DNA of 64,000 bases from Methylophilus sp. 13. Its GTDB lineage: Bacteria; Pseudomonadota; Gammaproteobacteria; Burkholderiales; Methylophilaceae. The notes below the pieces were generated by a model, which saw only the letters and a program-made list of their open reading frames with translations, did no database searches and was not told where the DNA came from. Location: assembly GCF_015354335.1 (NCBI RefSeq), contig NZ_JADKYR010000003.1, forward strand, positions 186,001 through 250,000. Reading direction: 5' to 3'. A program made the position numbers and the translations under genes. Positions 1-64,000 of the stretch are shown here, one piece after another (within the stretch, counting starts at the first letter, position 1; each line of letters opens with the position of its first letter).

Positions 1-59
1 ACAGAGATTGTATAAGATATAGAGGGCGATTGTCTCAATTATTGTATTGCCTGACTGGG

Positions 60-962
60 TCAGGAATGATTTTTGAGATACTCACGCGGGTCCAGCGGGT
101 TGCCATTGAGACGAATTTCATAATGCAAATGCGGCCCGGTTGAGCGTCCGGTACTGCCAATTAAGGCAATCTTTTGACCCTTGGTAACACGGTCTCCCGG
201 GTTCACCAATAACTTCGAATTGTGGGCATAGCGCGTTTCAAGACCCGCGCCATGGTCAATCTTGAGCAAATTGCCATAGTCTGCGGTTTGTACCGCGGTG
301 GTCACAATACCGTCTGCGGCAGCATAAACCGGCGTCCCCACCGAGGCTGGGAAATCCAGGCCTTCGTGGAAAGCGCGATGGCCACTCATGGGATCAATCC
401 GCCAGCCATAACTGGACGAACTATACGCGGCTTCCACCGGACTACTATTAGGCAGCATTTCGCGCAATACGCTCTTTTGCAACAACTTGGCCTCAAGCTT
501 GCCCTGATACTCATCACGCAAATCGAGGTCTGCAGACATTTGCTCAATGGTTGCTTTCAGGTCTTCCTCACTCAGCGGAGAATCTTTTACCAGCGGCCCC
601 CCGCGGCCCATCATGTCGTTGACCGGCGTTCTTTCATTAATCGGCTCGGCAGTCGATTTGACGCCTGCCAATTTGGACAAGCGCTGATTTTGCGCATCCA
701 GCCGCAAAATACGCGCCTGCAATTCGCCAATTTGCTTGGCATAAGCATCGAGGTGATTTTGGGTAGACAACATGGCACCACGCAAGTGAGGCGGCAGCAT
801 AGCTTTAACGCCTTGTGATTTAATGACCTGCTGCGGTGTGATAAACAACAGCGTCAACACGATAGGCACCAAAATCAGCGCCAGCACCAAGCCGACACTT
901 TCAAACACGCCCAATGTTTTGGGCTTGGCCATTTTTTCTGAAACAATAATGATATTAATCAT
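60..962 (-). CDS. M23-family metallopeptidase, membrane anchored
   Basis: Peptidoglycan endopeptidase of the LytM/M23 type, 300 aa. A short cytoplasmic N-terminus is followed by one membrane segment (about residues 21-43), then coiled-coil-prone stretches (about 70-100 and 130-165), then the M23 domain (about 185-290). The zinc ligands are all visible: H199 and D203 in HEGLD, H247 in RYAHN and H278/H280 in PHLHYE, so it should be an active enzyme rather than a degenerate activator. The first ATG (MINIIIVSEK) is preferred because related betaproteobacterial proteins keep a similar N-terminus before the lysine-rich stretch; MAKPKTLG at 932 is the alternative. It diverges from the DciA-like gene. 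In betaproteobacteria this pair usually sits beside secA, which I infer lies just left of the window. Confidence 0.9.
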   Translation of the reverse strand: MINIIIVSEKMAKPKTLGVFESVGLVLALILVPIVLTLLFITPQQVIKSQGVKAMLPPHLRGAMLSTQNHLDAYAKQIGELQARILRLDAQNQRLSKLAGVKSTAEPINERTPVNDMMGRGGPLVKDSPLSEEDLKATIEQMSADLDLRDEYQGKLEAKLLQKSVLREMLPNSSPVEAAYSSSSYGWRIDPMSGHRAFHEGLDFPASVGTPVYAAADGIVTTAVQTADYGNLLKIDHGAGLETRYAHNSKLLVNPGDRVTKGQKIALIGSTGRSTGPHLHYEIRLNGNPLDPREYLKNHS

Positions 963-1058
963 GCTACGAACTCTCGCGATGCACCCGCCGCATGCCGACT
1001 AAACATGCATGACAGCGATGTGGTGTACAATATTCAAGCATTCTGTGGACAACCGGCC

Positions 1059-1505
1059 ATGTTCAAAATCAACCAGATTTTCAAACATCATCAAGCGCTC
1101 AAACCGCTACTACAAGAAGCGGATGACCGTCAGCAATTACAACAATGCTGGTCTGCAGTTGCCCCGGAATTTTCCAGGCTTTCGCATGTGCTAGCCCTAC
1201 AAGAGGGGGCGCTAACGATTGCAGTGCAATCAGGCGCTGTGGCCAGCAGAATCAGGCTAATGGAAGCCCAATTACTGCGAAAAATCCAGGAATTTAGTCA
1301 AAACTCCCGGAAAATCAAGGCTTTAAACCTTAACGCAATTAAGGTCAAAGTGCAAGTAAAATCTCGCCCGCCTAGCAAAACCAAACGCATCAAATCCCCG
1401 TCCAAGCACGCCTTAACGGCACTCGAACGTTGCGCCAAACAAATCGACAATCCTGCGCTGGAAGCGGCCCTGCTTGAGTTTGTCGATCACCAGCGTCAAG
1501 ACTGA
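1059..1505 (+). CDS. DUF721/DciA-like protein
   Basis: Small basic protein (148 aa from this start) of the DUF721 family, related to DciA, the bacterial replicative-helicase loader or operator. The N-terminal half (CWSAVAPEFSRLSHVLALQEG, then SGAVASRIRLMEAQLLRKI) matches the usual DUF721 layout of a Trp-containing helix followed by strands and a helix. The C-terminal half is Lys/Arg rich (SRPPSKTKRIKSPSKHA) and probably disordered. An earlier in-frame ATG exists at 1005, but the product from 1059 (MFKINQIFKHH) fits the family better. It diverges from the M23 peptidase, the usual betaproteobacterial pairing. A role in DnaB loading is inferred from the family only. Confidence 0.75.
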   Translation: MFKINQIFKHHQALKPLLQEADDRQQLQQCWSAVAPEFSRLSHVLALQEGALTIAVQSGAVASRIRLMEAQLLRKIQEFSQNSRKIKALNLNAIKVKVQVKSRPPSKTKRIKSPSKHALTALERCAKQIDNPALEAALLEFVDHQRQD

Positions 1506-1522
1506 GCCAACCTCACCTGCCA

Positions 1523-1536
1523 GCCGGGAACCCGGC
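1523..1536. other. small GC-rich palindrome after DciA-like gene
   Basis: GCCGGG-AA-CCCGGC lies 18 bases after the stop codon of the DciA-like gene. The hairpin is short and no T-run follows on the plus strand, so it is at best a weak or Rho-assisted transcript end. Confidence 0.3.
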
Positions 1537-1579
1537 CATCTCTGCAATCAGAGTACGTATGCTCCGCTATTACACGCTA

Positions 1580-1608
1580 TTGTAGGTGCACACTAATAGT
1601 GCAATAAT
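1580..1608 (+). promoter_or_regulatory. putative sigma-70 promoter of hppA
   Basis: TTGTAG (-35), 17-base spacer, AATAAT (-10, five of six matches). The spacer contains the perfect palindrome CACTAATAGTG (1591-1601), a plausible operator. The start codon of hppA is about 90 bases downstream. Inference from consensus only. Confidence 0.35.
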
Positions 1609-1701
1609 GCCCCAACCTGTTACATTCCATTAACAAATCTGGCAACAGGGTGGTGAGCAGTCATTATCTTCAACGCAGTTTCATCAGGAACAGGAGAAGT
1701 C

Positions 1702-3732
1702 ATGTCAGTTGCACTAATGTTAGCGCTTGGTGCCGCCGTTCTGGCGGTAGTGTATGGCGTCGTAATGAGTCAATGGATTTCAGGGTTGCCCGCGGGGAAC
1801 GCCCGCATGCAAGAAATTGCCGGCGCCATTCAACAAGGGGCTGCTGCCTATCTCTCCCGACAATACAAAACGATTGCCCTGGTTGGGGTTGTTTTGACGA
1901 TCTTGATCGGTATTTTTCTAAACCCGCAAACTGCCATCGGTTTTGTGATTGGCGCGGTTCTCTCCGGTGCCTGCGGATTTATAGGCATGAACGTCTCGGT
2001 GAAAGCAAACGTACGGACCGCCCAAGCCGCGACGCATGGCATAGGGGCGGCTCTGGATGTCGCGTTTAAAGGCGGCGCAATCACTGGCATGCTCGTCGTT
2101 GGCCTGGGACTGTTAGGGGTGGCAGGGTTTTATATCTACCTGGGTGCTGAGCAGGCGACTGATCTGAACCCACTGATTGGCTTGGCTTTTGGTTCCTCGT
2201 TGATCTCTATCTTTGCGCGCTTGGGCGGTGGCATTTTCACCAAGGGGGCCGATGTCGGGGCCGACCTGGTAGGTAAGGTAGAAGCTGGTATTCCTGAAGA
2301 TGACCCCCGCAACCCGGCTGTGATTGCGGACAATGTCGGCGACAATGTGGGTGACTGCGCGGGCATGGCGGCTGACCTGTTTGAAACTTACGCGGTGACC
2401 CTGATTGCCACCATGGTACTGGGGGGACTGATGGCAACAGAAGCAGGTGCCAATGGCATCATTTACCCCTTGTTGCTAGGTGCGGTTTCCATCGTCGCCT
2501 CAATTATTGGCTGCTTTTTTGTCAAAGCCTCGCCCGGTATGAAGAATGTGATGCCCGCGCTATACAAAGGCCTGGCGGTCGCTGGCGTCCTCTCGCTAAT
2601 TGCGTTTTACTTTGTCACGCAATATGTATTTCCGCAAGGCTATACCCATGGTGAAGTCACGGTGTCCAGCCTGGCCCTGTTTGGCGCCTGTGCGGTAGGG
2701 CTGGGACTGACCGCGGCACTGGTATGGATTACCGAATACTACACTGGGACCGATTACGCGCCGGTCAAACACGTGGCGCAAGCCTCTACCACCGGCCATG
2801 CCACCAATATTATTGCCGGGATAGGCGTATCGATGAAGTCCACCGCCCTGCCTGTACTCTCGGTGTGTATTGCGATTTATGTCGCTTTTCACCTGGCAGG
2901 ACTGTATGGGGTAGCCATTGCCGCCATGGCCATGCTCAGTATGGCAGGCATTGTCGTGGCTTTGGATGCTTACGGCCCGATCACCGATAACGCAGGCGGG
3001 ATTGCCGAAATGGCTGAATTGCCTAGCAGTGTCCGCGAGGTGACTGACCCGCTGGATGCTGTAGGCAACACCACCAAAGCGGTCACCAAAGGCTATGCCA
3101 TTGGCTCCGCAGGCCTGGCAGCGTTGGTCCTGTTTGCAGACTACACACACAAGCTTGAAAGCGCCGGTATCACTGCCAGCTTTGATTTGAGCGACCCCAA
3201 AGTCATCATAGGCTTGTTTATCGGCGGCTTGATTCCATATCTGTTTGCCGCCATGGCCATGGAAGCGGTAGGTCGTGCCGCAGGCAGTGTGGTTGAAGAA
3301 GTCCGCCGCCAGTTTCGCGAAATCAAAGGCATTATGGAGGGCACAGCCAAACCTGAATACGGCAAAGCCGTGGATATGCTGACCAGCGCAGCCATCAAGG
3401 AAATGATGTTGCCCTCTCTGCTGCCGGTGGCAGCACCGATTGTGGTCGGACTGGTTCTGGGGCCAGTCGCACTGGGCGGCTTGTTGATGGGCACCATCGT
3501 GACCGGCTTATTTGTCGCCATCTCGATGTGCACTGGTGGTGGCGCCTGGGATAACGCCAAGAAATACATTGAGGATGGCCATTATGGCGGCAAAGGGTCT
3601 GATGCGCACAAGGCGGCCGTGACAGGCGATACCGTTGGCGACCCTTACAAGGATACGGCGGGCCCAGCTGTGAACCCACTGATCAAGATCATCAATATTG
3701 TTGCGCTGCTGATCGTGCCCTTATTACATTGA
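1702..3732 (+). CDS. hppA: H+-translocating membrane pyrophosphatase, K+-independent type
   Basis: Integral membrane pyrophosphatase (676 aa, about 16 membrane helices) that couples PPi hydrolysis to proton export. The acidic PPi/Mg-binding motifs are present: [20 protein letters not shown] and [19 protein letters not shown] around residues 180-230, and a third acidic cluster near the C-terminus ([17 protein letters not shown]). The ion-type signature reads [18 protein letters not shown], with Lys459 and Thr462. In this family a Lys at that site replaces the K+ requirement, so the enzyme is predicted to be K+-independent and H+-pumping. The start is preceded by AGGAGAAGTC. It faces the soluble pyrophosphatase gene. 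In methylotrophs this enzyme type is commonly coupled to PPi-using glycolysis; that link is inference here. Confidence 0.96.
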
Positions 3733-3760
3733 CCTTGGATTTTAAGCGTTCATAAAGCAA

Positions 3761-3785
3761 AAAGCCGGGCGAACGACCCGGCTTT
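3761..3785. terminator. bidirectional terminator between hppA and ppa
   Basis: A perfect 9-bp stem AAAGCCGGG/CCCGGCTTT with a 7-base loop, T-rich on the plus side and A-rich on the other. It lies 28 bases after hppA and about 40 bases past ppa, so it can end both convergent transcripts. Confidence 0.85.
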
Positions 3786-3805
3786 GTTGTGCGCGTTGCA
3801 ACAAA

Positions 3806-3843
3806 TTAGAACGCTGGCTTCACTTTAAAACGCTGGCTTCACT
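3806..3843. repeat. 19-bp tandem duplication over the ppa stop codon
   Basis: Two adjacent 19-bp units (3806-3824 and 3825-3843) differ at one base (TTAGAACGC versus TTAAAACGC). Each unit contains the reverse complement of the last five codons and stop of ppa. The inner copy is used (EVKPAF then TAA). The outer copy leaves a second, spare set of the same codons ending in TAG or TAA context after the stop. Confidence 0.9.
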
Positions 3844-4373
3844 TCGGCCTTGTTGTAACGGGCAACCCCATCCACGATTTCCTTGTGGGCATCTTCAATC
3901 CCCACCCAACCTTCAATTTTCACCCACTTACCCTTGTCCAGATCTTTGTAGTGTTCAAAGAAGTGCGCAATCATATCCAGGCGCCAAGGCGATACATCGG
4001 TCAATGTTTTTTGATAAGCATAGAGGCCGCAGACTTTCTCAACCGGCACCGCCAGCACTTTGGCATCACCACCCGCTTCGTCCGTCATTTTCAGCATGCC
4101 CAATGCACGGCAACGCACGACCACACCTGGCAACAAAGGCACTGGCGTAATCACCAGCACATCCACCGGGTCTCCATCATCGCCCAGGGTATGTGGAATG
4201 TAACCATAGTTACATGGATACTGCATGGAGGTGCCCATAAAGCGATCGACGAACAACGCGCCGCTTTCTTTATCTACTTCATATTTCACTGGATCACCAT
4301 TGGCTGGGATCTCGATAATGACGTTAAAGTCGTGGGGCAAATCTTTGCCGCTAGGCACCAAATTCAAAGACAT
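3825..4373 (-). CDS. ppa: inorganic pyrophosphatase, soluble family I
   Basis: Cytoplasmic Mg-dependent PPi hydrolase (182 aa; E. coli Ppa is 175). The family signature [13 protein letters not shown] with its three catalytic aspartates is intact, as are the substrate-binding stretches [17 protein letters not shown] (N-terminal) and YNYGYIP-type ([12 protein letters not shown]). A weak ribosome site (GGATAGG) precedes the ATG. It converges on hppA, so the two PPi-consuming enzymes, one wasting and one conserving the energy, sit back to back. The stop codon lies inside a 19-bp tandem duplication. Expression probably starts at the TATAAT inside the palindrome at 4399-4418. Confidence 0.97.
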
Positions 4374-4398
4374 GTTTTTAAACCTATCCCTATAAAAA

Positions 4399-4418
4399 AA
4401 TCGCCATTATAGGCGATT
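4399..4418 (-). promoter_or_regulatory. palindrome that is both terminator and ppa -10 box
   Basis: On the minus strand AATCGCC-TATAAT-GGCGATT is followed directly by seven T, a textbook intrinsic terminator for the upstream purC-DUF1232 transcript. Its loop is a perfect TATAAT at a workable distance (about 33 bases) from the ppa start. Only about 20 bases separate the T-run from the ATG, so ppa either starts here or depends on read-through. No good -35 box was found. Confidence 0.55.
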
Positions 4419-4445
4419 AATATGAACATTTGCTGGCAAACAACA

Positions 4446-4742
4446 CTATTTTTGATCCTGCTCAGCCGCGACCGCATCGCGGCATGCCTGCCTGATCGTC
4501 ACAGGAATCAGCTTGAGCGCGAGATACAGTAACAGCGGAATAATCACCAACTCATCAAGCTGGCCAATTAGCGGAATAAAGTCGGGGATCAGATCAAACG
4601 GCAACACCAGATACGCCAAGGCTAGCCATAATAACGCTTTGGCTAACCAGGGCGTTTGCGGATGTGCAAGCAATGCGCGATAAAACAAGACCTCTTGTTT
4701 AAAGCGTTGACCCAGCGTCACCAGTTGTGCACGAAACCCCAT
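4446..4742 (-). CDS. DUF1232 (YkvA-like) small membrane protein
   Basis: 98-aa protein with the DUF1232 core: LVLPFDLIPDFIPLIGQLDE followed by a hydrophobic helix (LVIIPLLLYLALKLIP). Two membrane segments are likely (about residues 33-50 and 65-80). The function of the family is not established. It lies 21 bases after purC on the same strand and is probably cotranscribed with it, ending at the palindrome 4399-4418. Confidence 0.85.
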   Translation of the reverse strand: MGFRAQLVTLGQRFKQEVLFYRALLAHPQTPWLAKALLWLALAYLVLPFDLIPDFIPLIGQLDELVIIPLLLYLALKLIPVTIRQACRDAVAAEQDQK

Positions 4743-4763
4743 CGCCCTTGACCGATTCAGCAG

Positions 4764-5663
4764 TCAATCCACCTGCAGGGTGCGACCGGTGAGTTTGGCA
4801 AATGCCTCCATGTACTTGTCCGAGGTGCGTTGTGCCACGTCAGCTGGTAATTCCGGGCCGGGTGGCGTCTTGTCCCAACCACAACTTTCAAGCCAGTCAC
4901 GCACATACTGTTTATCGTAGCTGGGCGGGTTGCTGCCCACCTGATATTGGTCTGCAGGCCAGAAGCGTGAAGAATCAGGCGTCAGCACCTCGTCCATCAC
5001 ATGCAATACCCCTTGCGCATCCACACCAAATTCAAACTTGGTATCGGCAATGATGATACCTTTGGTACGCGCATACTCGGCCGCACGCGTATACAACGCA
5101 ATTGCCGCCTGCTCGACCTGGGCCGTGATCGCTTTACCAATCAGGGCTTCCACCTGGGCAATGCTGATATTTTCATCATGCTCGCCTACCGCCGCCTTGC
5201 TCGAAGGGGTAAACAAAGGTTGTGGCAACTGCTGCGCCAGTTGCAGGCCTGCAGGCAGCGGAATATCACACACCGTGCCCTTGGCCTGATACTCTTTCCA
5301 GCCGCTGCCCACCAGATACCCGCGCACAATCGCTTCCAATGGCAAAGCTTTGAGTTTTTTGACCACCACGGCACGGCCTTTGACCTGCGCCACTTCATCC
5401 GGAGCGACTACAGATTCCGGCGCGATCCCGGTCAAGTGGTTAGGCACCACACTCTGCAATTGCTCAAACCAGAAGTTAGCCATTTGCGTCAGCATCGCGC
5501 CCTTGTGTTGAATCCCCGTGGGCAAAATCACATCAAAAGCACTCAAGCGATCTGTACTGACCAGCAGCATGGTCTGCGCGTCGATATCGTAGATATCACG
5601 CACCTTCCCCTGGTGCAGTTTTTTCAGACTCTTGATAGAAGTTTCGAGCAATGGCGCTGACAT
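4764..5663 (-). CDS. purC: SAICAR synthetase (phosphoribosylaminoimidazole-succinocarboxamide synthase)
   Basis: Purine biosynthesis: joins aspartate to CAIR using ATP. 299 aa from the ATG giving MSAPLLETSIKS; the longer form would need a GTG 12 bases earlier. The SAICAR signatures are present: LHQGKVRDIYDID (nucleotide-binding loop), LPLEAIVRGYLVGSGWKEY, and IADTKFEFGVD with DEVLTPDSSRFWP. The C-terminal region (SYDKQYVRDWLESCGWDK) is of the longer, roughly 300-aa subgroup rather than the E. coli 237-aa form. It is followed by the DUF1232 gene. The promoter is probably the TATAAT within the palindrome at 5688-5702. Confidence 0.97.
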   Translation of the reverse strand: MSAPLLETSIKSLKKLHQGKVRDIYDIDAQTMLLVSTDRLSAFDVILPTGIQHKGAMLTQMANFWFEQLQSVVPNHLTGIAPESVVAPDEVAQVKGRAVVVKKLKALPLEAIVRGYLVGSGWKEYQAKGTVCDIPLPAGLQLAQQLPQPLFTPSSKAAVGEHDENISIAQVEALIGKAITAQVEQAAIALYTRAAEYARTKGIIIADTKFEFGVDAQGVLHVMDEVLTPDSSRFWPADQYQVGSNPPSYDKQYVRDWLESCGWDKTPPGPELPADVAQRTSDKYMEAFAKLTGRTLQVD

Positions 5664-5687
5664 AATCGTGATCACAAAAGTAAAAAC

Positions 5688-5702
5688 CGCATTATAAATG
5701 CG
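5688..5702 (-). promoter_or_regulatory. palindrome with embedded TATAAT upstream of purC
   Basis: Minus strand CGCATT-TAT-AATGCG followed by GTTTTTAC. It can fold as a 6-bp hairpin with a T-run, which would end the gap transcript arriving from upstream, and it also contains TATAAT 28 bases before the purC ATG. The arrangement is the same as before ppa (4399-4418). Confidence 0.4.
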
Positions 5703-5767
5703 CCACGCCCTTGCAGGCGAATAAATTGTCCGTTAACGACATCAGCCCACAAATGGAGGCCGTCTCG

Positions 5768-6892
<1,125 letters not shown>

Positions 6893-6985
6893 TTAGCGTT
6901 AGACAGTCATCGTGGCCTTGAATAGAATAGAGTTGAAAACTTAAAAACTTTAAATCATTCAAGCCCCCCGCCCATCGGATATTTT

Positions 6986-7978
6986 GTGAACGTTGCAGAG
7001 CAATTACTGAGTGGTATTCTGGATACATTATCATTGCAAGTGGCAGTGATTGATGAAGCAAGCAGCATTCTCTATGTGAATCAGGCTTGGCGCAGCTTTG
7101 GCCTGTTTTACGGCCTGCAACTTGACACAGACTGGTTTGGCATCGCCTATCTCGATATTTGCAAGGCCAATGAAGACACCAACCAGCCAGCCTTGCTGGA
7201 GGGCGTTCAACAGGTATTAAGTGGGGCACGTGACCATTTCAGTATTGATTACCTCTGCCACACCCCAACCCAGGAGCCGACCTGGCTGACCTTGAATTTG
7301 CAGCCGATGCAAAGCAGCCTCGCAGAGCAGGGCCCGTGCTTTTTGCTGACCCTCACCAATATCACGCATCACAAGCAGGTCGAAGACCGAATTTCTGCCC
7401 TCACACTGACAGACCCGCTCACCGGCCTCGCCAACCGCCGTCGACTGGAGCAATTCATGCGGGATGAGTGGTCACGCGCGATCCGCCATCAATCCAGCCT
7501 GAGTGTGATGATGGTCGATGCGGATCACTTCAAGCAACTCAATGACAGCATGGGGCATGCCGCTGGCGATGACTGTTTGCGCCAAGTCGCCACCATTCTG
7601 CAAGGCTTTAGTAACCGGCCAGGAGATCTGGCTGCACGCTACGGTGGAGAAGAGTTTGTATTGGTACTGGGCCAAACCACGCAAGCGGAAGCCGTCAAAA
7701 TTGCCGAGCGCATCCGGCAAAAAATCATGGCGCTGGATATCCGTTTTGCCGGACACCGCTTGATGACAGTGAGCATAGGCATTGCCTCACTGGGCGCCCA
7801 TCATGCGCAATCCCCAAAGGAACAACCCGCACGTACCCAGTGGCTCAATTTTAGTGAAGACGGTAATTTGCTGCTGGAACAAGCGGACAAGGCCCTGTAT
7901 GTGGCAAAAAAACAGGGCCGTAATCGCGTTGAAGTGTACGACAAACACCACAGACTGACGGTGCCGCTCTCGGTGTAG
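6986..7978 (+). CDS. PAS-GGDEF diguanylate cyclase
   Basis: Soluble sensor cyclase (330 aa, GTG start) predicted to make c-di-GMP from two GTP. A PAS-like domain covers about residues 5-125 (AVIDEASSILYVNQAW), a short linker helix follows, and the GGDEF domain covers about 140-310. The active site reads GGEEF (220-224) with D178/D180 in MMVDADHFK. The inhibitory RxxD site (RPGD, 211-214) is intact and exactly five residues upstream, so product inhibition is expected. There is no signal peptide or membrane segment. It diverges from gap copy 1 and converges on pgk. The PAS ligand cannot be read from the sequence. It is a possible c-di-GMP source for the MshE ATPase encoded in the same window. 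Confidence 0.92.
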   Translation: MNVAEQLLSGILDTLSLQVAVIDEASSILYVNQAWRSFGLFYGLQLDTDWFGIAYLDICKANEDTNQPALLEGVQQVLSGARDHFSIDYLCHTPTQEPTWLTLNLQPMQSSLAEQGPCFLLTLTNITHHKQVEDRISALTLTDPLTGLANRRRLEQFMRDEWSRAIRHQSSLSVMMVDADHFKQLNDSMGHAAGDDCLRQVATILQGFSNRPGDLAARYGGEEFVLVLGQTTQAEAVKIAERIRQKIMALDIRFAGHRLMTVSIGIASLGAHHAQSPKEQPARTQWLNFSEDGNLLLEQADKALYVAKKQGRNRVEVYDKHHRLTVPLSV

Positions 7979-8021
7979 CCCAAATCCGGGCTAAGTCCGA
8001 GAGCAGCTCACCGCGGTGAGC
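7966..8021. terminator. nested inverted repeats between dgc and pgk
   Basis: Two hairpins occupy the 48-bp gap. The first is compound: GCTCTCGG (7966-7973) pairs with CCGAGAGC (7997-8004), enclosing TAGCCC/GGGCTA (7976-7993); the dgc stop codon is inside it. The second is the perfect 16-bp palindrome GCTCACCGCGGTGAGC (8006-8021), preceded by AGTTTTT on the minus strand. Together they probably terminate both converging transcripts. Confidence 0.6.
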
Positions 8022-8026
8022 AAAAA

Positions 8027-9220
8027 CTAGGCAGCACGCGCTTCCAGCATGGCCACCGCAGGTAAGGTCTTGCCTTCCAGAAACTCCAGAAACGCCCCGC
8101 CGGCCGTAGAGATGTAAGACACTTTGTCATAAATGTCGTATTTTTGAATGGCGGCAATGGTGTCACCGCCGCCAGCCAGCGTAAACGCCCTGGTTTCGGC
8201 AATCGCCTTGGCAATGGTTTTGGTGCCTTCGCCAAACTGGTCAAACTCAAACACACCAACCGGGCCATTCCAGACCACGGTACCGGCTTTCATGATGATA
8301 TCGACCAACTCAGCCGCGGATTGCGCGCCGATATCAAAAATCATGTCATCCGCAGCGACCTCAGTTGCGGCTTTTTTCACGGCAGGCTCATTCGCATCAA
8401 ACTGCTTACCTACCACCACATCTTTGGCAATCGGCACACAAGCGCCACGGGCAGCCATTTTCCCCATCAGGCCTTTGGCCGTTTCCACCAGGTCGTCTTC
8501 GCACAGCGATTTGCCGATTTCATGACCCGCAGCCTTGAGGAAGGTATTGGCAATGCCACCGCCAACCACCAGTTGATCCACTTTGTCAGACAAGCTTTCC
8601 AGCACGGTGAGCTTGGTAGAGACTTTAGACCCGCCCACAATCGCCACCAGCGGACGTGCCGGGGCCAGCAAGGCCTGGCTCAAGGCATCCAGCTCTTCGG
8701 TCAGCAAAATACCGGCACAGGCGACAGGTGCAAATTTGGCAATGCCGTGGGTGGAGGCTTCGGCGCGGTGCGCAGTGCCAAAGGCATCCATGACAAATAC
8801 ATCGCAGAGCGCGGCGTACTTTTTGGCCAGCTCATCATTGTTTTTTTTCTCACCCACATTAAAGCGGCAGTTTTCGAGCAAAATCAACTGACCATCCTCG
8901 GTGGTCAAACTGTCTTCAGGCGCATTCGGTGCCAGCCAGTTTTTCACCAGGCGGACCGGCTGACCCAATAGCTTGCTCATGACATCGGCCACGGGCTTCA
9001 GGGAGTTTTCTTCGGTATACACGCCCTCTTCAGGACGGCCCAAGTGTGAGGTCACCATCACTTTGGCGCCGGCTTTTAATGCATATTCTATGGTGGGCAT
9101 GCTGGCCACAATTCTGGCATCACTGGTCACTACGCCATCTTTTACCGGCACATTGAGATCCGCACGGATGAAGACGCGCTTGCCACGTAAATCGAGGTCG
9201 GTCATTTTGATGAATTTCAT
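8027..9220 (-). CDS. pgk: phosphoglycerate kinase
   Basis: Glycolytic and gluconeogenic kinase (397 aa, normal length): 1,3-bisphosphoglycerate + ADP to 3-phosphoglycerate + ATP. Signature [13 protein letters not shown] near the N-terminus, substrate-binding TSHLGRP, the ATP-site stretch [11 protein letters not shown] with KVSTKL and the C-terminal GGGDTIAAI are all present. An AAGGGAG ribosome site precedes the ATG. It lies 100 bases after gap copy 2 on the same strand and most likely forms a gap-pgk operon with it; a hairpin in the spacer (9295-9313) could set their relative levels. Confidence 0.97.
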
Positions 9221-9294
9221 GAAGGTCTCCCTTGAGCGGTCGGCGCCGCTTGAATATAAACTGGTAAGGATAAAAAACTGTGTGGCAAAAGCAA

Positions 9295-9313
9295 ACGGGG
9301 CATAAAGCCCCGT
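9295..9313 (-). terminator. hairpin between gap copy 2 and pgk
   Basis: Minus strand ACGGGGC-TTTAT-GCCCCGT (7-bp stem) followed by TTGCTTTTG, starting 7 bases after the gap stop codon. The T-run is interrupted, so partial termination or an RNA-processing or stabilising hairpin inside the gap-pgk operon is more likely than a full stop. Confidence 0.55.
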
Positions 9314-9319
9314 GCATGA

Positions 9320-10363
<1,044 letters not shown>

Positions 10364-10484
10364 CTAAACACACTATACTGGACAGACAGTAAGTGTTTGA
10401 TTTGATACACGACTCAAGCATTCCCATATTTAAAACCCGGTCATTTTGACCACGCAGGGCTGCTTGTGATGAAAGAGGAAGGTT

Positions 10485-11000
10485 ATGCAAGACAACATTA
10501 TTCTGGCGGGGGGCTGCTTTTGGGGCATGCAGGATTTAATCAGAAGACTGCCAGGCATCATTAGCACACGGGTAGGCTATACCGGCGGAGAGGTGCCCCA
10601 TGCCACTTACAAAAATCACGGCAACCATGCCGAGGCGATTGAGATTGTATTTGATCCCGCGCAGATCAGCCTGCGGCAATTACTGGTGTTTTTCTTTCAG
10701 ATTCACGACCCGACCACGCCTAACCGCCAGGGTAACGATTTGGGGCCCTCTTACAGATCAGCCATTTTTTATGCATCAGCAGAACAGAAAGCCGTTGCCG
10801 AACAATTGATCACTGAAATGAACGCCTCAGGCATCTGGCCCGGCAAAATTGTCACCGAGCTTACGCCCGCAACAGATTTCTGGCTGGCAGAACCGGAGCA
10901 TCAGGATTATCTGCTGCGTTACCCAAACGGCTACACCTGCCACGGCCTGAGACCGCAGTGGATATTACCGCAAGATCGCGCAACAGCAAGCTGGTTATAA
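10485..11000 (+). CDS. msrA: peptide-methionine (S)-S-oxide reductase
   Basis: Repairs S-form methionine sulfoxide in proteins and free methionine (171 aa). The catalytic motif GGCFWG is at residues 9-14 (Cys11). The resolving Cys is probably that of GYTCHGL near the C-terminus. The family stretches [23 protein letters not shown] and [22 protein letters not shown] are all intact. GGAAGG stands 7 bases before the ATG. No signal peptide is seen, so the enzyme is cytoplasmic, and no msrB domain is fused. It converges on rppH with a gap of only 14 bases. Confidence 0.95.
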
Positions 11001-11014
11001 ACCAGGCATGAACA

Positions 11015-11563
11015 TTACTCTGGCGTTACGATGGGCGGCTGCTTGGTCACGGCCGAAGGTTTGCGCGCTTTAGGATAATGGCGCCTGGCAGGATGATGCA
11101 GAAAAGTCGCCAATTCATTCAAGGCCAATTGATAGACCTCGCGCTTGAATTCGATCACATCCTCCAGCGGCACCCAATACTCACTCCAGCGCCAGGCATC
11201 AAACTCGGGATGCTCGGTCGCGCGCAATGACACATCACTGTCACGCCCGATCAGGCGCAACAAAAACCAGATCTGTTTTTGTCCTTTGTAGCTTCCGCGC
11301 CACTCACGCTTGACCCAGCTGGTAGGCACGTCATAGCGCAGCCAGTCACGTGTACGGCCCAGAATTTTAACGTGCTCAGGCTTGAGGCCAACCTCTTCCA
11401 TCAATTCACGATACATGGCTTGCTCAGGCGTTTCACCATATTTGATGCCACCTTGCGGAAACTGCCATGCATGTTCCCTGATACGCTTGCCCCAAAACAC
11501 CTGATTGTGCGTATTGCAAAGCACAATTCCGACGTTTGGACGGTATCCATCACGATCTAACAT
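11015..11563 (-). CDS. rppH: RNA pyrophosphohydrolase (Nudix)
   Basis: Removes pyrophosphate from the 5' end of mRNAs, the step that exposes them to RNase E (182 aa). The Nudix box is complete: [20 protein letters not shown] followed by VGL, matching Gx5Ex7REUxEExGU. The N-terminus [17 protein letters not shown] and the stretch [14 protein letters not shown] are typical of RppH/NudH rather than other Nudix enzymes. The C-terminal tail (about residues 160-182) is basic and proline rich, as in other betaproteobacterial copies. Confidence 0.94.
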
Positions 11564-11818
11564 AAAAAACTGCCTTCAATATTTCATGCAATTTTTTCAC
11601 ACTTTAGCCTTTAATGAAAGGACAACCGTCAAAAGCATGCGCAAGCCCGGCAAGGTGTATAAAATTGAAAAGCAGACTCGCCAATTTATTTAAAATCCAT
11701 CATGCGCCCCATGAAAACACTGTCAACCAGAGACAAGAGCATGCGTTGTTTGCCCATGCTCAAGCGATTTTCAACCAGATTTATGACCGGGCTCTCGATC
11801 CGTCTCCCGTTGGCAAGT

Positions 11819-12760
11819 ATGAAGTTTTTTGCCCCTCTCTTGCTTGGTGTGCCCGTTTTCGCGTTAGCGGGCAACCTCGCTTACATCACCAATCAAGGCA
11901 GTGACAGCGTATCCGTGCTGGACATCGCCAGCAAGCAAGTCACGCGTACCATTGCGGTGGGCAAAGCCCCAGTCGGGGTGGCTATCGCACCTAAAAAGCA
12001 GCGCGTGTATATCAGCAACGCTAATAGCCAAACCGTGTCAGTCATCAATAGCGCCACCCAACAAACAGTGCAAGAAATTCCGGTCAACGCCCAAGCCGTT
12101 GGCATTGCTTTAAGCCGCGACGAGAAAACCTTGTACGTGGCCGATTGGGGCGGCGAGCAAGTGATTGCAGTGGATACTGCGCATCCTGAAAAACAGCAAA
12201 CCTTCAAAGCGGGCAAAACCCCTTCCGGCTTGCTGGTCAGTGCAGATAACAAAAAGCTGTTTATCGCCAACCGCGACAGTAACGATGTCACCGTGGTCGA
12301 TACGAAAACCTTGAAAACCATTGCACAAGTGCCCGTAGGCCTGCATCCCTTTGCACTAAGCTTGAGCCCGGATGGTAAAACCGTGTTTGTCGTTAATGTG
12401 GTCAGCAACACGCTGACCTTGCTGAATGTAGAGACCTATCAGGCCAGCACCGTCAAAACCGGGCAGCACCCTTATGGCGTGGCGATCAGTCCAGATGGCC
12501 GTCGTGCTTACGTGAGTAACAATCACGCTGAAAGCGTATCGGTGATTGATTTGACCAACGGCAACACCATCAAAACCATCGCTGTGGGCGAATATCCCGA
12601 GGGCATTGAATACGACAAGGCCAGCAATCAGGTACTGGTCGTCAACTGGGGCACAGACAATGTCTCCATCATTGATGCACTCACCAATACCGTGACGCAA
12701 ACGATCAGCAGTCCCAAGTTATGCCGCTCTTTCGGGCAATTTATTCTCGAAGCGAAATAG
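11819..12760 (+). CDS. YncE/YVTN-type beta-propeller protein, periplasmic
   Basis: About 313 aa from the ATG that gives a clean signal peptide (MKFFAPLLLGVPVFALA). Upstream in-frame ATGs at 11702, 11711 and 11741 would add a long basic N-terminus; no start has a convincing ribosome site. The mature part is about seven propeller blades of roughly 42 residues with the YVTN pattern (LAYITNQGSDSVSVLD, RVYISNANSQTVSVI, RAYVSNNHAESVSVID, VLVVNWGTDNVSIID). The C-terminus has a single conserved-looking Cys (SPKLCRSFGQF). The function is unknown; similar propellers occur near PQQ-dependent dehydrogenase systems. The next gene downstream is MxaD-like, which fits a periplasmic alcohol-oxidation accessory role, but that is inference. 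Confidence 0.75.
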   Translation: MKFFAPLLLGVPVFALAGNLAYITNQGSDSVSVLDIASKQVTRTIAVGKAPVGVAIAPKKQRVYISNANSQTVSVINSATQQTVQEIPVNAQAVGIALSRDEKTLYVADWGGEQVIAVDTAHPEKQQTFKAGKTPSGLLVSADNKKLFIANRDSNDVTVVDTKTLKTIAQVPVGLHPFALSLSPDGKTVFVVNVVSNTLTLLNVETYQASTVKTGQHPYGVAISPDGRRAYVSNNHAESVSVIDLTNGNTIKTIAVGEYPEGIEYDKASNQVLVVNWGTDNVSIIDALTNTVTQTISSPKLCRSFGQFILEAK

Positions 12761-12971
12761 CAAGAAAAGGGCTGTGCAGAGCCAAAGCAATCTATTTTTT
12801 GATTTTTTCACAGGATGACCAATGAATTAGTCGCAAAGAAGTTTATTTTTGGGTAAAGTCTCGGATTGTTTTTTAAAACACTTTGACCGCTTACCGATTC
12901 ACCCTCAAGTTTTAATTGAGCTTTAAGTTTTAAAAGCGTTTTAGAAGTCTGTAAATTTCAGGAGATATGTA

Positions 12972-13517
12972 ATGAAAAAATTTCTAGGCATGATTGCTGT
13001 TTCTTTATTGCCGTTGATCCCACTCACAGCTGGTGCGCACGGTGCAGCAGCCTTACGCTTTGAAAAAAGCGTGACCATCAAAGCGCCAGCGGCCAAAGTA
13101 TGGGCATTGGTCAAAGACTTTGGTAACGAACAAGCCTGGCACGCGGGTGTTGCGTCTACCACCGTAGAGCAGAAAAAAGATGAAAACGGCGACGATGCCA
13201 CCTACCGCACCGTCAAACTGAAAAACGGCGGCGTCATGTACGAAAAACTGCGTTTCATTGATGACGCTGGCATGCGCGTTAAATATGAATATGTGTATGA
13301 AAAAAGTACATTACAGTTTGCTAACTTTTACCCAATGATCACAGTGACTGCCAATGGCAATGACACCGTCGTTTCAGTCAAAGGCAGCTACACTCGCGCC
13401 GATTCCTCTAACATTCCAAAGCCTGAGCAAAATGATGATGCCGCGACCAAGGCGCTCGACGACTTTTTTGATCCAGGTCTCGAAAGCCTGAAAAAGGTTG
13501 CCGAATCGGGAAAGTAA
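12972..13517 (+). CDS. SRPBCC-family periplasmic protein, MxaD-like
   Basis: 181 aa with signal peptide (MKKFLGMIAVSLLPLIPLTA, cut near GAHG) and one SRPBCC/START-like lipid- or ligand-binding fold (residues about 30-150). The opening of the mature protein, with AHG shortly followed by VTIKAPAAKVWALVKDFGN and a Trp-His pair (QAWHAG), resembles MxaD. MxaD is the 17-kDa periplasmic protein reported to promote electron transfer between methanol dehydrogenase and cytochrome cL. AGGAGA precedes the ATG. It follows the beta-propeller gene after 211 bases and ends at a strong terminator (13649-13680). No mxaF, xoxF or PQQ gene is in the window, so the assignment rests on protein resemblance. Confidence 0.65.
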   Translation: MKKFLGMIAVSLLPLIPLTAGAHGAAALRFEKSVTIKAPAAKVWALVKDFGNEQAWHAGVASTTVEQKKDENGDDATYRTVKLKNGGVMYEKLRFIDDAGMRVKYEYVYEKSTLQFANFYPMITVTANGNDTVVSVKGSYTRADSSNIPKPEQNDDAATKALDDFFDPGLESLKKVAESGK

Positions 13518-13648
13518 TTAGCCAGGGTTCTGGAAAAAAATCGCAAGGCAACAGTAAACCCTGGTGGAAATTCTGGTAAGTCTTACGTTGTAAACAATAC
13601 TGTTTTTGCAAATCAGTCACGGCCAAAAGCAAGCGACTGGCACCAAGT

Positions 13649-13680
13649 AAAGGGATTGTGTACCACACAATCCCTTTTTT
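13649..13680 (+). terminator. intrinsic terminator of MxaD-like gene
   Basis: Perfect 12-bp stem AAAGGGATTGTG/CACAATCCCTTT with loop TACCA, ending in six T. It stands 131 bases after the stop codon, leaving an unusually long 3' untranslated region. Confidence 0.9.
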
Positions 13681-13866
13681 GCATTTAGCCAAACCACCTG
13701 CCCAAAACCATCACCTACTCTGTCAAAGATGGGCAAAGCCTGTCACTTTCTGTCAGCTTAACTAATCGCAACCAAGCCCTCACTTTTTAAATTCAATTCG
13801 AAGAAATAAAGCACAAAAACCCTTTAATTCATATTTTTCAATCAGTTACAAAACAAAAAATCGGAC

Positions 13867-13882
13867 TGGCACACCTGTTGCT
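13867..13882 (+). promoter_or_regulatory. sigma-54 promoter of the type IV pilin gene
   Basis: TGGCAC-ACCTG-TTGCT matches the RpoN consensus TGGCAC-N5-TTGCW exactly. The expected start is near 13893, giving a leader of about 70 bases. RpoN with the PilS/PilR system commonly drives pilA in proteobacteria; PilR itself is not in this window. Confidence 0.85.
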
Positions 13883-13965
13883 TTAGGGTTAGCCAACACT
13901 GTTGAAAAAGCAGTGACTTAAACAAAGAAGTAACTGACTTTAAACTTGACTTGAAGGAAAACATG

Positions 13966-14304
13966 ATGAAAAAACACGCACAACAAGGTTTTACCCTGAT
14001 TGAATTGATGATCGTAGTTGCGATTATTGGTATTTTGGCTTCAGTAGCGATTCCGGCATACAGCGACTACATAAAAGATGCTCACGATGGCAGCTGTATG
14101 GAAGAGGCCACAGCTTATTCCAAACGCGCATATACACAATTAAGTTTAAGTAAAACCCCACTTGATTATGCAGCAAATAATTGTGAAGCAGTAAAGGCCC
14201 CTGCGGATTTAGAAGCATCCTTAACATTTAAACCAGTTGGTGGCAGCGGTAAAAATATCACTTGCTTAATGACAAATGCTGGCGCATGTTCAATTGCAAA
14301 ATAA
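13966..14304 (+). CDS. type IV major pilin, PilA-like
   Basis: 112-aa prepilin. The second of two adjacent ATGs (13966) is chosen: it sits 6-7 bases from GAAGGA and yields the short leader MKKHAQQG, cut before Phe. The class IVa signature [18 protein letters not shown] with Glu at +5 is complete. The globular part is short with four Cys (including NNCEAVK, ITCLM and GACSIAK), consistent with one or two disulfides. It stands alone with its own sigma-54 promoter and terminator, not in the MSHA cluster. Its C-terminal half is richer in AT than neighbouring genes. It is likely the structural subunit of a twitching or DNA-uptake pilus whose other genes lie elsewhere. Confidence 0.9.
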
Positions 14305-14352
14305 TTTTATGCCAAGCATAAGCTGATAATTTAATTTAAGTATCGGTTCAAG

Positions 14353-14383
14353 AAAGCCTCGTATTTGATACGAGGCTTTTTTT
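14353..14383 (+). terminator. intrinsic terminator of the pilin gene
   Basis: A 12-bp stem AAAGCCTCGTAT/ATACGAGGCTTT with a 3-base loop, followed by a T-run, 48 bases after the stop. Confidence 0.92.
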
Positions 14384-14486
14384 AGGCTTAGCTACACTGA
14401 AACTTAACGGACTCTCGTGCATTAACAATAAGCGTTAATATTCTTTGCTAATATTTAGCTTTCTATCAAAAAAGGATAACTTCATA

Positions 14487-15140
14487 GTGTTAGAAAGAAT
14501 AATTAACTCTCAAGCAGGAAGTGCCTTGGTCATCTGGCTCCACGGCCTAGGAGCCGACGGCCACGACTTTGAGCCTGTGGTACAGATGCTCAACCTGCCG
14601 CATATCAAATTTATCCTGCCACACGCCCCCTACCGTCCTGTCACACTCAATAATGGTTACGAAATGCGGGCGTGGTATGACATTTTTGGGCTACAGCCGG
14701 ACAGCCCGCAAGATGAAGCCGGGATTAACAGCATGCAAGCAACATTAAATGCGATGATAGAAGCAGAAATTGCGCAGGGCATCCCGGCGCACCGCATTTT
14801 ACTGGCAGGCTTTTCGCAAGGCGGGGCAATGGCTTTGCATACGGCAACGCGTTTTCCCCAAACGTTGGCAGGCGTTCTGGCGCTTTCCACATACTTACCC
14901 TTAAAGAGCCAACTCTCCCAAGAAAAACACCCAGCCAACCAACAGTGCCCGATCTGGATGGCGCATGGTCGTTTTGATAGCGTAATTACCATGGCAACCG
15001 CGCAAGCGTCGCGGCAAACACTCGAGGACACAGGCTATGCGGTGGAATGGCATGAATACGATATGCCGCATAGTGTTTGCGACGAAGAAATCAACGATAT
15101 CCGCCAATTTTTGCTCAAGGTGCTGCCACCAGCGCAATAA
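14487..15140 (+). CDS. phospholipase/carboxylesterase-family alpha/beta hydrolase
   Basis: Cytoplasmic serine hydrolase of the EstB/YpfH/acyl-protein-thioesterase type (217 aa). The start is a GTG (VLERIINSQAGS), 10 bases after AAGGA; no ATG is available and a longer frame is hydrophobic noise. Oxyanion region WLHGLGADGHDFEP, nucleophile elbow GFSQGGAMAL, catalytic Asp in HGRFDSVI and His in DMPHSVCDEE are all present. The substrate is unknown; homologues hydrolyse short-chain carboxylic esters. It precedes the xseB-ispA-dxs genes on the same strand by 74 bases but probably has its own promoter. Confidence 0.88.
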   Translation: MLERIINSQAGSALVIWLHGLGADGHDFEPVVQMLNLPHIKFILPHAPYRPVTLNNGYEMRAWYDIFGLQPDSPQDEAGINSMQATLNAMIEAEIAQGIPAHRILLAGFSQGGAMALHTATRFPQTLAGVLALSTYLPLKSQLSQEKHPANQQCPIWMAHGRFDSVITMATAQASRQTLEDTGYAVEWHEYDMPHSVCDEEINDIRQFLLKVLPPAQ

Positions 15141-15214
15141 CCCTATCTTGAGAATAATCCCGCAAGCAGGGGGAGTTTTGTTAAAATAGCCAGCGTTTTC
15201 ATAGGCCTATTTTC

Positions 15215-15460
15215 ATGAGTGCTCCCAAAAAAACACCGTCTGCGGTGAGTGATCAACCCAGTTTTGCCGAACGCCTGGCGGCGCTAGAAACCATCGTCAA
15301 GCGCATGGAGTCAGGCGAATTGCCGCTAGAGGCCTCGCTGGCAGCCTATACTGAGGGCGTGCAATTGTTACAAGCTTGCCAAACCTCTTTAGAGCAAGCA
15401 GAACAAACCGTGATGCTGCTTAACCAACAACAGCAACTGACGCCCTTCGAAGCGAATTAA
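15215..15460 (+). CDS. xseB: exodeoxyribonuclease VII small subunit
   Basis: 81-aa helical subunit of exonuclease VII. FAERLAALETIVKRMESGEL with LEASLAAYTEGVQLLQACQ is the family core, a helical hairpin that binds XseA. The large subunit xseA is not in the window. It leads the xseB-ispA-dxs group, the usual proteobacterial order, with 26 bases to ispA. Acidic and Gln-rich residues close the C-terminus. Confidence 0.94.
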   Translation: MSAPKKTPSAVSDQPSFAERLAALETIVKRMESGELPLEASLAAYTEGVQLLQACQTSLEQAEQTVMLLNQQQQLTPFEAN

Positions 15461-15486
15461 CCCGCCAGCCACTTTCCTGTTTATTC

Positions 15487-16377
15487 ATGACCACTTCTGC
15501 TTTTGTCTTTGATCACTGGGCACGCGCACATCAACAACATGTGGAGCAGGTGCTGGCTCGCCTCTTGCCCGGTGAGCAAATATTGCCTGAACGCCTGCAC
15601 GAAGCCATGCGTTACGCGGTGCTCGGTGGAGGTAAACGGGTGCGTGCGTTACTGAGCTATGCTGCCGCTGAACTGGCTGGGACATCTAGAATGACCACTG
15701 ACGCCAGTGCGGCAGCGGTGGAGTTGATACACGCGTTTTCATTGGTGCATGACGATATGCCATGCATGGACGATGATGATTTGCGTCGTGGCAAACCCAG
15801 CTGCCACAAGCAGTATGACGATGCCACGGCACTCTTGGTGGGTGATGCGCTGCAAAGCCTGGCGTTTGAATGCATTGCTGAGACGCAAGCACCACAAGCG
15901 CTCAAGCAAGTGCAGGTATTGGCGCAAGCGACGGGGTCACGTGGCATGTGTGGCGGCCAAAGCATCGATTTGCAGAGTACGGGCAAACGGTTGACGCGCG
16001 CTGAGTTAGAGACCATGCATCAATATAAAACTGGCGCGCTGATCCGAGCCGCGACATTGCTTGGCGCTTATGCGGCACCAGAAACCGCACCCGCGTTAAT
16101 TCAGTGTTTGGAGCAATACAGCCAAAAGATGGGGCTGGCATTTCAGGTTGTCGATGACATTCTCGATGCAACGGCAGATACGCAAACCCTGGGCAAAACG
16201 GCTGGCAAAGATGCGCTGCAAGACAAGTCCACCTACGTCAGCCTGCTGGGGCTGGAAGAGGCAAAAACACTGGTAGAAGCACTTTATGCTGAAGCGCTGC
16301 AATTATTGGCAGGCTATGGTGCCCAGGCGGATCCGCTGCGCGGGATTGCCAAATTTATTTGTGAGCGTCCTTTTTAA
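15487..16377 (+). CDS. ispA: farnesyl diphosphate synthase (polyprenyl synthetase)
   Basis: Condenses IPP with DMAPP and GPP to make farnesyl diphosphate, the precursor of undecaprenyl, ubiquinone and other isoprenoids (296 aa). Both Asp-rich motifs are visible: [14 protein letters not shown] (first) and [15 protein letters not shown] (second). The residues just before the first motif (HAFSLVHDD) fit a short-chain product. [10 protein letters not shown] is the IPP-binding stretch. It is 2 bases upstream of dxs, so translational coupling is likely. A GGPP product cannot be fully excluded from the sequence alone. Confidence 0.95.
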
Positions 16378-16379
16378 TC

Positions 16380-18224
16380 ATGACTTCACTGTTGTCCCGT
16401 ATTCAATCCCCTACTGAGTTACGCGCACTCGAGCGCACACAACTCAAAGTGCTGGCCGCAGAACTGCGAGCATTTCTGATTCAAAGCGTCTCGCAAACAG
16501 GCGGGCATTTGGCCTCCAACCTTGGTGTCGTCGAGCTGACCATTGCGCTGCATTACATTTACAACACGCCGGATGACCGCTTGGTATGGGATGTCGGCCA
16601 TCAAACCTATCCGCACAAAATCCTGACGGGTAGACGCGAAGCCATGGCGACCCTGCGCAAGGCGGGTGGCATTGCCGGTTTTCCCAAGCGTGATGAGAGT
16701 GAGTACGACACCTTTGGCACCGGCCACTCCAGCACCTCGATTTCTGCAGCGCTAGGCATGGCGGTAGCGGCCAAAGCGCAAGGACTGGATCGCCGCAGTG
16801 TTGCCATTATCGGTGATGGTGCCATGACCGCAGGCATGGCGTTTGAGGCGCTCAATAATGCGGGCGACATGGATACCAATATCCTGGTGATCCTCAATGA
16901 CAACGACATGAGCATTTCCAACAATGTGGGCGCCCTCAACAATTACCTGGCTCGCCTGATGTCGGGCAAACTGTATGACAGCGTGCGCCGCAGCGGCAAA
17001 AAAGTGCTGGATATCATGCCGCCAGTCAAAGAGTTTGCCAAACGCGCGGAAGAACACGCCAAAGGCATGGTTACGCCCGGCACCCTGTTTGAAGAGTTCG
17101 GGTTTAATTACATTGGCCCGATTGATGGCCACGACATAGACACGCTGGTGGATACGCTGGGCAATATCCGCCAATTGCAAGGGCCGCAGTTCTTGCATGT
17201 GGTGACGCAAAAAGGCAAAGGCTACAGCCCGGCCGAAGACAACCCGAACAAATACCACGGGGTAAGCAAGTTTGATCCGGAAAATGGCCACAGCCTGAGC
17301 CACAGCGACCGTCCGACCTATACGCAAGTGTTTGGTGATTGGCTGGTAGACATGGCCGCGGCAGATGACAAACTGATAGGCATCACGCCTGCCATGTGTG
17401 ACGGTTCCGGTCTCAATCGTTTTGCAGAGACGTATCCGGCACGCTATTTTGATGTCGGCATTGCTGAACAACATGCCCTCACCTTTGCCGCAGGCATGGC
17501 GTGCGATGGCCTTAAGCCCGTAGTGGCGATCTACTCGACCTTTTTACAGCGCGCTTACGACCAATTGATCCACGATATTGCGCTGCAAAAACTGGATGTG
17601 TTACTGGCGATTGACCGTGCCGGGCTGGTCGGTGCCGATGGCCCCACGCATGCGGGCAGCTTTGATTTAAGCTTTTTGCGCTGCATCCCGGAGATCGTCA
17701 TCATGGCGCCCAGCGATGAAAACGAGTGCCGGCTGATGCTGTCTACCGGCTACCACTATCCGGGTACTGCGGCTGTCCGTTATCCGCGCGGCAGTGGCAT
17801 CGGTGCCACCGTATCGCCCACGTTAGCGACGCTAGAAATCGGCAAAGCCAGCCAAGTCAGACAGGGTGTAAAAGTGGCAATTCTGGCGTTTGGTAGCATG
17901 CTGCAGCCTGCATTACAAGCTGCAGAAGCTTTGAATGCCAGCGTGGTGAATATGCGCTTTATCAAACCGCTGGATGAAGCGATGGTGTTGCACATGGCGC
18001 AAACCCACGACTACCTGGTCACGGTGGAAGAAAACGCTGTTCAGGGTGGAGCTGGCGCTGCCGTCATGGAGTGCTTGCAGTCGCATGGCGTGGTGAAAGC
18101 CATCCGCTGCCTGGGACTTCCTGACCGTTTTATTGATCACGGCAAACATGAAACTATGCTTGCGGATTGTGGTCTAGACGAGACCGGTATACGCTTGGCT
18201 ATTGAGAAATTAATTTCCGAGTAG
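16380..18224 (+). CDS. dxs: 1-deoxy-D-xylulose-5-phosphate synthase
   Basis: First enzyme of the MEP pathway: pyruvate + glyceraldehyde-3-phosphate to DXP with thiamine diphosphate (614 aa, normal). The TPP motif is GDGAMTAG ... NDNDMSIS, the catalytic His is in GHQTYPHKI, and the transketolase pyrimidine domain includes [17 protein letters not shown] and [15 protein letters not shown]. It directly follows ispA. The substrate G3P ties it to the gap/pgk genes nearby only metabolically. Confidence 0.97.
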
Positions 18225-18273
18225 TAAACTCAACTATTAACTAACAGGCGGGCATCCCCGCTATGGAACCCTA

Positions 18274-19080
18274 ATGAATCAACCCGTGATCCCCACAACG
18301 ATTGAAGACGTACAAAATACGCCTGACGTGCGTCGTCTGGACATCAACAAAGTCGGCATCAAATCTATCCGTCACCCTGTCATTGTCAAAGACAAAACGG
18401 GCGGCGAACAACATACCGTAGCGATGTTTGATATGTTTGTGCACTTGCCGCACAATTTCAAAGGCACGCATATGTCTCGCTTTGTCGAGATATTGAACAT
18501 GAACGAGCGTGCCATCTCGATTGATTCATTTGAAACCATCTTGCGCCAAATGGTGGAGCGCCTGGAGGCTGAATCAGGCTATGTGGAAATGCGTTTCCCT
18601 TACTTCATCAACAAAGCGGCGCCAGTATCTGGCGTGAAAAGCCTGCTTGATTATGAAGTAACGTTTATCGGTGAAATCAAAAACGGCCAGTTCGAGATTA
18701 CCGTCAAGGTCATGGTACCAGTGACCAGCCTGTGCCCATGCAGCAAGAAAATTTCAGACTACGGCGCACATAATCAGCGCTCACATGTGACTGTGACTGC
18801 ATTATTGAGCGAGTTTATGTGGCTGGAAGACCTGGTAACCTTGATTGAAGAACAAGCCTCTTGCCAGTTGTATGGCCTGCTCAAGCGTCCAGATGAAAAA
18901 TTCGTTACCGAGCGCGCCTATGACAATCCAAAATTTGTCGAAGACATGGTGCGTGACGTCGCAGCACAACTCAATGATGAAAAACGTATCATCAAATACG
19001 TCGTTGAATCTGAAAACTTTGAGAGTATTCACAACCATAGTGCATATGCCTTGATCGAGAGAGACAAACGCGTTCAGTAA
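18274..19080 (+). CDS. folE2: GTP cyclohydrolase IB
   Basis: Metal-dependent enzyme making 7,8-dihydroneopterin triphosphate from GTP, first step of folate and tetrahydromethanopterin-type pterin synthesis (268 aa). The family signature [20 protein letters not shown] with the zinc/metal-ligating Cys and the C-terminal [18 protein letters not shown] are intact. It sits 49 bases after dxs. A diverged second copy of its last 21 codons lies about 70 bases downstream (19149-19214), so the gene has a history of duplication or replacement. Confidence 0.95.
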
Positions 19081-19109
19081 TCTGTTTTGACAAAGTTTCA
19101 GTGTAGGCT

Positions 19110-19127
19110 AACATCGATTTCGATGTT
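19110..19127. repeat. perfect 18-bp palindrome after folE2
   Basis: AACATCGA-TT-TCGATGTT, with a further imperfect GCT/AAGC extension. It stands between folE2 and the folE2 tail remnant. No T-run follows, so it is not a typical terminator. Confidence 0.6.
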
Positions 19128-19148
19128 AAGCGAAGCGGCCAAAACTAA

Positions 19149-19214
19149 AATTTCGAGTCTATCCACAATCACTCGGCTTATGCATTAATTGAGAAAGACA
19201 AACGACTTTCATAA
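19149..19214 (+). pseudogene. remnant 3' end of a second folE2
   Basis: Read in frame from 19149, the DNA encodes 21 residues, [14 protein letters not shown] then EKDKRLS, and a stop. Eighteen of 21 match the C-terminus of the intact FolE2 upstream ([14 protein letters not shown] then ERDKRVQ). At DNA level only about 46 of 66 bases match, and most differences are synonymous, including two AGT-to-TCN serine switches. The preceding codon is a stop and no homology was seen further upstream. This is the tail of an old, separately evolving folE2 gene. Confidence 0.85.
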
Positions 19215-19230
19215 CCAGCGCGAGCAAATA

Positions 19231-19254
19231 AAAACGGCCATTAGGCCGTTTTTT
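19231..19254 (+). terminator. terminator after the folE2 region
   Basis: AAAACGGCC-ATTA-GGCCGTTTT plus further T. It would end the xseB-ispA-dxs-folE2 transcript and sits directly behind the folE2 remnant, which suggests it belonged to the remnant gene originally. Confidence 0.88.
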
Positions 19255-19280
19255 TATACCTGCTGATGCGCCCTCCTTCG

Positions 19281-20453
19281 CTAATGACTAAACATGCCAT
19301 TGCGCGCATAAGGTTGATTCAGATGCAGGCCGACCGCCACGATGATCGCCCCCAGGAGCGGAAACAGCGCCGCTAGCGTAAAGGTCAATTGGCCGCCTAA
19401 ATACTGCAACGCAAAACCGCCGAGTAAGCCACCCAGCGCGCCACCTACCCCGTACGCCACACTGTTATATATGGCCTGCCCTTTGGCCTGGTGACGGCCA
19501 TTAAAATATTGCGTCACCACCTCGACCGAGGCCGCATGAAAACTGCCAAAGGTAAACGCATGCAGGGTTTGCGCCAGTAACAACAACCACAGTTGATCTG
19601 GCACCAGACCCATCATGGTAAAGCGCACCACGCCAATCAGCAGGCTCACCAGCAAAATGGTTTTGAGTTTAAAGCGTGCCATGATCCAGGGCATTTTCAT
19701 GAAAATGCCAATTTCGCAAATCACGCCTAGAGACCATAACCAGCCGATCATGCCTTTGCTATAGCCATGCTCGGCCAGATAAATCGAATAAAAGTTATAC
19801 ATGAGCCCATGCGCGGTCACCATCATGGCGCAGCCAATCAGCAGAGACATCACGGCAGGCTGCTTCAGAATTTGCCACACTGAAAAATCATCCTGCGCAT
19901 GCGGTGGGACATGCGCCTCAGGTAATAACCAGGTCAGGCCAAACAAGCTGCATTGCACCAGCAGAATAAACCAGAGCAGGCTGCCTATGCCAAACCAGTC
20001 CGTCAGGTAACCGAGTAAGACTGAGGCCACAATAAAGCCCCAGGAGCCCCACAAACGGATTTTGCTGTAATGGCCGTTGGTGCTGGCCAAATGCGCCAGT
20101 ACCAGCGACTCCGACAGCGGCAAGGTGGAGCTGGTAAATAAACTTAAGGCGACCATGACAATAAACATGGTCTTGAAATCATGGGCCCAAAAGATGGCGA
20201 CAAATCCCAGCAAGCCGAGAAACGCGGTCAGGCGTATCCAGCGTACACGTTGCCGGGTATGGTCAGCCAGCCAGCCCCACAGATTGGGCGCGACGATCCG
20301 GCTCAACTGAAACAGCGACATGAGGATGCCGATATCGGCAGGACTGAAGGATTCGGCCGTCAGATAAAGCCCCCAGTAGGGAACGAACGCACCGACAAAA
20401 AAGTAGTAGATGAAATAAAAGCGCGACAGATTAAAGTGTAAGGCGTGGCTCAT
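19281..20453 (-). CDS. MFS transporter, HcaT-like family
   Basis: 390-aa inner-membrane protein with 12 predicted helices. The N-terminus (LSRFYFIYYFFVGAFVPYWGLYL) and the loop WGWLADHTRQRVRWIR (the MFS motif between helices 2 and 3) match the MFS_1-like group that includes the 3-phenylpropionate transporter HcaT and relatives. The substrate cannot be predicted. It follows aroC on the same strand after 55 bases and may be cotranscribed with it; this does not by itself imply an aromatic substrate. Confidence 0.85.
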   Translation of the reverse strand: MSHALHFNLSRFYFIYYFFVGAFVPYWGLYLTAESFSPADIGILMSLFQLSRIVAPNLWGWLADHTRQRVRWIRLTAFLGLLGFVAIFWAHDFKTMFIVMVALSLFTSSTLPLSESLVLAHLASTNGHYSKIRLWGSWGFIVASVLLGYLTDWFGIGSLLWFILLVQCSLFGLTWLLPEAHVPPHAQDDFSVWQILKQPAVMSLLIGCAMMVTAHGLMYNFYSIYLAEHGYSKGMIGWLWSLGVICEIGIFMKMPWIMARFKLKTILLVSLLIGVVRFTMMGLVPDQLWLLLLAQTLHAFTFGSFHAASVEVVTQYFNGRHQAKGQAIYNSVAYGVGGALGGLLGGFALQYLGGQLTFTLAALFPLLGAIIVAVGLHLNQPYARNGMFSH

Positions 20454-20508
20454 GACAGGTGTGCGCTTTAAAGGTCACCGCCCAGGCGCAGGCCATGGGC
20501 GGGTGAAA

Positions 20509-21600
20509 TTACAGACGAGGCGTGTTTGAATGCACGTCCGCATTCTGGCCACGATGACGCAGGGCATGATCCATCAGCACTAATGCCAGCATCGCCTCAA
20601 CGATAGGCGTGGCCCGAATGCCGACACAAGGGTCATGACGGCCCGTGGTTTGCATCATGATCGCGTCGCCAGCCTGATTAATTGAACGACGCGCTTGCGG
20701 GATACTGGACGTGGGCTTGAACGCCACATTGACCACAATGTCCTGACCGCTGGAAATACCGCCCAAAATCCCCCCGGCATGGTTAGTGACAAACCCTTCT
20801 GGCGTCAACTCATCACAATGCTCGCTGCCGCGCTGGGCAATCGAATCAAACCCGGCACCGATTTCCACGCCTTTGACGGCGTTAATACTCATCATCGCAT
20901 GCGCAATATCTGCATCCAGACGGTCGAAAATCGGTTCGCCCAGGCCGACTGGCACGCGTTCGGCAACCACAGTAATCTGCGCACCGACAGAATCACGCTC
21001 ACTGCGGATCTGGTCCATATAGGCTTCAAGTTGCGGCAACATCTCAACATTGGGGGCAAAGAAAGCGTTGCCCTCATGTGCCAACGCTTCCCAGCCCACA
21101 AACGGCACCTTGATTTCACCGAGTTGGCTCAAATAGCCGCGGACGTCTACACCGTATTGTTGCTTGAGCCATTTTTTGGCAATCGCACCGGCGGCAACCC
21201 GCACCGCAGTCTCTCGTGCACTGGAGCGGCCACCGCCACGGTAATCACGAATACCGTATTTCTGGGCATAGGTATAATCCGCATGCCCAGGACGGAAAGT
21301 GTCCATGATTTTGCTGTAATCCTGCGAGCGCTGATCGGTATTGCGAATCAGCAAACCAATCGGTGTACCCGTCGTTTTGCCTTCAAACACGCCAGACAAA
21401 ATCTCAACCTCATCGGCTTCAGCCCGTTGTGTGACGTGGCGTGAAGTCCCTGGTTTGCGGCGATCAAGATCGACTTGCAAATCGGCCGCACTCAATTCCA
21501 GCCCTGGTGGACAGCCATCCACAATCCCGCCAATGGCCGGACCATGCGATTCGCCGAATGAGGTCAGGGTAAACAGGGTGCCGATGGTATTGCCAGACAT
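20509..21600 (-). CDS. aroC: chorismate synthase
   Basis: Last step of the shikimate pathway: EPSP to chorismate with reduced FMN (363 aa from MSGNTIG). Signatures: [48 protein letters not shown] and, near the C-terminus, [18 protein letters not shown]. The start at 21600 is chosen over a GTG 12 bases upstream because the MSGNTIG opening is invariant in the family. It is upstream of the MFS gene. Confidence 0.97.
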
Positions 21601-21716
21601 GTGAACTCTCACTGAATAATTTTGTTTATTTTATCATAGACTGCCTGCGACCCCGCCCACGGGTTGATTTCCGGGCCTTGAACGCTTATGCTGAAACGGC
21701 TTATTGATCTGGGACC

Positions 21717-22808
21717 ATGATGGCTAAACGCAAGCACCCGCACCGCAAACATCGACTGTTAGGCAAGCCGCAAACCGGTACCGACACGACCGCGCAAACA
21801 GAGTCAACCGCCGCCTGCATTCATAAAATTTGCTACAACGCGCAAGCGCTAGTCGCGCAGCAACTGACCATGCAGGAGATCACTGATTGGCAAGCGCCTG
21901 GCGGGCATGTGGCCTGGATTAATGTGCACGGCGTACTGGATATTCCCCTGTTACAAGCCGTCGCCCGTCGTTTCAAGCTGCATCCGTTGGTACTGGACGA
22001 TATTTTAAACACCGAACAGCGTCCCAAACTGGATACCTACCCCGACTACCTGTTTCTGGAAACGCGCCTGTTTTACTATGATGCTGAAAGCATGAGTGTG
22101 AGCTCCGAGCAAATCAGCATGGCCTTGGGTCGTGAGTGGCTGCTGACTTTTCAGGAAAGGCCTTCCGGCAGTTTTGAGCCCGTGCGCGAGCGGCTGCGCC
22201 AGGGCCAGGCCTTGCTGCGTCAAAGTGGCCCGGACTACTTATGCTACACCCTGCTAGACAGCCTGATGGAACGTTACTTTCAGGTGCTGGAGGCCATCAA
22301 TGAGGATGCCGAACAACTCGAAGCCCATTTGCTTAACCAGCCCACGCCGGAAGACCTGCAGAATATCCACCGCCTCAAACATGTGTCCATCCAGCTCAGA
22401 CGGGCAGTATGGCCCTTGCGAGAAGTGCTCAATAGCCTGATCCGCAATGAACACGGATTCTTTAGTCCGCAAACCGTGCCTTACCTGCGCGACCTGTATG
22501 ATCACACCGTGCATTTTACCGAGTCGCTGGAAGCGATCCGCGACACCTTGAGTGGACTCATGGATATTTACATGACCAGCTTGAGTCAGCGCGTCAACCT
22601 AGAAGTACGGGCATTGACCGTGGTCGCCATGCTGTTTATGCCAGCGACACTGATTGCGGGGATTTTTGGCATGAACTTCAATGAAATGCCCTGGCTCAAG
22701 GAGCCAAACGGCTTTTGGTGGGCGATGTTGATGATGCTGGGCATTGCCTTGGCCATGCTGCTAGTTTTCTGGCGGCGGCAGTGGTTAAGCAGCCGCCGTG
22801 AAGCTTAG
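21717..22808 (+). CDS. corA: CorA-family Mg2+/Co2+ channel
   Basis: 363-aa homopentameric divalent-cation channel. A long cytoplasmic N-terminal domain (about 1-300) is followed by two membrane helices near the C-terminus. The selectivity motif GMNFNEMPW lies at the end of helix 1 (TVVAMLFMPATLIAGIF-GMN), and the C-terminal tail is basic (FWRRQWLSSRRE). The first 25 residues (AKRKHPHRKHRLLGK) are unusually rich in Lys/Arg/His. It starts with two ATGs. It converges on the ParA-like gene, ends only 6 bases apart. Confidence 0.93.
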   Translation: MMAKRKHPHRKHRLLGKPQTGTDTTAQTESTAACIHKICYNAQALVAQQLTMQEITDWQAPGGHVAWINVHGVLDIPLLQAVARRFKLHPLVLDDILNTEQRPKLDTYPDYLFLETRLFYYDAESMSVSSEQISMALGREWLLTFQERPSGSFEPVRERLRQGQALLRQSGPDYLCYTLLDSLMERYFQVLEAINEDAEQLEAHLLNQPTPEDLQNIHRLKHVSIQLRRAVWPLREVLNSLIRNEHGFFSPQTVPYLRDLYDHTVHFTESLEAIRDTLSGLMDIYMTSLSQRVNLEVRALTVVAMLFMPATLIAGIFGMNFNEMPWLKEPNGFWWAMLMMLGIALAMLLVFWRRQWLSSRREA

Positions 22809-22814
22809 TGGCGC

Positions 22815-23609
22815 TCAGGCAAGCGTCGCCAGCGGTTGCCGGTTCAATTGCCTGGACACATCCTGCAGCTCGAAGTAAAGCGCCAGATAGTCATGGGCGG
22901 CGGCACTTTGTGCGTCATACTCAAACACATGCTGGCCCATGCGCAGACTTTCGCTCAAGGCAGCATGCTCACCAATTTTGGTCATGAGCAGCTCCTGACC
23001 AAACAGGCGGCGCATTTCCTGCTCCACCTCAGTGGTCATGCTCTTGCGTGACTCGGCACGCGTGAGCAGGTAGCGGCGCGCGATCTTGCGCTTGAGCACG
23101 GGCTGCAAGGCATTGAGCGCCTTGTCCATTCTGACCGCAGAATGAATCGATAAATAATCCGTGGTCACAGGGACCACGACCAGGTCACTGGCAAACACGG
23201 CACTTAATGAAATCACCCCCATGTAAGGGCAGCAATCCATCACCACCGTTAACGCCGGCTGCTGTTGTGCCAGGGTGTCCAAGCCCGCATTCAACTTACT
23301 CAGGGTCGCCGGTCCACGGCCAAATTGCGAATCGAGCTTGCTCAACGCATGATTGGCCGTAATCAGTTGCAAACCATTACGTAGCGCTTGAACCAGGTTG
23401 GCGACAGCAGTGCCACGCTCATAAAAATCGAGCAGGCTGGACTGAACATTCAACCCTGTGTGCTTATAGATCTCGGTCAATCTTGCCTGCGGATCCATAT
23501 CCAGCAACAACGCTGGACGTTGTTTGCGCTGGTAGGCGGCGGCCAGATTTAGCGCAGTCGTCGTCGCTCCAACTCCGGCTTTCTGATTAAGAATGGCAAT
23601 TTTTAACAT
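22815..23609 (-). CDS. ParA/MinD-like ATPase with altered P-loop
   Basis: 264-aa protein of the deviant Walker ATPase family. The fold is recognisable: LNQKAGVGATTTALNLA (P-loop), LLDMDPQARLTEI (switch I/Walker A' region), VMDCCPYMG (Walker B) and DLVVVPVTTDYLS. The signature Lys at the start of the loop is kept, but the usual KGGVGKTT reads KAGVGATT, with codon GCG at the place of the phosphate-binding Lys and GCC for the first Gly. There is no ParB partner or parS-like repeat nearby and no N-terminal DNA-binding extension, so chromosome partition is unlikely; it resembles orphan ParA proteins. It is a single gene facing corA, with its own promoter inferred in 23610-23760. Confidence 0.8.
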   Translation of the reverse strand: MLKIAILNQKAGVGATTTALNLAAAYQRKQRPALLLDMDPQARLTEIYKHTGLNVQSSLLDFYERGTAVANLVQALRNGLQLITANHALSKLDSQFGRGPATLSKLNAGLDTLAQQQPALTVVMDCCPYMGVISLSAVFASDLVVVPVTTDYLSIHSAVRMDKALNALQPVLKRKIARRYLLTRAESRKSMTTEVEQEMRRLFGQELLMTKIGEHAALSESLRMGQHVFEYDAQSAAAHDYLALYFELQDVSRQLNRQPLATLA

Positions 23610-23762
23610 GAGGGTATGAATGCAAAGTCGCGCTTGAGGAAATCATTTCAGACCTGGATATTTCAGACCTAGATGCGCACTATCATAAACGATGTTGCCA
23701 GTAGAGACCACCCCGCACCGCCTGTGCAAGCAACAAAGCCGGGCGCACAAAGCAAACAGTAC

Positions 23763-23885
23763 AAAAAAAGAAACCCGCAAAAGCGGGTTAAAAGGGGGTT
23801 TGGATCAGGAGGAAATCAATGCTAGTCGTTGAAAATCAACTAAACCTAGCCATCAAACAAAACATTTTGTGTTTCGTTTAAAGAT
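23763..23885 (-). ncRNA. candidate small RNA downstream of dnaJ
   Basis: On the minus strand a clear intrinsic terminator (AACCCGC-TTTT-GCGGGTT, then TTC and seven T, ending near 23763) has no gene in front of it, because dnaJ already has its own terminator 240 bases upstream. The segment before it contains a hairpin GTTGA-TTT-TCAAC flanked by GCTAG/CTAGC (near 23820-23845) and the single-stranded pyrimidine motif TTTCCTCCTG, complementary to ribosome-binding sites; CTCCTCC also occurs at 23899-23905. A TATACT at 23892-23897 could be a -10 box. The 5' end is not defined. Alternative: on the plus strand AGGAGG precedes a 20-codon ORF (23819-23881). Confidence 0.35.
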
Positions 23886-24014
23886 GTGTTCAGTATATGG
23901 AGGAGTTATTGCAGTAATTTGACCAAGCTGTAACTGAATTGTAAAACTGAAAATTCAATTGTTATTAAATTGTAACTTTAATAAAAACAACAACTTGCAA
24001 GAATCGCTTGAAAA

Positions 24015-24034
24015 ACTGTTTTAAATAAAACAGT
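24015..24034 (-). terminator. AT-rich terminator of the dnaK-dnaJ transcript
   Basis: Perfect palindrome ACTGTTTTA-TT-TAAAACAGT followed on the minus strand by TTTTC, about 70 bases after the dnaJ stop codon. Confidence 0.6.
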
Positions 24035-24048
24035 CAAAAATGGAATCA

Positions 24049-24086
24049 CCGTTAGTCTAACAGAAGGCTGCTCGCCAGACTAACGG
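24049..24086 (-). repeat. inverted repeat after dnaJ
   Basis: CCGTTAGTCT (24049-24058) pairs with AGACTAACGG (24077-24086) over an 18-base loop; on the minus strand a short T-run (CATTTTTG) follows. A related CGTTAG/CTAACG hairpin separates dnaK and dnaJ (25283-25310), suggesting a shared 3'-end processing or termination element. Confidence 0.55.
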
Positions 24087-24105
24087 CTTTGATCAAAGAC
24101 AAGAA

Positions 24106-25236
24106 TTAGCTGAAAAAATCGCGTGCTTTATCGACCCAACTTTTGTTCTTCGGGCTATGTTTGCCCGCATCCGCCTGGGTGCTGTTCTCAAACTCGCGCA
24201 ACAACTCTTTTTGCTTCTCGGTCAGGCGCACCGGTGTTTCAACCACCACATGCACCATGAGATCGCCATGCTCGCTAGAGCGCAAAGGCTTGATGCCCTT
24301 GCCACGCAAACGGAACACGCTACCGGTCTGTGTTTCTGCTGGAATCTTCATTTTGGCAGCGCCATCCAGAGTTGGCACTTCGATTTCGCCGCCAAGGGCA
24401 GCGGTACTGAAGCTGATCGGCATCTCGCAATGCAGGTTTGCGCCATCGCGCTGGAAGATCGGATGTTCCTTGAGGTGGACCACCACATACAAATCACCGG
24501 TTGGCCCCCCGTTGACGCCAGCCTCCCCTTCACCGCTTAAACGAATGCGGTCGCCTTCATCCACACCGGCCGGAATTTTCACGTTCAGTGTCTTGTTCTG
24601 TTTGACGCGTCCATTGCCATGGCAAGTTGGGCACGGGTCTTTCACCATCTTGCCGGTGCCGTGACACTTGGGACAGGTCTGCTGCACAGAGAAAAAGCCC
24701 TGCTGCATGCGCACCTGACCATGCCCGTTACAAGTAGTACAAGTGACAGGAGAGGTGCCAGGCCGTGCGCCAGAGCCATGACAGGTTTCACAGGTGGCTT
24801 GCACCGGAATACGGATTTTGGTTTCGGTGCCGCGCGCCGCCTCTTCAAGCGAAATTTCGAGGTTATACCGTAAGTCTGCACCACGGTAGACGTTGGAACG
24901 CTGATTGCGTCCACCGCCGAAAATATCGCCGAAAATATCGCCAAAAGCATCACTGAATCCACCGCCACCGAAGCCGCCAAAGCCAGCGCCGCCGCCCATG
25001 CTCGGGTCTACCCCGGCGTGACCATATTGGTCGTAAGCGGCGCGTTTTTGCTCATCGCTGAGCACTTCATAGGCTTCTTTTGCTTCCTTAAAGCTCTCTT
25101 CGGCTTTAGGGTTATCCGGGTTACGGTCCGGGTGAAACTTCATCGCCAGCTTTTTAAAGGCTTTTTTAATTTCCTCATCGCTGGCGTCCCGGTTCACACC
25201 GAGTACTTCATAATAGTCTTTTTTTGCAGCTGCCAT
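24106..25236 (-). CDS. dnaJ: chaperone protein DnaJ
   Basis: Hsp40 co-chaperone that delivers substrates to DnaK and stimulates its ATPase (376 aa). J domain at residues 1-70 with [11 protein letters not shown] (HPD loop), a Gly/Phe-rich stretch ([20 protein letters not shown], about 75-110), four CxxCxGxG zinc-binding repeats ([32 protein letters not shown], about 140-205) and the substrate-binding C-terminal domains. It is last in the grpE-dnaK-dnaJ group; 95 bases with a hairpin separate it from dnaK. Confidence 0.98.
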
Positions 25237-25282
25237 TGCTTGCCTTTTTCATGTCCAGTTAACAGCGTCTAGAAATGCGAAA

Positions 25283-25310
25283 GTCGTTAGCCTGCAAGAG
25301 GACTAACGAC
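25283..25310 (-). other. hairpin in the dnaK-dnaJ spacer
   Basis: GTCGTTAG (25283-25290) pairs with CTAACGAC (25303-25310). It probably lowers dnaJ relative to dnaK by attenuation or RNA processing, as is common between these genes; no T-run follows. Confidence 0.5.
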
Positions 25311-25330
25311 TATTCGCCTGCCGTGTCGAA

Positions 25331-27247
25331 TTAGTCCTTTTTCACTTCTTCGAACTCGGCATCGACCACATCGCCTTCCACGGTTTTTTCACCTTGGGGC
25401 TGTGCGCTCTCGGTATTAGCTTGAGCCTGTTGCTCAGCGTATACCTTCTCTCCCAGTTTTTGCGAAGCTTCCATCAATGCGTTGGTTTTGGCTTCAATGT
25501 CGGCTTTGTCATCGCCTTTAGCGACATCTTCCAGCGCCTTGATTGCGTCTTCGATCTTGGCTTTTTCATCTGCCTCCATCTTGTCGCCATGCTCACCCAG
25601 CGATTTTTTCACGCTGTGCAATACACTGTCAGCCTGGTTACGGGCATCGACCAGTTCACGCAGTTTCTTGTCTTCGTCTGCATATTTGGCCGCATCTTCT
25701 TCCATGCGCTGAATTTCTTCTTCAGACAAGCCGGAGTTTGCCTTGATGGTGATTTTGTTTTCTTTGCCAGTCGCCTTGTCTTTCGCAGACACATGCAGAA
25801 TACCGTTAGCATCGATATCAAAAGTCACTTCAATCTGTGGCATGCCACGCGGTGCGGGTGGAATATCGCTCAAGTTGAACTGACCCAAGCTCTTGTTACC
25901 TGAGGCCATTTCACGCTCACCTTGCAGCACGTGAATCGTCACGGCATTCTGGTTGTCTTCAGCCGTAGAGAACACTTGCGAAGCCTTAGTCGGAATCGTG
26001 GTGTTTTTCTTGATCAGCTTGGTCATCACGCTGCCCAGGGTTTCAATACCCAGTGACAATGGGGTCACATCCAGCAGCAATACGTCTTTGACATCGCCTT
26101 TCAATACGCCGCCCTGAATCGCAGCACCTACCGCCACGGCTTCATCCGGGTTCACGTCTTTACGTGGCTCCTTGCCAAAAATCTCTTTCACTTTTTCTTG
26201 CACTTTAGGCATACGGCTCTGACCACCAACCAAAATCACGTCAGAGATGTCAGAAGGCGACACGCCTGCGTCTTTCAATGCCATTTTGCAAGGCGCCATG
26301 GTGCGCTCGATCAGGTCTTCCACCAGGGATTCCAGTTTGGCGCGGGTGATTTTCACCACCAAGTGCTTAGGACCCGTTGCATCTGCCGTGATGTACGGCA
26401 GGTTGACTTCTGTCTGTTGTGCGCCGGACAACTCGATCTTGGCTTTTTCAGCTGCCTCTTTCAGACGCTGTTTAGCCAGCAAGTCGTTGCGCAGGTCCAG
26501 ACCGTTTTCTTTTTTGAACTCATCGGCCAAGAAGTCGATGATGCGGTTATCAAAGTCTTCACCACCGAGGAACGTGTCACCGTTGGTGGACAACACTTCA
26601 AACTGGTGCTCGCCATCAATCTCAGTAATTTCGATAATCGAAATATCGAACGTACCACCACCCAGGTCATACACCGCGATCTTGCGGTCGCCTTCCTGTT
26701 TGTCCAAACCAAACGCCAATGCGGCAGCGGTTGGCTCGTTGATAATCCGTTTCACTTCCAGACCGGCAATACGGCCTGCATCTTTGGTGGCCTGACGCTG
26801 ACTGTCGTTAAAGTAAGCAGGCACGGTAATCACGGCCTCGGTCACTTCTTCGCCCAAATAGTCTTCAGCAGTTTTCTTCATCTTGCGCAGCACTTCTGCG
26901 GAGATTTGTGGCGGCGCCTGTTTTTTGCCGCGTACTTCGACCCAAGCGTCACCATTGTCGGCTTTGGCAATGGTGTAAGGCATGAGGTCGATGTCTTTTT
27001 GCACTTCTTTTTCGTCAAAGCGACGGCCAATCAGACGCTTCACCGCAAACAGGGTGTTTTTCGGGTTGGTCACGGCCTGACGTTTAGCAGGGGCACCGAC
27101 CAGAATCTCGCCATCTTCCTGATAAGCGATGATAGAAGGTGTGGTACGCGCACCTTCAGCGTTTTCAATCACACGAGGTTTCCCGCCTTCCATCACTGCC
27201 ACGCAGGAGTTGGTGGTCCCCAAGTCAATCCCGATAATCTTTGCCAT
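25331..27247 (-). CDS. dnaK: molecular chaperone DnaK (Hsp70)
   Basis: ATP-driven chaperone (638 aa, same length as E. coli). The three Hsp70 signatures are present: [14 protein letters not shown] at the N-terminus, [15 protein letters not shown], and [17 protein letters not shown]. The substrate-binding domain begins after the linker [13 protein letters not shown], and the C-terminus ends with the acidic motif [15 protein letters not shown] typical of bacterial DnaK. It is transcribed from a sigma-32-like promoter at 27301-27328 and by read-through from grpE. Confidence 0.99.
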
Positions 27248-27300
27248 AGTCGTTATCCTTATCCTTTAAATTTGGTTAATCTCAATCTCTGATGCACTGA

Positions 27301-27328
27301 ACATTGGGACATCTCTACAGATTTCAAG
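27301..27328 (-). promoter_or_regulatory. sigma-32 promoter of dnaK
   Basis: Minus strand CTTGAAA, 13-base spacer, CCCAATGT. It matches the RpoH consensus (CTTGAAA, 11-16 bases, CCCCATnT) with one change in the -10 box. It lies in the grpE-dnaK spacer, about 55 bases before the dnaK ATG. No CIRCE element was seen. Confidence 0.75.
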
Positions 27329-27347
27329 TCCCTGTTCACAATATGGA

Positions 27348-27884
27348 TTATTTTGCCTGAATCACGGTCACCAGCGCTGGACGCAACACGCGCTCATTCA
27401 GGCTGTAGCCTTTTTGCAAGACGCTTAATACCGTATTGGGCTCACCCTCTGCTGGCACCATGCTGATGGCTTGATGCTTGTTCGGGTCAAACTTCTCACC
27501 CACCGGGTTGATTTCAGCAATATTGAATTTCTCAAATACGCTCAATAGTTGTTTTGCAGTCAGTTCTACGCCATTTTTGTAGCTATCCACATCGGCGTTC
27601 TCTACCGCCAACGCGGCATCGAGGCTGTCCTTCACTGCCAGCAACTCACCACTGAATTTTTCGAGCGCAAATTTACGCGCCTTATCAATATCGTCAGCAG
27701 CGCGGCGACGAATATTCTCGCCTTCGGCTTTCACATACAGCACCTGTGCCTTGGCTTCCTCCAGCGCCGCTTCGAGCTCGGCAATGCGGGCATCTTGAGT
27801 ATCGTTCGTGAGATCTGTTGTGGTTTGGCCATCAGGCTGACTGCTGATTGGCTCAGCCGCTGATGCGTTATTTTCTTCTTGCAT
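27348..27884 (-). CDS. grpE: nucleotide exchange factor GrpE
   Basis: Exchanges ADP for ATP on DnaK (178 aa). A low-complexity N-terminus (about 1-35, with [13 protein letters not shown]) is followed by a long coiled coil ([30 protein letters not shown]) and a C-terminal beta domain whose signature covers [19 protein letters not shown] and [21 protein letters not shown]. It heads the heat-shock group and has its own sigma-32 promoter. Confidence 0.96.
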
Positions 27885-27919
27885 ATTGCTCCCCTAAGAT
27901 TTATTACGGTATTTTTTGC

Positions 27920-27948
27920 AAATGGGGAGCAGTCGCAGAGATTTCAAG
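27920..27948 (-). promoter_or_regulatory. sigma-32 promoter of grpE
   Basis: Minus strand CTTGAAA, 14-base spacer, CCCCATTT: a full match to the RpoH consensus, about 35 bases before the grpE ATG. Confidence 0.85.
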
Positions 27949-28134
27949 GGCCATCAGATAAAATTTAGGGCGCTATCTTGGGTTGATGTGCTTGAAACGT
28001 CATCCTTGCCCAAAAGAAAAATCGAGATCAGACTCAAGCAAAGAAGTAGCAATATATCTTGCATCTTCTTGGCTGATTGTTTGGCGGCTTCCAAGATAGA
28101 ATCAAACGTGTATTTGATATGAGATGCTGCCACC

Positions 28135-28641
28135 ATGTCATCGATATTTAAACATCGAGGATTTACTCTGGTCGAGCTTGTTTGCACCATTGCCATTTTG
28201 GGTATTCTTGCTGCATCTGCGCTTCCACGCTTTGCGAATGTTGCAAGCAGTGCCCGAATTTCGACTTTATATGCTTTTAAGGGCACAATTATACAGGCGG
28301 CTACAATGGGTAGAAGCATGTGTTTTTTGGATCCTGAATGCAATATGAACGCAGATGGTGGGCAATTTCCGACCACGGTGATAGAAGGCAAGACGATTTA
28401 TTTTCATTATGGATATCCGACGGGATGGGGTCGTTTTTTTGTAGACGATGGTGTCGGTAGTCTTAGAGATTTAATGGATATCACGGGCTTCAGTTACACA
28501 CAGCATCAAGGCGGTTCTTTCCAGACTGTATATACCAAAGATGGTGCAACAGACCCACAAAATTGCAAAGTGATTTATCAATTGAGCCCAGATGGCCAGC
28601 CACCATTGATGTCCGTCAGCTTAGTCACCAGCGGCTGTTGA
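28135..28641 (+). CDS. orphan MSHA-type prepilin
   Basis: 168-aa prepilin: leader MSSIFKHRG, then FTLVELVCTIAILGILAASALPRF with Glu at +5. The N-terminal 40 residues and the later GKTIYFHYGYPT pattern follow the MshA pilin encoded at 49788-50231 (GQAVTVNNSGYPT), but the rest is diverged and carries several Cys (MCFLDPECN, NCKVIYQ, terminal SGC). No pilus assembly gene is adjacent: grpE diverges upstream and waaC converges downstream. The ATG has only a weak ribosome site. It could be an alternative or minor subunit for the MSHA machine, or a laterally acquired pilin. Confidence 0.8.
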   Translation: MSSIFKHRGFTLVELVCTIAILGILAASALPRFANVASSARISTLYAFKGTIIQAATMGRSMCFLDPECNMNADGGQFPTTVIEGKTIYFHYGYPTGWGRFFVDDGVGSLRDLMDITGFSYTQHQGGSFQTVYTKDGATDPQNCKVIYQLSPDGQPPLMSVSLVTSGC

Positions 28642-28680
28642 TAGCCCGGCCATCGGTGTTGATAATGCGTCCGGCACGAA

Positions 28681-29631
28681 TCACGCAATTGGAGCCAGCA
28701 TGGCTATCACATCGTTCACTAACGGCATTAACCCAGCCCCACCGAGATTCATCGCAGGTGAAACTCGCCCTGCTGCCACTCCCGTGTAAGCTGGCTCAGT
28801 ATCCGTATACAGGGCCACAACAGGCACATTTAATGCCGCGGCCAGGTGAGAAAGCCCGGTATCAACACCAACAGCGAACCGCACATGAACCATGCGACGA
28901 GCGAGTGTTTGCAGATCCATTTGGGGCAGTACCAGCGCATCTGGCACTTGCCCTGCAATGCGTAATGCACGTTGATGCTCCATGTCATTGCCCCAAGGCA
29001 GCCACATTTGCAATCCTTGCCGCGCATAATACTGCCCCAAGGCAACCCAATGAGTTTCTGGCCATAGTTTGCTATCGCGGCTGGTAGCATGGAGAGCGAG
29101 AAATGCCATGCTATTGGCATCTGGACATTGCGCAGACAGTCCGTAATTGGGCTTTTCCAATGGCATCGCATAATGAAGTGCGCTGGCCGCCAGGGTGCGC
29201 ATCCGAATCACGGCATGCTGCCGGTAGGGAATCGCATAGGTGTGCTGATAAAAGCGGCTGGCCAGGGGCTCACGAATGGAATGCCGATCATAGCCGTGGC
29301 GCGGACCACGCGCCCAGGTGGCCATCACCGCACTTTTGAGCAGGCCTTGCAAATCCAGCACGGCATCATAAGGTTGAGCCGCGACAGCCTGTTTGACTGC
29401 CGAAATTTCACGCCAGGTCTGCCAACGCCACCACTGCTTGCGCCAGCGGCGCACCGCGACGGTAAACACTTGCTTTACCTGCGGATGCAATCTTGGAATA
29501 TCGGCAAAACTTTCTTCTACCAGCCAGTCAATCTGCGCATCGGGATGATGCTGCAAGAGATCTTCCACCACCGGCAAAGCGTGGATAACATCCCCCATAG
29601 AGGTGGTTTTGACGATCAAGATGCGTTTCAT
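28681..29631 (-). CDS. waaC: LPS heptosyltransferase I
   Basis: GT9-family glycosyltransferase (316 aa from MKRILIVKTTSMGDVIHALP) adding the first heptose to Kdo on lipid A, acting at the inner face of the inner membrane. The N-terminal acceptor-binding loop KTTSMGDVIHALP and the C-terminal ADP-heptose site VGVDTGLSHLAAALNVPVVALY are diagnostic. The long in-frame extension upstream is not used. Distinction from heptosyltransferase II rests on SMGDVIH (HepI-like) versus ALGDVLM. The gene diverges from the WaaG-like gene with 30 bases between start codons. Confidence 0.9.
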   Translation of the reverse strand: MKRILIVKTTSMGDVIHALPVVEDLLQHHPDAQIDWLVEESFADIPRLHPQVKQVFTVAVRRWRKQWWRWQTWREISAVKQAVAAQPYDAVLDLQGLLKSAVMATWARGPRHGYDRHSIREPLASRFYQHTYAIPYRQHAVIRMRTLAASALHYAMPLEKPNYGLSAQCPDANSMAFLALHATSRDSKLWPETHWVALGQYYARQGLQMWLPWGNDMEHQRALRIAGQVPDALVLPQMDLQTLARRMVHVRFAVGVDTGLSHLAAALNVPVVALYTDTEPAYTGVAAGRVSPAMNLGGAGLMPLVNDVIAMLAPIA

Positions 29632-29661
29632 GGCCGCTATTTTCGCATACAATGCCAGCGC

Positions 29662-30792
29662 ATGAAGTTTGCGTTTCTCATATTCAAATACTTTCCCTAC
29701 GGCGGTGTGCAGCGTGACATGCTGCGTATTGCCCGCGACTGTGTGGCATTGGGACACGAAGTCACCATTTTTACCGGCGAATGGCGTGGCGAACAACCAT
29801 CAGGCATACACATCCGCTTGCTCAAGGCCCGCGGTTGGCTCAATCATCACCGACACACCTCGCTGATCCGCCAGATGCAGCAAGGGATTGCGCAAGGCAA
29901 GTTTGACCGTATTGTCGGCTTTAACCGCATGCCGGGGCTGGATGTCTATTTCGCCGCCGATCCCTGCTATGCCGAACGCATGTCACGCGAACCCTGGTAT
30001 AAAAAATTGTCTGGCCGTTACCGCTTTTTTTCTGCCATAGAGCAGGCCGTGTTTGGCCCCCAGGCAGGCACACAGATTTTGCTGCTTAACCAGCATGACC
30101 AGGCGATTTTTCAGCGTTGGTATGGTACCGACCAGGCACGCTTTCACCTGATCCCGCCCAATATCCCGCTGCAGCGATTTGCTGACTTAGCCGCCCAGGA
30201 TGACCGCGCCTATGTGCGCCAGGCATTTGCGTTACCAGAAGACGCCATCGTCTTGCTCACCGTCGGTTCGGCTTTTTTGCGCAAAGGCGTGGACCGTGCA
30301 ATCAACGCCTTGAGCAGCCTGCCAGAGACACTCAAGCAACGTTGCTGGCTAATCGCCGTCGGAGAGTTTGAATCCAGCAGCAATATGCAGGCCTATGCTG
30401 CCGAGCGTGGTGTCGCCGACCGTTGTATTGAAGCTGGGGGCCGTCCGGATATCCCGGCGCTGATGCTAGGCTGCGATGTGCTCATACACGCCGCGCGCTC
30501 AGAGCTGGCAGGCATCGTCATCATTGAAGCGATGACGGCCGGTTTGCCGCAATTGGTGACCAGTGTGTGCGGCTATGCGAGCTATGTTGCCGCCGCCGGG
30601 GCAGGAGAAGTATTGCCTGAACCGTTTGATCAGGCCGTGATGAACCGCACTTTGCAGACCATGCTCACCAGCTTGCCGCAACAACGCTGGGGCCAACAGG
30701 CCCGCGCATACGTCGCCCAACTGGCCGCCAAACAGGTCTCAGCGCCTGAAGCCCGCATCATTGAGGCTGCTTCAAGCCGCCGCCCGCTTTAA
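29662..30792 (+). CDS. waaG: LPS core glycosyltransferase, WaaG-like (GT4)
   Basis: 376-aa GT-B fold enzyme expected to add glucose or a related sugar to heptose II of the LPS core. The start MKFAFLIFKYFPYGGVQRDM carries the donor/acceptor loop of WaaG, and FDRIVGFNRMPGLDVYFAADPCY is typical of WaaG. The retaining GT4 motif appears as ARSELAGIVIIEAMTAGLPQLVT (E-x7-E pattern). Many upstream codons are open but overlap waaC antisense and are not used. It diverges from waaC and ends 4 bases from the rhomboid gene. Confidence 0.85.
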   Translation: MKFAFLIFKYFPYGGVQRDMLRIARDCVALGHEVTIFTGEWRGEQPSGIHIRLLKARGWLNHHRHTSLIRQMQQGIAQGKFDRIVGFNRMPGLDVYFAADPCYAERMSREPWYKKLSGRYRFFSAIEQAVFGPQAGTQILLLNQHDQAIFQRWYGTDQARFHLIPPNIPLQRFADLAAQDDRAYVRQAFALPEDAIVLLTVGSAFLRKGVDRAINALSSLPETLKQRCWLIAVGEFESSSNMQAYAAERGVADRCIEAGGRPDIPALMLGCDVLIHAARSELAGIVIIEAMTAGLPQLVTSVCGYASYVAAAGAGEVLPEPFDQAVMNRTLQTMLTSLPQQRWGQQARAYVAQLAAKQVSAPEARIIEAASSRRPL

Positions 30793-30796
30793 CCGA

Positions 30797-31849
30797 TTAA
30801 GGCGCAGCGGGTCGCCCGGCCTTAAAAGGCAGATGCCGCAACTGGTCCGCCGCCGCTTTGCTGGCTTCACTGCGTTTCAAGGCATAGGCTTTGGCCTGCT
30901 CAAGCAAGGCCGCAGAAGGCAGCTTGGGGTCCTCAGACAAGCGGGACAGTTTTTCAAAGCTCTCTTCATAAGGCGTGGCGACCTGTGCGTCAATCTGCGC
31001 CGCCATTTCATCAAAACTGACACTGCCCTCACGCCCTTCAAGCATGATCTGCTGCCATTTGTGCTGAGCCTGCTGGTCAACCTGATTCAACTTTTGCAAT
31101 TGCTTTTGAATCGCCACCTCTTGCCGCCAGCGATATTTGGGTGCCGGCAAATGCGTCAACAAACCTAGCACGACCAGCGCCCAGGCCAGCCCTGCCAAGG
31201 CTTGCGATATAGTGATAGCGGGCGAGCCACGCAAAAAAGCGGGCAACATGAGCAACCCCAGCACACCGCCGGTCAAAAACCCGCCAATATGCGCAGAGTT
31301 ATCAATGCCAGGGATCACATAGCCCATGCCTATGGTCAACGCTGAAAAGAGCATGCCTCCCCAGAACAACCAGCGAAATTCAACTTGCTGCATCTGGTGT
31401 CTGGCAACCCAGAGATAGACCAGCAACGCGCCATAGATGCCAAAAATCGCCCCGGAGGCGCCGCCTGACACCGCCTGATTGCCCTGAACCACCAGCGACA
31501 AAAGATTACCGCCTATGCCGCTGATCAGGTAAATCAAGAGAAAGCGTGCAGAGCCGAACATGCGTTCGACCAGCTTGCCGCCATCCCACAAGGCCAGCAT
31601 ATTCATGCCCAGATGCACGGCGCCAAAGTGTAAAAACATGGCGCTGCCCAAGCGCCACCACTGACCATCGGCCGTGGCTGGGGCAAAATTGGCGCCCCAG
31701 GTCAGCTGTACTGTATTGGGCGAGTGCCAAAACCCGGCGCCACCAAGCAGCATGAGCACGAACACCAGCACATTGAGCGCAATCAAGGTGCGCGTCATCG
31801 GCGGCACAGGTGCGCGCAGCTCAATGCGAGGGGTGGGTGAAGCGTGCAT
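30797..31849 (-). CDS. rhomboid-family intramembrane serine protease
   Basis: 350 aa. Six membrane helices (about residues 18-240) are followed by a soluble, charged C-terminal region of about 110 residues. The catalytic Ser lies in SGGASGAIFGIYG and the catalytic His in NSAHIGGFLTGG; the L1 loop WRLGSAMFLHFGAVHLGMNM is also typical. Its start codon directly abuts the bioD stop, so it is the last gene of the bio operon, though no role in biotin synthesis is known. The substrate is unknown. Confidence 0.92.
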   Translation of the reverse strand: MHASPTPRIELRAPVPPMTRTLIALNVLVFVLMLLGGAGFWHSPNTVQLTWGANFAPATADGQWWRLGSAMFLHFGAVHLGMNMLALWDGGKLVERMFGSARFLLIYLISGIGGNLLSLVVQGNQAVSGGASGAIFGIYGALLVYLWVARHQMQQVEFRWLFWGGMLFSALTIGMGYVIPGIDNSAHIGGFLTGGVLGLLMLPAFLRGSPAITISQALAGLAWALVVLGLLTHLPAPKYRWRQEVAIQKQLQKLNQVDQQAQHKWQQIMLEGREGSVSFDEMAAQIDAQVATPYEESFEKLSRLSEDPKLPSAALLEQAKAYALKRSEASKAAADQLRHLPFKAGRPAAP

Positions 31850-32497
31850 CTAGGCGAGGGACTCCTGAAAAGGCACCTGCAACAAGGGCGGCTGTTGCAA
31901 GCTGTCGATTAAGGTTTGCAGGTTTTCTTCTGGCATAGACATCTGCGGATCAATCCTGTTCGCGACCCAGCCACAACACGCTATCTGCCGCGACTTGAGC
32001 CCCTCTGCCGTCAGCAGCGCATGATTGATACAGCCCAGGCGCATGCCGACCACCATCAGCGCAGGCAATTGCAGGGCCTGAATCAAATCGGCCATGCTCT
32101 GCGTCTGGTTTAAAGGCACCAGCAAGCCCCCTGCGCCTTCCACAATCACCACATCGGCCAGCGTGGTCAGTTGTGCATAGGCGGCTTGAATGACCTCAAG
32201 CTGAATTTCCACGCCAGCTTGCGCAGCGGCGATATGGGGCGCAATAGCCGGTGTAAAGCGGTAGGGATTAATCAGTTCAGCAGGTGCTGTCACGTTGGAG
32301 GCGGCAGTCAGTAAACGCACATCTTCATTTTGCCAGCGGCCATCCAGCCACTCGCAACCGGAAGCTATTGGCTTCATGCCGATCACCGTCTTGCCTTGTG
32401 CAATCAACTGCTGCATCAAGCGAACGGTGACTGTGGTTTTACCGACACCGGTATCGGTGCCAGTGACAAAAAAACGTGAAGGCAGCGGCTGCATCAT
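31850..32497 (-). CDS. bioD: dethiobiotin synthetase
   Basis: Closes the ureido ring of dethiobiotin from DAPA, CO2 and ATP (215 aa). The P-loop FVTGTDTGVGKTTVT, KPIASGCE and VVIEGAGGLLVPLN match the family. The ATG overlaps the bioC stop (ATGA), indicating translational coupling. Fifth gene of bioBFHCD. Confidence 0.96.
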   Translation of the reverse strand: MMQPLPSRFFVTGTDTGVGKTTVTVRLMQQLIAQGKTVIGMKPIASGCEWLDGRWQNEDVRLLTAASNVTAPAELINPYRFTPAIAPHIAAAQAGVEIQLEVIQAAYAQLTTLADVVIVEGAGGLLVPLNQTQSMADLIQALQLPALMVVGMRLGCINHALLTAEGLKSRQIACCGWVANRIDPQMSMPEENLQTLIDSLQQPPLLQVPFQESLA

Positions 32498-33372
32498 GCC
32501 CCCTGCGTGGCGGGTTTGCGCGACATGAATTGCACCGGACTGGTCCCAGGTGCCGTGTAGGGCTGGCTCCCGGTCCAGGCATGTACGAACACCACTTCAT
32601 AGGTGGCGGGCAATTTACCCTGGTGGCGAAAAGCCTCATAGCCCTGGCGCAATTGCTGCAAAAACCCCCTGCCACTCAAGCCCTTGGCACGCCCCACCGT
32701 CGCATTATGTGCGCCAATCGCTTTGAGGTCGCGCATCACAGATTCCACCGTATCGTAGGTCAGGGTGTAATGCATCACATCCAGCACCGGCGCGCTAAAG
32801 CCAGCCCGCGTCAGTGCATCGCCGATATCATGCATGTCAATAAAACGGCTGACATGGGTATGCCCATGACCAGAGGCTGCGCGCAGTTCTTTCAGCGTAT
32901 CCGGGCCCAAGGTGGCAAACATGAGCAGCCCGTTGGGTTTCAGCACACGCCTGAATTCTTGCAATACGGTGTCCATATCGTTACACCACTGCACGGCCAG
33001 GTTGGACCACACCATATCAACACTGGCGGTCGCCAACGGCATGGCTTCAATGTCGGCACACACCATTTGTGGTTTGGCCTGCCAGAAGCGATACCAGGGA
33101 AACAGCGTTTTCGTGCGCGCCAGCATACCTTCGGCAATATCCAGCGCCACCCCTCTTGCCTGCTTAAAGTGTTTGAGCAAGGCATGCAAGCCATGACCGG
33201 TGCCGCAACCTGCATCCAGAATCACCGCAGGCGCCAGCTTGACCACGTCCAGACGGCTCAACATTTCCTCACGTACCTGGCGCTGCAAAATGGCGGCGGC
33301 ATCATACTGTTTGGCCGCACGGTGAAACGACTGGCGCATGCGCGTCTTGTCGATCTGATAAACATCCTGCAT
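32494..33372 (-). CDS. bioC: malonyl-ACP O-methyltransferase
   Basis: SAM-dependent methyltransferase that caps malonyl-ACP so that fatty-acid synthase can build pimeloyl-ACP methyl ester (292 aa). SAM motif VILDAGCGTGHGLHAL, the acidic end of strand 2 (GVALDIAEGML) and DMVWSNLAVQWCND are visible. It is about 40 residues longer than E. coli BioC, the extra part being C-terminal. It starts directly after bioH. Confidence 0.94.
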   Translation of the reverse strand: MQDVYQIDKTRMRQSFHRAAKQYDAAAILQRQVREEMLSRLDVVKLAPAVILDAGCGTGHGLHALLKHFKQARGVALDIAEGMLARTKTLFPWYRFWQAKPQMVCADIEAMPLATASVDMVWSNLAVQWCNDMDTVLQEFRRVLKPNGLLMFATLGPDTLKELRAASGHGHTHVSRFIDMHDIGDALTRAGFSAPVLDVMHYTLTYDTVESVMRDLKAIGAHNATVGRAKGLSGRGFLQQLRQGYEAFRHQGKLPATYEVVFVHAWTGSQPYTAPGTSPVQFMSRKPATQGA

Positions 33373-34164
33373 TTAATGCTCCCCGGCGCGCACAGCGGGC
33401 TCATCCGCCATAAAGGCTTCCACCGCTTCGCAAAAAGCTTCCGCATGTGACAAAAAGGGCGCATGTGCCGCCCCGGCGATCACGCGCAAATGGGCACGCT
33501 GCAAATGCATGGCCAGCCAGTGCGCTGCCGAGACCGGCGCCAGCGTGTCTCTATCCCCGTGAATGATCAGCGCGGGCTGGAACAAGCGCCCGACCTCTTC
33601 GCGCAGATCCGTCTGCATCAAGATATCCAGGGCCTGATTCAGGCTATCTTGGGTAGGCGTGGGTTTGGCGCCAAACGCAATACGCAATTGGCGTACCGTG
33701 CTGCGCGCATCTTTGGCATGCATGCATTGCAGGGTCAGAAAATTGAGCAAGGTGGCATTAAAGTCTTGCGCAAACCGCTCGTTGAACTGCTCAAAATGGC
33801 GGGCTGCAATGCCATGTGACCAGTCTGGTTTACTCACAAAACAGGGGTTGGTCCCCACCAGAATCAGCTTCTCTACCCGGTCGGGTTGATTGAGGGCAAT
33901 TTGCTGCGCAACCAGGCCGCCCAGCGACCAGCCTAAAATGGTGGACACACCGGGGATTTCCTCAGCCACCGCTTCGGCCAGACTATGCAAGTGATAAGGA
34001 TAAACCGGACGGCTCTGGCCCATGCCGGGCAAATCCACCAGAAACAGTCGAAAATGGGTGGACAGCCGCTTCGTGACCCGTTCCCATACCGCACTGTTCA
34101 TGCCCCAACCATGGAGCATTACCAGCGGTTTGCCTTGCCCCATGATTTCGATAAAACAACTCAT
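33373..34164 (-). CDS. bioH: pimeloyl-ACP methyl ester carboxylesterase
   Basis: Alpha/beta hydrolase that removes the methyl cap from pimeloyl-ACP (263 aa). The nucleophile elbow is GWSLGGLVA, the Asp is in IIHGDRDTLAPVS and the His in AGAAHAPFLSHAE. The oxyanion HGWGMNSAVWE matches BioH. Overlaps bioF by 4 bases. The presence of bioC and bioH together indicates the BioC-BioH route to pimelate. Confidence 0.94.
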   Translation of the reverse strand: MSCFIEIMGQGKPLVMLHGWGMNSAVWERVTKRLSTHFRLFLVDLPGMGQSRPVYPYHLHSLAEAVAEEIPGVSTILGWSLGGLVAQQIALNQPDRVEKLILVGTNPCFVSKPDWSHGIAARHFEQFNERFAQDFNATLLNFLTLQCMHAKDARSTVRQLRIAFGAKPTPTQDSLNQALDILMQTDLREEVGRLFQPALIIHGDRDTLAPVSAAHWLAMHLQRAHLRVIAGAAHAPFLSHAEAFCEAVEAFMADEPAVRAGEH

Positions 34165-35345
34165 CCCACCGCCCCGATAGCTAACTCACGTTCGGCATCG
34201 TGCAAGGCTTGAATCAGCGCCCTGACGTCGGACTCACGATGGGCAGCCGACAGGGAAATCCGCAGGCGGGAAGTGTTGACCGGCACGGTAGGGGGCCGGA
34301 TTGCCGGCACCAGAATGCCACGCGCCTGCAAATACTGGCTCAATGCCAGCGCCTCATGGTTATCGCCCACCACCAGTGGCTGGATAGCGGTTTCTGACGG
34401 CAGCAAGTGCCAACGGGTGAGTGAGAGCTCACTCTTGAGCAGCGCAATCATGTCAAACAATTGCTTTCTGCGCGCATCGCCCTGCTCTATCTCTTTCACT
34501 GAAGCCAGCAAGGCGGCGGACAGCGGTGGTGGCGCAGGCGTGGTATAGATATAACTGTTGGCGTGCTGAATCAGGTAATCAATCACGATTTGTTGGCCAG
34601 CTACAAAAGCACCCGCCACACCCGCAGCTTTGCCTAGTGTGCCCATCATGATCAGGCGTGGCGACTGCAGCCCCAAGTGCTTGAGCGAGCCACGCCCTTG
34701 CGGACCGAGCACACCAAAACCGTGCGCATCATCCACATACAAATAGGCATCATAGCGTTCGCATAGCGCAAGATACTCAGCCAGCGGCGCAATATCGCCA
34801 TCCATGCTGAACACCGCATCAGCGGTAACCAGCTTGTGACGCGCCGTGCTGGCTTGCAATAATTTTTCCAAGGCGGCCACGTCATTGTGCGGAAAGCGAT
34901 GATGCGTGGCACGTGACAAAAATGCGCCATCATTCAGACAGGCGTGATTCAGCTTGTCCGAGAACACGGCATCTTCACGCCCCATCAAGGCACTGACGAC
35001 GCCAATATTCGCCATGTAGCCGGTGGAAAACAGCAAGGCTGCCGGTTGCCCGACAAAAGCCGCCAGCGCCTGCTCCAACTGATCATGATAGCGGTGATGG
35101 CCGGTAATCAGATTGGAAGCACCGCTGCCCACGCCCGCTTCAGCAGCGGCCTGTTGCAAGGCGGCCACCAACGCAGCATCGTTGGCCAGGCCCAGATAAT
35201 CATTGCTGCAAAACGACAAAAATGGCTGGCCATTGGCGGTGATATGCTCGGCCTGTGGTGAATCCAGCAAGCGGCGCTGCCGCATCAAGCCCAATGTTTG
35301 CCGTTTTTCCAGATCGGCCCGTAAAGACTCCAGCAGATCGCTCAT
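34161..35345 (-). CDS. bioF: 8-amino-7-oxononanoate synthase
   Basis: PLP enzyme joining pimeloyl-ACP and alanine (394 aa). Motifs: SFCSNDYLGLAND, GSGASNLITGHHRYHDQLE, DDAHGFGVLGPQGRG and the PLP-Lys stretch MGTLGKAAGVAGAFVAG. It begins immediately after bioB and overlaps bioH. Confidence 0.97.
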   Translation of the reverse strand: MSDLLESLRADLEKRQTLGLMRQRRLLDSPQAEHITANGQPFLSFCSNDYLGLANDAALVAALQQAAAEAGVGSGASNLITGHHRYHDQLEQALAAFVGQPAALLFSTGYMANIGVVSALMGREDAVFSDKLNHACLNDGAFLSRATHHRFPHNDVAALEKLLQASTARHKLVTADAVFSMDGDIAPLAEYLALCERYDAYLYVDDAHGFGVLGPQGRGSLKHLGLQSPRLIMMGTLGKAAGVAGAFVAGQQIVIDYLIQHANSYIYTTPAPPPLSAALLASVKEIEQGDARRKQLFDMIALLKSELSLTRWHLLPSETAIQPLVVGDNHEALALSQYLQARGILVPAIRPPTVPVNTSRLRISLSAAHRESDVRALIQALHDAERELAIGAVG

Positions 35346-36377
35346 TTAGATTTTCTTCAAGCCTAATTTGGCAAACAGGGCATTGTCAGACTCAACCTCA
35401 GGGTTACCAGTCGTCAGTAATTTTTCACCGTAAAAAATACTGTTGGCCCCGGCATGGAAGCACAAGGTCTGCACGGCTTCGCCCATGCTCTGGCGGCCAG
35501 CAGACAAGCGGACAAAGCTGGTCGGCATGGTGATGCGGGCGATGGCAATCGTACGCACAAACTCCAGCGGATCCAATGGGTCGGTGCCATGCAAAGGCGT
35601 GCCTTCCACTTGGGTTAACAAGTTGATGGGCACGCTTTCCGGCGGTTGCTCCATATTGGCCAACTGGGCAATCAGGCCCGCTCGCTGCGCACGGGTTTCA
35701 CCCATGCCAATAATGCCGCCGCTGCACACATTGATATTCATGCTGCGCACGCGGTCCAGGGTGTCCAGACGGTCCTGATACGTCCGCGTGGTAATCACAT
35801 CGCCATAGAACTCGGGCGCGGTATCCAGGTTATGGTTGTAATAATCCAGCCCAGCCTCTTTCAGTTGCTCGGCTTGCCCATCCTTGAGCATGCCCAGCGT
35901 GGCACAGGTTTGCAGCCCCATCGCCTTCACTTCCGAGATCATTTTGAGTACAGGCTCCAGGTCGCGCTGCTTGGGTCCGCGCCAGGCGGCCCCCATACAG
36001 AAACGGCTGGCACCGCTGTCTTTGGCCGCTTTGGCTGCGGCCAGCACTTCGTCCAACTGCATCAAGGGCTCGTTTTCAACCTCGGTATGGTAACGCGCAG
36101 CTTGCGGGCAATAGCCGCAATCTTCGGAACAGCCGCCCGTTTTAATCGACAGCAGTGTGCTGACCTGCACGGCGTTTGGATCAAAATGCTCCCTATGCAC
36201 AGTGTGCGCTCTGTGCAGCAAATCATTGAACGGCAATTCAAACAGTGCCATGATATCTGCAACGCGCCAGCGCTCAACCGTTGGATGACAGGAAGCCGCA
36301 GGCTTCAAGCCATCCAGATTAATGACGGAGGTTTGCATTTCGGTGCCACAAGCAGTAGCAGAGGTGTGTTGTTCCAT
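35346..36377 (-). CDS. bioB: biotin synthase
   Basis: Radical-SAM enzyme inserting sulfur into dethiobiotin (343 aa from [10 protein letters not shown]; a GTG three codons upstream is possible). The radical-SAM cluster motif is [12 protein letters not shown] (CxxxCxxC); [13 protein letters not shown] and [16 protein letters not shown] are family motifs, and the second FeS-cluster ligands appear conserved. An N-terminal extension of about 30 residues before VERWRVADI is longer than in E. coli. First gene of bioBFHCD; the promoter lies in the 64 bases shared with comF. Confidence 0.97.
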
Positions 36378-36441
36378 AAGTCCCACGCATTAAAAAATAG
36401 ATGAATAATCCGGCCGAATTATATGTTGTTTAAAATCATAC

Positions 36442-37221
36442 GTGAAAAAATTTTACAACAGCTTAAAATTTAAACAAATCAACACCATTCACTGGTTGTC
36501 GCAGTGGCTGGCAACGACGCTGCCCTGCCCGCTGTGCCATCAAGCCCCAGGCGCTCGCCAACCTTCAGCGACTGACGAGCCAATCTCGCCTCCAAACGGA
36601 CTTTGTTTAGACTGCCAGGCCAGCCTGCCCTGGTACCAATCGCCGCGTTGCCCACAATGCGCATTACCAAATACGCGAGGTGAGCTGTGCGGCATCTGTT
36701 TACAGCATGCCCCCGCTTTTGACCAGACGCTGACCGTTTTTCGCTATGCCTATCCGCTAGATCGACTCTTGCATCAATTTAAATACCACCAGCAATTGCC
36801 ATGGGGGGCGCTATTGGCACAGGCCTGGCTATCCCGCCTGCCAGTGTTACCCGCGAGCCAGCAGCCACCCGTCCTGGTGGCGATGCCCATGCACCTGAAC
36901 CGCATCAAACAGCGTGGGTTTAATCATGCGCTTGAATTAGCCTGGCACTTGCAAAAGCAATGGCAAATTCCGTTAAGGATAGACGGCTGTGAGCGATTGA
37001 TAGACACGCCAGCGCAAGCAGCGATGGACATGAAAACAAGAACCCGCAATCTACGCGGTGCCTTTGCGACCTCGCAGCGATGGCAAGGTCAGCATGTGAT
37101 GATCGTGGATGATGTGATGACGACAGGGGCCAGCATGCATGCGCTGGCAAAAGTTTTTAAACAGGCGGGGGCTGCACAGGTGACGGCGCTCGTGCTGGCA
37201 CGCACCCTCAAACAGGACTAG
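36442..37221 (+). CDS. comF: ComF/GntX-like phosphoribosyltransferase
   Basis: 259 aa, GTG start. N-terminal zinc-ribbon-like Cys pairs (CPLCH, CLDC, CPQC, CGIC) precede a type I phosphoribosyltransferase fold with the PRPP-binding motif MIVDDVMTTGAS. LNRIKQRGFNHALELAWHL is the ComF family motif. ComF is needed for DNA uptake in competent bacteria, and GntX-type proteins are linked to carbon use; which applies is unclear. It diverges from bioB, the common betaproteobacterial arrangement, and ends 10 bases from mshN. Confidence 0.9.
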   Translation: MKKFYNSLKFKQINTIHWLSQWLATTLPCPLCHQAPGARQPSATDEPISPPNGLCLDCQASLPWYQSPRCPQCALPNTRGELCGICLQHAPAFDQTLTVFRYAYPLDRLLHQFKYHQQLPWGALLAQAWLSRLPVLPASQQPPVLVAMPMHLNRIKQRGFNHALELAWHLQKQWQIPLRIDGCERLIDTPAQAAMDMKTRTRNLRGAFATSQRWQGQHVMIVDDVMTTGASMHALAKVFKQAGAAQVTALVLARTLKQD

Positions 37222-37231
37222 CTAGCAGAGA

Positions 37232-38416
37232 TTATTCGGCATTGGCTTGTACGCTGCCACCCAGTTGACGGATGCGCTGCGTAACAAATTCGAGCAAGCG
37301 CTCGCTTAAAGGCAGGCTTTGCGCCTGTTGCAAGTGCTGCAAGGCTTGCGCATTCTGGCCCACAGCTTGTAATGAAATGGCGTACGCCACCATCCATTGT
37401 GCATGCCCCGGCCGCAACAGCGTCGCGCGTTCAAAATGTGGCAAGGCGGCGGCATGCTGGCCGGTTTGCTGATAAGCCATGGCCAGCATCCATTGCGATT
37501 CGGCATCTTGCTCCAGCGCATTGGCCACCGGTTTTAATGTTTGTAACACCGCCTCTGCCTGACCATGTGCCAACTGCCATCTGGCGAGTGATTTGGGCAA
37601 ACCCACTTGAGCCGGAAACTGCTTGATGCCTGCCTGCAGAACCGAGACAGCCTCGGCCTCTTGCCGGGACTCAAATAAATAGGCGGCCAACAGCTGGCGC
37701 GCATCTTCAGACTGCGGATAAATCGTCAGCGCTTGCCTGAGCATTGCCAACGCCTCGTTCAAACGACCTTTTTGCTCATGATCGACAGCACGCTGGATCA
37801 AGACATTCACTTCCTGCTCAGGTCTGACATGTTTATTGACCATGCCTTTTTCGGCTGACTTTTCATCACTTTTGCCCTGGTTCTGGTCCGCGTGCGTCTC
37901 CAGTGTAGGCGCGATGGTGGCAACCGTGATTGCCGCCGTATCCGCGGACTTTATGCTGTACTCACCCTCAACTTGTGGTGCAGCAATATTAGCCACGGGC
38001 TTCACTTGAGCAACGACAGCGCGCGCACTGGGCTTTGCAGAAGCAGATTCGGACTGCCAGGCACTGAACAATGACCTGGTCAACTGCGGCGGCGCCCAAG
38101 TCGCCACCGTGCCTGCCTCTGCGGCTGCCGGGGATAAAACAGTCTGTACGCGTGTTTTTTGGCCCTGAGCCTGCGGCGCGGCCTGGGGTATCGCAGTCAC
38201 ATGCTGCGGATAAAAATACGCCATCAACATGGGCGCATTCATCCACACCCATCCGGCTGTCGCAAGCAGCAGCCCGCCGCCTATCAGGCGATTCAACCAA
38301 CGGCCAGCTGGGGCTGGCTGTGCAGACAACACTGGCTTGACCTGCCCGGCCCAACCATCAGTGGTGTTGCCCTGACGGGCCTCTACGTTTTGTAACACCT
38401 GATTAATCAAGCTCAT
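37232..38416 (-). CDS. mshN: MSHA biogenesis protein MshN, TPR protein
   Basis: 394 aa from MSLINQVLQNVEARQG, preceded by GGAGG. One membrane helix (about residues 42-65), then a Pro/Ala-rich periplasmic linker, then TPR repeats (about 200-385: QRAVDHEQKGRLNEALAMLR, AAYLFESRQEAEAVSVLQAG, LAMAYQQTGQHAAALPHFER). The opening is characteristic of MshN/GspB-like partners of ExeA-type ATPases. Last gene of the pilus locus, 19 bases after mshM. It probably works with MshM in placing the secretin. Confidence 0.85.
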   Translation of the reverse strand: MSLINQVLQNVEARQGNTTDGWAGQVKPVLSAQPAPAGRWLNRLIGGGLLLATAGWVWMNAPMLMAYFYPQHVTAIPQAAPQAQGQKTRVQTVLSPAAAEAGTVATWAPPQLTRSLFSAWQSESASAKPSARAVVAQVKPVANIAAPQVEGEYSIKSADTAAITVATIAPTLETHADQNQGKSDEKSAEKGMVNKHVRPEQEVNVLIQRAVDHEQKGRLNEALAMLRQALTIYPQSEDARQLLAAYLFESRQEAEAVSVLQAGIKQFPAQVGLPKSLARWQLAHGQAEAVLQTLKPVANALEQDAESQWMLAMAYQQTGQHAAALPHFERATLLRPGHAQWMVAYAISLQAVGQNAQALQHLQQAQSLPLSERLLEFVTQRIRQLGGSVQANAE

Positions 38417-38435
38417 TTGATTCCTCCGTCGCCTG

Positions 38436-39326
38436 CTAACGACCAAACCCGGCCAGGGTGGCATGCAACGTCAACCACCATTTAAACCCATGCTCCAGCC
38501 AACGATGCTGTGCTTTTACACTGGCTTGTGTATCAAGAATCGCCGCTTTCACATCCTCGGTTGTAACCCTGTGCTGGCCACGGCCAAACGCAGACAATAA
38601 TGCTTTATGCGCCAGAATATTCAACAAGCGCGGAATGCCGTTGGCATACCGGTATAGCAATCGCATGCTGGCCGGACTAAACACCATGCCGCCCTGATAC
38701 CCTGCCACATGCATGCGATGATTCAAATAAAACGCTAATTCTTCCCATTGCAGGCCTTTGAGGTGATATTCAAAGCCAATGCGCTGCCGCAGTTGGCGAA
38801 TAGACGAATGGTTGAGACGTTCTTCCAGTTCAGGCTGGCCAAAAATGACCACTTGTAACAACTTGCGCTTTTCGGTTTCGAGGTTACTCAGCAAGCGCAA
38901 GGCTTCCAGCGTTTCCAGCGGCATGGCTTGCACTTCATCCAGGCAGACCACCACATGCGTGCCTTTTTCAGCAAAGGTCAGCAATGTGCGATGCAGCGCA
39001 TCTATCATGTCATGGTGGGTAAACTCAGGCTTGAAGGCGACGCCAAACTCGGTGGCCAGCGTCATCAGTAAGGCGTGCGGATCTAGATAAGGGTTGGGAA
39101 GGTAAGCAATCTGGCAACCGGGTTCCAAGGCTTTGAGCAGGCGCCGGCAGAGCAATGTTTTACCGGTGCCGACTTCACCTGTAATTTTGACAAAGCCTTC
39201 ACCCGACTCAATCGCAATCAAGAGGGTATTCAGCGCTTCTTGCAACGTGCGCGTGGCGTAATAAAAACTCGTATCCGGCGTGATCGAAAATGGAAACTCT
39301 TTTAAGCCAAAATGCTGCAGGTACAT
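38436..39326 (-). CDS. mshM: MSHA biogenesis ATPase MshM (ExeA-like)
   Basis: 296-aa AAA+ ATPase. MYLQHFGLKEFPFSITPD is the ExeA/GspA opening, followed by Walker A TGEVGTGKTLLCRRLL, Walker B HVVVCLDEVQAM and sensor region LRLLSNLETEKRKLLQVVIFGQPEL. No peptidoglycan-binding or membrane domain follows, unlike GspA. A C-terminal helix (WLEHGFKWWLTLHATLAGF) may touch the membrane. It sits 8 bases after mshL. Confidence 0.9.
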   Translation of the reverse strand: MYLQHFGLKEFPFSITPDTSFYYATRTLQEALNTLLIAIESGEGFVKITGEVGTGKTLLCRRLLKALEPGCQIAYLPNPYLDPHALLMTLATEFGVAFKPEFTHHDMIDALHRTLLTFAEKGTHVVVCLDEVQAMPLETLEALRLLSNLETEKRKLLQVVIFGQPELEERLNHSSIRQLRQRIGFEYHLKGLQWEELAFYLNHRMHVAGYQGGMVFSPASMRLLYRYANGIPRLLNILAHKALLSAFGRGQHRVTTEDVKAAILDTQASVKAQHRWLEHGFKWWLTLHATLAGFGR

Positions 39327-39334
39327 GCCCGCTC

Positions 39335-41113
39335 CTAAAATGCGTTGTCTGACTTGAGTTTTTCTACCCGGTCCTGGCTGTCGAGCATATCTTGCGCCCA
39401 GTTATCGCCACTGCGGACCACGGTGGATTTGAGCAGAATGACCAGTTCTGTTTTGGTGGAGCTTTGGTCTTTCTGGCGGAACAGGTTACCCAAAAATTTG
39501 ACATCGCCCAAACCAGGGACTTTTGTACGTGTATTATCCACGGACTCTGACATCAGCCCGCCGATCGCAATCACACTGCCATCGCGGGTACGCACGATGC
39601 TATCGGTTTCATTGATGTTGGAGGAGGCCGTTGGAATCGTGTAGGTGCCACCGTTGGCACTGGACAAACTCACAGTACGGTTGACCTGGGTGACTTCACT
39701 GATAAACGGATGGACGTGCAGAATAATGTTGTCGTCCTTGTCAATTTGCGGTGTCACATCCAGTGAAATACCAGAAAAATACGGTTGCAGCTGAATATCT
39801 GGCGTCACTACGGCACCACCCGTGGTGGTGGTGACATTGGTACGCACATTGGTCACATAGAACGCATCATTCCCCACCTTGAGTACCGCCTTCTGGTTGT
39901 TGATGGTGGCAATGCGCGGACTGGACAGGACTTCTACATTACCCTGCGTTTCGAGAAAGTTAAGCAGCGCAGAAAAGTTTTTGCCTTGTACCGCTAACGC
40001 AAACATTGAGCCGCCTATCGACACCGGGTCACTGTTACTCAAAGCGCCAGGTACGGTGCTGGTCAGCGTGCCGTTGGTCAGGGTACCGGTTTCTCCCAGG
40101 GTGGTATTACCGTTGACGTTACCAAAGGTGTAATCGCGGCCGCGAATGTTTCTGACCGCCGCCCAGTTAATCCCTTGTTGCGAGTTTCTATTCAGTTGCA
40201 CCTTGATAATCTTGGCTTCCAGAATCACCTGACGATCCACGGTCACCTGCATCAGACTCAGAAATTTCTCCACCTGGCGGATTTCCTTGGGCATGGCTTT
40301 GACCATGATCAGGCCAGACTGCGCGTTAATGACTACCTTGCGCCCGTTTTCTTCGCCAATCAGGCTACTCAATGAGCCTGCAATCTCGTCCCAAAAGTCA
40401 TTATTGGTACGCATACTCACATCTGAAGCATACACTTGCAGGTTGGAGGCGCCCGAGGCCGCCTGGTTGCCCGTACCTGTCCCGGTTGAGCCAGAGCCAA
40501 CGCCCATGGCGCCGTTCATGGCGGCGGCCTGCCCGGCCACGCCTGCGGCACCGCCCGCACCCGAACCGCTGGCCGTCCCGGACGTGACACGGGTGGCAGA
40601 AGACCCTCTGCGAGCGCCTGTAATGTAATTAACCTGGAAAACCCGGGTTTGCAGGGTTTGTGGTTCGACAAAAATCTGTTTGCCGTTCATTTTGTACTCA
40701 TAACCATACAAGTCACGCAAGGCATTGAGCGCTTCAAACAGCGTGACATCGCGCAGGTTAATCGTAATCTCGCCTTTCAACTCCGGGCTTAAGGCAATGC
40801 TGTAAGGACTGCCAGAGACGATGCCCATCAGCACCTGGCTAGCCGGGGCTTTGTTAACCACGAGGTCAAAACGCGGCTCGACACGTTTGGCCAGCGCTTT
40901 GGGTGGCTCAATTTTAAGTGGCTCAAACAACTCATCCGTCACTTCTTTAGGCGGCGGCACCACTTGTGCTTGCGCCTTGGCCGCAGAGGTCGCCAATTCG
41001 TTTTGTATTTTTGGCTGAATTGATGGATTGGTCGGCGTGAACGGGTTACTGGTGCATCCAGCCAACCCGGCGCCTATCATCATCACACCCAAGGTATTCA
41101 CAAAAGTTTTCAT
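39335..41113 (-). CDS. mshL: MSHA outer-membrane secretin MshL
   Basis: 592-aa lipoprotein secretin through which the pilus leaves the cell. The signal peptide ends at LAGC (lipidation Cys). N-terminal STN/N0-like domain (VNKAPASQVLMGIVSGSPYSI, about 85-150), then an unusual Gly/Ala/Ser/Thr-rich insert (about residues 170-230, for example GSGAGGAAGVAGQAA), an N1-type domain, and the C-terminal secretin domain (VEVLSSPRIATINNQKAVLKVG, then VPGLGDVKFLGNLFRQK). It lies 61 bases after mshK. Confidence 0.93.
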   Translation of the reverse strand: MKTFVNTLGVMMIGAGLAGCTSNPFTPTNPSIQPKIQNELATSAAKAQAQVVPPPKEVTDELFEPLKIEPPKALAKRVEPRFDLVVNKAPASQVLMGIVSGSPYSIALSPELKGEITINLRDVTLFEALNALRDLYGYEYKMNGKQIFVEPQTLQTRVFQVNYITGARRGSSATRVTSGTASGSGAGGAAGVAGQAAAMNGAMGVGSGSTGTGTGNQAASGASNLQVYASDVSMRTNNDFWDEIAGSLSSLIGEENGRKVVINAQSGLIMVKAMPKEIRQVEKFLSLMQVTVDRQVILEAKIIKVQLNRNSQQGINWAAVRNIRGRDYTFGNVNGNTTLGETGTLTNGTLTSTVPGALSNSDPVSIGGSMFALAVQGKNFSALLNFLETQGNVEVLSSPRIATINNQKAVLKVGNDAFYVTNVRTNVTTTTGGAVVTPDIQLQPYFSGISLDVTPQIDKDDNIILHVHPFISEVTQVNRTVSLSSANGGTYTIPTASSNINETDSIVRTRDGSVIAIGGLMSESVDNTRTKVPGLGDVKFLGNLFRQKDQSSTKTELVILLKSTVVRSGDNWAQDMLDSQDRVEKLKSDNAF

Positions 41114-41174
41114 AGCAGTCTCTCTATTGATATTCACCTGGCGGCCACTTCAGCCAATCGCAGGCATTTTCACT

Positions 41175-41558
41175 TTATTTTTTAACCGTTTTTGCCTGTT
41201 TGGCTTTTTTTATCTGCGCAGGCTGCGGTGCCTGCATCACAACACTGGTCAACCCCAAGCCCAACAGTTTTTTCTCACCGTTTTGATTGATAAACACCGC
41301 TTGCTGGTGCTTGACCGAAACCAGTTTAAAACCTTGATAACGCTCACCCAAGTTAACGAGCTCGCCATTGACCACAGCAAACCCATGCTTGCCGTTGTCC
41401 TGAATGGCCGTGACTTGCCAAGCCTGCGCAGTCTCCGTTTGCGCCTCTGGCAGATAAGGCAATACGGCAGCTGGCGGCTTCGTAGGATCTATCATTTGCT
41501 CGGCGGCCTGGCTATGTGCCACGCTGACCAATACCATCCAAATCATGAATATGCGCAT
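41175..41558 (-). CDS. mshK: MSHA biogenesis protein MshK-like
   Basis: 127-aa periplasmic protein with signal peptide (MRIFMIWMVLVSVAHSQA). The mature part opens with MIDPTKPP, typical of MshK and GspC/PilP-like linkers, followed by a small beta domain (GKHGFAVVNGELVNLGERYQ) and a Lys-rich tail (KKAKQAKTVKK). The gene overlaps the stop of mshJ. Assignment rests on position plus the DPTKPP start. Confidence 0.75.
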   Translation of the reverse strand: MRIFMIWMVLVSVAHSQAAEQMIDPTKPPAAVLPYLPEAQTETAQAWQVTAIQDNGKHGFAVVNGELVNLGERYQGFKLVSVKHQQAVFINQNGEKKLLGLGLTSVVMQAPQPAQIKKAKQAKTVKK

Positions 41559-41559
41559 G

Positions 41560-42273
41560 CTATATCCCCAACCAGGCGTTTTCCCCACTCAGGGTATACA
41601 CTTGAAAAATCAATTCGCTTTCTGGGTAACCGCCTTTAAGCTCGGCATTGTCCCATGCCAGCTGACGGCCGATCGCTTTCAGGGACTTGCTATACGCCAT
41701 CAACGCAAAATACTGCCCTTTTAAATGGACTTTTACGGCGTGCTGGTAAACATGTGGCATGTTTTTCCAAGCCTCTTCCGAGGTTGATGACGCTTCAGTT
41801 CCTGGCGCGGCTTGCGCCTGCAATAACTTTCTTCGCGTTTCAATAAAATCCACCACCGGCAAGGATTGCATTTCAATCACTTGCACATCGGTATGCTTTT
41901 GCAACAGTTTTTTCAGCATCTCCACCATGGCTTGCGGTGGGACCATAAAGGCAGAAACTTTAAGTAACTCATCTGCCTGGCTAGCCATTTTTTGTCTGGT
42001 TTCTGCAATCTCCTGCTGAAACGCCTGCGTAGCTGGCTGTGGCGCCGCCTGGGCAGCAATCTTGGTCAGTTGCTCGGTCAGGGTGGTCGTATCGTTTTGT
42101 ATCTTGAGGATTTCTTGCTGGGTATTAGCCAGTTGCACCCGCTGTGGCTCCAGCAAAAAGGTATCCATCAGGCCCACCACGGCAAACAAGCCGGTGCCAA
42201 ACAACATCCAGCGCTCGCGCATGGAGAACGCTTGCCATTTGTCGCTGATTGCCTGTAGTTTTTCAGATCGCAT
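41560..42273 (-). CDS. mshJ: MSHA biogenesis protein MshJ (GspM/PilO-like)
   Basis: 237 aa: a short cytoplasmic start (KLQAISDKWQAFSMRERWMLF), one membrane helix (about 25-42), a coiled coil (about 50-105) and a periplasmic ferredoxin-like domain. The layout equals GspM/PilO, a component of the inner-membrane alignment complex. It sits 3 bases from the PilN-like gene upstream. Confidence 0.8.
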   Translation of the reverse strand: MRSEKLQAISDKWQAFSMRERWMLFGTGLFAVVGLMDTFLLEPQRVQLANTQQEILKIQNDTTTLTEQLTKIAAQAAPQPATQAFQQEIAETRQKMASQADELLKVSAFMVPPQAMVEMLKKLLQKHTDVQVIEMQSLPVVDFIETRRKLLQAQAAPGTEASSTSEEAWKNMPHVYQHAVKVHLKGQYFALMAYSKSLKAIGRQLAWDNAELKGGYPESELIFQVYTLSGENAWLGI

Positions 42274-42276
42274 GAC

Positions 42277-43161
42277 TTACTGCCTCCCGCTCTGGTTGCC
42301 GGGCTGAGGTGGCACCGTCTGGCGCACAAATTCGTCCCAACTCATGCCATTCACCAATTTGTTTGTGGCTTGCGTATCACGCCCTTTGACTTCAAAGGTA
42401 TACACTTTGAGTACAGGCAATGCTGTGTTCGCCTGATTCGAAGGGCTATTTCCGCCTTGTGGATTAACAGGCGCGGCTGAGGCCGGCGTCACTGGCGGAG
42501 CACCCCCGTCTTTGCCTGCAGGCGAGGTTGTGGCAACCTCTGGCGCTGGCGCAAGCGATGGACTCACTGCAGAGGCTCCAGCATTTCCGCCTGAACGCGA
42601 CTGCGGCTGTTGCAACTCCAGTTGTTTGAACTGAATACCTGAGAACTCAGTCCCGGCAAATACAGACTGGTGAGAGAGCAAATCCAGATAGGCTGGAATA
42701 TCTTCTGACTGCAACGCTTGCCCGGCAAGCGTCAAGTGTTGGACGGCAGGCTCAACTTTAAAACCGGTTAACCAGACGCCAGGTTGCTGTTGCCCGGTAA
42801 ATGCACGCATGTAGTCGATCAGGTGTGCCGATTGTTCTGAAATGGACTGCTGGAAAATAGCCAGAATTTGGGTCTGCATCTCCAGTTGCGCTTTTAATGC
42901 TTTTAACTCAGCCTCAAGCTTGGTGTTATCGATAGGCATCGCCTTTTTCGAAAAGGCTTCCACTTTTTTCTGCATGGTTTCATACTGCGCAAGTGCTTGG
43001 TTACGCTGCACTTGCAATTGCTCGTTTTCAGCAGCCAGTCCAGTATGAAAGTAATACATCACCACTGCAGCCAGCACATAGACGGCCGCCACCATCGGCA
43101 GGCTAAACCACTCTCTGGCTTTGACACCACCGCCTTCATACAGGTTAATCTGCTGACTCAT
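42277..43161 (-). CDS. PilN-like inner-membrane assembly protein
   Basis: 294 aa. MSQQINLYEGG is a PilN/MshI2-type opening (the N-terminal peptide that binds the PilM-like partner). A membrane helix follows (about 20-40), then a coiled coil (about 45-105), a periplasmic fold, and a low-complexity Pro/Ala/Gly segment (about 200-245) before a final short domain. The start overlaps the mshI stop by 4 bases, so the two proteins are made together. Confidence 0.82.
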   Translation of the reverse strand: MSQQINLYEGGGVKAREWFSLPMVAAVYVLAAVVMYYFHTGLAAENEQLQVQRNQALAQYETMQKKVEAFSKKAMPIDNTKLEAELKALKAQLEMQTQILAIFQQSISEQSAHLIDYMRAFTGQQQPGVWLTGFKVEPAVQHLTLAGQALQSEDIPAYLDLLSHQSVFAGTEFSGIQFKQLELQQPQSRSGGNAGASAVSPSLAPAPEVATTSPAGKDGGAPPVTPASAAPVNPQGGNSPSNQANTALPVLKVYTFEVKGRDTQATNKLVNGMSWDEFVRQTVPPQPGNQSGRQ

Positions 43162-44096
43162 ACGGCCGCCTCCTGACGCAAAGCAGCACCCAGGGCAGGC
43201 ATCAACATGGCCTGTTTTTCAAGGCTGGAAAAATCCTGGTTGGCAGGCAGCTCAACAACATCTTCCAGGTTAAAAACGTTGACCGGCACATAGAGGCTGG
43301 AACTCAGGCCGCTCACCAGATAATCGCGATGCACGACCGGCGCCACCACCATACGGTTCAAGCTCAGGAAAGGAAACTGACGGTCAAAGCTGTCCAGCGA
43401 GCGTTGCAACTCAAGCACCAATTTATCAAAATTGATTCTGAAGATTTCATCCCTATCGTTCAAAAAGTCGCGATCCAGCTCAATCAGACGCGTATGGTAA
43501 AGCTCACCTTTTGCCGTAAACGTGATCAGGCAACCGCGTGGCAGGATGCTGACCATCACCAGCGCGCGATCTTCGTGTTCAAGCAAATGGGCAATATTGC
43601 GTTGCGCCAGCGCGTGTACATCAATCGAACGCAGGTTAAATCCGGCATCGACCAAATGATTACCCGCCCCGGTTACCGTAGCTTTTTTGGCGCAAATCGC
43701 CAGCATCAGCGCTTGGCGATTTGCCACAGAGGGATCAGAAGGCAGATCAATCCCATCAACCACCGCTTGTTCTACCGCATAATCAAGCAATCCCTTGAGT
43801 TTCCAGCGTAACGCCGGTTTTACTTCATCCTCTGGCAAATTGGGCTTGTCAATTTGCACAATGTTGTACTGGTCGACATTGAGTACCAGATTGCAGGGTA
43901 AAGACTTGAGGTCATTTTTGGTCACAAAGTGACGTAATGTGGAAGTAGCATCCAGTGGTATTTGCTCAACCGCCGCAAACGAAACCACCGGCTTGGTCCC
44001 TTCTGCAGGCGGCGTCAAGGCAACAGTACTCACATGCATGTCGGTAAAACTCACCCCTACCTGCTGCTTGTTTTTTTGTCTTTTAAACCATTGCAT
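43158..44096 (-). CDS. mshI: MSHA biogenesis protein MshI (PilM-like)
   Basis: 312 aa from MQWFKRQKNKQQ. Actin-like PilM/GspL cytoplasmic fold: VGVSFTDMHVSTVAL at the start (phosphate-1 region), KPALRWKLKGLLDY and VLELQRSLDSFDRQFPFLSLNRMVVAP further on. No membrane helix, as for PilM. First gene of the second half of the locus, with its own promoter candidate (44148-44175) after the mshQ terminator. Confidence 0.82.
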   Translation of the reverse strand: MQWFKRQKNKQQVGVSFTDMHVSTVALTPPAEGTKPVVSFAAVEQIPLDATSTLRHFVTKNDLKSLPCNLVLNVDQYNIVQIDKPNLPEDEVKPALRWKLKGLLDYAVEQAVVDGIDLPSDPSVANRQALMLAICAKKATVTGAGNHLVDAGFNLRSIDVHALAQRNIAHLLEHEDRALVMVSILPRGCLITFTAKGELYHTRLIELDRDFLNDRDEIFRINFDKLVLELQRSLDSFDRQFPFLSLNRMVVAPVVHRDYLVSGLSSSLYVPVNVFNLEDVVELPANQDFSSLEKQAMLMPALGAALRQEAAV

Positions 44097-44147
44097 AGAG
44101 AGTCGCCAGTCTTTCAGAGTCACTTTATCATTTAAAATCAAAGAATA

Positions 44148-44175
44148 ATAATACTTACTTCAAGCACAATCGCAA
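44148..44175 (-). promoter_or_regulatory. putative sigma-70 promoter of mshI-N
   Basis: Minus strand TTGCGA, 16-base spacer, TATTAT (five of six), about 50 bases before the mshI ATG. It would give the mshI-mshN genes their own transcript. Confidence 0.45.
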
Positions 44176-44341
44176 ATTAGTATACACAAAAAAGTCGCAC
44201 ATCAAATCATCTTCTTATGCGCAAAATGACTTAAGTGGCCATGCGCCATCGTGGCACCAGACAATCACGCTATCCGGCCACACCTCATATATGCGAGCAA
44301 CTTTAGTGCCTGAAACGGGAGATCAAATGCAGGAATAAGAC

Positions 44342-44372
44342 GACAAAACCACCTGATTTAGGTGGTTTTGTC
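44342..44372 (-). terminator. terminator after mshQ
   Basis: Perfect 13-bp stem GACAAAACCACCT/AGGTGGTTTTGTC with a 5-base loop, starting 2 bases after the mshQ stop. It separates the mshE-mshQ and mshI-mshN transcripts. Confidence 0.8.
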
Positions 44373-44373
44373 T

Positions 44374-47300
44374 TTATTGGAAGCTTTCACGCATGTAGAT
44401 GATGGGCGCTTTGTAGATGCCAAAGGAGGCGCGCCCCACCGGGTCCGAGGTACCAAACCAATCTGATTTGCCGCCACCAATAGCACTGACCGTACCGGCA
44501 TTGCTTTGACAAGTGACCTCCCCAGGAACAGCGTTGTCCAGATTTATTTCAAGATCAACACTCCCGACATTGGGCCGCCCATCAGACCCCACTTTGGGCG
44601 CTGACAGAATGGCTTTCACCAAGCCGTTATTCGCAGTATAAGTACCATTCATAAAGGTCTCGCATGCCGCCAGGTTACCCTTATAGTTTTTCATAACGAT
44701 GCTTTTGCTATCAATGGTGGTACATGCATCACCCTGACTACGCACATAAAAGCCATCTTTATAATATTGCGCTTCAATCGGCACTGGCAAAGCCAACAGC
44801 TCAGAACCATGAGCCGGGATGACTGCCAGACGTCCATAACGGAAAGCGATCCCACCACTCGTCAATGCAGTTTGTGTAGAAGTCACATTGTCACTGTCTT
44901 GCGGCTGTGCCGAGATCACCACACTTTGCTGATTGATGGCAGAAGACGGTCGGGATAATTTATGTCTGACACGAACACTGGTAGTCCCATTTCCCCAAAT
45001 CGGCGCTGTGTTGTCTGTTGTTTTGCTAATCGCTGGGTTTGCAGCACTCGCACTTAGGGTTGCACCATTGGACGGCGAAGCGCTAAATCGGTACAAACTA
45101 TAATTTGTCAAATCCAGCCGTGCATAATTACCTGTGTAGTTTTGTGTGGTGTTGCCAGCAGCGTTCAAGGCCGTAATGCTGAAGGGTGTAATAAATCCAG
45201 GTGCTGCACTGCTTGCAGTGGTATCTTGACCATAATACACAAAGTTGCCACACGCCAGCGTCACCGGACTAGAAGCATCCACCCGAAAACTGTTGGGGAT
45301 AAAACGACCAAAATAATTTGTGTCTGTGGTATTGCCGAAACGGCAGCCGTATTTTGGCGGCGTCCCTGCGCCGCCATTATCAAACGGACTCCCACTGTTA
45401 TCACAATCGCCTTTGGATTGATCAACCGCAGTGAAAGTATCGTCGTACAAACCTTGCGGTGAAATTTTAAAATGCCCAACTTCGGAGTAAGTAAAGTTGG
45501 TTCCGGTGCTGGCCCCAGAACTGGCTGCAGCAAATGACCCGGCCACCTGCCCCACGACGGGTGCGCCTGAGTGAGCAGCCAGCAAGGCATTGGATATTTT
45601 TGGGGTGCCGTTATAGCCCTGTTCGCCACTAGAAACAGTCAGACTGAAATTATCAGCCCCCGCCTTGAACACAGGGCTCACTGTACTGCTTGGTGAGCTT
45701 GAGCTTGCTGTATTGGTATTGGTCACAGCCAAGGATTGTGGCCGAATGGCAAAATTATCAGACGAACACCCCGATTTGTTCTGACCTGGGTCGCGTACCT
45801 GACATCGCAAGTTAGGATAAGCTTTGGGGACATCTGTTGCACTGAAAGTCACCTTTTTACGTCCACCATCTGAGGCTGCAAAACTAACATCTTTAGTGAC
45901 GACAATATTTGTACTGCATGAGCCATTGCTATCTGTCACCAAATCAACTTTTAAGCCTGAAGAATTATAGCCACTCGACTGGGCGCCACTTGAGAGCAGC
46001 GCAACCACATCCAGATCAAAAGACTGCGCTAGGATTTTTGTGTAAATCGGATTACGTGCCGATGAATTGCTATTCAAATTATTATAAGTCACCCCGCTTT
46101 CCATACACTCATAGGTACTCACGCATGGGGTATTTGTCATTGTAAAGCTACAACTTTGCGAGTTATTTGCGGTGTTCCAGCACTTGACACCATTCATCGG
46201 GCCTTTGGTGAGACCGCTTGCTCCCAAGGTATAAGTAGCTGCAGCGCTACCTTGTAAGGTAAGGGTGTCAATGGTACGGGCATTCCCGACCTCAAACTGG
46301 GCGTCCGGCGTCACTGTGACGGTTGGAGAACTGGGAGAGATGGTCAGCGTACCAGTAAGGCTTCCTGAATTGATGAGCTGATCATCCGGACAAGGCATGG
46401 TAGAAACCAAACAAGCCATGACCTGAATATCGACCGGACATAAAGAGGAACTGCCAGGGTGGCGGATTTCCAGATGGTCATAATCGGGCACCAGGGTTGA
46501 GCCAACCACAAAGTCATAGCTGAATGTGTATGTTCCAGGCGATGTAAAGTCGTATTCAATCGCAGCGCCTGTGTCTGTTAAAGTGGTATTGACTGTATTC
46601 CCCAATTGGCCTGTTTTGGCGATCGCACAGGCGACGGAATTGTCATTGGACCAGAATGTTTGGTAATTGCCTACACAATAACGGCCAAATTTCCCATCCC
46701 GCTCCCTGAAACTCTCAACCACATCCAGGTTGGCAGGCAAACTTGTACTAGAAGGGCACTGAACATTCGTATTTCCACTTCCTGAAGAGCAGCTACCTGC
46801 ATAAGGATAAGTCCCGGCGACCTGTTTGCCGTTGGTATCGACGTAACGAACACCACATCCACAGTCAGAGCCACCCAAATAGGTATCCACCACATGATAA
46901 TAACGCACTGGATTACTGGAGCTGACTGGATACAACAAAGGAATATTAATAGTGACCTTTGCAGTCACAAAGTCATAGGGATAGGTATAACTCCAATCTA
47001 TTGTTATTTGTGGTCCGCCGCCGACATTGTTCCCGGGAACGGTGAACTGCGAACGGGTAGTCTGCGCATTTCCAGCGGATGCGTTAGCTGGCGTCACCGC
47101 TGTCATTGCTTGCGCTGTATAGCTTCCTGGTGCGTTGTAGGCAAAGTGATCAGGGCCATAAATAGTATTATTGCCACGAATATAAATCCCGTTATCTAAC
47201 CGACTATTAGCTGGCGTTCGATCAGGTTGATAAAGCTGGCCACTACTATTGAGCCTTTGCACTTGAATTTGAGAGTTATCATTGATAAAGATTTTTAACC

Positions 47301-47433
47301 CATTTGAAGAGTCAGAACCGCCGTTGGCGTTTAAAGTAACCGTTGCCGCTTTTGTCGCTTCAGCAGAAAACAAGCTGACCAGACACAAAAGCCATATCAC
47401 TACTGTTGCATGCTTCCATCTAAACACGGTCAT
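44374..47433 (-). CDS. mshQ: MSHA biogenesis protein MshQ (DUF6701), large secreted protein
   Basis: 1019 aa with signal peptide (VVIWLLCLVSLFSAEATKA). The product is a Ser/Thr/Gly/Asn-rich, mostly beta protein; the C-terminal half matches the DUF6701/MshQ pattern (IRPQSLAVTNTN, FGRFIPNSFRVD, TTSVRVRHKLSRPSS, YGRLAVIPAHGSELLALPVP, ending YMRESFQ). Several paired Cys occur in the N-terminal half (GGSDCGCGVRYVD, SSLCPVDIQVMAC, CVSTYECMESG). By position and size it is a candidate pilus-associated surface or tip protein. Last gene of the mshE-Q half, 6 bases after mshP. Confidence 0.88.
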   Translation of the reverse strand: MTVFRWKHATVVIWLLCLVSLFSAEATKAATVTLNANGGSDSSNGLKIFINDNSQIQVQRLNSSGQLYQPDRTPANSRLDNGIYIRGNNTIYGPDHFAYNAPGSYTAQAMTAVTPANASAGNAQTTRSQFTVPGNNVGGGPQITIDWSYTYPYDFVTAKVTINIPLLYPVSSSNPVRYYHVVDTYLGGSDCGCGVRYVDTNGKQVAGTYPYAGSCSSGSGNTNVQCPSSTSLPANLDVVESFRERDGKFGRYCVGNYQTFWSNDNSVACAIAKTGQLGNTVNTTLTDTGAAIEYDFTSPGTYTFSYDFVVGSTLVPDYDHLEIRHPGSSSLCPVDIQVMACLVSTMPCPDDQLINSGSLTGTLTISPSSPTVTVTPDAQFEVGNARTIDTLTLQGSAAATYTLGASGLTKGPMNGVKCWNTANNSQSCSFTMTNTPCVSTYECMESGVTYNNLNSNSSARNPIYTKILAQSFDLDVVALLSSGAQSSGYNSSGLKVDLVTDSNGSCSTNIVVTKDVSFAASDGGRKKVTFSATDVPKAYPNLRCQVRDPGQNKSGCSSDNFAIRPQSLAVTNTNTASSSSPSSTVSPVFKAGADNFSLTVSSGEQGYNGTPKISNALLAAHSGAPVVGQVAGSFAAASSGASTGTNFTYSEVGHFKISPQGLYDDTFTAVDQSKGDCDNSGSPFDNGGAGTPPKYGCRFGNTTDTNYFGRFIPNSFRVDASSPVTLACGNFVYYGQDTTASSAAPGFITPFSITALNAAGNTTQNYTGNYARLDLTNYSLYRFSASPSNGATLSASAANPAISKTTDNTAPIWGNGTTSVRVRHKLSRPSSAINQQSVVISAQPQDSDNVTSTQTALTSGGIAFRYGRLAVIPAHGSELLALPVPIEAQYYKDGFYVRSQGDACTTIDSKSIVMKNYKGNLAACETFMNGTYTANNGLVKAILSAPKVGSDGRPNVGSVDLEINLDNAVPGEVTCQSNAGTVSAIGGGKSDWFGTSDPVGRASFGIYKAPIIYMRESFQ

Positions 47434-47439
47434 TTTCCT

Positions 47440-47889
47440 CTAACTACACTCTTCTGTACCCATCAGGCAACGACTCAAGCTCACTGTGACTTTGCGCTCA
47501 ATATAATCAAGCGCGCCAGCCGCTCCTTTTGAGGCGGTCGCGGTAATGGTATACATGCCGATATTCTGTGTCCCTGCCCGGTCTTGTGGCATCGGGTTTG
47601 TTTGATTACATGTCAATGCAATGTTAAAGCCATTAATCGTAAACGGATTAGGCGGTGTTGGGCAGGATTGCATTGATGTCGTCCCTGGCGCAATCACCTG
47701 ATAAGCCGCCCACTCGACGCCAGCCTTGGCAGCCAGGTAAGCTTGTGCACCTTGCACATCCTGTATCGAGCCTTGATTGGCCAACAATGACAGCCGCATG
47801 GAATAACCCACAAGCGACGCCAATATCACCATTAAGAAGATTGCCACAGGCAACATAAATCCTTTTATGCGATGAAGCGTATTTTTCAT
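47440..47889 (-). CDS. mshP: MSHA minor pilin-like protein MshP
   Basis: 149 aa. Opening MKNTLHRIKGFMLPVAIFLMVIL resembles PilX/MshP: the cleavage Gly is followed by Phe-Met and the +5 Glu of true pilins is absent. GAQAYLAAKAGVEWAAYQV is the PilX/GspK-like N-terminal helix. Four Cys lie in the C-terminal part (SCPTP, LTCNQ, SRCLM, TEECS). It overlaps mshO by 4 bases. Confidence 0.8.
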   Translation of the reverse strand: MKNTLHRIKGFMLPVAIFLMVILASLVGYSMRLSLLANQGSIQDVQGAQAYLAAKAGVEWAAYQVIAPGTTSMQSCPTPPNPFTINGFNIALTCNQTNPMPQDRAGTQNIGMYTITATASKGAAGALDYIERKVTVSLSRCLMGTEECS

Positions 47890-48677
47890 GGCGAATTCAC
47901 CACATTAATCAGGTTAACCAGGCGCACAACGCCACCATTTTTACTGAGCTCTAGCTGTGCTGTTACCACGCCGCTATGCTGCATGACGCCTTCTGTATAA
48001 GTAAAACTGCAGCCCGTGACATCTTGCGCAACGATACTAGGGGTGAGTCCGGCAAAGTTTGACGGATGGGCAGATGGAATTGCGTAGTTTGAATACATCA
48101 ACAGACGGCGGTTGGCTAAATCACAGACATAAAATACGGCCCCGTTCACCACATAAAAACGGCTACCCGGGGAGGGTAGTGGAAAGGCTGAACCGCTAAA
48201 TGAGAGCGTGCTGAGATTAGTGCCAGTGCTGGTTAAGGAACGAATCGTATCCCCCGCATACACATCTGCTCCTTGAATACCAAGGTTATAAATCACTAAC
48301 TGGTCGCCAGAATCTACAGAAGGCACAGGGTCGCCGAGTACGTTAAAAGTGTCATTCGCACTTACAAAATCCAGCGTATCCTGCTGGTAGCGGCCGCCAG
48401 CTTTGATCGGCACAAACTCTACATAGGAATTATCAGCAGCCACCCAGACACTATTGGGCAAGGCGTTGCGGATATCTCGTGACATGCGGCGCAATGAGAT
48501 ATCCGCACGGTCTGCCAGCTCATAATAGGCTTCTGAATTCACATACGCCAGAATGGAGTTTTTGATAAAGGTGACGGAAATACCGCCGAGAATTGCCATC
48601 ACCACAATGACGATGACCAACTCCACCAAGGTGAAGCCTGAAATAGCAGATTTGGGTTGGTTAAATTCTCGGCGCAT
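47886..48677 (-). CDS. mshO: MSHA minor prepilin MshO
   Basis: 263-aa prepilin with leader MRREFNQPKSAISG and GFTLVELVIVIVVMAILGG (Glu +5). PilW/GspJ-like body (YYELADRADISLRRMSRDIRNALP) with a single Cys pair (YVCDLA and GCSFTY). It overlaps mshD by 17 bases and mshP by 4. Confidence 0.85.
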   Translation of the reverse strand: MRREFNQPKSAISGFTLVELVIVIVVMAILGGISVTFIKNSILAYVNSEAYYELADRADISLRRMSRDIRNALPNSVWVAADNSYVEFVPIKAGGRYQQDTLDFVSANDTFNVLGDPVPSVDSGDQLVIYNLGIQGADVYAGDTIRSLTSTGTNLSTLSFSGSAFPLPSPGSRFYVVNGAVFYVCDLANRRLLMYSNYAIPSAHPSNFAGLTPSIVAQDVTGCSFTYTEGVMQHSGVVTAQLELSKNGGVVRLVNLINVVNSP

Positions 48678-49284
48678 AACGAACCCTATATCCAGTCAGT
48701 CGGATGATAGTGTCTGCGGGGCCTGTCACCGTAATCACAATCTGTAACACCGCATCTGCTGGCAGCGCTGCAAAAGCACCACTCCCGCCCGCCTGAGTAA
48801 TTGCAACGGATGCCGCGTAAGGGTTTAAGCCCGGTAAGGCAGTCGCATTGCCAATGCGGCAAATGCCGGCACATCCACCACCAGGCATGGAAAATCCACC
48901 ATAATCGGCCACATTATCAAATGGATCGGTGGCACTGTAACGGCTCTCTGTAGAGGGAGTGGGGCCATTCAAGGTCGCATTTTGTGGATTGGTACAATCG
49001 CCATAACTTGTCGCCGTAGAAGCATTCGGGTCATCGGGATCACAATAAGTAAAAGGCATTTGCTGGACTTCTTGCATCAGCGACTCAGCAATGGCGATTG
49101 CTTGCTTACGCGCCAGCGGATCTGCAGAATGACGTCCCATAAATGAGAGCGCACCGATAACACCGGCGATGGCGGTGGTGACAATCACCATAAACACCAC
49201 CATCTCCACCAATGAAAAACCTGCTTGCAAGCGCATGCAAGGTTTGCCTGGTTGTCTGTAAGAGTGATGTTTGTTGTGATGCAT
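48661..49284 (-). CDS. mshD: MSHA minor prepilin MshD
   Basis: 207 aa from MHHNKHHSYRQ; a start at 49236 (MRLQAG) would give a short leader that also fits prepilin peptidase. The signature is GFSLVEMVVFMVIVTTAIAG with Glu at +5. MQEVQQMPFTYCDPDDP and GGGCAGICRIG are MshD/PilV-like; Cys residues could form disulfides. It follows mshC after about 30 bases and overlaps mshO. Confidence 0.82.
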   Translation of the reverse strand: MHHNKHHSYRQPGKPCMRLQAGFSLVEMVVFMVIVTTAIAGVIGALSFMGRHSADPLARKQAIAIAESLMQEVQQMPFTYCDPDDPNASTATSYGDCTNPQNATLNGPTPSTESRYSATDPFDNVADYGGFSMPGGGCAGICRIGNATALPGLNPYAASVAITQAGGSGAFAALPADAVLQIVITVTGPADTIIRLTGYRVRYAPRI

Positions 49285-49316
49285 TGTTATTATCCAGCCT
49301 GTCACTGGTGGACTGA

Positions 49317-49775
49317 TCAGTGTATGTATCCGGTGTCCGCCTCAACAGTCACGGTCACAGATTGCGCATTATTTTTCTTGTTGGTCGCTTTATAGTTAAC
49401 CGTAGAATTAGGCACCACCCGCCCGAGTGCGTCAAAGCCCACGCTTACGTTGCCTGAGGTGATATCCACATTCTTGCTGCTGGTAAATACATATGCAGCA
49501 GTCGTCTCAGGATTGATCACTGCCTGATTGCACGCGGTATCGAAACATAAGCTAACCGTATCTGGCACCGCATTATTGAGAATCACATACACATTCCGAC
49601 GCTGGGCAATCGCTGTTTTTTGCGCATAGCGTAATGTAGATGAAAGTAAACCCGCGTCACCGCGGGTTTCGAAGATATCGCCGTTTGCGAATCTGGGCAT
49701 TGCCACAGCCACCATAACGCCTGTCAAAGCAATTACCACAACCAACTCGACAAGCGTAAAGCCATCAGATTTCAT
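49317..49775 (-). CDS. mshC: MSHA minor prepilin MshC (GspH-like)
   Basis: 152 aa with the very short leader MKSDG and GFTLVELVVVIALTGVMVAVAMPRF (Glu +5). GspH/FimT-type body: LRYAQKTAIAQRRNVYVIL is the typical second helix/strand. One Cys pair (LCFDTACN). It follows mshA by 12 bases. Confidence 0.85.
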   Translation of the reverse strand: MKSDGFTLVELVVVIALTGVMVAVAMPRFANGDIFETRGDAGLLSSTLRYAQKTAIAQRRNVYVILNNAVPDTVSLCFDTACNQAVINPETTAAYVFTSSKNVDITSGNVSVGFDALGRVVPNSTVNYKATNKKNNAQSVTVTVEADTGYIH

Positions 49776-49787
49776 AAGTACTTTTTG

Positions 49788-50231
49788 TTAGCCTCCACAG
49801 TTACCAGCACTTAAATTTGCAGTACTAACAACACCCGTCGCGGCAGTATAAGTAACTGTACATGTGTTGAAAGTACCCACTTGAAAAGTTGATACTCCGT
49901 TATTGTGACTCGCTGTAAATTGAGCATCTAAACTCTGCAATGCAGCAACAATGCCTGCAGCATCAGCGGTAGGATATCCGGAGTTATTTACTGTGACCGC
50001 TTGACCATCCATCGTTACTTGCAATGCAGCGGCATTACTACCAGCCGCAACCCAGGAAGCTCTAGCCAAATTAGCAGCAGATCGTAAAGATGCCGCCAGC
50101 CCATTTCCAGCAGCAACCCTTGCGTTTGATTGCACATTCACAAATCTTGGCAACGCCGTAGCCGCCAAAATACCAAGCACTGCAATCACAACAACCAATT
50201 CAACCAATGTAAAACCAGCTTGTTTTTTCAT
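49788..50231 (-). CDS. mshA: MSHA major pilin MshA
   Basis: 147 aa: leader MKKQAG, then FTLVELVVVIAVLGILAATALPRFVNVQ with Glu at +5. The body is Ala/Thr rich with the MshA pattern ARASWVAAGSNAAALQVTMDG and GYPTADAAGIVAALQSL, and a C-terminal disulfide pair (NTCTVTY and GNCGG). AGGAG precedes the ATG by 9 bases. Its own sigma-54-like promoter lies at 50306-50321, fitting high expression of the structural subunit. Confidence 0.9.
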   Translation of the reverse strand: MKKQAGFTLVELVVVIAVLGILAATALPRFVNVQSNARVAAGNGLAASLRSAANLARASWVAAGSNAAALQVTMDGQAVTVNNSGYPTADAAGIVAALQSLDAQFTASHNNGVSTFQVGTFNTCTVTYTAATGVVSTANLSAGNCGG

Positions 50232-50305
50232 TACTAAAACTCCTAATCAAAATGCCCTGTCGTTCTTATCCCAGTGGCAGGTTAACACTGCGTTAAATTG
50301 TCATT

Positions 50306-50321
50306 AGCAAATACTATGCCA
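50306..50321 (-). promoter_or_regulatory. sigma-54-like promoter of mshA
   Basis: Minus strand TGGCAT-AGTAT-TTGCT: one mismatch to TGGCAC-N5-TTGCW, with the essential GG and GC at the right distance. The expected start leaves a leader of about 60 bases before mshA. Confidence 0.7.
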
Positions 50322-50353
50322 GACAATTTTGGTCCATTCCACTACACCCAAAA

Positions 50354-51568
50354 CTAGCTACCTTTTAGCATCACAGAACTCATGTCCCAGATTGGTAAAA
50401 ATACCCCCAATGCAAGCACTAGGACGAGGGCTCCCAAAAAGATAATCAAAATAGGCTCAATCTGCGCACCCAATGTTTTGACGTCATACTCCACATCTGC
50501 CTGATACATATCGGCAATTTCCTGCATTAATGTATCCAGCGAGCCTGACTCTTCGCCAACGGCGATCATTTGTAAAACGAGTGAGTTGAACACGCCGGTT
50601 TGCGTAGCGGTTCTTAGTATGGTTTCGCCGCGCTCAATGCCAGCAGACATGCTTAGGATTTTTGCTGAAATATAGTCGTTTTCGACTGTTTGTGACACTA
50701 GCCTTAAAGCTGACAGAATGGGCAAACCACTGCGTGTAGACAACGCAAAGCTACGGGCAAAACGGGCCATGGTGCCTTTAAAAATAATTTTGCCGGCAAT
50801 CGGGATACGCATTTTGATACGGTCCCAATTTGACCGACCACTTGCCGTTTTAACATAAGCTTTAAAAGACCAACCTGCCGCGGCTATCATGCCAATCAGC
50901 ACAAACCAGTAATTGCGCATAAAGTTTGAAAATGCAATCAGCACCTTGGTGATGAATGGCAAATCGGCATGCATGCTGGCAAACACTTTTTCAAACTGAG
51001 GAATCACCATGACGTTGATCACCACAATGGCAATGGCCATGGCGGTAATCACAAACATAGGATATTGCAAAGCCGACTTAATTTGCCCACGCATAAAGCG
51101 GTCAAACTCAATATGCTCGGACAGACGCAGAAAAATATTGTCCAGGTTACCTGTGGTCTCCCCCACGCGGATCATGCTGATATAAAAGCCATTGAATACC
51201 TTGGGGTGCTCAGTCATGGCAACCGACAATTCACGGCCTGAGTCCAGGCTCACTCGCAGTTGACCGACCACTTGCGCCAGCTTAGGGTTACCTACTGAGC
51301 TTTGAATACCTGAGAGGGCGCGCATAATCGGAATACCGGCTTTAAGCAGCGTATACATCTGCTTGCTGAAAATCATCACCTCAAGACTGGTGATTTTCTC
51401 TTCAAACAGGTTAATCGCAACAGCACCCGTTTTCTTGGGCTTAATCTCAACTGGCGTAATTCGGGTACCAATTAACGCGGCGCCCAAGGCATCGGCATCG
51501 GCGGCTTCTTGTACCCCAGTCACCATCATGCCATCTTCGGTGCGCCCTTTGTATTCAAATAATGGCAT
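50354..51568 (-). CDS. mshG: MSHA inner-membrane platform protein MshG (GspF/PilC)
   Basis: 404 aa with two GspF domains (about 70-195 and 270-395) and three membrane helices. MPLFEYKGRTEDG is the PilC/GspF opening; GIPIMRALSGIQ and GLPILSALRLV head the two repeats, and GEESGSLDTLMQEIADMYQ is the family signature. It lies 5 bases after mshE. Confidence 0.94.
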   Translation of the reverse strand: MPLFEYKGRTEDGMMVTGVQEAADADALGAALIGTRITPVEIKPKKTGAVAINLFEEKITSLEVMIFSKQMYTLLKAGIPIMRALSGIQSSVGNPKLAQVVGQLRVSLDSGRELSVAMTEHPKVFNGFYISMIRVGETTGNLDNIFLRLSEHIEFDRFMRGQIKSALQYPMFVITAMAIAIVVINVMVIPQFEKVFASMHADLPFITKVLIAFSNFMRNYWFVLIGMIAAAGWSFKAYVKTASGRSNWDRIKMRIPIAGKIIFKGTMARFARSFALSTRSGLPILSALRLVSQTVENDYISAKILSMSAGIERGETILRTATQTGVFNSLVLQMIAVGEESGSLDTLMQEIADMYQADVEYDVKTLGAQIEPILIIFLGALVLVLALGVFLPIWDMSSVMLKGS

Positions 51569-51573
51569 AGGCG

Positions 51574-53280
51574 TTATTCTTCAAACTGGTTATCGACACG
51601 CATGATTTCTTCCAGCGTGGTTTTACCTTCAATCGCCAATTGCAGCGATTGGTCGCGCAGGGTTTTACCTTTGAGACGTTCACGCGCTTTTTTGATAAAG
51701 ATATTGGTATCCGGCATGTTGGCTGCCATTGCCAGCTCATCGGTCATTTCAAGAAACTCATACAAGCCTACCCGCCCCAGATAACCGGTACGGTTGCAAT
51801 GCTGACAGCCTTTGCCATGGCGGAAGTTGGTCGGTAAGGTTGCATCCGGCAACACCTGATTGAGCCACACCGTTTCACTCTCGGTAGGCGCATGCTCATC
51901 AGCACAGTGCGGGCAAATCAGCCTTACCAGACGTTGCGCCATGACACCGAGCAAGGACATGGCCACCATGAAACGCGGCACCCCCATATCAATCAAACGC
52001 ACGGGCGCAGTGGAGGCATCATTAGTATGTAACGTTGAAAGTACCAAATGCCCTGTCATTGAGGCACGCAAACCGGTCTGCGCGGTTTCTTCATCACGCA
52101 TTTCGCCCACCAGCACAATATCTGGATCCTGACGCAAAATGGCACGTAGCAACTTGGGGAAATCCAGCTCGATTTTTTCATTGACCTGCGTCTGAATAAT
52201 GCCGGGTAAACGGTACTCCACCGGGTCTTCCACCGTAATGACTTTGGTTTCGGGGGTATTAAGCTCACTCAATGCTGAGTACAAGGTCGTCGTTTTACCA
52301 CTCCCGGTAGGCCCGGTGACCAACACCATACCACTGGGGCGGTTAATCATTTTTCTAAAGCGTGCGAGTAAGGCAGGCGGCATGCCCAATTTGTCCAGCT
52401 GAAAGTGCGCAGTATTTTGAATCAGCAGACGCATGACCACCGTTTCGCCATACTGCGTTGGCATGGTCGAAATACGCATATCGACCGCCTTACCTTTGAC
52501 CGAGAAGCCAAAACGACCATCTTGTGGCAGGCGCTTTTCAGAGATATCCAAGCCAGCCATGATCTTGAGACGCATGACCAACGCAGTGGCAATTTTGATA
52601 TCTGCCTGGGTTTGAAAGTGCATGACACCATCAATCCGAAAGCGGATCAGCAGCTTGTTGTCTTGCGGCTCAATGTGCACGTCAGACGCTCGCACTTGCA
52701 CCGCGTCCTCAAAAATCGTCTGCAACAGCTTGACCACAGGCGCATCGTCTACGCCCAGGTCTACGCCCATCATACTTGAGAGATCGGCATTGCTGTCTGC
52801 CAGGTCCTCTTGCAACTCAAGCGCCAGTGAAGAAATCTGCTCAGTCTGGCGATAGGAACGATCAATGGTCTGCATGAGCAGACTCTCTTGCACCACGACG
52901 ATATCAATATCACGCCTGAGCAGCCTGACCAATTCGTCATAGGCATAGACATCCGAAGGGTCAACCATCGCCACCAGAATGCTGTCTGGACGCTCTTCGA
53001 GCAAAATGGCACGGAAACGACGTGCCTGCACTTCAGGGAGTTTTTGAACCTGCTTGGGATCCAGCTCATACTGGCCAAGATCCAGGAAAGGGATATTGAG
53101 CTGATGTGCAACGGCTTCAGCAATTTGCCGCTCGTTGGCATAGCCTTTTTCAGCAATCACCCGTCCAAGGCGGCGGCCTGTCTTGCGCTGCTCTTCCAGC
53201 GCCTGATCCAGTTCAGCTTGGGTCATGAAATTCTGTCTGACCAGAATTTCACCTAATCTAATTTTCTCGGGACGAGCCAT
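51574..53280 (-). CDS. mshE: MSHA extension ATPase MshE, c-di-GMP-binding type
   Basis: 568-aa GspE/PilB ATPase. The N-terminal MshEN domain holds the tandem c-di-GMP-binding pattern: IRLGEILVRQNFMTQAELDQ then ALEEQ, and RRLGRVIAEKGYANERQIAE. In Vibrio MshE this region binds c-di-GMP and turns on the pilus. Walker A GPTGSGKTTTL, Asp box ITVEDPVEYRL, Walker B RQDPDIVLVGEMRDEET and His box LSTLHTND are intact. A tetracysteine metal site (CPHC ... CQHC) is present. First gene of the locus, diverging from trmL with a possible sigma-54 promoter overlapping the trmL leader. Confidence 0.95.
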   Translation of the reverse strand: MARPEKIRLGEILVRQNFMTQAELDQALEEQRKTGRRLGRVIAEKGYANERQIAEAVAHQLNIPFLDLGQYELDPKQVQKLPEVQARRFRAILLEERPDSILVAMVDPSDVYAYDELVRLLRRDIDIVVVQESLLMQTIDRSYRQTEQISSLALELQEDLADSNADLSSMMGVDLGVDDAPVVKLLQTIFEDAVQVRASDVHIEPQDNKLLIRFRIDGVMHFQTQADIKIATALVMRLKIMAGLDISEKRLPQDGRFGFSVKGKAVDMRISTMPTQYGETVVMRLLIQNTAHFQLDKLGMPPALLARFRKMINRPSGMVLVTGPTGSGKTTTLYSALSELNTPETKVITVEDPVEYRLPGIIQTQVNEKIELDFPKLLRAILRQDPDIVLVGEMRDEETAQTGLRASMTGHLVLSTLHTNDASTAPVRLIDMGVPRFMVAMSLLGVMAQRLVRLICPHCADEHAPTESETVWLNQVLPDATLPTNFRHGKGCQHCNRTGYLGRVGLYEFLEMTDELAMAANMPDTNIFIKKARERLKGKTLRDQSLQLAIEGKTTLEEIMRVDNQFEE

Positions 53281-53348
53281 GGCGTTGTAATTATTTATCT
53301 TGAGATACTTTCTCGACTATCATATCACCGTCATACTATCCTTGCGTA

Positions 53349-53364
53349 AGCAAACAAGCAGCCA
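53349..53364 (-). promoter_or_regulatory. possible sigma-54 promoter of mshE
   Basis: Minus strand TGGCTG-CTTGT-TTGCT. GG and GC are correctly spaced; two bases of the -24 box differ from consensus. The predicted leader is about 57 bases, close to that of mshA. It lies 4 bases before the trmL start codon on the other strand. Confidence 0.5.
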
Positions 53365-53367
53365 AAC

Positions 53368-53832
53368 ATGTTTCATATCGTGCTTTTCGAACCCGAAATC
53401 CCGCCCAATACAGGCAACATTATCCGTCTCTGTGCCAATGCAGGTGCCAGGCTGCATCTGGTCAAACCACTGGGTTTTGAACTTTCAGATAAACAGTTAA
53501 AGCGGGCTGGACTGGACTACCATGAATATGCAGCGTTGACCGTGTATGAAAACTGGGCGGAATGCCAGCAAGCGCTGCATGGAAAACGCATGTTTGCCTT
53601 GACCACCAAAGGCAGCACGCGCCACAGCGATTTGCAGTTTAAAGACGAGGATGTATTTGTGTTTGGACCAGAGTCACGTGGCTTGCCAGAAGAAATTCGC
53701 GCCCAATTTGCGGCAGAGCATCGTGTCAGATTGCCAATGTTGCCGCATAGCCGTAGCCTGAATTTATCCAACTCAGCCGCAATTTTGCTGTATGAAGCCT
53801 GGCGACAAGTCGGGTTTACCGGTGGTGTTTAA
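53368..53832 (+). CDS. trmL: tRNA (cytidine/uridine-34 2'-O)-methyltransferase
   Basis: SPOUT-family methyltransferase acting on the wobble base of tRNA-Leu (154 aa). FEPEIPPNTGNIIRLCAN at the start and FGPESRGLPEEIR with LPMLPHSRSLNLSNSAAILLYEAWRQ near the C-terminus form the trefoil-knot SAM site. No extra RNA-binding domain, as expected for TrmL. It diverges from mshE with 87 bases between starts. Confidence 0.95.
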   Translation: MFHIVLFEPEIPPNTGNIIRLCANAGARLHLVKPLGFELSDKQLKRAGLDYHEYAALTVYENWAECQQALHGKRMFALTTKGSTRHSDLQFKDEDVFVFGPESRGLPEEIRAQFAAEHRVRLPMLPHSRSLNLSNSAAILLYEAWRQVGFTGGV

Positions 53833-53856
53833 AATCACCGTCTAAAACCTATAGAC

Positions 53857-53955
53857 AAAAAAAGCCCCGATTAAGGGGTAAATCGGGGCAATAGGCCTCA
53901 TCGTAAAGGCTTCCGCTCAGGGAGGAAAGAAGCGGAAAGATGATTCATCATCATC
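53857..53955 (-). ncRNA. candidate ~100-nt small RNA with anti-Shine-Dalgarno loop
   Basis: Minus-strand transcript unit between two plus-strand genes. It has (1) an ECF/sigma-E-like promoter (see 53962-53991), (2) a hairpin TTTCCGCT ... AGCGGAAG (about 53911-53942) whose 13-base loop TCTTTCCTCCCTG is complementary to ribosome-binding sites, (3) a small GCCT/AGGC helix, and (4) an intrinsic terminator GCCCCGATT/AATCGGGGC followed by seven T, ending near 53857. No ORF is present. CUUUCCUCCC-type loops recall the stress-induced CcsR or cuckoo RNAs described in alphaproteobacteria; homology is not claimed. Confidence 0.6.
53864..53889 (-). terminator. terminator of the candidate small RNA
   Basis: 9-bp stem GCCCCGATT/AATCGGGGC with an 8-base loop, T-run only on the minus strand (53857-53863). 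It therefore does not serve trmL well, whose transcript comes from the other strand. Confidence 0.85.
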
Positions 53956-53961
53956 GTGCAA

Positions 53962-53991
53962 GTATGAGTGTGGGATGTTTTAAAAAGTTCC
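53962..53991 (-). promoter_or_regulatory. ECF/sigma-E-like promoter of the candidate small RNA
   Basis: Minus strand GGAACTT (53985-53991), 17-base spacer, TCATAC (53962-53967). GGAACTT is the classical -35 box of RpoE-type factors; the -10 is less well matched. Confidence 0.5.
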
Positions 53992-54077
53992 AGAGAAATG
54001 TTGCGTGCAACGATTTGCCGAGTACAAGCGCATGCTTAGACTGCGCCTGAAACGCTGCATCATGCGATAATAACAGC

Positions 54078-56258
54078 ATGTATTCTGAAAATAATCTGTT
54101 ACAGGGCCTGAATGATAAACAACTGCAAGCGGTCACCCTGCCGCATGTCTCGGCACTCATTCTAGCCGGGGCCGGCAGTGGCAAAACCCGCGTGCTCACC
54201 ACGCGGATTGCCTGGTTGATCCAAACCGGGCAAACCTCCCCCATGGGCCTGATGGCAGTGACGTTTACCAACAAAGCTGCCAAGGAAATGCTGACCCGCC
54301 TCACCAGCATGTTGCCGATCAATACACGCGGCATGTGGGCAGGCACCTTTCACGGCTTGTGTAACCGCATGTTGCGCGCGCATTACCGTGAAGCGGGCTT
54401 ACCTAATACCTTTCAGATTTTAGATACCGCCGACCAGCTTTCTGCCATCAAGCGCGTGATGAAACTGATGAATGTGGATGATGAAAAATATCCACCCAAG
54501 CAGGTGATGGGCTATATCAATAGCTGCAAAGAGGAAGGCCTGCGAGCGGATAGCGTCGATGCTTACGACGGCCATAGCCAGAAATTGCGCGAAATTTATG
54601 CGGCCTATGATCAGCAATGTAACCGCGAAGGCGTGGCCGATTTTGCCGAGTTATTATTGCGTTGCTACGAGTTGCTAGAACGCGAACCGCACATCCGTGC
54701 GCATTATCAGCAACGCTTTCAATATATCCTGGTCGATGAGTTTCAGGACACCAACCGTCTGCAATACCTGTGGCTAAAACTGTTAGGCGGCGCACATAAC
54801 AGTATTTTTGCCGTCGGGGATGACGACCAGAGCATTTACGCATTCCGTGGCGCACGCGTCGGCAATATGAATGACTTCCAGCGCGATTTCAACGTGCAGA
54901 ATATCGTCAAGCTCGAAGAAAACTACCGTTCGCACAGCAACATCCTCGATGCCGCCAACGCCATCATTGCCAACAACCGCAACCGTTTGGGTAAAAACCT
55001 GTGGACCTCGGCCGGCAAGGGCGAGCCGATTCGCATTTATGAGGCTTACAACGATACCGACGAAGCGCAGTTTATTGTCGATGAAGTGAATATGCTGCAA
55101 AAAGAAGGCGTACCCTTGGGCGAGATGGCCCTGCTCTACCGCAGCAATGCGCAGTCCCGCATTCTCGAACATACCCTGTTTTCGGCCAACATCCCTTACC
55201 GCGTGTATGGCGGTCTGCGCTTTTTCGAGCGGGCTGAAATCAAACACGCTTTGGCCTACATGCGGCTGATTGCCAACGCCAACGACGACACGGCCTTGTT
55301 GCGTATTATTAACTTCCCGCCCCGCGGCATCGGTGCGCGTGGCCTAGAACAACTGCAAGAAGCTGCGCGCCAAAATGAATGCAGCTTATGGCAGGCCGCC
55401 ACCAACAAAGTGGGTGAAGGCAAGCTAGGCAGCAAAGGCCTGGATGGCTTTGTCGCCTTGATCCGGCAAATTGTTGACCAAGGCTACGGCATCACGCTGG
55501 GTGAAATGGCAGAAATGGTCATCAACCTGAGTGGCCTGATGGCGCACTACCAAAACGACAAAGAAGGCGAAGACCGCATTGAAAACTTGCAAGAACTGGT
55601 GACGGCTGCGGTCGCCTTTAGCAAGCAGGACTTGGGTAACCATCACAACATGGAGGAAGATGCCGACCTGCTGACCCAGTTTCTGAACCATGCCAGCCTA
55701 GAAGCAGGCGACCATCAGGCCGACGTTGGTCATGAGGCCCTGCAACTGATGACCGTGCATGCCGCCAAAGGTCTGGAGTTTCAGAGTGTGTTTATCAGCG
55801 GCGTCGAAGAAGGCCTGTTCCCACACGAGCAAGCTGCCTATGAAAATGGTGGCCTTGAGGAAGAGCGGCGGCTCATGTACGTCGCCGTCACGCGCGCGCG
55901 CCAGCGCTTGTATATGACCTATGCGCAAAGCCGCATGCTACATGGACAAGTTCGCTACGGCATCCCTTCACGCTTTGTCGATGAAATTCCTGCCGAACTC
56001 ACCAAACGCCTGAATAGCAAACCGGCTGCCAAACCTTATGCGGCTGGCGGTCAATACACCATGCCAGCTGCACAACCGGCAAGCACCCAGTCCAACTATC
56101 CGTTCAAGATTGGTCAAAGTGTGCGCCACAGCAAATTTGGCGAAGGCGTGGTAGTCAGCTATGAAGGCAATGCCAGCGATCTGGCCGTGAAAGTGAATTT
56201 TGGCAGCGCCGGATTGAAAACGCTGATGCTCGAATACGCCAAGCTGGAAAAAATCTGA
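54078..56258 (+). CDS. uvrD: DNA helicase II, UvrD
   Basis: 726-aa SF1A 3'-5' helicase for nucleotide excision and mismatch repair. Motif I LILAGAGSGKTRVL, Ia AVTFTNKAAKEM, II LVDEFQDTN, III VGDDDQSIYAFRGA, IV LLYRSNAQSR, V VHAAKGLEFQSVF and VI YVAVTRARQRLYM are all intact. The C-terminal Tudor-like module of UvrD/PcrA (KIGQSVRHSKFGEGVVVSYEG) separates it from Rep. The ATG lies about 90 bases downstream of the small-RNA promoter, on the opposite strand. Confidence 0.96.
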   Translation: MYSENNLLQGLNDKQLQAVTLPHVSALILAGAGSGKTRVLTTRIAWLIQTGQTSPMGLMAVTFTNKAAKEMLTRLTSMLPINTRGMWAGTFHGLCNRMLRAHYREAGLPNTFQILDTADQLSAIKRVMKLMNVDDEKYPPKQVMGYINSCKEEGLRADSVDAYDGHSQKLREIYAAYDQQCNREGVADFAELLLRCYELLEREPHIRAHYQQRFQYILVDEFQDTNRLQYLWLKLLGGAHNSIFAVGDDDQSIYAFRGARVGNMNDFQRDFNVQNIVKLEENYRSHSNILDAANAIIANNRNRLGKNLWTSAGKGEPIRIYEAYNDTDEAQFIVDEVNMLQKEGVPLGEMALLYRSNAQSRILEHTLFSANIPYRVYGGLRFFERAEIKHALAYMRLIANANDDTALLRIINFPPRGIGARGLEQLQEAARQNECSLWQAATNKVGEGKLGSKGLDGFVALIRQIVDQGYGITLGEMAEMVINLSGLMAHYQNDKEGEDRIENLQELVTAAVAFSKQDLGNHHNMEEDADLLTQFLNHASLEAGDHQADVGHEALQLMTVHAAKGLEFQSVFISGVEEGLFPHEQAAYENGGLEEERRLMYVAVTRARQRLYMTYAQSRMLHGQVRYGIPSRFVDEIPAELTKRLNSKPAAKPYAAGGQYTMPAAQPASTQSNYPFKIGQSVRHSKFGEGVVVSYEGNASDLAVKVNFGSAGLKTLMLEYAKLEKI

Positions 56259-56464
56259 GGTCGTTTACGCCTGTTAACGAGGCCTCAGGGCAGTAACCTC
56301 ACGCACCGTCTGTTGATACGCCTCAAGTTGAGGTTTCATTCGTCTCAGTTGTTACGTTCAACCATTTCAAGCTAGCTTGCAGCACAAGATATTGTCATAA
56401 ATATTTCATCCAATCTTGACATTTCCTTGATCAAGAATCTTCACGCTTCGTCGATACTGCTAGC

Positions 56465-58234
56465 ATGATTTATGCTGCCCCCAATACCGAAATTGAAGCC
56501 ATCCTGGCACAGAGAAACCTGTTGCCCTTGTTTCAGCCCATTATTGATATCAAGCAAGCGCAGGTGTTTGCGCATGAGGCGCTGATTCGCGGACCACTGG
56601 AGTCCAAACTACATGCGCCGATTGCCTTGCTCAATGCAGCCAAGTTATGTGGGCGGGATATCGAGATGGAGTCTATCGCGCGCGATGTGATTTTTGAAGA
56701 ATATCGCCGGGCGAACCATGCCATGCCACTGTTTGTAAACTTTAGCCCGGATGCCTTGCTGCACAGCGAAAGTGACTGGTCATTAAGCTTGGCGCAGCTG
56801 GAGAACTATCAGCTTGCAGCCAGCGATATTGTTATCGAAATCACCGAGAGTTCCACCATACGCGATTACGCCGAACTCAAGGAGGCGGTCACCAAACTCA
56901 AGGCACTCGGGTTTAAAATCGCGCTCGATGATCTGGGTGAAGGGACTTCAAGTTTGCGTTTGTGGTCTGAGCTGTCACCGCACTATGTCAAAATCGACAA
57001 GCATTTTATTGCCAACATCCACAACGATCCGATCAAGCTGGAATTTGTCCGCGGCATTCAGAAAATTGCGCTGGAGTCTAACACGCTGACGATAGCCGAA
57101 GGCATAGAAACCAAAGAAGAACTGGCGGTCATCAAAGACTTGAAAATAGACTATGCCCAGGGCTACCTGCTGGGCCGTCCGTTCCCCAAATTTCAGGCGA
57201 CTTTGTCCGAAGAAGTGAGCACCCTGCTCAACAAAAACATTATTCGTTTATTTGCGGACCAGCAAACCATGGTCTCCAAACAAGCAACCGTATCCGGGCT
57301 CACCAGCTATCAAGTGGCGGCGCTGCCTGAAATGACCAATGAAGAAGTCTATGACTGGTTTCATCACGACAACAATCTCAACTCTATCCCGGTCACCGAC
57401 CATAAAGGCAAGCCACTGGGGCTGATCAGCCGTTATGACACCATAGACCGCTTTGCGCGGCGTTACCAAAAAGAATTACATGGCAAGAAATCCTGCACCA
57501 CATTTATGGATACGCAATGCCTCATCATCCAAAAGGACATGCACATCCTGGCCTTGAGCGAGCTGATCCTGCAAGCCGATCCCAAGTATTTACTGAACGG
57601 CTTTATTATTGTCGACGGCGAGCGTTATGTGGGCATGGGCAGTGGTCATGCGCTGTTGCGCGAAGTGACCAACATGCAGATTCATGCCGCACGCTATGCC
57701 AACCCTCTCACCCTGCTCCCGGGCAATGTGCCAATTAATGCCCATATCGACAAGCTGCTGGAACGGCGCATAGCGTTTGTCGCCTGTTATTGTGACCTTG
57801 ATCATTTCAAGCCGTTTAACGATGCCTATGGTTATCGCCGCGGCGACGAGGTGATCCAGTTTGTCGGGCGCATGCTGAGCAGCATGGTGAACCATGAGCA
57901 TGACTTTGTCGGCCATATCGGCGGTGACGACTTTGTGATTGTGTTTCAGAGTGAAGACTGGGAAAGGATATGCCGCGACATTCTGGACACGGTGGCGAAG
58001 GTCATGCCAGACTTTTATGACCTCAAGGATGTGCAGTCAGGTGGCATTCATATTGAAGACCGCTTGGGCAATGAACACTTTTTCCCGTTTGGCAGTTTGT
58101 CTATCGGCGCAGTCAGAGTTAGCGCCGAGTTTTTTGCCAGCCATCATGAAGTGGCTGGCGCCATGAGTCATGCCAAAAAGCAAGCCAAAAAGATTGTCGG
58201 TAACAGCCTGTTTACCGAGCGCCGCAAGCGATAA
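56465..58234 (+). CDS. EAL-CBS-GGDEF protein, likely c-di-GMP phosphodiesterase
   Basis: 589-aa soluble protein in the order EAL (about 5-245), CBS pair (about 275-400) and GGDEF (about 420-585). The EAL domain keeps the catalytic set: HEALIRG, VNFSPDAL, VIEITESS, ALDDLGEG, VKIDKHF and IAEGIETKEEL, so hydrolysis of c-di-GMP is expected. The cyclase motif is GGDDF, lacking the usual fourth-position Glu, and no RxxD site precedes it (HEHD), so this domain is probably inactive or regulatory. CBS domains commonly sense adenine nucleotides. It is a single gene, converging on the BPSS1780-type gene. Confidence 0.9.
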   Translation: MIYAAPNTEIEAILAQRNLLPLFQPIIDIKQAQVFAHEALIRGPLESKLHAPIALLNAAKLCGRDIEMESIARDVIFEEYRRANHAMPLFVNFSPDALLHSESDWSLSLAQLENYQLAASDIVIEITESSTIRDYAELKEAVTKLKALGFKIALDDLGEGTSSLRLWSELSPHYVKIDKHFIANIHNDPIKLEFVRGIQKIALESNTLTIAEGIETKEELAVIKDLKIDYAQGYLLGRPFPKFQATLSEEVSTLLNKNIIRLFADQQTMVSKQATVSGLTSYQVAALPEMTNEEVYDWFHHDNNLNSIPVTDHKGKPLGLISRYDTIDRFARRYQKELHGKKSCTTFMDTQCLIIQKDMHILALSELILQADPKYLLNGFIIVDGERYVGMGSGHALLREVTNMQIHAARYANPLTLLPGNVPINAHIDKLLERRIAFVACYCDLDHFKPFNDAYGYRRGDEVIQFVGRMLSSMVNHEHDFVGHIGGDDFVIVFQSEDWERICRDILDTVAKVMPDFYDLKDVQSGGIHIEDRLGNEHFFPFGSLSIGAVRVSAEFFASHHEVAGAMSHAKKQAKKIVGNSLFTERRKR

Positions 58235-58253
58235 CGTTGCAAGCAGCAAGCAA

Positions 58254-59051
58254 TTAAACGCTGGCCTCGACTTGTGGTGCTGCCCTGAAGGCATCTTTGT
58301 AGCTGATGTATTGAAAGGCAAACATCAGCGCATTAATGACCAGCAAGGCAATAAATACCAGCAGCGGCATCAGCAACTGCGTGACCGTTGGAATCAGCAC
58401 ACCTAAAATGCCAATCACCAGCCCCAGTCCCAGCATTACCACCAGCATGCCCAGCATCATAACTAGCCAGGCTACGCCCATGGGCACGGTATATTGCAGC
58501 ATGCCAGCGATACTGGATTTGATCGCTTTCACCAGTGGATAGCCATTGAGGGCAATCAGCATGGGGGAAAACCAGGTAGCAATAAACAAAGGCAAGAGCA
58601 GCAACAGCAACTTCACAATAAATGACAACGTGTTTTCAAGAAACTTGGTCATTTGTGAATCACTCATGCCGGCTTTGGTCGGCGCATGCGAAATGAGCGA
58701 AGCAAGTTCGCTGCTGAGCAGATAGGTCGCCAACACGGCATAAATCAGGCAGCTAGCGCCCAACAGCAACAAAGGCTTAAGATGCAGCTTGAGATGTTGC
58801 CAGGCATCACCGGGCGACATTTCACCGTGCATATCCACCTGGCGGTAGAGCATCACAATCCAGGCCATGCAGACGGGCCAGATCACCACACTCACCATGC
58901 CTAGAAACCCCAGCAATGGCAAGGATGGCAACACCATAAAAATGAAGATGTAGGCCAGCGAGCACAACATCCAGATATGTGGCTGCGTTTTAAATAAAGC
59001 CAGGCTTTCTTTGACCCAGCGAATCCCGCGCTGGCTGTTTGTTTCTGTCAT
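58254..59051 (-). CDS. BPSS1780-family membrane protein
   Basis: 265 aa with about six membrane helices. The start (RGIRWVKESLALFKTQPHIW) and the repeated short PLPLLG-type loops agree with the BPSS1780 family, found widely in betaproteobacteria and of unknown function. It precedes nothing on its strand within the next 20 bases except the EAL gene's convergent end. The upstream neighbour on the same strand is thrB, 22 bases away, so cotranscription is likely. Confidence 0.85.
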   Translation of the reverse strand: MTETNSQRGIRWVKESLALFKTQPHIWMLCSLAYIFIFMVLPSLPLLGFLGMVSVVIWPVCMAWIVMLYRQVDMHGEMSPGDAWQHLKLHLKPLLLLGASCLIYAVLATYLLSSELASLISHAPTKAGMSDSQMTKFLENTLSFIVKLLLLLLPLFIATWFSPMLIALNGYPLVKAIKSSIAGMLQYTVPMGVAWLVMMLGMLVVMLGLGLVIGILGVLIPTVTQLLMPLLVFIALLVINALMFAFQYISYKDAFRAAPQVEASV

Positions 59052-59073
59052 GTGACTCCCTTTTATAGCGCGA

Positions 59074-60000
59074 CTAAGTAAGCGCTTGACGATTCAGCAA
59101 TACCCGCTCGAAATGAGCCGGGTCTTTGGCATGGGTCAATTCCCCCGCCACAGGATAGTAAAAATCATACAGGCGCGATAGCCAAAAGCGCAAGGCAGCG
59201 CGGCGCAACAAGGCCGGCCAGAAGGATTTTTCTTCTGCAGTGAACGGGCGAACCGCGTGATAGGCATTCATGAACACGGCCAGCTTGTCATCGACAAACA
59301 CACCGTTGGCGTCTACGCACCACTCATTCACCGCAATGGCCACATCGTAGGCCAGTACATCATGGCAGGCATAGTAAAAATCAATAAAGCCGCCCAACAC
59401 ATTGCCGTCAAACAACACGTTATCGCGGAATAAATCGCCGTGTATCACACCATGTGGCAGACCAGACAAATCCAGGCCATGCTGAAACTGCAATTCCTCT
59501 TGCAACAAATGCTGCTGTACGGGTGCAAGCTTGGGCATCACCTGCTGCGCTGTCATCACGCGCCAGCCCTGACCGCGCTGATTGTGTGATTGCTCATGAA
59601 ACGCCATACCCGCCAGATGCATACGCGCCAGCGTCTGTGCCACGGCTTCAATCTGGGTCAGGTTGGGCTGACTGACATCACTGCCACGCAAGCAGCTCAC
59701 CATCAGGGCAGGCTTGCCATGAATCCGGTGCAAGGCCACGCCTTCTTTATCGACAATCGGGCTTGGGCATTGAATGCCGTGCTGCGACAAATGCGTCATT
59801 AAGTGCACAAAATAAGGCAGCTCGTCAAAATCGTTTTTCTCAAACACAGTCAGCACAAAGCGTGACTCGCTGGTTTCGACAAAATAATTGGTATTGGTAA
59901 TGCCAGCCGCAATGCCGCGCAAAGTTTGCAGCTCGCCAACATTAAAAGGCGCCAACCATAGGCGCACTTCATCCAGACTCAGAGTGGTAAAAACAGACAT
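59074..60000 (-). CDS. thrB: homoserine kinase, ThrB type II (aminoglycoside-kinase fold)
   Basis: Phosphorylates homoserine for threonine synthesis (308 aa). Unlike the GHMP-type ThrB of E. coli it has the choline/aminoglycoside kinase fold: GITNTNYFVET nucleotide loop, catalytic GVIHGDLFRDNVLFDG, and metal-binding GGFIDFYYAC. The length and HTNFF-like motifs match betaproteobacterial and alphaproteobacterial ThrB. Between DUF2782 and BPSS1780 genes, a common betaproteobacterial neighbourhood. Confidence 0.93.
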   Translation of the reverse strand: MSVFTTLSLDEVRLWLAPFNVGELQTLRGIAAGITNTNYFVETSESRFVLTVFEKNDFDELPYFVHLMTHLSQHGIQCPSPIVDKEGVALHRIHGKPALMVSCLRGSDVSQPNLTQIEAVAQTLARMHLAGMAFHEQSHNQRGQGWRVMTAQQVMPKLAPVQQHLLQEELQFQHGLDLSGLPHGVIHGDLFRDNVLFDGNVLGGFIDFYYACHDVLAYDVAIAVNEWCVDANGVFVDDKLAVFMNAYHAVRPFTAEEKSFWPALLRRAALRFWLSRLYDFYYPVAGELTHAKDPAHFERVLLNRQALT

Positions 60001-60040
60001 GTGGGTGACAACCCTACCCTTACGGGCAGGTCAAAAACAT

Positions 60041-60385
60041 TTAGAAGCGGAAAAGAATCCATTTGGGCACGGACACCGGGCGAGAAGGACCATCATGTAC
60101 CCATTCGCCATTGCGGTCTTCCCGGTGCAGGTAATAGGACTTGCCGCTCGGTGGTGTCACTTTCACCATATAGACCTCGCCATTCAGGCTGTATTCCTCA
60201 ACCTCGTTATCACCATCCTTGCGCTTGGAGATGGTCGGCTGGTCTATGGGTTGTCCTTCAATGACCTTGGGCGGAGAGGGAATGTCATCCAGCAACTCGG
60301 CATCTTTGGGGGCCGCAGCACTAGCCAGCATGGAAAAACTCGCAAGGCACAGTGTGGCCAGCATAAAACGGGAAACATTACGCAT
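60041..60385 (-). CDS. DUF2782 exported protein
   Basis: 114-aa periplasmic protein with signal peptide (MRNVSRFMLATLCLASFSMLA). The mature part contains the DUF2782 pattern: EYSLNGEVYMVKVTPPSGKSYYLHRED-like region and the C-terminal PKWILFRF, which is nearly invariant. Its function is unknown. In many betaproteobacteria DUF2782 lies next to thrB and polA, exactly as here. It is 40 bases upstream of thrB on the same strand. Confidence 0.85.
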   Translation of the reverse strand: MRNVSRFMLATLCLASFSMLASAAAPKDAELLDDIPSPPKVIEGQPIDQPTISKRKDGDNEVEEYSLNGEVYMVKVTPPSGKSYYLHREDRNGEWVHDGPSRPVSVPKWILFRF

Positions 60386-60489
60386 GGAAGACTCCTTAGT
60401 CAGTGATCGCTATTCTAGCAAAAAGCCGTGCCGTGGCGGACATCCAGCGCTGAATAAACTTGTAAATATCCTGGCTTTGCGCGCAGCGA

Positions 60490-61218
60490 TTACAGGTACA
60501 ACTGCATCTTGCGCTCCGCTGGCGTCAATTCGAAGCCAGTGGTTTCATAATGTTTGAAAATCGCGTCCACGATCTGTTGCGGCTCATCAATCACTTGCAC
60601 CAGATGCATATCGGTCGGCGAAGCCATGCCTTCTGCCACCAGCGTATTGCGCAACCAGTCTATCAAGCCTGCCCAAAACTGGCTGCCGACCAGAATAATC
60701 GGAATCTTGCGGCTTTTGCCCGTTTGCACCAGCGTGATCGCTTCCATCAGTTCATCCAGCGTGCCAAAGCCGCCCGGCATGACGACAAATGCGCTGGCAT
60801 ATTTAACGAACATCACCTTGCGCATAAAAAAGTATTTAAAACTGATGCCGATATCCTGATAGGGATTACCGTGCTGCTCGAAAGGCAACTTGATATTCAG
60901 CCCGACACTGGCGCCACGGCCTGGAAAAGCCCCTTTATTGGCCGCCTCCATAATGCCTGGCCCGCCGCCAGAAATCACACTAAAGCCGGAGTCTGATAAT
61001 AGCCGGGCAATTTCTTCGGTGCGTTGATAATACGGATGGTCAGGCTTGGTACGAGCACTGCCAAAAATCGACACCGCGGGCGTAATCGCCTTGAGGTTTT
61101 CAGTGGCGCCGACAAACTCGGCCATGATTTCAAAGGCATGCCAGGATTCATGGCTGGCACTATCGCCATTGAGCAACTCAGGCTCGACCATGGTTGGCAG
61201 CTTGGGGGTGGTCATCAT
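60490..61218 (-). CDS. LOG-family protein (cytokinin riboside 5'-monophosphate phosphoribohydrolase-like)
   Basis: 242-aa Rossmann-like protein of the TIGR00730/LOG family. SIFGSARTKPDHPYYQ, SGGGPGIMEAANKGAF and the catalytic PGGFGTLDELMEAIT are clear. Members cleave nucleoside 5'-monophosphates (including AMP) to ribose-5-phosphate and base; whether this one has that activity is inferred. It diverges from polA with about 93 bases between start codons. Confidence 0.9.
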   Translation of the reverse strand: MMTTPKLPTMVEPELLNGDSASHESWHAFEIMAEFVGATENLKAITPAVSIFGSARTKPDHPYYQRTEEIARLLSDSGFSVISGGGPGIMEAANKGAFPGRGASVGLNIKLPFEQHGNPYQDIGISFKYFFMRKVMFVKYASAFVVMPGGFGTLDELMEAITLVQTGKSRKIPIILVGSQFWAGLIDWLRNTLVAEGMASPTDMHLVQVIDEPQQIVDAIFKHYETTGFELTPAERKMQLYL

Positions 61219-61311
61219 TCAGTCCTTCAACAATCAAAACCAAATTAGTGTACATGAAGTGGCTTTGAAATGCGTAAAATACGCCATTGATTTGACTCTT
61301 GAGAACACACG

Positions 61312-64000
61312 ATGAAAACCCTGCTGCTGGTCGATGGCTCCAGTTATTTATACCGCGCGTTTCACGCCATGCCGGATTTACGCAACTCAGCCAACGAGCC
61401 GGTCGGGGCGATTCAAGGCGTGTTGAATATGTTGCGGCGCCTGCATAAGGACTATCCTTCTGACTATAGCGCCTGTGTGTTTGACGCCAAGGGTAAAACC
61501 TTCCGCGACGATCTCTATCCTGAATACAAGGCTAACCGCGCCAGCATGCCGGACGATTTGCGCGTGCAGATTGAACCGCTATACGAAACCATCCGCGCGA
61601 TGGGCTGGCCGCTGATTATTGAAGAAGGCGTTGAAGCCGACGATGTGATTGGCGCACTGGCCAAGCAGGCCGAAAAAGAAGGCATCCGCACCATTATCTC
61701 GACTGGCGATAAAGACATCACGCAACTGGTGAATGAAAATATTACCGTGGTCAACACCATGCGTGATGCCTTCCGTAAAACCGATGATGTATTGGATATT
61801 GCCGGCGTAGAAAATAAATTTGGCATCCCGCCCAGCAAAATTATCGACTACCTGACATTGGTCGGTGACAGTGTAGACAATGTGCCTGGGGTCGAAAAAG
61901 TCGGCCCAAAAACGGCGGTCAAATGGCTGACAGAATATGGCTCTCTCGACAATATCATTGCCAATGCCGACAACATCAAAGGCGTGGTCGGCGAGAACTT
62001 GCGCAAAGCCCTACCCTGGTTACCCACGGCACGCGAATTGATCACCATCCGCTGTGATATCGGTATCCGTGAGCATTTTGATGAACTGATCCCCAAAGCC
62101 CCGGACAAGCCTGCGCTACTCGCGCTGTTTGACCATTTTGAGTTCAGAAGCTGGAAGCGTGACTTAGACAAATTGCCAGACGGTGCCACAGCACCATTGA
62201 TTGAAAATTCAGTCCTACGAACCGTCGAGGAGCTTAGCGGGCAAGCCGGTGGCGATTACTCGCCGGATACGCGACGGCTTTACCAGACCATTTTATCGGA
62301 CAGTGAACTGGAACCGTGGCTCACCAAACTGGAACAAGCCGCCCTGCTTTGCTTTGACACTGAGACGACCTCACTGGACCCCATGCAAGCCAAAATTGTC
62401 GGCGTCTCGTTCAGCGTCACGCCGGGGGAAGCGGCTTACATCCCGCTCACCCATGATTACTTTGATGCGCCTCCACAACTGGCTTTGACGGCGACCCTGG
62501 CCAAACTCAAACCCATCCTTGAAAACCCGGACATTAAAAAAGTCGGCCAGAACCTTAAATACGATATGCATGTGCTGGCCAATCATGGCATCACGCTGCA
62601 AGGCATTGCGCACGACACCCTGTTGCAATCGTATGTGTTTGAGAGCCACAAAGGGCATGGCATGGATGAGCTCAGCGAGCGCCATCTGGGCATTGCCCCC
62701 ATCAGCTACGAAAGCGTGGCGGGCAAAGGCGCAAAACAAGTGTCGTTCAGCCAGGTCACCGTCGAGGTGGCTGCCGAATATGCCGCGGAAGACGCCGACA
62801 TCACGCTGCAACTGCATCAGGCCCTGTACCCGCAAGTGACAGTCTCGGACAAACTGCGCTTTATTTATGAGCAGGTGGAAATGCCCAGCATGCAAGTGTT
62901 GCAACGCATGGAGCGCAACGGCGTGTTGATCGACAGCCACATGCTCAACCGCCAGAGCAATGAAATTGGCCTGCGTTTGATGGAGATTGAAAAACAGGCG
63001 TATGAGCTGGCCGGACAACCGTTTAACCTGGGTTCGCCCAAGCAGTTGCAAGAAATCCTGTTTGGCAAACTGGGCATCAAACCCTTGAAAAAAACGCCTT
63101 CTGGCGCCCCCAGTACCGACGAAGATGTATTGCAGGAACTGGCGCTGGATTACCCGTTGCCCAAGGTAATCTTGGAGCACCGCAGCTTGGCCAAGCTGAA
63201 ATCCACCTACACCGACAAGTTGCCGAAAATGATCAACGCGCAAACCGGGCGCGTGCATACCAACTACAACCAGGCAGTGGCAATTACCGGACGGCTGGCC
63301 AGCTCGGACCCCAACCTGCAAAATATTCCGGTGCGCACCGCCGAAGGCCGTCGCATCCGCGAAGCCTTTATCGCCCCGCCCGGTAGCCAGATCATCTCAG
63401 CGGACTATTCGCAGATTGAGCTGCGCATCATGGCGCATCTCTCACAAGATGCCGGAATGCTGACGGCCTTTGCCAATAACGAAGACATCCATCGCGCCAC
63501 GGCCGCAGAAATTTTTGGCGTGGACAAAGCGGCCGTAGATAACGAGCAGCGACGCTATGCCAAAGTGATTAACTTTGGCCTCATCTATGGCATGAGCGCG
63601 TTTGGCCTGGCGCAAAACCTCAATATTGAGCGCGGCGCGGCGGCCAATTACATTGAACGCTATTTTGCGCGTTACCCCGGTGTCAAAGCCTATATGGAAA
63701 ACACGCGCGCACTGGCCAAGCAGCAAGGCTATGTCGAAACCTATTTCGGCAGACGCTTATGGGTGCCTGAAATCAACAGCGCTAACGTACAAAGAAGAAA
63801 CGGCGCCGAACGCGCCGCCATTAATGCCCCCATGCAAGGCACGGCGGCCGACCTGATCAAACTGGCGATGATCGCCGTCGACCAATGGCTGACCGAGCAA
63901 AAACTGCAGACCAAACTCATCATGCAGGTGCACGATGAACTGGTGCTGGAAGTGCCTGAACATGAACTGGCATTAGTCAAACAGACCTTGCCCGTGCTCA
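61312..64000 (+). CDS. polA: DNA polymerase I, 3' end beyond window
   Basis: Open from the ATG to the window edge (about 896 codons; full length is usually near 910-930). Three domains: 5'-3' exonuclease (about 1-290; DAKGKTFRDDLYPEYKANR, STGDKDITQLV, LVGDSVDNVPGV), an intact 3'-5' exonuclease (about 330-500; FDTETTSLDP, GQNLKYDMHVL, AAEYAAEDADITLQLH), and the polymerase (motif A ISADYSQIELRIMAH, motif B RRYAKVINFGLIYGMS, motif C MQVHDELVLEVP). The proofreading site residues are all present. The start MKTLLLVDGSSYLYRAFHAM is typical. Confidence 0.97.
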   Translation, partial: MKTLLLVDGSSYLYRAFHAMPDLRNSANEPVGAIQGVLNMLRRLHKDYPSDYSACVFDAKGKTFRDDLYPEYKANRASMPDDLRVQIEPLYETIRAMGWPLIIEEGVEADDVIGALAKQAEKEGIRTIISTGDKDITQLVNENITVVNTMRDAFRKTDDVLDIAGVENKFGIPPSKIIDYLTLVGDSVDNVPGVEKVGPKTAVKWLTEYGSLDNIIANADNIKGVVGENLRKALPWLPTARELITIRCDIGIREHFDELIPKAPDKPALLALFDHFEFRSWKRDLDKLPDGATAPLIENSVLRTVEELSGQAGGDYSPDTRRLYQTILSDSELEPWLTKLEQAALLCFDTETTSLDPMQAKIVGVSFSVTPGEAAYIPLTHDYFDAPPQLALTATLAKLKPILENPDIKKVGQNLKYDMHVLANHGITLQGIAHDTLLQSYVFESHKGHGMDELSERHLGIAPISYESVAGKGAKQVSFSQVTVEVAAEYAAEDADITLQLHQALYPQVTVSDKLRFIYEQVEMPSMQVLQRMERNGVLIDSHMLNRQSNEIGLRLMEIEKQAYELAGQPFNLGSPKQLQEILFGKLGIKPLKKTPSGAPSTDEDVLQELALDYPLPKVILEHRSLAKLKSTYTDKLPKMINAQTGRVHTNYNQAVAITGRLASSDPNLQNIPVRTAEGRRIREAFIAPPGSQIISADYSQIELRIMAHLSQDAGMLTAFANNEDIHRATAAEIFGVDKAAVDNEQRRYAKVINFGLIYGMSAFGLAQNLNIERGAAANYIERYFARYPGVKAYMENTRALAKQQGYVETYFGRRLWVPEINSANVQRRNGAERAAINAPMQGTAADLIKLAMIAVDQWLTEQKLQTKLIMQVHDELVLEVPEHELALVKQTLPVL

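Follow-up and report, generated by a model that had tools for sequence, protein, structure and literature searches.

The window analysed here is a 64,000-nucleotide stretch of Methylophilus sp. 13 DNA. A predicted small RNA (sRNA) gene with its own promoter and terminator spans positions 53991-53857 of its minus strand, wholly inside the gap between trmL, which ends at 53832, and uvrD, which starts at 54078. The promoter elements, RNA hairpins and flanking genes are as follows.

53985..53991, minus strand: -35 element GGAACTT, RpoE (sigma-E)-type (sequence; matches family promoters)
53962..53967, minus strand: -10 element TCATAC, 17 bases from the -35 element (sequence)
53857..53957, minus strand: anti-hemB-family sRNA, predicted length about 98-101 nt (RF02837 match and fold; 5' end inferred from the -10 element)
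53939..53955, minus strand: 5' hairpin, upstream of the Rfam model (fold and covariation in relatives)
53911..53937, minus strand: stem-loop 1, bearing the CU-rich loop (model alignment and fold)
53919..53929, minus strand: loop CUUUCCUCCCU, complementary to purine-rich ribosome-binding sites, CCUCCC core at 53925-53920 (fold)
53895..53910, minus strand: stem-loop 2, GCCUU...GAGGC (model alignment and fold)
53857..53889, minus strand: intrinsic terminator, stem 53889-53864, loop UACCCCUU, then seven T (terminator search and fold)
53368..53832, plus strand: trmL-type SpoU methylase gene, neighbour outside the sRNA unit (Pfam PF00588)
54078..56258, plus strand: uvrD helicase gene, neighbour divergent from the sRNA (Pfam UvrD domains)

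Since the sRNA gene is intergenic, the label 'antisense' given to it in an earlier note on this DNA is not right. The promoter elements described in that note lie exactly where it placed them, and the TCTTTCCTCCCTG loop hairpin, the second small stem and the seven-T terminator are likewise present; its list of hairpins missed the covarying one at the 5' end. Folding of 53857-53960 predicted four hairpins at -39.3 kcal/mol (z -6.85; shuffle mean -20.5 kcal/mol), an energy equalled by 0 of 200 shuffles. Single elements are not rare: two terminator-like sites occur in 53300-54500 (shuffle mean 1.6), and the promoter pattern with at most one mismatch has three matches in 64 kb (4.0 expected). The case is therefore carried by the fold, the Rfam match and conservation. 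A tRNA search over the window returned none. An 18-amino-acid open reading frame (MMMNHLSASFLPERKPLR; minus strand, 53954-53898) begins within the 5' hairpin, and similar frames occur in several relatives; a conserved peptide was considered and rejected, an ATG frame of at least 10 codons being found in only 49 of 118 members.

The RNA matches RF02837 (anti-hemB) at 53.5 bits, above the gathering score of 49.5, with 53857-53938 covering model positions 1-81 of 81. By model alignment and fold, the succession of CCUCCC-loop stem, second stem and terminator is that of RF02837. Sequence comparison thus places the sRNA in an already catalogued Rfam family and excludes a new one, and the match and the fold together uphold the earlier proposal of a stand-alone sRNA. 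The host genome has one clear RF02837 copy, and a second, weak match consists of the terminator alone. The covariance-model search of relatives proposed earlier found RF02837 (E ≤ 0.001) in 85 of 120 Methylophilaceae genomes (74 above cut-off), 232 of 300 genomes of the order (190 above cut-off) and 168 of 369 genomes of the class (21 above cut-off), tallies that over-count because 3 of 14 control genomes also give sub-cut-off matches. The small genomes listed for genera g14 and g16 (about 1.2-1.4 Mb) have no clear copy of the RNA, yet most retain rpoE and hfq: the sigma factor can persist in a genome that is without the RNA. A weak match in one g16 genome (G114) is terminator-like. Some class-level genomes carry tandem RF02837-like matches within about 1 kb, sub-cut-off and with three or four listed per genome (G584:C33:13148-13886, G675:C3:217579-218301 and G691:C8:6853-7475).

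For comparison of loci within Methylophilaceae, a motif filter retained 84 of 92 (L090 being a 10-base slip), and removal of L059 as too short left 83; L088 lay outside the set. Four weak terminator-like matches lacking the CU hairpin (L002, L089, L091 and L092) were left out, and the filter also dropped two family members, L033 and L054, the former of which carries the promoter pattern. Because this filter uses the loop motif, loop conservation was counted in loci picked by Rfam match alone, where the CCTCCC core is present in 39 of 40 order loci and 25 of 26 class-level loci; the tally of 106 of 108 distinct members depends on the filter and is not independent. The loop complementary to ribosome-binding sites, as the earlier note had read it, is accordingly a conserved property of the family. 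So is the terminator: 88 of 108 distinct members have [AT]CCCCTT in their final 45 nt.

Covariation supports the 5' hairpin, which the Rfam model does not cover. Across 66 relatives, two-sided changes occur in six of six pairs, and the score was reached by 0 of 500 shuffles. With the partner columns shifted, pairing over the two helices combined dropped from 88.6% to 35-55% of cells. This alignment was confined to the 66 RNAs whose 5' segment measures 16-24 nt, since the 108 full-length RNAs aligned poorly under MAFFT/RNAalifold; about ten rows with longer loops stay misaligned and weigh against the structure. The 5' segments also fold more stably than their shuffles (mean z -3.2; 96 of 102 below -1), in a set that omits six RNAs in which the script found no stem 1.

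Promoter conservation was pronounced. GAACTW-N16/17-TC lies upstream of 80 of the 83 Methylophilaceae members, the window's included, against a shuffle mean of 0.73 and maximum of 5 of 83; of the exceptions, one (L003) carries GGAACC and two (L046 and L085) have the motif beyond the counted stretch. The spacing is 16 in 37 and 17 in 43 of these 80. Among 75 distinct family promoters, the first -35 base is G in 46, T in 20 and A in 9, the remaining -35 bases (GAACT[AT]) being fixed by the search pattern itself. A matrix built from these 75 promoters, drawn from the 83 loci, reached a threshold score of at least 10 in all 83 family loci (the same loci that built it), in 32 of 40 order representatives (the best listed match for each of 40 other families) and in 17 of 26 class-level loci outside the order, leaving 8 and 9 loci, respectively, below threshold. 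The class-level set derives from the 29 best places in 168 matching genomes, minus L378 (contig end) and L357 and L366 (order members). None of 158 full-length control windows elsewhere in the order loci scored 10 (160 windows minus two running off a short contig), and the matrix beat its own shuffles at p < 0.01 in 31 of 40 order representatives. Reverse-strand matches numbered 0 of 40 in the order and 0 of 26 in the class, but 7 of 83 in Methylophilaceae. The -10 element ends 15-29 bases before the Rfam model start in 48 of the 49 above-threshold order and class loci, and 33 bases before it in one.

Promoter retention varies among families. In 20 extra loci, mostly from promoter-weak families, 11 fit a relaxed pattern (0 of 3 in f49 and 1 of 4 in f18). 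Burkholderia-like L116 and L337 show at best a degraded RpoE motif; L338, L339 and Pararobbsia L138 retain a version. A combined promoter and loop scan of named genomes gave 106 stretches, including Methylophilus, Methylobacillus, Methylotenera, Sulfuricella, Thiobacillus, Nitrosospira, Sideroxydans and Gammaproteobacteria MAGs; at least two (L155 and L187) look like chance. Three such MAGs (L222, labelled Arenicellales, L237 and L238) carry RF02837 above cut-off with RpoE-type promoters, immediately 3' of polA. An RpoE-type promoter for the anti-hemB RNA, here and in most relatives examined, is strongly supported by these comparisons.

Gene neighbourhoods are less constant than the RNA. uvrD adjoins 82 of 83 Methylophilaceae loci, and trmL adjoins 12 of 83, all 12 with uvrD too; in six named Methylophilaceae loci, polA lies 5.2-5.5 kb further on. 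Among genes within about 1.5 kb of the order loci, engB occurs at 36 of the 40, a cytochrome c gene at 35, hemB at 30, trmL at one and uvrD at none. Of the 27 RF02837 loci from outside the order, which are among the best-scoring matches and were read for about 1.5 kb on each side, 16 have polA upstream in the same orientation and 15 have engB on the opposite strand. The window locus, flanked by trmL and uvrD, has neither the polA-engB arrangement nor hemB beside it, unlike the location that gave anti-hemB its name. That minus-strand transcription chiefly serves to interfere with uvrD expression would explain why uvrD adjoins nearly every Methylophilaceae locus; we consider this highly improbable, given that uvrD is found in 0 of the 40 order stretches, all of which hold the RNA (for which they were chosen) and 32 of which hold the promoter.

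The assignment to RpoE draws on the other places where the motif occurs. In the 3.1-Mb Methylophilus genome, exact GGAACTW-N16/17-TCNNA has three sites, against 50 for a reversed pattern that may differ in composition and is thus an imperfect control. The three precede the anti-hemB RNA, an rpoE-rseA operon and an rpoH-like gene. The rpoE-type gene 3' of the motif matches TIGR02939 above cut-off and is followed by an RseA gene; the second sigma gene has Pfam sigma regions and was assigned as rpoH by eye. Both rpoH and an autoregulated rpoE belong to the classical sigma-E targets. Across 16 genomes of the genus there are 46 pattern matches and 493 reversed ones, with the same caveat on composition; 13 of the 46 are the sRNA (two of them, in G411 and G412, identified from promoter similarity alone), and the motif precedes rpoE in 10 of the 12 genomes in which the place of rpoE is known. 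The pattern is about tenfold rarer than its reversed form in Methylophilus genomes, as if selection removed stray copies. Methylophilaceae genomes mostly encode rpoE (115 of 120) and hfq (112 of 120), and the host genome has both.

These results strongly support the earlier suggestion of an ECF- or RpoE-type promoter. Another ECF sigma factor, or sigma-70 acting constitutively, might still transcribe the same sRNA, which would then be a housekeeping or nutrient-linked regulator and not an envelope-stress RNA. We regard this as unlikely: a search of 53300-54500 found no sigma-70-like promoter, where shuffles give 1.4, and the motif, rare as it is, also precedes rpoE and the rpoH-like gene in the host, as it does rpoE in 10 of the 12 genus genomes in which both places are known. 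It would fit the absence of the RpoE motif from some families, the five matches to the RpoE model in the host genome (the two listed being one above and one below cut-off) and the behaviour of the Burkholderia cenocepacia anti-hemB RNA, ncS04, which did not change significantly in seven tabulated conditions in the available text of PMC5688073. We conclude that RpoE control is probable here, as judged from sequence, and is not described in the literature found, the family itself being already known; the sRNA is ordinary as a family member and unusual in its probable control. The open-access titles listed on RpoE-linked sRNAs in betaproteobacteria, Burkholderia and neighbours included no RpoE-controlled anti-hemB RNA, which is weak evidence, and a search of the open-access literature for Methylophilus sRNAs found nothing on the subject.

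Sequence comparison establishes family membership, promoter type, the hairpins, loop conservation and the presence of rpoE-rseA and hfq; we infer transcription in Methylophilus, induction by envelope stress, Hfq binding and translational repression. Our main reading, with a probability of about 0.67, is a trans-acting anti-hemB sRNA made from its own RpoE promoter, bound by Hfq and repressing translation through its loop under envelope stress. Envelope stress would lead RseA to free RpoE, and an RNA of about 100 nt would be transcribed. By analogy with other RNAs, Hfq would bind it through the terminator U-run, and the CUUUCCUCCCU loop would base-pair with a group of mRNAs at their ribosome-binding sites and so block translation; the UACCCCUU terminator loop perhaps pairs too.

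Published work on relatives bears on parts of this reading. The anti-hemB RNA has been treated in Khoo 2012 (PMC3521395) and Sass 2017 (PMC5688073), ncS04 being described in the latter as a 105-nt RNA with a confirmed 3' end and reported Hfq binding. In the accessible parts of the same paper, brief (20-minute) exposure to SDS, a membrane stress, or to peroxide largely failed to induce the sRNAs tested in B. cenocepacia. The stress induction proposed in the earlier note follows from the promoter only and is set against the lack of significant change in ncS04. A weak Burkholderia promoter may be the reason for the latter, the promoters in question being those of the Burkholderia-like loci L116 and L337. 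A transcriptome study of Cupriavidus metallidurans, as far as the available text of PMC7563307 goes, detected none of the sRNAs known from B. cenocepacia and B. pertussis. The term 'RF02837' was not found in the open-access literature, and the literature found assigns no role to anti-hemB.

Target searches were less informative. AGGGAGG-N4-10-ATG occurs at 13 genome sites (reversed control, 2), two of which precede open reading frames of at least 150 amino acids, ketoacyl-synthase-like and lipoprotein-like by eye; this simple site search of the whole genome gave no convincing target. CAGGGAGG sites were listed across the 16 genus genomes. Porins, suggested by analogy with MicA and RybB, were rejected as targets: loop energies at their start regions (-4.4 to -12.3 kcal/mol) fall within the background of 57 window genes (mean -8.3, sd 3.4), that is, without enrichment and no better than background start-site pairing. 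That test drew on 17 Porin_4 places in the genus, four of them sub-cut-off, of which 16 were scored (L330 had no row) and several have uncertain starts.

The repression of many mRNAs, as claimed earlier, fits what is described for CU-loop RNAs of other families, S17 of Bordetella pertussis and NcS27 of Burkholderia, but neither of the two simple target tests produced a convincing target. S17 has been shown with a translational reporter to repress BP2158 directly; of its 92 candidate genes, 70 have complementary sites at or near ribosome-binding sites (PMC11722255). A decoy would be a different use of the same loop, the anti-Shine-Dalgarno sequence sponging another sRNA, a protein or ribosome components and leaving mRNAs unrepressed. 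The complementarity is general and no specific target emerged, as a decoy would predict; we nonetheless rate it as quite improbable, because other-family RNAs with such loops act (S17) or are predicted to act (NcS27) on mRNAs, as far as they are described, and the loop lacks the GGA motif of the CsrA/RsmA kind. GGA is the binding motif of CsrA/RsmA-type proteins, and titration by binding proteins, which the earlier note had entertained, found no support.

Conservation of the RpoE promoter in most of the families examined provides anti-hemB, an RNA without a role in the literature found, with a probable trigger, and suggests that betaproteobacteria have an envelope-stress sRNA of their own. It may also tie an orphan named in Burkholderia to ErsA, whose targets are known, and an experiment in a harmless methylotroph could thus test the question for the whole class.

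Among the closest known systems, anti-hemB/ncS04 shares its covariance model, CU loop and terminator with the window RNA. The latter differs in adjoining uvrD instead of hemB, in having a clear RpoE promoter where Burkholderia-like L116 and L337 have a missing or degraded one, and in its 5' hairpin outside the Rfam model. S17 and the NcS27 double-hairpin RNAs (RF02278) likewise have CU-rich stretches complementary to ribosome-binding sites by their descriptions; membership of RF02278 (Betaproteobacteria toxic small RNA) was rejected at 20.8 bits against a gathering score of 50, and S17 is described as having a sigma-A promoter and RNase E processing, in contrast to the RpoE-type promoter here. 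CcsR/cuckoo RNAs are alphaproteobacterial, have CCUCC-type loop motifs and lie beside a DUF1127 gene. The window RNA resembles them in the loop motif, and the kinship proposed in the earlier note is rejected: the Rfam match is to anti-hemB, with no CcsR-type match, and in a Pfam scan none of three neighbour proteins (SpoU methylase, UvrD and a T2SSE-type ATPase) is of DUF1127 type.

ErsA of Pseudomonas aeruginosa is controlled by sigma22/AlgU, a functional homologue of sigma-E, lies between polA and engB (PMC8395346, PMC8575079, PMC7565897) and has been called a functional orthologue of Spot 42. Of the class-level RF02837 loci, 16 of 27 have polA and 15 of 27 engB in this arrangement, and 17 of 26 have the promoter type, which makes anti-hemB a possible betaproteobacterial counterpart of ErsA. 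This likeness is one of position and promoter type, with ErsA taken from its description; the described ErsA pairing region is a U-rich unstructured domain II, unlike the CCUCCC loop proposed to pair in anti-hemB. Spot 42 (spf) occupies the same chromosomal slot as those class-level loci, the E. coli order being polA > spf > < yihA (engB). Membership of the Spot 42 family was rejected, the window RNA reaching 23.7 bits with RF00021, whose gathering score is 80, and RF02837 had no match on E. coli spf even at E 10. The E. coli Spot 42 annotation includes a small protein, SpfP. We tentatively propose, at somewhat below even odds and with ErsA again known by description, that a single ancestral sRNA of the polA-engB gap, RpoE-controlled and with a CCUCCC loop, gave rise to anti-hemB and ErsA, and perhaps to Spot 42. 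Jointly with this, and with the same reserve, the ancestor would have been an ancient beta- and gammaproteobacterial envelope-stress RNA, a counterpart of MicA and RybB, whose stress promoter weakened in Burkholderia, whose slot came under shifted control in enterics and whose gene was relocated to uvrD in Methylophilaceae.
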